A stretch of 28,067 nucleotides of DNA, taken from positions 1 to 28,067 of IMG/VR virus record IMGVR_UViG_3300010354_000474, one strand, 5' to 3'. This stretch comes from a virus. A program made the position numbers and the translations under genes. The notes under the pieces are model-generated. The model saw only the letters and a program-made list of their open reading frames with translations, did no database searches and was not told the DNA's origin. Below are positions 1-28,067 of the stretch, in pieces (position 1 is the stretch's first letter; every line of letters starts with the position of its first letter).

Positions 1-1
1 A

Positions 2-205
2 AATAAGGATGGTAAAAAATTATCAGTAATAAAAGACAAGTTAAAAGAATATCGTAAATGTGGATTAGAAAAAGATGGAGAGATGTCATACGAAAATTTA
101 GTTTTCAAATTCTTGAGAAGATCCGGGCATGTAGAAAAGTTATTTAATACTCAAAATAAAATTTTAGACAAAGAATTATCAGTAGAAACCAATAACCTAA
201 ACTAA
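2..205 (+). CDS. C-terminal end of an unknown protein (5' end outside window)
   Basis: The reading frame is open from the first bases of the window to a TAA at 203-205, so 67 residues of a longer protein are visible. It is Lys/Leu-rich and probably helical, with a central part reading YENLVFKFLRRSGHVEKLF. I do not recognise a family. The same strand and the short gap to the next gene place it with the phage late genes that follow. It could also be a complete small protein starting at an internal Met (the MSYENL position), but the open frame upstream makes truncation by the window edge more likely. Confidence 0.55.
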   Translation, partial: NKDGKKLSVIKDKLKEYRKCGLEKDGEMSYENLVFKFLRRSGHVEKLFNTQNKILDKELSVETNNLN

Positions 206-213
206 CATATTTA

Positions 214-232
214 AGTTTATTTTTATTAAAAA
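214..232 (+). repeat. 19-base intergenic repeat, copy 1
   Basis: The sequence AGTTTATTTTTATTAAAAA occurs here and again, identically, at 9864-9882. Both copies lie in intergenic DNA just upstream of a + strand gene (277 and 9907). AT-richness makes chance matches easier, but 19 identical bases at two equivalent positions is notable. It could be part of a promoter or a weak hairpin. Confidence 0.4.
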
Positions 233-256
233 AATAACTAATTCCATTCTGTAATA

Positions 257-264
257 TATTTATA
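257..264 (+). promoter_or_regulatory. Candidate late promoter element TATTTATA
   Basis: TATTTATA lies 12 bases before the ATG at 277 and belongs to a set of similar elements in front of late genes in this window. No mapped transcription start is available, and AT-rich DNA gives chance matches. Confidence 0.4.
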
Positions 265-276
265 TATAAAAAATTT

Positions 277-456
277 ATGGCAACAATTAATGCTAATGAC
301 TTTTACCAGTATTCTATTGACATACTTGGTAATTTTAGTGGAGGCACTGCGGCACCAGGTCAAACTGCTCCACACCCAATAACATATGTTGATGGTGATG
401 TCATAAACGATTTGAGCGCCATCACTATTGGTGGATTTAATGGATTAAATAATTAA
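277..456 (+). CDS. Small unknown protein, 59 aa
   Basis: This is a complete ATG-to-TAA frame of 59 residues. It has a candidate TATTTATA promoter element 12 bases upstream. The protein starts MATINANDFYQYSIDILGNF and is rich in Gly, Asn, Ala and Thr with no charged clusters, membrane segment or signal peptide. I do not recognise it. Its place at the head of the structural gene block suggests a small virion or assembly factor, but that is only context. The gap to the next gene is 18 bases, consistent with co-transcription. Confidence 0.6.
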   Translation: MATINANDFYQYSIDILGNFSGGTAAPGQTAPHPITYVDGDVINDLSAITIGGFNGLNN

Positions 457-474
457 AAATATAATCAAAATAAC

Positions 475-1680
475 ATGGGACGATTAAAACCTATTGGAAG
501 TGAAAAATTGGAAGGTCAGGCAAAAATAAACAGAATGTTAGAAATTGCCAGATTTAATGAAAACATTCCAAGTAATTTGAATGAAACGGCTAGAAGTGAA
601 TATGATATAAATTTAGCCGATGGTAATAAATATGAGATTGTGAAAGAAAGACAAGGTTACATTATAAAAAGAATGATTTCCGAATCGCAGTCTGAATATA
701 TAGAACCTATGAAAAATAGAAAATACTATTCATCTTATTCACAAGCATTCAAAAGATTAAATTTGTTAGCGGGAGAATTAAATAGATTGAATGAAAATGA
801 AGAAGGTATTTCTTTATTTGGAGAACAAAAGAAATTCGTTTTACGGACACCTAAACCTGCCCCGCAAGATATTCAACCTGAACCTGCAGCACCCGCACCT
901 CCACCAGTACCTTCACCTGAATTACCTCCGTCACCTGTCGGAGATGAAGGTGGAATTCCTGATATGGGTGGTGATGAAATGATACCACCATCTGATGATA
1001 TGGGTGGTGATGAAATGATGCCACCATCTGATGATATGGGAATGGAAGGTCCTGACAATGGAGAACAAGTTTCATTTAGGACAATACAAAAATTGACTGG
1101 TAAGTTAACTCAGAAAATAAGAGTATTGGACAGTGAAGAAGGGATGACTTCCGAAGACATAAAGTATGTAATTAATATGGTATTATCTTCTTTGGATTTA
1201 AAAAGTTTATCTGAAGAAGATAAAGAAGATATATTAGGTAAGTTTGAAGAAGATTCTGAATCAGAAGAATTTGGAATGGAGGATATTACAAGTGATACTG
1301 AAGTTGAAGATATTCAATCTGATATGGATATTCCCGTTGATTCTGATGAGGGTGAAATGGCGGAAAGTTTCTACGAAGGAATTTTTGCGGAATCAAAAGT
1401 AGACAAAGTGTTATCAAAATATTTTGAACTAACTAAAAAAGAAATTTTAGAACACAAAAACAAAAGACAAAATAGACTTCAGGAAAGAAAACATATCGCT
1501 AAGAAAAAAATGAATGAAGTGATGGATTTATGTGAAACTATAGAGCAAGAATTGGCCTCTCACAAATTTTTGGAAGAAAACGCTAATTTCCATTTTATTG
1601 GAAAAACAAATAAGAAAAATTTAATTTTTGAGAAGAATGGGGAACAAAGAAAAATTACACCCAAAGGTTTTGTGATATGA
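475..1680 (+). CDS. Acidic, proline-rich unknown protein (likely virion-associated), 401 aa
   Basis: No known family is recognised. Residues 1-120 are mixed charge. Residues about 125-195 are low complexity, rich in Pro, Ala, Asp and Met, and carry a tandem 12-residue repeat (DMGGDEM-PPSD). Residues about 195-300 are strongly acidic. The last 100 residues are Lys-rich and probably helical, ending in FEKNGEQRKITPKGFVI. A similar Pro/Ala/DMGG-rich stretch is present in the tail of the portal protein in this window. The stop overlaps the next start as ATGA (1677-1680), so translation of the two is probably coupled. Position just upstream of terminase and portal suggests a head or packaging role, which is inference. 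Confidence 0.75.
   Translation: MGRLKPIGSEKLEGQAKINRMLEIARFNENIPSNLNETARSEYDINLADGNKYEIVKERQGYIIKRMISESQSEYIEPMKNRKYYSSYSQAFKRLNLLAGELNRLNENEEGISLFGEQKKFVLRTPKPAPQDIQPEPAAPAPPPVPSPELPPSPVGDEGGIPDMGGDEMIPPSDDMGGDEMMPPSDDMGMEGPDNGEQVSFRTIQKLTGKLTQKIRVLDSEEGMTSEDIKYVINMVLSSLDLKSLSEEDKEDILGKFEEDSESEEFGMEDITSDTEVEDIQSDMDIPVDSDEGEMAESFYEGIFAESKVDKVLSKYFELTKKEILEHKNKRQNRLQERKHIAKKKMNEVMDLCETIEQELASHKFLEENANFHFIGKTNKKNLIFEKNGEQRKITPKGFVI
961..1032 (+). repeat. Two tandem 36-base in-frame repeats
   Basis: Units 961-996 and 997-1032 differ at one base and encode DMGGDEM(I/M)PPSD; a third partial copy begins at 1033. The unit length is a multiple of three, so copy number can change without a frameshift. 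Confidence 0.85.
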
Positions 1681-2072
1681 GTTATTTGATTTATGTAAAT
1701 GGTTTAGGTCCTAATTACAAAGGTGATAACATTTATGAATTCATTTTCTCAAATACTTTGAATGTGTTTGGTGAAAACTGGGAAAGTAGACCTTGTAATC
1801 AATACCCACAACCACCTGAAATAAAATATATCAAAAAAGTAGGAGTTTTGAAAAATACTGACATAGAGTTGGAATTGATTCAAAACTCCGATTTTTTTTC
1901 TATGATGGACGCTATGGATGATGTTGTCGCACTAGCGTGGGAAAAAGATGAATACGAAACTAAAAAACGATTGGTATTCAGATTTGGAGAGGAGGAACAA
2001 ATAATAAAAGATAAACTCTATGAACGAGATCTTATCTTAGAATTTGAAAAAAATTTAGTATATGAAATCTAA
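1677..2072 (+). CDS. Unknown phage protein, 131 aa
   Basis: The frame starts MSYLIYVNGLGPNYKGDNIY and has mixed helix and strand character with an acidic C-terminal half. There is no signal peptide or membrane segment. I do not recognise a family. It overlaps the previous stop by ATGA and the next gene's start (2062) by 11 bases, so three consecutive genes (475, 1677, 2062) are probably translated as a coupled set. Its regular amino-acid composition and clean overlaps support a real gene with a conserved role in the head or packaging block. Confidence 0.75.
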   Translation: MSYLIYVNGLGPNYKGDNIYEFIFSNTLNVFGENWESRPCNQYPQPPEIKYIKKVGVLKNTDIELELIQNSDFFSMMDAMDDVVALAWEKDEYETKKRLVFRFGEEEQIIKDKLYERDLILEFEKNLVYEI

Positions 2073-2880
2073 AGAAAGAATTTCGGATTTAATGAAACGG
2101 GGGTTGTCAAGAAAGACAATATCAAAGTTAACTGAACAAGATATTGAAACTTTATATTCTAAACTCTTAGTAGAACAAGTAACTGAAATACCAACCAAGA
2201 AAACTTACAAGGTTGGACCTAAAGGTGGTAAGGTAGGTAATGTGGTTATTAGTCAAGATCCAAATACAAAAGAAGTAATGGTGACCGCAGAAGGAGGAGA
2301 GATGAGAGAAGATATGGAGGATTCTATGAATTTTGAAAAGGGTCAAAGAACTCAACAACCACACCAAGTTGGACCTTCTACTGACGATGGGTTTGGAAAT
2401 TATGGTGATGGCACTGGAGAAGTTGGTGAAGGTAGAAAAAAGAAAAAAAAATACAATCCATGGGCGATTTGCACATCTCAATTATCTGATGAGTTTGGCA
2501 CATCTGAAAGAAGCGAGTGGTCAAAAACTCAAATGAGAAAATATGAAAGATGTGTAAAAGATGTCAAAAAATCTTTGACAGAAGGGAAAAATCCTGTATC
2601 TTTGTTTTTGGAACAACAATTAACTAAAATTGTTATGAAACATTTACCACCAAAAATGACTAAAGGAGATTTAATGAAAATGATAAATGAAGCGCCTGCA
2701 GCGCCATCAGTAAAACCGGCAACCAAACCAACCACTAAACCTACAACTAAACCTACAACTAGACCAAATCCTTTCAAAAATCCAAATCCTGGAGAGAATC
2801 CCGCACCAAAAGCAGTTTCTCCTGAAGATGCAAAAGAAAAGGTTATTGATGTCATTATGAACATTCTTCAAAATAATTAA
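2062..2880 (+). CDS. Unknown modular protein with NPWAICTS motif and TKPT repeats, 272 aa
   Basis: The N-terminal part (residues 1-45) is a Lys/Arg/Leu-rich helical leader containing LTEQ and LLVEQ, possible prohead-protease sites of the (I/L)-x-E type. A basic stretch at about residues 128-142 leads into NPWAICTSQ, followed about 35 residues later by YERCVKDVKK. I recall this Cys-containing basic module recurring in other marine T4-like phage proteins. Residues about 218-236 are TKPT repeats, followed by a Pro/Asn-rich linker and a helical tail. No enzyme motif is visible. An internal or head-associated protein is possible; the function is unknown. Confidence 0.7.
   Translation: MKSKERISDLMKRGLSRKTISKLTEQDIETLYSKLLVEQVTEIPTKKTYKVGPKGGKVGNVVISQDPNTKEVMVTAEGGEMREDMEDSMNFEKGQRTQQPHQVGPSTDDGFGNYGDGTGEVGEGRKKKKKYNPWAICTSQLSDEFGTSERSEWSKTQMRKYERCVKDVKKSLTEGKNPVSLFLEQQLTKIVMKHLPPKMTKGDLMKMINEAPAAPSVKPATKPTTKPTTKPTTRPNPFKNPNPGENPAPKAVSPEDAKEKVIDVIMNILQNN
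2713..2766 (+). repeat. In-frame TKPT codon repeats
   Basis: Twelve-base units such as aaacctacaact encode (A/T)TKPT-type repeats forming a Thr/Lys/Pro linker in the surrounding gene. Confidence 0.75.
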
Positions 2881-2881
2881 A

Positions 2882-4162
2882 ATGAAAAGAAAAATTAAAG
2901 AACAAATAACATATGGAGACAGACCAGAAAGGATGGACCCTAATTTGGAAAGAAAATTAGGTGACCCTGAAGGTTTATACTCTCAAAATCCTGCAATGAG
3001 AAAAGGAGTTGCTGATGTCCAAAGATTAGTAAGTGATAGGTTCCAAAAAGTCGCTCAGAAATTGAGCGATGTTACAGGTATAGAAGATTTAAGTTCAAGA
3101 CAAGTTCAAGGTATGGTTTTCCAAGAGATGATGGCAAAACTACCAAGGATTATGCAAATTGAAAGAAGACATAAAGAAGAACTTGAAATTTTAGCGGTAG
3201 ATGCGGCGTTAGAAGAAACACAAACACCAAGTAATGTTTATCAAATAGATGCGACATTATCATCCCCAAGTACCGCAGGATTTAGAATGCAACCCCAAAG
3301 ACCTCAGGAACCCGAGGAACCTGAAAGTCAAGAGATGGATTTTCCGTCATTTGACGTGGAAGATTTATCTGATGAAGAAAAATTCGAATTAGAAAAACAC
3401 AAGAGAAATATAATAAATGCAATTGTCCAAGGAGCCGCAAAAAAGGGTCATTATTTATTTCAAAAACCAGAAATAAAAAGTCGTTTGGATGCAATTGACC
3501 CATCATTATATGGAGATTATTTAGGAATTATGGCAATAAATGATTTCCTATATTTTTCTATGGAACAAATGATAGAGATGATGAGTCAAAGTGGTCAGGG
3601 AATTGCAGGAAAAGTTGAATTGGATGATGCTGATGAAGAAGAACAGGAAGATGGTATTGATACAAAAATAGTTGCGAATGGTTTAATATTTCCAATACTA
3701 TGTCATGAAGTTATCAAAGGTATTGAAGAGGCGAAGGCAAGACATGGACTACCTGATACTCCTGAAATGAGGCAAAGAGTTATGGGACAGACTGATGTAT
3801 TATCTAATGAACCAATGCAACTCAGAATAGGACCTGAAATAGTAGAAAAAATCAGATTTGCACTTCCTGATGAAATGTATGATGAAGACAATAAAGGTCT
3901 GATAAATTTTTTCCATGTTGTTTTATATAAATTACCTGCAAAGGAATTTTTGGAAATCATAGGTAATATCATATCGGAAAATGAATCAAGACTTCAAAAA
4001 GGAAAAGACAGGTTCAGAGAATTAATGCAAGACGCACAAGAATTGAAAACTGAATTTGAAGAGTATAAAGAAGAACAGGGTATTGAGCCGGATGAAGATG
4101 ATGAAGAAGATATTGATGATTTCCTGAAAAGCATTGGAATTGACCCAATAGGTCTTAATTAG
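2882..4162 (+). CDS. Unknown acidic head/packaging-block protein, 426 aa
   Basis: The frame begins MKRKIKEQITYGDRPERMDP and follows the previous stop by one base. It is largely helical. Residues about 40-105 contain long amphipathic helices (QRLVSDRFQKVAQKL; ERRHKEELEILAVDAALEE), residues about 135-170 are Pro/Glu-rich, and the last 90 residues are very acidic. I recognise no domain. The N-terminal IKEQ fits the (I/L)-x-E prohead-protease consensus but could be chance. The stop TAG shares a base with the GTG start of the terminase gene, suggesting coupled translation and a packaging or head-related function. Confidence 0.75.
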   Translation: MKRKIKEQITYGDRPERMDPNLERKLGDPEGLYSQNPAMRKGVADVQRLVSDRFQKVAQKLSDVTGIEDLSSRQVQGMVFQEMMAKLPRIMQIERRHKEELEILAVDAALEETQTPSNVYQIDATLSSPSTAGFRMQPQRPQEPEEPESQEMDFPSFDVEDLSDEEKFELEKHKRNIINAIVQGAAKKGHYLFQKPEIKSRLDAIDPSLYGDYLGIMAINDFLYFSMEQMIEMMSQSGQGIAGKVELDDADEEEQEDGIDTKIVANGLIFPILCHEVIKGIEEAKARHGLPDTPEMRQRVMGQTDVLSNEPMQLRIGPEIVEKIRFALPDEMYDEDNKGLINFFHVVLYKLPAKEFLEIIGNIISENESRLQKGKDRFRELMQDAQELKTEFEEYKEEQGIEPDEDDEEDIDDFLKSIGIDPIGLN

Positions 4163-5928
4163 TGAATTCAAAAGAACAACTTATAATTGAAGCTACGAAG
4201 TGTATGAAGGATACTCCTTATGCACTTCGTACTTATTTACAGACATATGATAATACAGTATCAAGATATGTCCCTTTAGATTTATTTCCTGACCAAGTTT
4301 CATTAATTAATGATTATGAGGAACATAATGAAAACATTGCCCTAAAATACAGACAAGCTGGAGTATCAACTGTAACCGCTGCTTGGGCATCCAAAAGGAT
4401 AGTTTTTGCAAAAAAGAACAAACCTGAAAAAATTCTAATTATCGCCAATAAACTTGATACGGCCATGGAAATGGCCAATAAAGTTAGGGCGTTTACAGAA
4501 CAATGGCCATCATGGGTAGGTGTTGGATTTTCACAGGAAAAAAACTCACAAAGACATTTCAAACTAACAAATGGATGTGAAGTAAAGGCGGTTGCAACTT
4601 CAAAAGATGCGCTTCGAGGTTATACTCCAACAATACTTATTTTTGACGAAGCGGCATACATTGAAGCCGACTCTGACTTCTGGGCGGCTTGTATGGCGTC
4701 CCTATCTACGGGAGGTAAAGTAATTGTTGTATCAACACCAAATGGATATGATGCAATCTATTATGAAATATATGACCAAGCATTACGAAATCAAAATGAT
4801 TTTAAAATAACCGAAATGTTTTGGTATCGAGACCCTCGATATACCAAAGATTTATATATGGTGAAAACCAAAGACCTGATTCATTACCTACTGAATCGAG
4901 ATGATTACAAACATGAAGAAGTTATTGATCTTTCAACTGAAAATCCATACGATAGAGATTTAGATAGAGTCAAAGATTTAATTTCACAAGGATACAAACC
5001 ATGTTCGAGTTGGTTTGAAGGTATGGTTAAAAAATTGAAGTACGACAAACGAAAAGTTGCGCAAGAATTGGAATGTAACTTTTTGGGGTCAGGAGACAAT
5101 GTATTTGACTCTGAAATGCTACAAAACATTTCAAGAAATATGTTGAAAGAACCCCAAGCCAAAATGATGGGTGGGTCACTTTGGATATTTAAGGAACCTG
5201 AAAATGGTCATAAGTATGTTATGGGTGTTGACGTTTCAAGAGGAGATTCAGAAGATTTTTCATCAATAGAAATAATAGATTTTGACGCAAGGGAACAGGT
5301 TTTTGAATATGTTGGAAAAGTTCCTCCTGATGTTCTTGCAGAAATCGCATATAAGTGGGGTGGCATGTATAACGCATATTGTGTTATAGATTTGACTGGT
5401 GGTATGGGAGTATCTACGGCTAGAAAGATGCAAGAGATGAATTATCAGAGTGGATTTTATATTGATGGTGTAGATACTCAAAATAAGTGGAAGTATGACC
5501 CAAAAATGAATGATAAAATTCCCGGTATAAATTTTAATAGTAAAAGAGTTCAAATCATATCATCATTTGAAGAAGCGATGAGACATGGTTTTAAAGTTTA
5601 TTCTTCACGACTATATAATGAAATGAATACATTCATTTACATTAATGGAAGACCTGACCATCAAAAAGGTCATCACGATGATTGCATAATGGGAATATCA
5701 ATGGCGATATTTGTTGCCGAAAAATCTTTTCAATCGTTAGAAAAAGTTACAAATCACACTAAAGCGATGTTGAATTCTTGGTCAACGGTTATGAATGAGA
5801 ATAAAAATACTTCAGAATTTTTCAATCCCATGATTCCTCAAATGGGAAGACCAAATGAAATGTATAATAATGGACCGAGCAAAAAAGATTATGAAACTTA
5901 TGGTTGGTTGTTTGGCGCTCGAAGATAA
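4162..5928 (+). CDS. terL: Terminase large subunit (T4 gp17-like)
   Basis: This is the DNA-packaging motor ATPase and nuclease that docks on the portal and pumps DNA into the prohead. The ATPase domain shows a Walker A variant YRQAGVST (residues 63-70), Walker B ILIFDEA with D162/E163, and the coupling motif STPNG (191-195). The C-terminal RNase H-like nuclease domain shows acidic residues at GVDVSRGD (D357), CVIDLTGG (D410) and HHDDCIMG (D506/D507). The length of 588 aa is close to T4 gp17 (610 aa). Walker A lacks the classical Lys, but RQ-x-G-x-ST forms are common in terminases. The start is a GTG overlapping the preceding TAG. In T4 the sheath and tube genes follow gp17; here portal comes next. 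Confidence 0.95.
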   Translation: MNSKEQLIIEATKCMKDTPYALRTYLQTYDNTVSRYVPLDLFPDQVSLINDYEEHNENIALKYRQAGVSTVTAAWASKRIVFAKKNKPEKILIIANKLDTAMEMANKVRAFTEQWPSWVGVGFSQEKNSQRHFKLTNGCEVKAVATSKDALRGYTPTILIFDEAAYIEADSDFWAACMASLSTGGKVIVVSTPNGYDAIYYEIYDQALRNQNDFKITEMFWYRDPRYTKDLYMVKTKDLIHYLLNRDDYKHEEVIDLSTENPYDRDLDRVKDLISQGYKPCSSWFEGMVKKLKYDKRKVAQELECNFLGSGDNVFDSEMLQNISRNMLKEPQAKMMGGSLWIFKEPENGHKYVMGVDVSRGDSEDFSSIEIIDFDAREQVFEYVGKVPPDVLAEIAYKWGGMYNAYCVIDLTGGMGVSTARKMQEMNYQSGFYIDGVDTQNKWKYDPKMNDKIPGINFNSKRVQIISSFEEAMRHGFKVYSSRLYNEMNTFIYINGRPDHQKGHHDDCIMGISMAIFVAEKSFQSLEKVTNHTKAMLNSWSTVMNENKNTSEFFNPMIPQMGRPNEMYNNGPSKKDYETYGWLFGARR

Positions 5929-5959
5929 TTCCTATTATAAAATAATGTAAAATTACAAC

Positions 5960-5967
5960 TATTTATA
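5960..5967 (+). promoter_or_regulatory. Candidate late promoter element TATTTATA
   Basis: TATTTATA sits in the 68-base gap between terminase and portal, 29 bases before the portal ATG. Confidence 0.4.
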
Positions 5968-5996
5968 TTATTGATAATAGTAATTAAAATTGCTTT

Positions 5997-8930
5997 ATGG
6001 AAGATAATAAAAATAATTTAACAGTTTGGCAGAGATTGTCCAAAACATTGGGCCCCAATTCTTTAATGAATCAGGACTATCCCATATTCAAATTAGATAA
6101 GAAGGAAATACTCAGAACTCAGAACAAACAAGATTATGAAAGAGAAAAGTTAGAGGCACAACAAACTTTTTATCTTGCAAATCAATGGGCGAAAGTCGAG
6201 AACAATTTATATTCACAAGCAATATATTACGAACCATCAAGATTGTCTGCTCAATATGATTATGAATCTATGGAGTTCACACCCGAAATATCTGCCGCAC
6301 TTGACATTTACGCAGAAGAATCTACAACAACAAATGAAGATGGTTTTATATTACAAATATATTCTGAATCAAAAAGAATAAAGGCGGTTCTTGCCGACTT
6401 ATTCAACAATGCTTTGGATATAAATACAAACCTTCCAATGTGGACAAGAAACACTTGTAAGTATGGTGACAATTTTGTTTATTTAAAATTAGACCCTGAA
6501 AGGGGAATTGTTGGATGTCAACAACTTCCCACAATTGAAATAGAAAGACATGAGATAGGAGTTGATAAGAAAATATCTGTTGACATCACCAAGAAAAATG
6601 ACAAAGACAAAAAGGCTTTACATTTTACTTGGAAGAATAAAAATATGGAATTTCAGTCTTGGGAAATAGCCCATTTCAGATTATTAGGTGATGATAGAAA
6701 ACTTCCGTATGGTACGTGTTTAAAATATGACACGAAAATAGATACTGAATTTGGAGTTAAAGAAATTAAAGACATTCAAAAGGATGATTTAGTTTGGTCA
6801 TTTGATATAAATACAGAAACCAAGGTGTTATCTAAAGTATTGGACACCGTAAATTCAGGTAGTAAAATTTGTTATCAAATACACACTAAACATAATTTTA
6901 TTGAATCGTCTGAAGAACATAAAATTATGGTTTTCAACGAAAATAAATTTATATATAAAAATACTTTGGATTTAAAAGTCGGAGATTTACTGGTAATTGA
7001 TAACGTCAAAGGTAAAACAAAAAGTACACCTATAGATAAAACCAACCCAGAAGAAAATAAAAATGGATGGTTTAATTCGGTTGACTTAATACCTGATTTT
7101 GTGGATGAGGAATTCGCAAGATTTTTTGGATTTATGATTGGGGACGGGTGGATTTCCAACACAGGTGTTTACTTTGCGTTATCAGAGTATGATGAACTTA
7201 ATGATTTTTATATAGGAATTTTAAATAAGTACTCTAAAAATCCGGTTAAAATAATTGAGGTCAACGGAAAAGAAACACAATGTATGGTTTGGTCCAAATG
7301 TTTAAAAACAATATTGGAACGAATGGGTTTTAACGGTAATGCCCATACTAAGAGGATACCCGAATGGGCTTATTATTCTGATGTTAAAATTCAAAAAGCT
7401 TTACTTGAAGGATTAATAGATGCTGATGGTTGGATTACACAAGATAAATGGTCAACACATTTGAATATTGAATTGTGTAATGATTCTTTAGTGAAAGATG
7501 TGAAAACATTATGTCAAAAAATAGGATACAAAACAGGTTCAGTCAGAAAAAGAGAGCCAAGAAAAAATGTTATAATTGAAGGTAGAGAAATAAAATCTAC
7601 TAATCCATCATTTTCACTAACCTTTTATGATACTTTATTAGAACAAACTAAAAAACATGATAATGTCAACCGTAAAACAAAAAATTATATTTTAGAACCA
7701 ATTACTAAAATAATTGAAGTTGGAGAATTTGAAACTTATGATATCTACGTAGAAAACGAAAATCATAATTTTTATGCAAATGGTATTGTGGTTCACAATT
7801 CTATGTTGGAAAAAGCAAGAAGAATATGGAAACAACTTTTATTATCTGAGGATGCTATGTTGATATATAGAACGTCAAGAGCACCCGAAAGACGAATATT
7901 TAAGGTATTTGTGGGAAACATGGACGATAATGATGTTGAGGCATATGTACAGCGTGTTGCAAATAAGTTTAAACGAGAACAAATTGTTGACAGTAAAACA
8001 GGAAATGTTGATATGAGGTTTAATCAAATGGCGGTTGACCAAGATTATTTTGTTCCTGTTAGAGACCCTGCAGCACCAAGTCCAATTGAAACATTACCAG
8101 GAGCACAGAATCTTTCAGAAATTGCTGATATTGAATATATTCAAAAAAAGTTATTAACCGCTCTAAGGGTTCCAAAAGCGTTTTTAGGGTTTGAAGAAGT
8201 TGTTGGTGATGGAAAGAATTTATCTCTACAAGATATTAGATTCGCAAGAACAATCAATAGGATACAAAAAAGTATGATTCAAGAATTAAATAAAATTGCA
8301 ATCGTACATTTGTTTTTATTGGGATATGAAGATGAATTATCAAACTTTACATTAGGATTGACAAATCCATCTACTCAAGCAGATTTATTAAAAATTGATG
8401 TTTGGAAAGAAAAAGTTTTGTTATATAAAGATTTGGTTATGGATCCAGGTAATGGTATTCAGGCAACATCATCTACATGGGCTAAGAAACATATTTTTGG
8501 TTGGTCTGACGAGGAAGTCAGATTGGATTTACAACAACAAAGAATAGAAAGAGCCGTTGGTGAAGAATTGAAAGCAACTGCAACTGTAATCACCAAAACA
8601 GGTTTATTCGATACATTAGACAAATTGTATGGTTCTCAAACAGGAGGAACCGCAACCGCGGCCGCATCCACAGAGACACCTGAAGGTATGGAGGCATTCT
8701 CACCACCAGGTGATATGGGTGGTGGAGAATCACCACCGCCACCGCCAGCGGCACCTGAAGAAGCTCCGCCAGCAGAAGCACCTGCGTTGGCTCCTGAAAG
8801 TAAAATGAATAATTTAAATATGTTAGTTGAATATAACTTAATAGAAGGTTCAAAAACTATAGATTTAGGACAAGGTCAAAATTCTTTATCAAAAATTTCA
8901 GAACAACTGGATAAGTTATTAAATACGTAA
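5997..8930 (+). CDS. 20: Portal protein (T4 gp20-like) interrupted by an intein
   Basis: The portal forms the dodecameric ring at the unique head vertex through which DNA enters and leaves, and it nucleates prohead assembly. Residues 1-240 and 602-977 match gp20-type portals: the N-terminal part has the SMEFTPEISAALDIYAEE segment, and the halves join at LPYGT / SMLEKARRIWKQL, a conserved portal motif. Residues 241-601 are an intein (listed separately). After splicing the protein would be 616 aa against 524 for T4 gp20. The excess is mostly a Pro/Ala-rich C-terminal tail (about residues 880-935) followed by a short helical end. The upstream gap carries a candidate late promoter. Without splicing the portal would be split in a core region, so splicing must be efficient for phage viability. 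Confidence 0.95.
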   Translation: MEDNKNNLTVWQRLSKTLGPNSLMNQDYPIFKLDKKEILRTQNKQDYEREKLEAQQTFYLANQWAKVENNLYSQAIYYEPSRLSAQYDYESMEFTPEISAALDIYAEESTTTNEDGFILQIYSESKRIKAVLADLFNNALDINTNLPMWTRNTCKYGDNFVYLKLDPERGIVGCQQLPTIEIERHEIGVDKKISVDITKKNDKDKKALHFTWKNKNMEFQSWEIAHFRLLGDDRKLPYGTCLKYDTKIDTEFGVKEIKDIQKDDLVWSFDINTETKVLSKVLDTVNSGSKICYQIHTKHNFIESSEEHKIMVFNENKFIYKNTLDLKVGDLLVIDNVKGKTKSTPIDKTNPEENKNGWFNSVDLIPDFVDEEFARFFGFMIGDGWISNTGVYFALSEYDELNDFYIGILNKYSKNPVKIIEVNGKETQCMVWSKCLKTILERMGFNGNAHTKRIPEWAYYSDVKIQKALLEGLIDADGWITQDKWSTHLNIELCNDSLVKDVKTLCQKIGYKTGSVRKREPRKNVIIEGREIKSTNPSFSLTFYDTLLEQTKKHDNVNRKTKNYILEPITKIIEVGEFETYDIYVENENHNFYANGIVVHNSMLEKARRIWKQLLLSEDAMLIYRTSRAPERRIFKVFVGNMDDNDVEAYVQRVANKFKREQIVDSKTGNVDMRFNQMAVDQDYFVPVRDPAAPSPIETLPGAQNLSEIADIEYIQKKLLTALRVPKAFLGFEEVVGDGKNLSLQDIRFARTINRIQKSMIQELNKIAIVHLFLLGYEDELSNFTLGLTNPSTQADLLKIDVWKEKVLLYKDLVMDPGNGIQATSSTWAKKHIFGWSDEEVRLDLQQQRIERAVGEELKATATVITKTGLFDTLDKLYGSQTGGTATAAASTETPEGMEAFSPPGDMGGGESPPPPPAAPEEAPPAEAPALAPESKMNNLNMLVEYNLIEGSKTIDLGQGQNSLSKISEQLDKLLNT
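6717..7799 (+). mobile_element. Intein with LAGLIDADG homing endonuclease, 361 codons
   Basis: The element encodes portal residues 241-601. Splicing signals are complete. The first residue is Cys241 (CLKYDTKIDT). Block B is SSEEHKI with His308. Block F is around YDIYVENENHNFYANG (582-595). Block G is GIVVHN ending in His600-Asn601, with Ser602 as the nucleophile of the C-extein. Between them lie two LAGLIDADG motifs, FGFMIGDGWI (about 378-387, Asp383) and LEGLIDADGWI (470-480, Asp477), with both acidic residues kept. The endonuclease is therefore probably active and would copy the element into intein-free portal genes. Insertion in a conserved functional motif is typical for inteins. Boundaries follow directly from motif and extein continuity. 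Confidence 0.95.
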
Positions 8931-8938
8931 TATTTATA
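8931..8938 (+). promoter_or_regulatory. Candidate late promoter element TATTTATA
   Basis: TATTTATA begins directly after the portal stop and ends 16 bases before the ATG at 8955. An overlapping T4-like TATAAATA is also present at 8940-8947, 7 bases before that ATG, so either could be the functional element. Confidence 0.45.
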
Positions 8939-8954
8939 ATATAAATAGAATAGC

Positions 8955-9650
8955 ATGACATTCGGACAAGTTAAATCCATAATTGAAAAAAGTCTTCTTG
9001 AATCTTATAAAAATGAGACGGAGTTTAAGAGATCTATAAAAGAATTTAAACATAATGTTTTAACAGATAAATCTATATCTAAGTTATATTCAATATATGA
9101 CCAACTTAGTATACCTCAAGGTTTATCTGAATCGGAAGCAAGAGAATTCTTGGAAGAAGGAATTTCTCTGGCAAAATATGTTTTACAAAAAATAACACTA
9201 CCCAAATCTATTAGTGAGAATATCATAAATGATTATGAGGATATTGACACACTTGTATACACCACAAAAACAGATTTAAATGAACGAGTTGAATCAAAGA
9301 AAAATATATTAAAAGTTCTTACAACTAAGAAGGATATTAAGGAACATGTAAATCTTCCAATAAAGTCTATGGTTAAAATTGCAAACCAAACAATTTCTAA
9401 TTATGTTGATAATTTGGATGAAAGTGCAAAAAGAGAGTTAATCTCTATTTTATCTGAAGATACTGAAAGATTAAAACTAAAATTTGAATTAATAAAAGAT
9501 AATGCAATAACCAAATTATATAATATTTTGGAAAATGAAAATGATGGTGAGACTAAAAATAAACTCACTGAGACTATAGAAAAAATAAAAACTGAAGAAT
9601 TTAATCAAATAAACTATCTCAGAATTAAGACACTAGAACAATCAATTTGA
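8955..9650 (+). CDS. Helical unknown protein, 231 aa
   Basis: The protein starts MTFGQVKSIIEKSLLESYKN and is almost entirely charged amphipathic helix (high Lys, Glu, Ile, Leu, Ser). There is no Cys, signal peptide or membrane segment. I recall similar proteins next to portal or prohead genes in other marine T4-like phages, but no function is known to me. Position between portal and protease suggests a prohead core or assembly role, which is inference. The last nine bases overlap the convergent bS21 gene, so the two 3' ends share DNA. Confidence 0.75.
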   Translation: MTFGQVKSIIEKSLLESYKNETEFKRSIKEFKHNVLTDKSISKLYSIYDQLSIPQGLSESEAREFLEEGISLAKYVLQKITLPKSISENIINDYEDIDTLVYTTKTDLNERVESKKNILKVLTTKKDIKEHVNLPIKSMVKIANQTISNYVDNLDESAKRELISILSEDTERLKLKFELIKDNAITKLYNILENENDGETKNKLTETIEKIKTEEFNQINYLRIKTLEQSI

Positions 9651-9830
9651 TTGTTTCTTTTTTTGTGTATATATTGCTTTCTGAATCTCGTTTCTTCTTC
9701 TTACAGATTTTTTAATATACTCTTTCTTTTTGACCAAAGTTTGATTTTGTCTAGTTTTAATTACTTTGGATTTTAAGGTTTTTAGGGCTTTATCCAAGCT
9801 TTCCCCATTTTTAATTTCAATAATTAACAT
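9642..9830 (-). CDS. rpsU: Ribosomal protein bS21 (phage-encoded)
   Basis: The 62-residue protein matches small-subunit protein bS21 along its length. The N-terminus MLIIEIKNGESLDKALK is the family's start, followed by the basic segment with KKKEYIKKSVRRR and the IQKAIYTQ helix. The SVxxR-x-x-IQKA-x-Y-x-Q pattern resembles Bacteroidetes bS21 rather than the E. coli form. Tyr54 falls at the position that, from memory of the Flavobacterium johnsoniae ribosome structure, contacts the 16S anti-Shine-Dalgarno. The gene lies on the opposite strand from its neighbours, tail to tail with 8955-9650 and divergent from 9907, so it probably has its own promoter. No Shine-Dalgarno is visible upstream (aataaatgtgtt before ATG). 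It could replace host bS21 on ribosomes during infection. Confidence 0.92.
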   Translation of the reverse strand: MLIIEIKNGESLDKALKTLKSKVIKTRQNQTLVKKKEYIKKSVRRRNEIQKAIYTQKKKQSN

Positions 9831-9853
9831 AACACATTTATTTTTTGACTTAT

Positions 9854-9889
9854 ACTATTATATAGTTTATTTTTATTAAAAATATAAAC
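9854..9889. promoter_or_regulatory. Inverted repeats between bS21 and the divergent gene
   Basis: ACTAT-TAT-ATAGT (9854-9866) is a small inverted repeat that could be an operator. It is followed by GTTTA...TAAAC (9865-9889), an AT-only hairpin overlapping the 19-base repeat. The divergent arrangement means promoters for both bS21 and the gene at 9907 should lie here. A TTGACT at 9845-9850 has no well-spaced -10 box that I can identify. Confidence 0.3.
9864..9882 (+). repeat. 19-base intergenic repeat, copy 2
   Basis: This is identical to 214-232 and ends 24 bases before the ATG at 9907. Confidence 0.4.
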
Positions 9890-9906
9890 TTTTTATAAGA
9901 AAATGG

Positions 9907-10353
9907 ATGAAAAAAGGAAAAAGTGTGAAGTTAAATCTATATACTCCTATTAAAACAACGTATGGGACAGTAGATTCAAAAAATCTTAAATCAATTTACA
10001 TAAACATACAATCTTGGGTTACACCCAAAATTGAAGAGGGAAATTGGAAAAGAATCGTTGGATGTTTAATAAGAGATATAAAACTATCAGTACAAGATGT
10101 TTTAGATAAAAAAATCTACAACGAAAAAACAATTGTTGATTTAGATTTAAGAACGAGTGGAATACATTATGGGAAAAAGTCTTTTTTTAATTTGGAAATC
10201 AACTTATATACTTTGGAACCAACAGATTTTAAAGACTTAAAAATTAAAGAATCAATAAAAAAAATAATCAAAAACATATATAGAAATGACATAATAGGGA
10301 ATGACTACTTTGATTTTTACCCATCAAAAGTGGAATCTGAATGCAAACTTTAA
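9907..10353 (+). CDS. Unknown phage protein, 148 aa
   Basis: The frame starts MKKGKSVKLNLYTPIKTTYG. It is Lys/Ile-rich with alternating hydrophobic stretches suggesting a beta-rich core, followed by a helix near residues 118-133. The segment TIVDLDLRTSGIHYGKKSFFNLEINLY looks like a beta sheet. I recognise no family. An out-of-frame ATG at 9903 gives no useful product, so 9907 is the start. It directly precedes the prohead protease and may be co-transcribed with it, although that gene has its own promoter-like element. A structural or assembly role is possible from context only. Confidence 0.7.
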   Translation: MKKGKSVKLNLYTPIKTTYGTVDSKNLKSIYINIQSWVTPKIEEGNWKRIVGCLIRDIKLSVQDVLDKKIYNEKTIVDLDLRTSGIHYGKKSFFNLEINLYTLEPTDFKDLKIKESIKKIIKNIYRNDIIGNDYFDFYPSKVESECKL

Positions 10354-10361
10354 TTTGCAAT

Positions 10362-10369
10362 ATATTTAT
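10362..10369 (+). promoter_or_regulatory. Candidate late promoter element TATTTATG
   Basis: This is an ATATTTATg-type element 13 bases before the preferred protease start at 10383. Its position supports that start over the upstream in-frame ATGs at 10341 and 10368. Confidence 0.4.
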
Positions 10370-10382
10370 GTTAAAAGAATCA

Positions 10383-11102
10383 ATGAAAAAATTAAGAATA
10401 TTAGAAGCCAACGAAACGGGTCATGGTATTTTGATTGAGATGGATGCGGGTTATGTATCCCCAAAAGAGAAATATAACGCACATGTTTTACAGGAATCGG
10501 CTAAATTAGATTATAGGAATCCTTTTGAATTTTATGCTGTACTTCAGAAGTATAACACTCCAAATAGAAATGGTAGATTCTACCCAGAACAAATATTAAA
10601 AAGAGAAGCTGAGAATTACAAAAAAGCAATTGCCAAGGGTTTGTCAACATCAGAATTAAATCATCCAGAATCTTCATTAATAGATTTGGATAGAGTATCT
10701 CACATCATAACCGATATATGGTGGGATAAGAATATTCTAATGGGAAAACTCAAACTCCTGACATCACCAGGTTTTCATGAGAGAGGAATCGTATCAACAA
10801 AAGGAGACCAAGCAGCAAACCTTATGAGACAAGGAGTTACCTTAGGTATTTCTTCCCGAGGAGTAGGTTCATTAAAAAAAGTAGGTGAAAGAAATGAAGT
10901 ACAAGATGACTTTGAACTAATATGTTTTGACTTAGTATCATCACCATCTACGCCAGGTGCTTACCTTTTCTTAGACCCAAGTGATAGAGATAAATATGAA
11001 GAGAACTTAGAGGAAGAAAAAAGAAATAGACAAACAATTCAGCCTGAATCTAACAAGTCTCTTGATTTAATGAGAAAATTAAACGATTTTTTGGGAAAAT
11101 AA
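10383..11102 (+). CDS. 21: Prohead maturation protease (T4 gp21-like)
   Basis: This serine protease acts inside the prohead, cutting scaffold and capsid proteins after (I/L)-x-E before DNA packaging. Family hallmarks are the N-terminal YAVLQKYNTPNRNGRFYP segment, the catalytic His in ELNHPESS (His94) and the catalytic Ser in LGISSRGVG (Ser157 or Ser158). A conserved Asp in FDLVSSPSTPGA (Asp183) follows. The 239 aa compare with 212 for T4 gp21. I prefer the ATG at 10383 because a promoter-like element lies just upstream; in-frame ATGs at 10341 and 10368 would add 14 or 5 residues. Its own N-terminus RILEAN contains an ILE site, fitting self-cleavage. Gene order portal, protease, scaffold, capsid matches T4. 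Confidence 0.93.
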   Translation: MKKLRILEANETGHGILIEMDAGYVSPKEKYNAHVLQESAKLDYRNPFEFYAVLQKYNTPNRNGRFYPEQILKREAENYKKAIAKGLSTSELNHPESSLIDLDRVSHIITDIWWDKNILMGKLKLLTSPGFHERGIVSTKGDQAANLMRQGVTLGISSRGVGSLKKVGERNEVQDDFELICFDLVSSPSTPGAYLFLDPSDRDKYEENLEEEKRNRQTIQPESNKSLDLMRKLNDFLGK

Positions 11103-11108
11103 TATAAT

Positions 11109-11324
11109 ATGGATATGGATGAAAAATTTTTTGTGGCAAAAGTAACTTACGACCTTCCTGATGATAATACAGGTAAAATCAAAAAAATCAGAGAAGAGAA
11201 GTTAGTTAAAGGATATTCAGTCACCGATGTCGAAGCCAAAGTAACTCAAAAGTACAAAGGGTTCAATCACGAATGGAGAATAACCTCAGTATCGGAAAGT
11301 AAAATCGATGAAGTAATCGAATAA
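11109..11324 (+). CDS. Small DUF4494-like protein, 71 aa
   Basis: The protein reads FFVAKVTYDLPDDNTGK at the start and KGYSVTDVEAKVTQKY in the middle, ending in VSESKIDEVIE. The pattern (a beta strand with a Lys-rich turn, then a 'V-T-D-V-E-A' helix) resembles DUF4494, a small family known mainly from Bacteroidetes and their phages; I assign this from memory of the pattern. No catalytic residues are evident. It follows the protease by six bases and is the last gene before a strong terminator, so it is probably made with the protease. The function is unknown. Confidence 0.65.
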   Translation: MDMDEKFFVAKVTYDLPDDNTGKIKKIREEKLVKGYSVTDVEAKVTQKYKGFNHEWRITSVSESKIDEVIE

Positions 11325-11350
11325 AGTGGTCAAATTTGACCACTTTTTTT
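11324..11350 (+). terminator. Rho-independent terminator after the protease operon
   Basis: A perfect inverted repeat, AGTGGTCAAA/TTTGACCACT (11325-11344), is followed by a run of seven T (11344-11350). It ends the 10383-11324 transcription unit and separates it from the scaffold-capsid cassette. Confidence 0.85.
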
Positions 11351-11425
11351 ATGCCCATATATCAACCACATTAATAAAAATTTATTCATTTATTCAAAAA
11401 AACGCATTTTTTTCAAATTTGATAA

Positions 11426-11433
11426 TATTTATT
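11426..11433 (+). promoter_or_regulatory. Candidate late promoter element TATTTATT
   Basis: AATATTTATT lies 22 bases before the scaffold ATG and downstream of the terminator at 11324-11350, where a new promoter is needed. Confidence 0.45.
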
Positions 11434-11455
11434 AGGTAAAACAAATAAAAAAAAA

Positions 11456-12916
11456 ATGCAAGAAAAGAACAAATTAGTTGAAGAGGCGCTTATTCAAATG
11501 AGACAAGTTGAAGAAGCTATAGCCGAGAATGCAAAAGGAATACTTCAATCTACCATGAAAGAAGAAATCTCCCAACTAGTAAAAGAGTCCCTTTCCGAAC
11601 AAGATGAACTTGAGATTGGGGTTGAAGATGAATTTGAAGATGAATCAGAAAATGAAGACGAATTTGAAGATGAAGATGATCTCGAAATGGGTGACTTTGA
11701 ATCTGACGATGATGATGAATTTGAAGGTGAATTCGAAGATGATGAAGTTGTAGATTTAACAGGAATCGAAGACGAACAAGAACTTCTCAAAGTATTCAAA
11801 GCCATGAGTGAAGAAGATGGAATTATCGTCACAAAGGATGGCGAAAATATCCACTTAAAAGACACTGATGATGACACTGAGTACATTCTAAAAAGTTTAG
11901 ATGAATCTATGCATGACGAATTGGAAGAAATGTATGATGAAGAACTAGAAGAAATGTATGATGAAGAACTAGATGAAGAAATGGAAGATGGAATGTCTGA
12001 TGAAGAAATGAAATCTACAATTGAAAAAATCTTTAGTGTTGGATCTATGGAGGAAGAAGAAACTCTTTATGAAATTGAATTCGATGAAGAAACCGACGAA
12101 GAAACAGAAGAAGGTGAAACTCTTTATGAGATTGAATTCGACGAAGAAGAGGAGGAAGATGAATCCTACACAAATGAATCTTACAACCACAAAAGGGTAA
12201 AGAAGACTGAAACTAAAGAAGGAAAATCATCAATCAAACCAAAAGGATTAGGTATATCAAAACCTAAATTCCAATACAAAACACAAAAAGGTGGTTTTGG
12301 TGAAGAAATGCCTGAAGCTTTTAAAGGAAAAACAAAGGCAGATGGAACTGGAAACGCCAAGAAAGTTGGTTTTCCTAAGGGAGAAAATACTGATGGTAAA
12401 AACAAAGTAGTAGGTAAGAAGACAGAAACTAAAGAAGCTGCTCGTTCTTACGCATTTGGTTCAGAAGAAGGAAGAGGTTTGAGAAAAGGTGTGACACCTA
12501 ATAGAAATCTTAAATTCGAATCCTTAGAAGCTGAAGTAAAAATGTTACGTGAAAAAAATGAAGAGTATAGAAAGGCCTTGAATGTATTCAGAGAAAAACT
12601 GAATGAAGTTGCAATTTTCAACTCAAATTTGGCTTACGCAACAAGATTGTTTACAGAACATTCAACAACCAAAAAAGAAAAAATCAATATCCTTAGAAGA
12701 TTCGACAATGTTGAAACTCTAAAAGAATCTAAAAATCTTTATAAGTCTATAAAAGACGAATTATCTAAGGTTGATGTTAAACCTATCAATGAGTCATTTG
12801 AGAAAAAATTAAATCAAACTGCATCGACAGGTTCCTCAGCATCATTGATTGAATCTAAAACTTATGAAAATCCTCAATTTTTGAGAATGAAGGATTTAAT
12901 GAGTAAAATAATCTAA
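11456..12916 (+). CDS. 22: Prohead core scaffold protein (gp22 position), 486 aa
   Basis: The gene lies between the gp21-like protease and gp23-like capsid, exactly where T4 encodes the core scaffold gp22. Residues 1-50 are helical with possible protease sites (LVEE, IAEN). Residues about 50-245 are extremely acidic (Asp/Glu repeats). Residues about 245-340 are basic and Gly-rich. Residues 352-390 (ESLEAEVKMLREKNEEYRKA) are a coiled coil, followed by more helix. Acidic composition and a coiled coil are typical of T4-type scaffolds, which are degraded to peptides by the protease. It is longer than T4 gp22 (269 aa), mostly through the acidic repeats. The identity rests on position and composition, not close sequence match. 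The leader is A-only rich (aaataaaaaaaaa) without Shine-Dalgarno. Confidence 0.75.
   Translation: MQEKNKLVEEALIQMRQVEEAIAENAKGILQSTMKEEISQLVKESLSEQDELEIGVEDEFEDESENEDEFEDEDDLEMGDFESDDDDEFEGEFEDDEVVDLTGIEDEQELLKVFKAMSEEDGIIVTKDGENIHLKDTDDDTEYILKSLDESMHDELEEMYDEELEEMYDEELDEEMEDGMSDEEMKSTIEKIFSVGSMEEEETLYEIEFDEETDEETEEGETLYEIEFDEEEEEDESYTNESYNHKRVKKTETKEGKSSIKPKGLGISKPKFQYKTQKGGFGEEMPEAFKGKTKADGTGNAKKVGFPKGENTDGKNKVVGKKTETKEAARSYAFGSEEGRGLRKGVTPNRNLKFESLEAEVKMLREKNEEYRKALNVFREKLNEVAIFNSNLAYATRLFTEHSTTKKEKINILRRFDNVETLKESKNLYKSIKDELSKVDVKPINESFEKKLNQTASTGSSASLIESKTYENPQFLRMKDLMSKII
12059..12148 (+). repeat. Near-identical 33-base direct repeats in the scaffold gene
   Basis: Segments 12059-12091 and 12116-12148 both encode ETLYEIEFDEE with only silent differences. 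A shorter repeat encoding EEMYDEEL lies just upstream (about 11925-11970). The repeats show that the acidic tract has grown by in-frame duplication. Confidence 0.8.
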
Positions 12917-12942
12917 AAAATAAAATAAAAAAAAACAAAAAA
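12917..12942 (+). promoter_or_regulatory. A-rich translation leader of the major capsid gene, no Shine-Dalgarno
   Basis: The 26 bases before the capsid ATG contain almost only A with a few T and one C. The most highly expressed late gene thus lacks any purine-rich GGAG-type site, as expected for Bacteroidetes, where A-rich leaders favour initiation. No promoter-like element is seen, so capsid is probably transcribed with the scaffold gene. Confidence 0.6.
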
Positions 12943-14745
12943 ATGGGAGCATTATTAGAATCAGGTCTTGTTGGTAATATAGGTCTTAAGCACCTAAAAG
13001 TTATCAAAGAAGACACAATCAACAAATGGGACAAATTAGGATTTCTTGAAGGTCTTAAAGGTCACATGAGAGAAAACGTTGCACAGCTTTATGAAAATCA
13101 AGCATCTTATTTGATTAACGAAGCGTCAACTACATCAGATACAGGAGCTTTTGAAACTGTTGTATTTCCAATCGTTAGGAGAGTATTCTCTAAACTTTTG
13201 GCAAACGACATCGTTTCTGTACAGGCAATGAACTTACCTATCGGTAAATTGTTCTACTTTGTACCTAACATCCAAAATTATGAAAGTGGTGGAGAACATT
13301 ATAAGCCTTATGGTGCACCAGGTGGTCCTGGAACACCAAATGAAGGATATAATTATAACGAGGGTAGAGACCTTTATGATAGATTTTATGAAGGTAATGA
13401 ACCGGCGTTAGACCCTCCAGGTTTATTTGACTATTCAAAAGGTACTTTTTCTGCGGTTACAGCATCTGCCGTTACTGCAGTTTGGGATTCTACAACTTTA
13501 AATTTAGTACAATCTGCATATACTATAAATGAGGGTCCTGATGGTGGTTCTTATAGAAAAGTATTACTTATTATGTCAGGATTTGCCCAAGATGGTGCCG
13601 GTAAACTTATCGGGCCTGATGGTAATCCAGTGGATAATGAATCTTTTTTGGCGGATTTAACTATAACTCCAACAGAGGCAACCAGGGCGATGATAGGTGG
13701 CACTGGTCCGGTATTATTTAGAGTTGTAACTCAAAGATATGGTAAAGGTATTGTTCAATATGGTAACAACAACGCTGATCTTGTATTCCCTAACTCAAAA
13801 ACAGGTGGTGGTCAATATGATGATATTTGTGATATTAATGGTAATATCTATTTGGAAGTTGATTTACAGACCCCTGTTTGTGTTTCTTGTGGAGGTTCAA
13901 TTGACGGATATACAGGTTCTACATTCTCCTCAACTACAGCGACTAACAATGCATTTATTCCTACGTACAGAATTTACAAGAATTTGGAATTCGAAGACAG
14001 AATAGGTGAAGTTTCTTTCGACCTTATGTCAGTAACAGTATCTGTAACAGAAAGAAAACTAAGAGCTCAATGGTCACCTGAAATGGCACAAGACGTTGCA
14101 GCATTCCACAATATCGATGCCGAAGCAGAATTAACCGCTCTACTTTCTGAGCAGGTTGCGGCTGAAATCGATAGAGAGATTTTGAGAGACCTTAGAAAAG
14201 GTGCAGCTTGGAATCTTAGATGGGATTACAATGGATGGAAGAGGTTAGGTTCTAACGCAGTTCCTTACACTCAAAAGGACTGGAACCAAACTCTTATCAC
14301 TGCAATAAACCAAATTTCAGCTCAGATTCACAAATCTACTTTGAGAGGTGGAGCGAACTGGATCGTTGTATCTTCTGAAATCAGTGCAATATTTGACGAC
14401 TTGGAATACTTCCACGTATCAAACGCGGCTCCTGAGCAAGATCAGTACAACATGGGTATTGAAAGAGTAGGAACTCTTGCTGGTAGATACCAAGTTTATA
14501 GAGACCCTTATTTCCCACCTAACCAAGTGTTGTTGGGACACAAAGGAACATCTCTATTGGACACAGGTTATATCTACGCACCATATGTTCCACTACAGTT
14601 GACACCAACAATGTATAACCCATTCAACTTTACACCAATCAAAGGTATCATGACAAGATACGCCAAAAAGATGGTAAATAATCGCTTCTACGGGAGAATT
14701 ACAGTTGATGGTGTTAGAACATTTGATTTAAGAGAATTGAGATAA
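12943..14745 (+). CDS. 23: Major capsid protein (T4 gp23-like)
   Basis: This is the main shell protein of the phage head. Family signatures are ENQASYLINEA near residues 51-61, AFETVVFPIVRRVFSKLLAND (about 69-89), the core RAQWSPEMAQDVAAFHNIDA followed by EAELTALLSEQVAAEIDREI (about residues 374-420), and the C-terminus ITVDGVRTFDLREL. The Ile58-Asn59-Glu60 site fits the (I/L)-x-E protease consensus and lies near the gp23 cleavage position in T4 (after residue 65), so the mature protein should begin at Ala61. At 600 aa it is longer than T4 gp23 (521 aa); the extra length is in the variable region about 110-350. It is followed directly by a strong terminator. Confidence 0.96.
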   Translation: MGALLESGLVGNIGLKHLKVIKEDTINKWDKLGFLEGLKGHMRENVAQLYENQASYLINEASTTSDTGAFETVVFPIVRRVFSKLLANDIVSVQAMNLPIGKLFYFVPNIQNYESGGEHYKPYGAPGGPGTPNEGYNYNEGRDLYDRFYEGNEPALDPPGLFDYSKGTFSAVTASAVTAVWDSTTLNLVQSAYTINEGPDGGSYRKVLLIMSGFAQDGAGKLIGPDGNPVDNESFLADLTITPTEATRAMIGGTGPVLFRVVTQRYGKGIVQYGNNNADLVFPNSKTGGGQYDDICDINGNIYLEVDLQTPVCVSCGGSIDGYTGSTFSSTTATNNAFIPTYRIYKNLEFEDRIGEVSFDLMSVTVSVTERKLRAQWSPEMAQDVAAFHNIDAEAELTALLSEQVAAEIDREILRDLRKGAAWNLRWDYNGWKRLGSNAVPYTQKDWNQTLITAINQISAQIHKSTLRGGANWIVVSSEISAIFDDLEYFHVSNAAPEQDQYNMGIERVGTLAGRYQVYRDPYFPPNQVLLGHKGTSLLDTGYIYAPYVPLQLTPTMYNPFNFTPIKGIMTRYAKKMVNNRFYGRITVDGVRTFDLRELR

Positions 14746-14765
14746 TCAAAATCTTTTATAGTTAC

Positions 14766-14800
14766 AAAAAAAGGTCAGAAATTTCTGACCTTTTTTTTTT
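14766..14800 (+). terminator. Strong (likely bidirectional) terminator after the capsid gene
   Basis: A perfect palindrome, A-run-GGTCAGAAA/TTTCTGACC-T-run (14766-14797), ends in ten T. The A-run on the other side would let it also stop - strand transcription. It shares the GGTCA...TGACC stem ends with the terminator at 11324-11350. Confidence 0.88.
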
Positions 14801-14823
14801 ATTAGAAATCTAATAATTTATAA

Positions 14824-14831
14824 TATTTATA
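14824..14831 (+). promoter_or_regulatory. Candidate late promoter element TATTTATA
   Basis: AATATTTATAAATA covers both TATTTATA (14824-14831) and TATAAATA (14828-14835); it ends 7-11 bases before the ATG at 14843 and follows the capsid terminator. Confidence 0.45.
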
Positions 14832-14842
14832 AATAAAAAAAA

Positions 14843-15979
14843 ATGATAAAACAAGATTGGAATGTAAGTGATGATGATAGGAAAAGAATATTGTCCCTAC
14901 ATGAAACGGCGACAAAAAAAAATTATTTAATATTTGAACAAAACACATCAAGTTTGTTACCAATAAAAAATAATCAACAAATCTCTAATACAAATAGTGG
15001 AGAAAAGGTTAGTGAAGATATTACAATAGAATTTAATTTTCCAACTGGATTTCATAGTTTAAAAACACCTGGTATAATTGACCAAGTTACAAATGCATTT
15101 CGTAGTCTAAAACAGTTTTTAGATAAGTATAATAATCCAGAGGTTTCTGATGTAACGATAGTCGCAGGAGAATCTAAAATTCGTAATAGAGATAATGAAG
15201 ATATTCAATCTGATGGTAAGGGAAAACCTGTTAATCCAGGAGTTTTAGCAAGAAGAAGAAATTCAACTATTCAAAATTTATTAACCAAGAATTTTAATGG
15301 ATTAGTCAAATCCGGATACTTACCAAATATCCCTAAATTTATCAATGATATTCAGATAGGTGTTGAAACTAAACTACCTGAAGCGTTAAAAGAACAATTT
15401 GTTAAAGCAACTTTTAAAGTTATAGGAGAAAAAAAATCAGAGGAAATTCCAACATCTGAATGTGACTTTAATTTGGAGTTTAAAATTGAATATAAATATG
15501 TTAATAGTAACAAAAACCCAAAATTTCATTGTTGTGACAACGCAAAGTTTACGTTACTTCTAAATGGTGTTCCAATAAAAGTTACACGTCCAATAGAGGA
15601 AGATCCAACTATTTTTAATTTGAATAATATAAAAGATTGCGGCGCACGGTCTCAAAGTTTATATGTTGACTCTGAAACCGCAAAAAAAATTTTAGAAATA
15701 AAAGAACCAATAGATGTTTCATTTAAATGTCAGTCAAAGGGTGGTGAAGTAAGAGATGGTGTAACTGGAAAAACAGGATGTCATGAAGCCCCGATGTTAA
15801 TGACTGTACTTAAAGACGGAAAAGAAGTTGAGCCTCCTAGATATTTAGGTACTCTTAAAGATAAAACAAAAAGGATGGAGCATCTAGAAGTAAGAAAAAT
15901 TGCAACAATTGATAAATGTGGTATTTTTAAATCTTTCGAAAAAGATACAATAAGTGATACTGGCGAGGGTGACAAATAA
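14843..15979 (+). CDS. Unknown protein with possible OmpA-like segment, 378 aa
   Basis: The N-terminus (VSDDDRKRILSLHETATKKN) is a short charged helix resembling the leaders of the two small - strand proteins in this window, and contains LHE, a possible prohead-protease site. Residues about 60-155 (ITIEFNFPTGFHSLKTPGII, then LKQFLDKYNNPEVSDVTIVAGES and GVLARRRNSTIQNLLTKNF) have the layout of an OmpA/MotB peptidoglycan-binding domain: a strand, a helix, 'T-I-V-A-G', then an R-R-x-x-x-I-x-x-L helix. This is a weak resemblance. The C-terminal half has six Cys residues and beta-rich sequence. It has its own promoter-like element and lies after the capsid terminator. It could be a virion protein touching the cell wall; the function is not established. 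Confidence 0.65.
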   Translation: MIKQDWNVSDDDRKRILSLHETATKKNYLIFEQNTSSLLPIKNNQQISNTNSGEKVSEDITIEFNFPTGFHSLKTPGIIDQVTNAFRSLKQFLDKYNNPEVSDVTIVAGESKIRNRDNEDIQSDGKGKPVNPGVLARRRNSTIQNLLTKNFNGLVKSGYLPNIPKFINDIQIGVETKLPEALKEQFVKATFKVIGEKKSEEIPTSECDFNLEFKIEYKYVNSNKNPKFHCCDNAKFTLLLNGVPIKVTRPIEEDPTIFNLNNIKDCGARSQSLYVDSETAKKILEIKEPIDVSFKCQSKGGEVRDGVTGKTGCHEAPMLMTVLKDGKEVEPPRYLGTLKDKTKRMEHLEVRKIATIDKCGIFKSFEKDTISDTGEGDK

Positions 15980-15983
15980 AAAA

Positions 15984-16226
15984 TTAATTTTTTATCTGTT
16001 TTTTTAATTTTTTATTAATTTTCACGATAGTTTTTTCATAATTACTATCGTATTCTTTTTTTGTCACTAATTTTCCATTCCATAATTTTATATAATGGAT
16101 AGTATCGGGTTTATTAGTAAACCTAATTACTTTTGTTCTATTGACAACATGACCATTAACAATTTCAACTCGTGTTGTTTTACAAGAAATAAAAAAAAAA
16201 ATAAACAAAAAGATTAGATATTTCAT
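15984..16226 (-). CDS. Small predicted lipoprotein, 80 aa
   Basis: Starting at the ATG at 16226, the protein begins MKYLIFLFIFFFISCKTTR: a lysine, a hydrophobic stretch and the lipobox FISC, a typical type II signal. The mature part is about 66 residues, basic, with NGHVVNRTKVIRFTNKPDTIHYIKLWNG and a Lys-rich helical C-terminus. It lacks the acidic residues after Cys that mark surface export in Bacteroidetes, so it would face the periplasm. An upstream in-frame ATG at 16244 would add six residues and spoil the signal. It converges with the gene ending at 15979. It could be a superinfection-exclusion lipoprotein or an outer-membrane spanin-like subunit; nothing in the sequence decides. Confidence 0.7.
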   Translation of the reverse strand: MKYLIFLFIFFFISCKTTRVEIVNGHVVNRTKVIRFTNKPDTIHYIKLWNGKLVTKKEYDSNYEKTIVKINKKLKKQIKN

Positions 16227-16300
16227 GTTTTTTATTTCTAACAAAGATATAAATTTATTTTTAATTACGGTTAAAAATAAATTATTTTTTTTTTACCTAT

Positions 16301-16540
16301 TTATTTTGATTCTGGTGAATCGTATCCCATTTGTTGTGTGTTGAGTTGTCTTAAACATTTTGAAACAACCTCGGACTCCGCAAGACTAAAAACGCCCATC
16401 TTATAAGAATATTCTAAAGCTTTGGTAATCATAAACAAAGATTGTGGGTTTGACAGTGAATTTATAAGATTTGAAAAATCTTCAGGGTCATAATAAGGAA
16501 TCGATTCAAATAAGATTCCGATTGGTTTTTTTTCTTCCAT
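16301..16540 (-). CDS. Unknown small protein, 79 aa
   Basis: The protein begins MEEKKPIGILFESIPYYDPE and continues with a helical segment (FMITKALEYSYKMGVFSLAE) and an S/Q-rich end. There is no signal peptide or Cys cluster. It lies divergent from the gene at 16580 and reads towards the lipoprotein gene, 74 bases away, so the two may form a small early or host-interaction unit inside the late block. I do not recognise a family. Confidence 0.6.
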   Translation of the reverse strand: MEEKKPIGILFESIPYYDPEDFSNLINSLSNPQSLFMITKALEYSYKMGVFSLAESEVVSKCLRQLNTQQMGYDSPESK

Positions 16541-16555
16541 AATTATATTTGTAAA

Positions 16556-16563
16556 TATTTATT
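16556..16563 (+). promoter_or_regulatory. Candidate late promoter element TATTTATT
   Basis: AAATATTTATT lies in the 39-base gap between divergent genes, 16 bases before the ATG at 16580. Confidence 0.4.
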
Positions 16564-16579
16564 AATAGATTATAAGTAT

Positions 16580-17266
16580 ATGAAAAAAAATATAATAAAA
16601 GAAGCGACTGGTGCCGCAAATGCGGGGAATTATAAAGTTCCTATTGTACTTGCACCTGAAGTTTGGGATAAAGGAGAACTACATCCATTTACAGAACCAG
16701 TATACTCTTATACTAATGCAGAACTCGCTTATGAAGAAGCGGATGGTGATTTCAAACAATCTCCACAGAAAAGAGCACAAATAGAAAGAAAAACAAAAAA
16801 ATTATCAAAGAAAAATGAATATCTTAAAAAATTCTATACAGGACAAAATGATGAAGAAGGTTCTGCAATAAACCCAACTAAAAATGGTGAACCATTGAAA
16901 GAAGAATTATTAAAAGAAGATTTGGCCGTGTGGTTTGGAACAAAAAAGAAACCTAAAGGAAGTAAACAACCCAAAGGTCCATGGGTTAATATTTGTAGAA
17001 AAGATAAAGACGGTAAACATCCACCATGTGGAAGACCTGAAGCCGATAGTAAAGGATACCCAAAATGTAGAGCGGCTGGTGTTGCAGGTAAAATGTCAGA
17101 CTCACAAAAAAAGGCCGCTTGTGCTCAGAAACGAAAAGCCGAAAAAAGTGAACCTAAATCAGGAACTGGTAATAAACCTACTATGACATCTTACAAACCT
17201 AGAAAAGAATCTGTAAGAGAATCCATACTTAAAATACTCAGAGAAAAGTTAAATAAAGTTAATTAA
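16580..17266 (+). CDS. DUF5872-like basic protein, 228 aa
   Basis: Residues about 113-195 (LAVWFGTKKKPKGSKQPKGP, then WVNICRK, HPPCGRPEADSKGYPKCRAA and KKAACAQKRKAEKS) match the DUF5872 pattern as I remember it: a basic domain with four Cys, common in marine phages and large viruses. Residues 1-10 read MKKNIIKEAT; IKE followed by Ala is a good prohead-protease site, similar to the leaders of T4 internal proteins. Residues 15-110 are mixed charge with a Lys-rich helix. The C-terminus (ESVRESILKILREKLNKVN) is an amphipathic helix. High basicity would suit an internal, DNA-associated head protein, but this is inference. The stop shares four bases (TTAA) with the convergent gene. Confidence 0.75.
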   Translation: MKKNIIKEATGAANAGNYKVPIVLAPEVWDKGELHPFTEPVYSYTNAELAYEEADGDFKQSPQKRAQIERKTKKLSKKNEYLKKFYTGQNDEEGSAINPTKNGEPLKEELLKEDLAVWFGTKKKPKGSKQPKGPWVNICRKDKDGKHPPCGRPEADSKGYPKCRAAGVAGKMSDSQKKAACAQKRKAEKSEPKSGTGNKPTMTSYKPRKESVRESILKILREKLNKVN

Positions 17267-17742
17267 CAATACGGAGCAGAACATCTTTTCTTTCCGTCCA
17301 ACCCTGGCATTTTACCTTTACAAACTTGAACTGCGTATCCATTCGCATATGCTGATGGATATACTTTGAATTTAGATTTTGCCGCTGATTTTCCCCTAGC
17401 ACATAATTTAGTTCCAGTTTTTTTTCTACCTTCCATCATAGTCATTTCATCCTCGTCTTCATAATCCATTTCGTAACCTTCCTCATTTGTTTGATTCATT
17501 AAAAAATCAAAAACTTGGTCTAAGTTATTTTTTGCTTCGGCAATATGGTCTTGAGCCCAATCATGACCATCGGTCAAAATCTCTTCAATTTCTTTGTGAT
17601 TCAAATCCAAAAGAATTTCACATTGTCTTTTCATTTGTTCCAAATTACTGAAAAACATATATCTTTCAGATTCTTGTTCTTCAAGAACTTTTTTAACTAT
17701 TTTAGTTATATCGGATTCACTTAATTTAATTGTTCTTTTCAT
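17263..17742 (-). CDS. Leader-bearing small protein with Cys-rich KVYPSAYAN domain, 159 aa
   Basis: Residues 1-25 form the leader MKRTIKLSESDITKIVKKVL followed by EEQES, nearly identical to that of the next gene upstream. Residues about 28-95 are acidic helix. Residues about 105-159 hold a basic module with four Cys: TKLCARGKSAAKSKFKVYPS, AYANGYAVQVCKGK and KKRCSAPYC. I recall this KV(Y/W)PSAYA module from many T4-like marine phage proteins, often alongside the DUF5872-type domain found in the convergent neighbour. The LEE in the leader fits (I/L)-x-E cleavage, so the product may be packaged and processed. The function is unknown; zinc or nucleic-acid binding is possible. Confidence 0.75.
   Translation of the reverse strand: MKRTIKLSESDITKIVKKVLEEQESERYMFFSNLEQMKRQCEILLDLNHKEIEEILTDGHDWAQDHIAEAKNNLDQVFDFLMNQTNEEGYEMDYEDEDEMTMMEGRKKTGTKLCARGKSAAKSKFKVYPSAYANGYAVQVCKGKMPGLDGKKRCSAPYC
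17669..17742 (-). repeat. 74-base leader repeat, copy 1
   Basis: This region matches 18073-18146 at 73 of 74 bases by direct alignment. It covers the first 25 codons of its gene exactly from the ATG. Sequences after the repeat are unrelated. Confidence 0.92.
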
Positions 17743-17744
17743 AA

Positions 17745-18146
17745 TTAATTCCAGCTGTCTAAATTTAATGTTTTTATCTGATTTAAAATTTGGTCATTTA
17801 TAGATGAATATCTATTAAAATGATATAATGAATTATCGATTAGAGTTAGTAGTGCATTTTTTCTTTCTTGAGGCATATTTAATCCACTTACTTTATTTTT
17901 TAATTGTGTAAGTTCGGACATTACTTGTTGATTAGGTTCATCCAACTTTTTTAATTTTCTTATTAAAGTTTGTAGTTTACTCATGTTTTGGAAATAATCC
18001 ATTCCATATCCTCGCTTAATTCCTTTAACGCCACGATAAAAATCTTTTACATTATCAATAATCCCTTCATTTGATTCTTGTTCTTCAAGAACTTTTTTAA
18101 CTATTTTAGTTATATCGGATTCACTTAATTTAATTGTTTTTTTCAT
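17745..18146 (-). CDS. Leader-bearing small helical protein, 133 aa
   Basis: Residues 1-25 are the same leader as in the gene that follows it (MKKTIKLSESDITKIVKKVL then EEQES). The rest is unrelated to that neighbour: a Gly/Lys segment (VKDFYRGVKGIKRGYGMDYF) and then helical Leu/Lys/Asn-rich sequence ending in LNLDSWN. There is no Cys and no membrane segment. It follows the 500-aa structural gene by one base and precedes the 159-aa gene by two bases, so all three are likely one transcript. The LEE site after the helix suggests removal by the prohead protease if the protein enters the head. Confidence 0.7.
   Translation of the reverse strand: MKKTIKLSESDITKIVKKVLEEQESNEGIIDNVKDFYRGVKGIKRGYGMDYFQNMSKLQTLIRKLKKLDEPNQQVMSELTQLKNKVSGLNMPQERKNALLTLIDNSLYHFNRYSSINDQILNQIKTLNLDSWN
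18073..18146 (-). repeat. 74-base leader repeat, copy 2
   Basis: Second copy of the repeat at 17669-17742; the single mismatch changes Arg3 to Lys3 in the leader. Confidence 0.92.
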
Positions 18147-18147
18147 A

Positions 18148-19650
18148 TTACTTATGATTTACGATCTGAAATGTTAATTGTCTTTTATAAGTATCTTTTT
18201 CTCCGGAAGTATTCACTTTTATATCAACATAATATTGATTTGGGATTTTATCTCTCATATCAAATATAAAATAATACTCATTTGGAGTTCGATTTATTTG
18301 AGTCCAATCTTGGACTTGTACTTCGGTTGTTCCTTCTTTAACATAAACTCTGTAATACGCAACAACATCGTGTAACATATTTTGAGCGGTATAAGCCCTT
18401 TTAATTGTAACACCAACTTTTCGAATATCAGTATTTAATATTTTTTCATTTTGTTTTATACCGTATATGTCAAATCCAAATTTCATTGGTTCTTTAGATA
18501 GAGTTCCGATTTGAATTCCAGCGGTATAATTTTGTAAGATAAATTGATTTGTAACATTAGGTATTGATTGCCCATTTATTTCTAATCCTGTCCAAACATC
18601 ATAAAAAATACATGGAGTTGGATAATTGGTAAATTCATCAGGAATCGTTACCTCATATACACCTTTTGTCCTTAAACACGTAGTTAATCCAACCAAACTA
18701 GGTATTAGTTCACCATTGGCATCCTCAATGTTCACGGTAGGTAAAGAATCTAAATTCACAAAATCACCATTTTGGTAAACATACAAATATAATTTGTTTG
18801 TCTGATTTTTCAGAAAAATATTTCTATCATCATGAATTAGGTCATCAAAATTAGTTAAAAGGTATGGTTGATAAAATGTTTGAGTATATTTTGAGAAAAA
18901 GGCAACACTATAACTTTCTGTAAGTCCGGTGATGTTTTCTACTTCAGGAACATATGCTAATCCCCAACCTGTGACACCTGTTATTGTTCCGTTGAGTATT
19001 CCATTTATTTCATTGGTCATATCCATTTCGAGGTTTTCGTTTCCGAGTTCGAAATGTTGTGTTGCGATGATGGTAAGACCTGAGTAATTTACTAAACCTT
19101 CATTTTTATTATTGTAAATTCCTTCTTCTGACCAATTTGTTATTGTCGTTGATTTATACCAATTTGATGGTCTATCTGAGAAGGCTCGACTATCTACATA
19201 TGTTAGGGGTGATTGACCACCTACCGCACTATTTTTTGTGAGGTTGAAATCGTTAAAATCAAATCCTACACCTTCATCCCAATTTTGTGGATTTCCTGTA
19301 TCTCCTGAGGTATTTGGGATTCTAAATAGAATAAGGTCGAATGATGTTGCTCTTCTCCTTGAGTTGGTCATGAATGTATTCAGGAGTTCATTGTCGAATG
19401 ATGATGTATTGACCATTTTAAGGGTGTGTGTCATATCTGTTGTACATCCTGTGGATATAAACCCTGACTCTATATTTTCAATAAGTAATGATAGGTCTAT
19501 ATTGAAAATATATCTTGTATAACCATAGTTTGGTATGATATAATCTGATGAACCAAAATTCAATTCAAGTACGGGATTTCTCGCCGTATTGGTATATGAA
19601 TTGGAAATAATCGTATTGTTCTTACTTACAAAAGATTGATAAATTGACAT
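18148..19650 (-). CDS. Probable virion structural protein, 500 aa
   Basis: The protein starts MSIYQSFVSKNNTIISNSYT and is beta-rich throughout, with high Asn, Thr, Tyr and few charged clusters, as in phage head-decoration, neck or tail-fibre proteins. Motif-like segments include NPVLELNFGSSDY near residue 25, WGLAYVPEVENITGLTESYS followed by VAFFSKYTQTFYQPYLL (about 228-265), and a C-terminal domain (about 370-500) with KVGVTIKRAYTAQNMLHDVV. I recognise no family with confidence. A candidate late promoter lies 12 bases upstream. Codon use and AT content match the neighbours, so there is no sign of recent transfer. It heads a short unit with the two leader-bearing small genes. Confidence 0.75.
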   Translation of the reverse strand: MSIYQSFVSKNNTIISNSYTNTARNPVLELNFGSSDYIIPNYGYTRYIFNIDLSLLIENIESGFISTGCTTDMTHTLKMVNTSSFDNELLNTFMTNSRRRATSFDLILFRIPNTSGDTGNPQNWDEGVGFDFNDFNLTKNSAVGGQSPLTYVDSRAFSDRPSNWYKSTTITNWSEEGIYNNKNEGLVNYSGLTIIATQHFELGNENLEMDMTNEINGILNGTITGVTGWGLAYVPEVENITGLTESYSVAFFSKYTQTFYQPYLLTNFDDLIHDDRNIFLKNQTNKLYLYVYQNGDFVNLDSLPTVNIEDANGELIPSLVGLTTCLRTKGVYEVTIPDEFTNYPTPCIFYDVWTGLEINGQSIPNVTNQFILQNYTAGIQIGTLSKEPMKFGFDIYGIKQNEKILNTDIRKVGVTIKRAYTAQNMLHDVVAYYRVYVKEGTTEVQVQDWTQINRTPNEYYFIFDMRDKIPNQYYVDIKVNTSGEKDTYKRQLTFQIVNHK

Positions 19651-19662
19651 TTATTTTTTATT

Positions 19663-19670
19663 TATAAATA
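19663..19670 (-). promoter_or_regulatory. Candidate late promoter element TATTTATA (minus strand)
   Basis: On the - strand GATATTTATAAATA lies 12 bases before the ATG at 19650, in the 20-base gap to the previous gene. The overlapping TATAAATA ends 8 bases before that ATG. Confidence 0.45.
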
Positions 19671-21182
19671 TCAATTAATTCGAATATGTTGGTTAAGAAC
19701 TTTATTTGTTGCGTTTTGCATTTCCGTCAAGATATTTTGTACTTGAGTTCCATCTTTTGATATTGTCACTGGAGCATAGCCAGGAAATGGATGTGTATGA
19801 GTCACAAGAAATCTAACTATTAGGTTAAGTAACTCCAATAGTTCCTCTCCCCTAACCATACTTGATGTATTTGGAATTATCTCTCTTCCGAATTTTTCTG
19901 CAGATATACCATATAAAGTGTCATCGAAGTTTATTTTCTTCTTTCCCGGTATGGAGGATAAATGAGATAATAAGAATAGTTTGTCCGAACCTAGCGCACC
20001 ATATGTTCCAGTATTATCAATTCTCTTCTCTCTTTCTAATATTCTCTTTTTAAGATCCACAGGAGAACCAACATTGTCTTTGGATATGATTAATCCATAT
20101 CCTCCTTCTAATGCGGGGTATAGTTTAATACCTTTGTATATATCACCAAAATGTTTTGCGGCTACTCCTGAACCAGAATTATCATTTAATAATTGGTAAT
20201 TAAGTGGAGATGGTCTATAAAATATTGGAAATTTTTCTCCCTGATCTGAAAATAAAGGTTCTCCTGTCTGAGACTTATCACTTTGATTACAATTCTGTAT
20301 GAATTTATTTATAAATGTAATTACCTCAGATTTAGTTAATTGTGTAAATCTTTCACGATAGAATAGATATTTAAGATTTTCTGGAATATCACTATTGACC
20401 GTCAGATTTTTAGAGTTAGTAGTAAGATTTGGTTTTAATTGATATAAATAAATCGCACCTCCAAATTTATCTACCTCATTCTCAGGATTTGATATATAAT
20501 ATTCAATCAAATATTTAACTTGTAAAATTACAGGTACTGATTCAAAATAAGAGCTTGATGGTAGTTTTTGTATCGTACTAGGAAATCTGGATAATTGTAA
20601 AAACCCACGGAAGTTATTTACTGTTGGAATACTATTTGCCCTTAACCTTTCTTCTGCATATTTTCCAGCGCGGATTAATACTTCATCCTCTTTAACTATT
20701 ACATCCGCACTACCTCTACCCAATAAAGCATTGTCCCCTGGTTGAGGGAATACTCCAAAATATTTTTTATCTATAGAACCATCCTTTTTCTTAATGTATG
20801 GTGGTAGGTTAAACCTTATACCTGTTCCCATAAATTTATCACCACCCGCCCAATATTGAAATCCTGATGAGGTTGGTGAATAAAAAGTGCTCTGTATATA
20901 ATATTGATTAACAAACTTGAAGTCAGGGTTACTATACATCACCAAAACCATCTCTTCCACTTTTGGTGTTTGATATATATAGTATGGAAGTAACGGTTGA
21001 AAAACAAATGGGTCTCTGATAGACCAAGGGTCAGTCTCAGGATTCCAAGGTGGGTCTGTGATACTATTTATTATCGCATTGTAGTCGTCAGTAATTCTAC
21101 GACCTCTAATCCTACCCAACATGGCTGGATCTTGGTTGTCCAAAACCTCACATTGATAAAAAAAATTCTGTTGTTTTTCCAT
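19671..21182 (-). CDS. Putative baseplate hub/spike protein with OB-fold, 503 aa
   Basis: The N-terminal 110 residues fit the OB-fold of baseplate hub or spike proteins (T4 gp5 type): FFYQCEVLDNQDPAMLGRIR with GR(V/I)R-like turn, later PLLPYYIYQTPKVEEMVLVMY, i.e. 'P-x2-GE-x-V-x-V-x-Y' in degenerate form. The middle contains long helical and loop regions without a recognisable lysozyme domain. Near residues 460-470 there is THTHPFPGYAP, and the C-terminus is a helix (ILTEMQNATNKVLNQHIRIN). His-x-His-Pro segments are common in phage baseplate and spike proteins. Start and stop overlap neighbours (TAATG with the upstream gene), consistent with a tail or baseplate operon. The OB-fold reading is moderate; the exact T4 equivalent is unclear. 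Confidence 0.55.
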   Translation of the reverse strand: MEKQQNFFYQCEVLDNQDPAMLGRIRGRRITDDYNAIINSITDPPWNPETDPWSIRDPFVFQPLLPYYIYQTPKVEEMVLVMYSNPDFKFVNQYYIQSTFYSPTSSGFQYWAGGDKFMGTGIRFNLPPYIKKKDGSIDKKYFGVFPQPGDNALLGRGSADVIVKEDEVLIRAGKYAEERLRANSIPTVNNFRGFLQLSRFPSTIQKLPSSSYFESVPVILQVKYLIEYYISNPENEVDKFGGAIYLYQLKPNLTTNSKNLTVNSDIPENLKYLFYRERFTQLTKSEVITFINKFIQNCNQSDKSQTGEPLFSDQGEKFPIFYRPSPLNYQLLNDNSGSGVAAKHFGDIYKGIKLYPALEGGYGLIISKDNVGSPVDLKKRILEREKRIDNTGTYGALGSDKLFLLSHLSSIPGKKKINFDDTLYGISAEKFGREIIPNTSSMVRGEELLELLNLIVRFLVTHTHPFPGYAPVTISKDGTQVQNILTEMQNATNKVLNQHIRIN

Positions 21183-21388
21183 TATTTGACCCTACTTTCG
21201 TGTTCCTTCAATATATTATTATACATTAATTCGATATTATCTAAATAGTAAGTCATTTTTATTAGATGGTCTTTTGTATCATCGAATTCTTGTGACAAAA
21301 AATCTAACATCTCTACCAACTTAGCATTTGGTAGATTTTGTAATTCTGTTTGATTTTTTGTAATTTCTTCTAAAATTTCTTTTTTCAT
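21182..21388 (-). CDS. Unknown small helical protein, 68 aa
   Basis: The preferred start is the ATG at 21388, one base after the upstream gene's TAG, giving MKKEILEEITKNQTELQNLP and a fully helical, acidic product (VEMLDFLSQEFDDTKDHLIK). An in-frame ATG at 21415 would add nine residues and overlap the upstream gene. The stop overlaps the next start as TAATG. Small coiled proteins between baseplate genes are often assembly factors, but I do not recognise this one. Confidence 0.65.
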   Translation of the reverse strand: MKKEILEEITKNQTELQNLPNAKLVEMLDFLSQEFDDTKDHLIKMTYYLDNIELMYNNILKEHESRVK

Positions 21389-21389
21389 A

Positions 21390-23477
21390 CTAGAAAAATT
21401 TTGAGAATATTTCAACTTTACCTAATGGACTAATACCAAATGATTGTACTTTACCATTCTCAGAAATTTCTTTATCAATACCTTTTACAGTTGATGATAA
21501 GAATTGTAACATCAAATTTGGAGAACCATCAGTATTTGGTCCTGTATCAATTCCTAAACTTTGTAAAAATTGAATACTATTTATAGTCGATCTTTCAGGA
21601 GATGTACCAGGTAACAATGGACTGAACAATAATAAAGGTTCGGGTATTCTTGAGGCACTTAATGGCGGTCGCGCTATCAAACTCAAAATACTTTCAATAT
21701 TATCTAATAAACTTTTACATTTATATAAATCTTGAACAAGTTGTGAAATAACAACTGCAAATTGTAACAATCTTGTAATTATGTTATAAATTTTAGTAAC
21801 CTTAGACCTGTTGATATCTTTTACCACTATTTGTATAAGAGCAAAAATATCTCTCTTAAATATTTCAAATAATTCTTTTAAAAAAATATTAGACACTTCT
21901 CGAGTTACTTCGATATTGAACGTTCTAAATTTTTTCATGAAATCTTTAGCATCCGAAACAAGGTTATTAGTTTGGTTTGATAAATTATTTGCCGGATTGG
22001 CAATCTCATTATTCGATGTTATTGCTTGATTATATGTAACAGTAGCCTTTCCTTGAGTAACCGCAAGTAATGTAAAAATTGGCAACAAAGTTTTTGGTGT
22101 TAAAATTGAGAAAACTAAGGCCACAGGAATTTTGGATATAATATTTGAATCTATTGCAGGCGTAACTAAAAAGTCAGGAGGTATCAATTCTTGCCAATTT
22201 GGATTTTGTGAAATACTGTCAGTAATTTTAGACATCTCCTCAACCTTTTCGGCGTCAGAAATACCATCAGACAAATCTCTAAATCTTATCAATTGGTCCG
22301 TTAAATTTTCAAAATCAACAGGTAATTTTACGTTTTGACAATCAACAAATTCCATAACTCCATTTTGGATGTTTGAAATTTCTACATCTATATTTCTTAA
22401 ATCAACTTCATTAAGTTCAAAAAAACTATCATCTACACCATCTAATTCAGCAACTTTTGATATACCACTTACATCTATCTCACTTCTAGAATCATAACAT
22501 AATCCCAAAATTCTTTGAATTATTATCTGAGTTGCGTTATAGTTTAACAATTCCTCTCTACCCCACTTACCGGTCATTGACATTGACCCTGTTAGTATTT
22601 GTATTAATGAGGCAGATATTGATTCCCAACTACTTATTTTTATTGTTTTGTAGTAGTCAGTTATAAATGTACTGACACTATTGTAGATATTACCATTATC
22701 ATCAGTTCTATTTGTTAGAACCACTTGAAAGAAGTTCCCACTAACACCAAACTCATTTTGTGTTGTGTATTTAATATCAAACAACGGATTAAGAGATAAA
22801 CCTTGATAATTTCTACCAATTATCTCACTCATCCATCTTCCCTGATTTGAGTCTGTCATTAATTCGTTCAGTAGTTTGTCTGTGGGAAATGTTAGAAATC
22901 CTCCGTAAGGAATGAATGCTGGATCACCAGAAGGATTATCTTTTTCGTAGTATACTTGTCCAAATTTACTATTTGGGTCGTATTTCAAATTTCCCAAAAT
23001 ATCAATAGACTGTACCGGAATAAATATTGATTGACTTACAGGTAAGGAGTTAAGATTTGGAATTTGACCAAACGCATCAACATTTACACCATCATAAGAT
23101 TGTTCTTCAGAACAACCCAAAACTTTTAAAGTTGCTTTTTGTATTATTTGTTGTAGTTGAGGTTCAATTTTTACTGCAGCTTCTAAAACTTTCTTTTTTA
23201 GAAATTTAACCGTTTCTGTTTGATTTTCTCCACCACCAACTGATTTGATAAGATTTGTCATTTCTGACATCTTATCGTTTACATTTCTTTGAAATCTTTT
23301 CTGTTCCTCAGTTATTTTATTTAACTGAGTGGCAACATCGGAGACTGATTTTTGAAAAGAATTTTGAGTATCTCTACTGGCTTGTTTCTCAGATTTCGAT
23401 AAATCAACGTATGTTTTAATAGATTTTATCTTAGAATCTATATTATTCTTAGATTGATTTACATCAACTGATTGCAT
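21390..23477 (-). CDS. Putative tail/baseplate structural protein, 695 aa
   Basis: Residues 1-75 are a coiled-coil-like helix rich in Lys, Ser and Gln (VDLSKSEKQASRDTQNSFQK). Residues about 110-330 form a mixed domain with GQVYYEKDNPSGDPAFIPYG. Residues about 446-480 are strongly hydrophobic (ISKIPVALVFSILTP and LLPIFTLLAV), the only membrane-like stretch among the large proteins. The C-terminal 150 residues are helical, then Pro-rich (RPPLSASRIPEPLLLFSPLL). I recognise no family. A long tail protein with an internal hydrophobic segment might contact or cross the cell envelope at injection; this is speculation. It is the second gene of a tight - strand unit starting at 23845. Confidence 0.65.
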   Translation of the reverse strand: MQSVDVNQSKNNIDSKIKSIKTYVDLSKSEKQASRDTQNSFQKSVSDVATQLNKITEEQKRFQRNVNDKMSEMTNLIKSVGGGENQTETVKFLKKKVLEAAVKIEPQLQQIIQKATLKVLGCSEEQSYDGVNVDAFGQIPNLNSLPVSQSIFIPVQSIDILGNLKYDPNSKFGQVYYEKDNPSGDPAFIPYGGFLTFPTDKLLNELMTDSNQGRWMSEIIGRNYQGLSLNPLFDIKYTTQNEFGVSGNFFQVVLTNRTDDNGNIYNSVSTFITDYYKTIKISSWESISASLIQILTGSMSMTGKWGREELLNYNATQIIIQRILGLCYDSRSEIDVSGISKVAELDGVDDSFFELNEVDLRNIDVEISNIQNGVMEFVDCQNVKLPVDFENLTDQLIRFRDLSDGISDAEKVEEMSKITDSISQNPNWQELIPPDFLVTPAIDSNIISKIPVALVFSILTPKTLLPIFTLLAVTQGKATVTYNQAITSNNEIANPANNLSNQTNNLVSDAKDFMKKFRTFNIEVTREVSNIFLKELFEIFKRDIFALIQIVVKDINRSKVTKIYNIITRLLQFAVVISQLVQDLYKCKSLLDNIESILSLIARPPLSASRIPEPLLLFSPLLPGTSPERSTINSIQFLQSLGIDTGPNTDGSPNLMLQFLSSTVKGIDKEISENGKVQSFGISPLGKVEIFSKFF

Positions 23478-23479
23478 AT

Positions 23480-23845
23480 TTACTTCATTTTATAAGATGA
23501 TTCACTCTTTTCAATATCTTTAATCATAAGATTTTGAATAACATCATCATCAAGATCGTTGAGTGTAAATGTTTCTTGATTACTATTTGATTTTTCCCAA
23601 ATACCGGATTGTAGTTTAGATAGACTTATTTTTTTCTCAACACAATCGTTTACAATTTTTTGTTGTTTTTCAATAACAGGACCAATTGTTGTCATATCTT
23701 CAGGGTCCTTCAACATTGACAACATTTTATTTTGTATACGAATTGCCGTTTGTCTTTGTTCAACAAGTTCATTATATATCTCTTGCATCAAAGACAATAT
23801 TGATTCTTTGGTAAAATTAATTTCTTTTCTTTGTGGCCTTGGCAT
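23480..23845 (-). CDS. Unknown small protein, 121 aa
   Basis: The protein begins MPRPQRKEINFTKESILSLM and is helical and charged, with an Asp-rich region near the end (TLNDLDDDVIQNLM). It is followed after two bases by the 695-aa gene, and a promoter-like element lies just upstream, so it probably heads the baseplate or tail unit. I see no known domain, Cys cluster or signal peptide. A chaperone or small structural part of the tail is possible from context alone. Confidence 0.65.
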   Translation of the reverse strand: MPRPQRKEINFTKESILSLMQEIYNELVEQRQTAIRIQNKMLSMLKDPEDMTTIGPVIEKQQKIVNDCVEKKISLSKLQSGIWEKSNSNQETFTLNDLDDDVIQNLMIKDIEKSESSYKMK

Positions 23846-23848
23846 ATC

Positions 23849-23856
23849 TATAAATA
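23849..23856 (-). promoter_or_regulatory. Candidate late promoter element TATTTATA (minus strand)
   Basis: On the - strand AATATTTATAGAT ends three bases before the ATG at 23845, in the 18-base gap after the sigma factor gene. If functional, the transcript would be leaderless or nearly so, or translation would begin further inside. Confidence 0.35.
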
Positions 23857-23863
23857 TTTAATA

Positions 23864-24610
23864 TTAATTTTTAATTTGACTTTGTAATATTAAATATAAC
23901 TTTTTGAATCTTTTGATAGATCCTCGTATTTCTTTCGTAGTTAGGTTTGTCATTTCCCGAAGAGAAAGTAATATAATATTTTTGTTGAATTTGTTATTTT
24001 CGGTTGCCGAAAATATTGTTTCATAGTTGTCAAATAAATCGACTAAGGCATATCCCAATTTCATTTCGTTTTCATTCAGATTTTCATCTTCAATAAAATT
24101 TTTCAACTCGACAAGATATTCTGTGATAATTAAATTTGGGTCTTGAATTTCATCATCAATTCTGTATACCATATCAGGTCTTTCTTCTAAACTAGAAGAT
24201 ATATCTTCATATGATACTTTCCTATTTGTTTCCTTTTGGTCTTTGATTATCTGACCCATCAAATAATTTTTACATATTGTTCCAAAGTAAGAATACGCTT
24301 TTTTGTTTTTTGATGGTTTGAACTTGTCGACTTTGGTCATCAAGAACGAATGAGTATCTGTATGAATTTCTATGAAATCCATATCTTTACGATACAACTT
24401 GTATCGCCTTATAATAGATGAAATCATCTTATCTAAAGGCCCTCGTAGAAATTCATTGTATATTTTATTCTTCTCCTCAAAAGTTTCAGCCAATAAAAAT
24501 AATTTTACAGCGTCTTCTTCTCTTACATCAAAATAATTTTCTTTAACCGATTTTCTACCTCTTTTTTTTGATGAATTATCTACAGTATGTGCAGTTGTAG
24601 ATTCCTGCAT
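23864..24610 (-). CDS. 55: RNA polymerase sigma factor for late transcription (T4 gp55-like)
   Basis: In T4, gp55 replaces host sigma on RNA polymerase and recognises late promoters (TATAAATA). Here residues about 94-136 (KVDKFKPSKNKKAYSYFGTI then CKNYLMGQIIKDQKETNRKV) match the sigma region 2 signature of gp55: 'KF-x-P-x-K-N-x-x-A-Y-x-YF-x-x-I-C-K-N' followed by an I-K-x-x-K-x-x-R helix. The N-terminus has a basic stretch (SSKKRGRKSVK). The C-terminal 40 residues (LSLREMTNLTTKEIRGSIKRFKK, split here by a turn) look like a helix-turn-helix, perhaps a region 4 remnant. At 248 aa it is longer than T4 gp55 (185 aa). Its start overlaps the upstream stop as TAATG. Confidence 0.82.
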   Translation of the reverse strand: MQESTTAHTVDNSSKKRGRKSVKENYFDVREEDAVKLFLLAETFEEKNKIYNEFLRGPLDKMISSIIRRYKLYRKDMDFIEIHTDTHSFLMTKVDKFKPSKNKKAYSYFGTICKNYLMGQIIKDQKETNRKVSYEDISSSLEERPDMVYRIDDEIQDPNLIITEYLVELKNFIEDENLNENEMKLGYALVDLFDNYETIFSATENNKFNKNIILLSLREMTNLTTKEIRGSIKRFKKLYLILQSQIKN

Positions 24611-25416
24611 TAAACATTTTGTGCATCATATTTTATGGACCTATCGTCCTTGAAAAAATATTCTTTTTTCGCAAGTTCTATCCAAAATCTAACTTCATCC
24701 TCCAACATTTTTTCATCACCAAATTTATACGTCCAAAATATTGAACCTTCTCTTAAATTTAAATGTTTGTAACCTAATCTTGGAATCGTTGTAATTGATA
24801 CTGAATTATATGTCATTCTTAATAAGAATTCATAAACAAAGGTTAGTTTCATCGATGGTTTGAACCCACCAAAATCTTCAATAAGTTTTTTCTTAAAAAC
24901 TGAACCTGCGGTTTGAAAATTTTGATAACTTTGTAATGTATCATTTGTCAATTTACCTATTTCATTTGTGAAATTTGCGGCAAAGGTTGCCTCATTTGTA
25001 AATCCAACAAATGTCAATTTATCATCGACATCCACAACAACAGGTAAAAACATTTCTACTGTTGGTAGTTGTTCCATATAATTTTTGACATTTTTGAACC
25101 AAATTGGAGCGTATTCGTCATCAAACTCGAATAAACTTACCCATTCACTTTTTACCTTTGATATTCCAAAGTTAACCTGAGAGGCATAATTAGGCTCTTT
25201 TTCCCAAGGTATAAGAGATACAGACAAATCTCCAAAATCATATTCAGATAATAACTCAACAAGGCTTTCCTCCAAAGTATGGACAATAACCAACTCTTCA
25301 ATTTGAACTAATTGTTTTTGTAATGATTCTATTGCTTTTTTGAAAAAGTCTTCAAAATCTTTAACTTTAGAAGACTTAATCGGTAATATTACAGATACAG
25401 GTATTTTATTTTCCAT
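24610..25416 (-). CDS. Family 2-like (GT-A) glycosyltransferase, 268 aa
   Basis: The N-terminus IPVSVILPIKSSKVKDFEDF has the layout of GT2 enzymes (V-S-V-I-L-P followed by a helix with SLQKQ). Residues about 41-47 give ELVIVHT, and NYASQVNFGISKVKSEWVSL is the usual 'N-x-G-x-x-x-A-x-G-E' helix-strand region in divergent form. It is followed by FEFDDEY (97-102) in the place of the metal-binding DxD motif. The start at 25416 follows the upstream TAA by one base; an ATG at 25449 inside that gene would add 11 residues. It would transfer a sugar from a nucleotide-sugar donor. The acceptor could be phage DNA, a virion protein or a cell-surface glycan; the sequence does not say. Confidence 0.75.
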   Translation of the reverse strand: MENKIPVSVILPIKSSKVKDFEDFFKKAIESLQKQLVQIEELVIVHTLEESLVELLSEYDFGDLSVSLIPWEKEPNYASQVNFGISKVKSEWVSLFEFDDEYAPIWFKNVKNYMEQLPTVEMFLPVVVDVDDKLTFVGFTNEATFAANFTNEIGKLTNDTLQSYQNFQTAGSVFKKKLIEDFGGFKPSMKLTFVYEFLLRMTYNSVSITTIPRLGYKHLNLREGSIFWTYKFGDEKMLEDEVRFWIELAKKEYFFKDDRSIKYDAQNV

Positions 25417-25417
25417 A

Positions 25418-26467
25418 TTATTGTTCAGTTTTAGATAATTGTTCTTCAAAAGATTCTGCTCTTTGTGTTAAAATATTTCCAAACAACGAAAGAACTTTTT
25501 CTTCAAATTCTTGTTTATTTTGATAAACTTCAATAGTTGATTTCATGTGAGAATATAATTCAGGATTTATATTATCTTCTAACCAATTTTGGATAAATTC
25601 GGCAATAACGTCAGTCATTATTGTTTGGTCTGTAATCCACAATCCATTATCATCGTTCATCCAATCTGGAGGTAAGTTTGGTATTTTACCAATAACAGGC
25701 ACATTTGATGCCATAGACTCCAAAGGAAATGTGCCAAAACCACTATCATTGTCAATCCACACACTAACAAAACATTCTTTCAGAGATTTTGCAAAATCTT
25801 TTTCTGACAAACCCCTCAAATCTCTGAATGTGAACCATCTATATTGAGGAAATTTAAGATAAAATTTCTTTATAATGTTCATTGTATCACTATGGTCTCT
25901 AGTATGAATACCAATAATAGGTAATGAAGGTTTATCACTAGGTGTGAATACTTCACTTATATATGGCGGTATTATTTCAAATGTACTTTGACGCATTATA
26001 CGTTCAATATATTGTTTTTGTTTTTCAGTTGTGGTTATACACTTGAAAAATCCAAATTGAGCCCAATTTTGACCTGGTTGCAATGTCTCAACAATATACG
26101 CATAACATTGAGCTAGAGTAATTTTAGCACAAGGTAGTTTTTTTAATTGTTCCATAACATATCCAAATATTTCTGGAACAACTATAATGTCTTCAGGACT
26201 TACTTCTAAATTTTGACCCTCAATAGATTTATGTGGTATTTCCATAAAATCAGACTCCAACCAAGGAACTCCACCATATTCTGTTTTTTCATGTAGAATA
26301 ATTGGATTAAACCCGTTTTCTTTCAATGTTCTTGCCATTTGATATATGTATCTAACAGATGCTTTGGCATTACCTTTAGTATCTTGAACCATCAAATAAA
26401 TTCTCGATTTTTTTTCTCGTAAATTTTTGATAGATTCTTTAACTTTTTCTGTCAATTGTTGGTCCAT
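25418..26467 (-). CDS. GT-B glycosyltransferase (GT4-like), 349 aa
   Basis: The C-terminal motif DSGFGTFPLESMASNVPVIG (residues 241-260) corresponds to the donor-binding 'E-G-F-G-x-x-x-L-E-x-M-x-x-G-x-P-V-I' of GT4-type enzymes; the first Glu is Ser here, the second is Glu250. The N-terminal domain has a Rossmann-like IYLMVQDTKGNAKASVRYIY (about 23-42) with a helix continuing MARTLKENGF, and VVPEIFGYVMEQLKK. It is shorter than most GT4 proteins (350-400 aa) but both lobes are present. It lies one base upstream of the GT-A gene. The two probably act together on one glycan. The neighbouring late sigma gene suggests late or regulated expression. Confidence 0.8.
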   Translation of the reverse strand: MDQQLTEKVKESIKNLREKKSRIYLMVQDTKGNAKASVRYIYQMARTLKENGFNPIILHEKTEYGGVPWLESDFMEIPHKSIEGQNLEVSPEDIIVVPEIFGYVMEQLKKLPCAKITLAQCYAYIVETLQPGQNWAQFGFFKCITTTEKQKQYIERIMRQSTFEIIPPYISEVFTPSDKPSLPIIGIHTRDHSDTMNIIKKFYLKFPQYRWFTFRDLRGLSEKDFAKSLKECFVSVWIDNDSGFGTFPLESMASNVPVIGKIPNLPPDWMNDDNGLWITDQTIMTDVIAEFIQNWLEDNINPELYSHMKSTIEVYQNKQEFEEKVLSLFGNILTQRAESFEEQLSKTEQ

Positions 26468-26468
26468 A

Positions 26469-26756
26469 TTAATAACTGTTTATTAATTTTTTATTTAGTA
26501 AAGTATTGAATGCTATTCTAAAAGGAATAGATGTTTTTGTGGTTCCTTTAATTCCAAGTTTTTCATCAAAAACTTCATTATTTTCAGTCAGGATAGTATC
26601 TAACAACATTTTAACCATTTCAAATTTAATTAAATTTATTTTTGTTTCGTTATCATCTGTTGTCCCACTAACATTTAAAATTTCTTCATCTATTTCTAAA
26701 TACTCCTCAATTTTATCAAGGTCTATGAAATAATTTTCACCTAATACATTAATCAT
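26469..26756 (-). CDS. Unknown acidic small protein, 95 aa
   Basis: The preferred start is the ATG at 26756 (MINVLGENYFIDLDKIEEYL), overlapping the upstream gene by eight bases; a TTG at 26768 could add four residues. The sequence is acidic in the first half (LEIDEEILNVSGTTDDNETK) and helical later, ending TLLNKKLINSY. There is no recognised domain. It sits in a tight cluster between the HAD-like gene and the glycosyltransferases and is probably translated with them. Confidence 0.65.
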   Translation of the reverse strand: MINVLGENYFIDLDKIEEYLEIDEEILNVSGTTDDNETKINLIKFEMVKMLLDTILTENNEVFDEKLGIKGTTKTSIPFRIAFNTLLNKKLINSY

Positions 26757-27399
26757 ATAGTTCTTCAATTTTTAATTTGAGTTGTTTAATGGTTGAGATT
26801 TCATGATCAACCAAAATGTCTGTATTATAACTTGTGTTATATTTAATCACGGTTTTATTTTCAGGATGATTTAATAATAGTTTAGGATTCGCAGTAAGTA
26901 AAACATCTACGGAATCCCACATTGAATTAATTGTAATTTCACTGTAAAATTTTATAGTTTCGACTAAACATCCAAATTTAGAAATAAAAAATAATGATGC
27001 CGGTTTTGATTTTCCTATTTCATCGGAAACTATGAGTATGTCGTGTTTATCCCTCATATCCATATAAAAATTATTAAAGTCCATAATCCCACTATTTTCA
27101 ACAGAACCCGCATGACCAAATATTTCCATAGTATGGTCTTTATACATAAAATTGTATAATTCATCCGAATTTTTGAATGCGAAATGTTCGATAAGATTCA
27201 AAGAAGTTACATCACTCAATATTTTATACTCAAAAGTATTTTCTATTTGAGTTAGTGACGTATTACCTGATAAGTCCATATCATAAATCTTATCACTTAT
27301 AAAGTCAGGATTTTGTTCAATCAAGTGTTTTTCATAAACTTGTCTGAACTTACCAATTGTATCTCTTAGAACACCATTTAATTCTATTCCAATCCTCAT
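26749..27399 (-). CDS. HAD-like protein with degraded catalytic motif, 216 aa
   Basis: The start MRIGIELNGVLRDTIGKFRQ lines up with HAD motif I, normally D-x-D-G-V-L-x-D. The two catalytic Asp are replaced by Glu7-x-Asn9 in this alignment. A motif II-like strand, HDILIVSDEIGKSKPASLFF (about 123-142), is followed by a Lys and a 'FGC' turn, and later NSMWDSVDVLLTANPKLLLN resembles motif IV with displaced acids. The size fits the 5'-nucleotidase-like HAD group seen in phages. The changes suggest the protein binds rather than hydrolyses, or uses another residue. Its ATG overlaps the PhoH stop as ATGA. The link to PhoH and glycosyltransferases does not reveal a substrate. Confidence 0.6.
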   Translation of the reverse strand: MRIGIELNGVLRDTIGKFRQVYEKHLIEQNPDFISDKIYDMDLSGNTSLTQIENTFEYKILSDVTSLNLIEHFAFKNSDELYNFMYKDHTMEIFGHAGSVENSGIMDFNNFYMDMRDKHDILIVSDEIGKSKPASLFFISKFGCLVETIKFYSEITINSMWDSVDVLLTANPKLLLNHPENKTVIKYNTSYNTDILVDHEISTIKQLKLKIEELYD

Positions 27400-28067
27400 T
27401 CATCATATCTTTTTAACATTTTAGAAATTAACGGATTTCTTACAACGTCTTCGGGCGAAAATTCAAAAGTTCCAACATCGGTCAAATCTTGAAATCTTTT
27501 AATCGCATCCCACAGTCCAGTTTGTGTTTTGTCTTTGTGTCTGTCAAATTGTTCTAAGTCTCCAGAAATGAAAAACTTAGAGTTAAACCCAATTCTTGTC
27601 AACAATAATTTCATCTGACTTGGAGTTGAATTTTGTGCCTCTTCAAATATTAGTATTGAGTTGTCAATGTTCATTCCTCTCATATAAGCCAAAGCAAAAA
27701 CTTCAATCGCTTCAATTTCTTTAAGTTTTTCTCTTACATCTTTACCTATTATTTTATTTAAAAGATAGTAGGATGGAAAAATATAAGGGTCCAATTTTTC
27801 TTCAACACCACCTGGTAAACTACCTAACTTTTCTTCAGCCTCTACTGCTGGTCTTACAATTATAATTTTTTCGTATGGAGTTTCAGGGTCTGATAACAAA
27901 TCAACTGCACATTTCATCGCAATATAACTTTTACCGACACCCGCAGGACCTACACATATTGTAATTTGATTGTCCTGTAAAATATTATAATATTGTTTTT
28001 GATTTTCTGTTAAAAATTTTTGTTTAGTTTTTCTTTTTATTAAGGAACAAATTTGTTGTTTTTTATT
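27396..28067 (-). CDS. phoH: PhoH-like P-loop ATPase (5' end outside window)
   Basis: The - strand frame is open to the window edge, giving 223 residues of a PhoH-family protein. Just upstream of an internal Met at 27917 lies TENQKQYYNILQDNQITICV then GPAGVGKS, the PhoH N-terminal helix and Walker A, so that Met is not the true start. Further family signatures are IIIVRPAVEAEEKLGSLPGG, EVFALAYMRG, SILIFEEAQNSTPSQMKLLL (Walker B with Glu-Glu instead of the usual Asp-Glu) and TRIGFNSKFFISGDLEQFD. PhoH is common in marine phages; it is an ATPase proposed to act in RNA or phosphate metabolism, but its phage role is uncertain. Visible length is close to complete for phage PhoH (about 230-260 aa). 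Confidence 0.92.
   Translation of the reverse strand, partial: NKKQQICSLIKRKTKQKFLTENQKQYYNILQDNQITICVGPAGVGKSYIAMKCAVDLLSDPETPYEKIIIVRPAVEAEEKLGSLPGGVEEKLDPYIFPSYYLLNKIIGKDVREKLKEIEAIEVFALAYMRGMNIDNSILIFEEAQNSTPSQMKLLLTRIGFNSKFFISGDLEQFDRHKDKTQTGLWDAIKRFQDLTDVGTFEFSPEDVVRNPLISKMLKRYDE

Follow-up and report, generated by a model that had tools for sequence, protein, structure and literature searches.

Phage copies of bS21 are the commonest kind of viral ribosomal-protein gene. Phages predicted to infect Bacteroidetes, with genomes of 293-331 kb when complete, carry a reverse-strand bS21 gene that is flanked by two hypothetical proteins within the region encoding the large terminase subunit (TerL), portal, protease, and major capsid protein (MCP) (Chen et al. 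2022, PMC9723584). In that study, an aromatic residue was found at position 54 of all phage bS21 proteins, while residues ~21-28 are unlike those of host proteins; residues 21-30 of bS21 are oriented toward the mRNA path. The gene was transcribed together with late structural genes, in the same phages and at the same time, and substitution of the phage protein into host ribosomes was proposed. Furthermore, 70S ribosomes of E. coli incorporate a pelagiphage bS21, and E. coli ribosomes with the tagged pelagiphage protein have an in vitro activity of ~5% of wild type (Mizuno et al. 2019, PMC6375957).

On the host side, the bS21 gene (rpsU) of Flavobacterium johnsoniae has an extended Shine-Dalgarno (SD) sequence and is translated best by ribosomes that lack bS21 and less by bS21-replete ribosomes. 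About 80% of Flavobacteriales have been reported to carry an SD-type rpsU (McNutt et al. 2023, PMC9976891).

Here, we analyzed a 28,067-nucleotide stretch of viral DNA (the window) for which an earlier note had suggested that a phage bS21 could shift the ribosomes of its host. This idea has already been published (Chen et al. 2022; Mizuno et al. 2019). New with respect to Chen et al. are a virus-only motif at residues 23-28 and a leader without a strong autoregulatory SD.

A bS21 gene in a T4-like head module

An ATG opens a 62-residue open reading frame on the minus strand of the window (Table 1). Its product exceeds the cut-offs of two bS21 profiles, with 40.1 bits (E = 3e-10) for Pfam PF01165, where the curated cut-off is 27, and 30.9 bits for NCBIfam TIGR00030, where it is 28.95. 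Among solved chains, F. johnsoniae bS21 (7jil, E = 1.5e-9) matches best and aligns without gaps, residues 1-61 on 1-61, with Tyr54 on Tyr54; K40, S42, R46, and K51-A52 are also shared. As the mark of a Bacteroidia-type bS21 we took an aromatic residue, Tyr, at position 54, predicted to stack on A1534, and the aligned residue of the window protein is Tyr. Judged by its sequence, the product is a genuine bS21 of Bacteroidia type, in agreement with both the identity and the type given in the earlier note. In the phage collection that we searched, a close bS21 is absent from named isolates, and only uncultured records match.

Table 1. Features of the bS21 locus and the surrounding head module, with positions in the window
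Feature	Position	Strand	Description
TerL	4162-5928	+	Terminase large subunit
Portal	5997-8930	+	T4-like portal (gp20) with in-frame intein
ORF231	8955-9650	+	Conserved, all-helical, function unassigned; convergent neighbor of bS21
bS21 (rpsU)	9642-9830	-	62 aa; PF01165, TIGR00030, 7jil alignment, residue-column table
Intergenic region	9831-9906	.	76 nt, between the divergent bS21 and ORF148
ORF148	9907-10353	+	Conserved, mixed alpha/beta, function unassigned; divergent neighbor of bS21
Prohead protease	10341-11102	+	Peptidase_S77, T4 gp21-like
MCP	12943-14745	+	Major capsid protein, Gp23

The surrounding genes form a T4-like myophage head module, with gp20, gp21, and gp23 recognized through PF07230, PF03420, and PF07068. 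The gene order in the window is TerL, portal with intein, ORF231, bS21 on the reverse strand, ORF148, S77 protease, and Gp23 MCP, which places bS21 within the TerL-portal-protease-MCP stretch described by Chen et al. The 3' ends of ORF231 and bS21 overlap by 9 nt. Both ORF231 and ORF148 find good matches among uncharacterized viral proteins only. The matches of ORF148 to solved structures are weak and mixed, and the phage collection holds no match to it among named isolates.

By their published description, the jumbo myophages of Chen et al. resemble the window in having a reverse-strand bS21 between hypothetical proteins in the head region, an aromatic residue 54, and divergent residues 21-28; their hosts are predicted to be Bacteroidetes. 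Promoters, ribosome-binding sites, and the word "intein" are unmentioned in their text, whereas the window portal contains an intein. The cultured phage immuto (MW353177), which infects Flavobacterium, has a T4-like head module with matching gene order but, unlike the window, no detectable bS21, ORF231, or ORF148. Pelagibacter phage HTVC008M, again by its published description, also encodes a bS21, the copy that enters E. coli 70S ribosomes; its host belongs to a different phylum from that of the window phage.

A scan of viral contigs in IMG/VR found 291 relatives, and the nearest 80 were fetched (identity 59-82%). Every visible neighbor keeps the order ORF231, reversed bS21, ORF148, protease in 80/80 of these loci. 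Where loci were selected by ORF231 or by ORF148, two sets that overlap in contigs, bS21 is at the expected spot in 59/59 and 75/75 of those with room. The order is also kept in a deeper group (L313-L332), in which one or two small extra genes lie between bS21 and ORF231 in the inspected loci, and in distinct loci among L435-L452 and L455-L468. A more distant bS21 (L453, with the same protein in L454) is located near protease- and MCP-like genes and on the same strand as those. The earlier note had considered the position unusual, a lone insertion between head genes. These loci argue against that view. The position is not unusual, for the literature already gives this arrangement as characteristic of the group (Chen et al. 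2022).

Pairwise dN/dS values of phage bS21 range from 0.01 to 0.24, most of them under 0.1; for some pairs, synonymous changes have reached saturation. The window bS21 is under purifying selection in a conserved context and is not a chance occurrence.

Between ORF231 and bS21, the deeper lineage encodes small hydrophobic proteins that may be holin-like (L319, 6248-6457; L324, 6249-6458; L313, 3761-4142), and a hairpin with a T-run follows its bS21. A second ribosomal protein beside this bS21 was considered and rejected, as the extra genes encode small hydrophobic proteins that, by eye, are not bS18.

A phage-only segment in a host-like protein

We built a tree from 53 phage and 108 host proteins over 64 columns, a check that the earlier note had called for. 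The window protein falls among bS21 sequences rather than among unrelated basic peptides, clustering with L002-L004 (98/96). A host-free set (100/94) unites 49 phage proteins, namely those of the head-module loci and that of a 735-kb huge phage (L307, LR756501). Deep branches are weak, and the 64-column tree does not single out a donor lineage. One record filed as viral (L312, IMGVR_UViG_3300002520_000085) has a bS21 at 6001-6168 that, together with its leader, nearly matches bacterial copies such as L355, L361, and L362; the contig could represent bacterial DNA or part of a prophage.

Residues 23-28 of the window protein are V23-I24-K25-T26-R27-Q28 in 7jil numbering, while the F. johnsoniae host protein has F23-D24-K-T-G27-T28. 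The motif VI[KS][TS][KR]Q is present in 48/48 distinct phage proteins of head-module lineages 1 and 2 and in 0/138 host proteins. V23, I24, and Q28 are found in 100% of the two phage lineages and are rare among the 138 host proteins, and at position 27 phages have K or R, whereas 92% of hosts have G. Chen et al. name four divergent positions, to which the aligned proteins add that the motif at residues 23-28 is completely invariant. Residues 40, 46, 51-52, and 54 stay host-like in phage bS21: Tyr occupies position 54 in 93% of the nearest phage and 94% of the host proteins, and K40, R46, and A52 are near-invariant in both.

These features bear on the function of the phage gene, which is quite probably the replacement of host bS21. 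The phage protein would be made probably late, alongside structural proteins, and would displace host bS21 on 30S subunits. Because Tyr54 and the other conserved residues are kept, hiding of the anti-SD should persist, with the 16S 3' tail still tucked away by phage bS21 as it is by host bS21. The segment toward the mRNA path (residues 21-30) would be swapped for the invariant VI[KS][TS][KR]Q, and with this mRNA-side segment replaced, initiation would be adjusted to phage messages, which are SD-less and A/U-rich.

The host-like residues, at position 54 and elsewhere, would also suit a phage that replenishes bS21 lost in infection or removed by host defense, leaving ribosome specificity unchanged. 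Removal of host bS21 during infection has been speculated on, and in F. johnsoniae the loss of bS21 or of its C-terminus leaves ribosomes poor at initiating on messages that have no SD (McNutt et al. 2023, PMC9976891). However, the motif at residues 23-28, confined to phages (48/48 versus 0/138), would not be predicted for a mere substitute, and we regard simple resupply as unlikely. To the same degree we doubt a dominant-negative shut-off, in which phage bS21 in ribosomes would broadly slow or block host translation with no preference for phage messages. Given the ~5% activity of E. coli ribosomes with the pelagiphage protein (PMC6375957), general impairment rather than selectivity is possible, but that value comes from a distant host and a tagged protein, whereas the window bS21 keeps the conserved residues of the Bacteroidetes type; moreover, related phages express the gene late together with structural genes, which would make a general block costly. 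The protein might instead act outside the ribosome, for instance as a basic protein that binds nucleic acid and is packed into the head. Such a role would fit the location among head genes, and virion packaging has been raised as a possibility (Chen et al. 2022, PMC9723584), but it is highly improbable given a bS21 match that spans the whole length and the conservation of Tyr54, K40, R46, and A52 in phages and hosts alike, which points to ribosomal constraint.

Leaders and the host rpsU circuit

Pairing with the anti-SD was computed for the 25 nt before each start against the 16S tail. The leader of the window bS21 pairs at -1.7 kcal/mol and has no SD, in contrast to the extended SD of Flavobacterium rpsU (about -19.8 kcal/mol) and above the -13 kcal/mol below which McNutt-type extended SDs fall. 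Across 39 distinct phage rpsU leaders the median is -1.1 kcal/mol, while the Flavobacterium-type rpsU leaders that served as host control are below -18 kcal/mol in 80/80 cases. The sole phage leader at or below -8 kcal/mol is that of L307, whose bS21 at 8001 has the SD AAAGGAGG (-12.1 kcal/mol); the other phage copies examined lack a clear SD. No recognizable head-module gene is present within 8 kb of the L307 bS21.

Within the window, a pairing of -8 kcal/mol is reached by 1/30 gene leaders versus 6.8% of random window 25-mers. The genes of this phage are therefore without SDs, as the earlier note had stated. Since an SD-less leader is the default of the phage, its absence at bS21 need not be an adaptation.

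Autoregulation of rpsU through a strong SD proved not to be general among Bacteroidota hosts. When genomes were drawn evenly, 8/50 host rpsU leaders in an order sample and 6/49 in a class sample were below -13 kcal/mol; the gap to the reported ~80% probably arises in part from different sampling. Strong SDs being few in these samples, the feedback step is host-dependent and we narrow the claim to Flavobacterium-type hosts: only with a Flavobacterium-like host would the missing SD free phage bS21 from feedback. Such a host is plausible for the bS21-phage group, for which a CRISPR spacer match to Flavobacterium has been reported (Chen et al. 2022, PMC9723584); the match is not evidence for the window phage.

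With such a host, the phage gene would probably stand outside the feedback loop: its leader has no SD, and its output should hold steady while bS21 accumulates on ribosomes, the same filling that should repress a Flavobacterium-type host rpsU. Replacement of host bS21 might extend to the circuit itself, an idea that we hold tentatively and consider possible but doubtful. A feedback-insensitive phage bS21 would exploit the host circuit, its SD-less mRNA being translated by replete ribosomes while its product, with Tyr54, would hide the anti-SD and thereby repress translation of the SD-dependent host rpsU. If this reading is true, the ribosome pool would shift in a single direction, with phage bS21 taking over from the host protein. 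The combination of a kept Tyr54, a replaced mRNA-side motif, and an absent autoregulatory SD offers a test of virus-specialized ribosomes, for which F. johnsoniae already has bS21 depletion and SD reporters.

Candidate control elements and other features

The earlier note had assigned bS21 its own control region. The 76-nt intergenic region of the window holds GTCAAAA at 9843-9849 (minus strand) and a GTTTAT block; among 37 distinct bS21/ORF148 intergenic regions, GTTTAT is found in 35 and GTCAAAA in 31. These conserved blocks make a control region plausible. As a phage-wide promoter element GTCAAAA was rejected, as it is not enriched in the window (14 occurrences versus 11 expected).

The T4-late-promoter-like motif ATATTTATAA is located before several window genes (8930-8939; 14823-14832, plus strand; 19662-19671, minus strand) and is enriched in such positions, with 7/12 exact ATATTTAT sites within 45 nt upstream of a start versus 0.3 expected if uniform. 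It precedes 28/30 ORF231 homologs and, in 11/32 relatives, bS21. The motif is absent before the window bS21, and for this reason we claim no promoter for the gene. At the convergent ends of ORF231 and bS21, a 9-bp AT hairpin with a T-run is present at 9637-9662. It was discarded as a shared terminator, since it folds no more stably than shuffled sequences do (z = -0.86) and the hairpin recurs, among the loci inspected, in the nearest relatives only.

The intein of the window portal occupies approximately residues 240-605 and has a LAGLIDADG-like domain. The portal of one relative (L081, 6902-9748) carries a different, HNH-like intein, inserted elsewhere in the gene, the portals of L079-L080 are split as in L081, and most relatives are intein-free. 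The different inteins at different sites in the window and L081 indicate that the portal has been invaded at least twice. Downstream of the structural genes, the minus-strand regions 24610-26467 and 27396-28067 contain a family 2 glycosyltransferase and a PhoH-like gene, together with a weak match to a group 1 glycosyltransferase.
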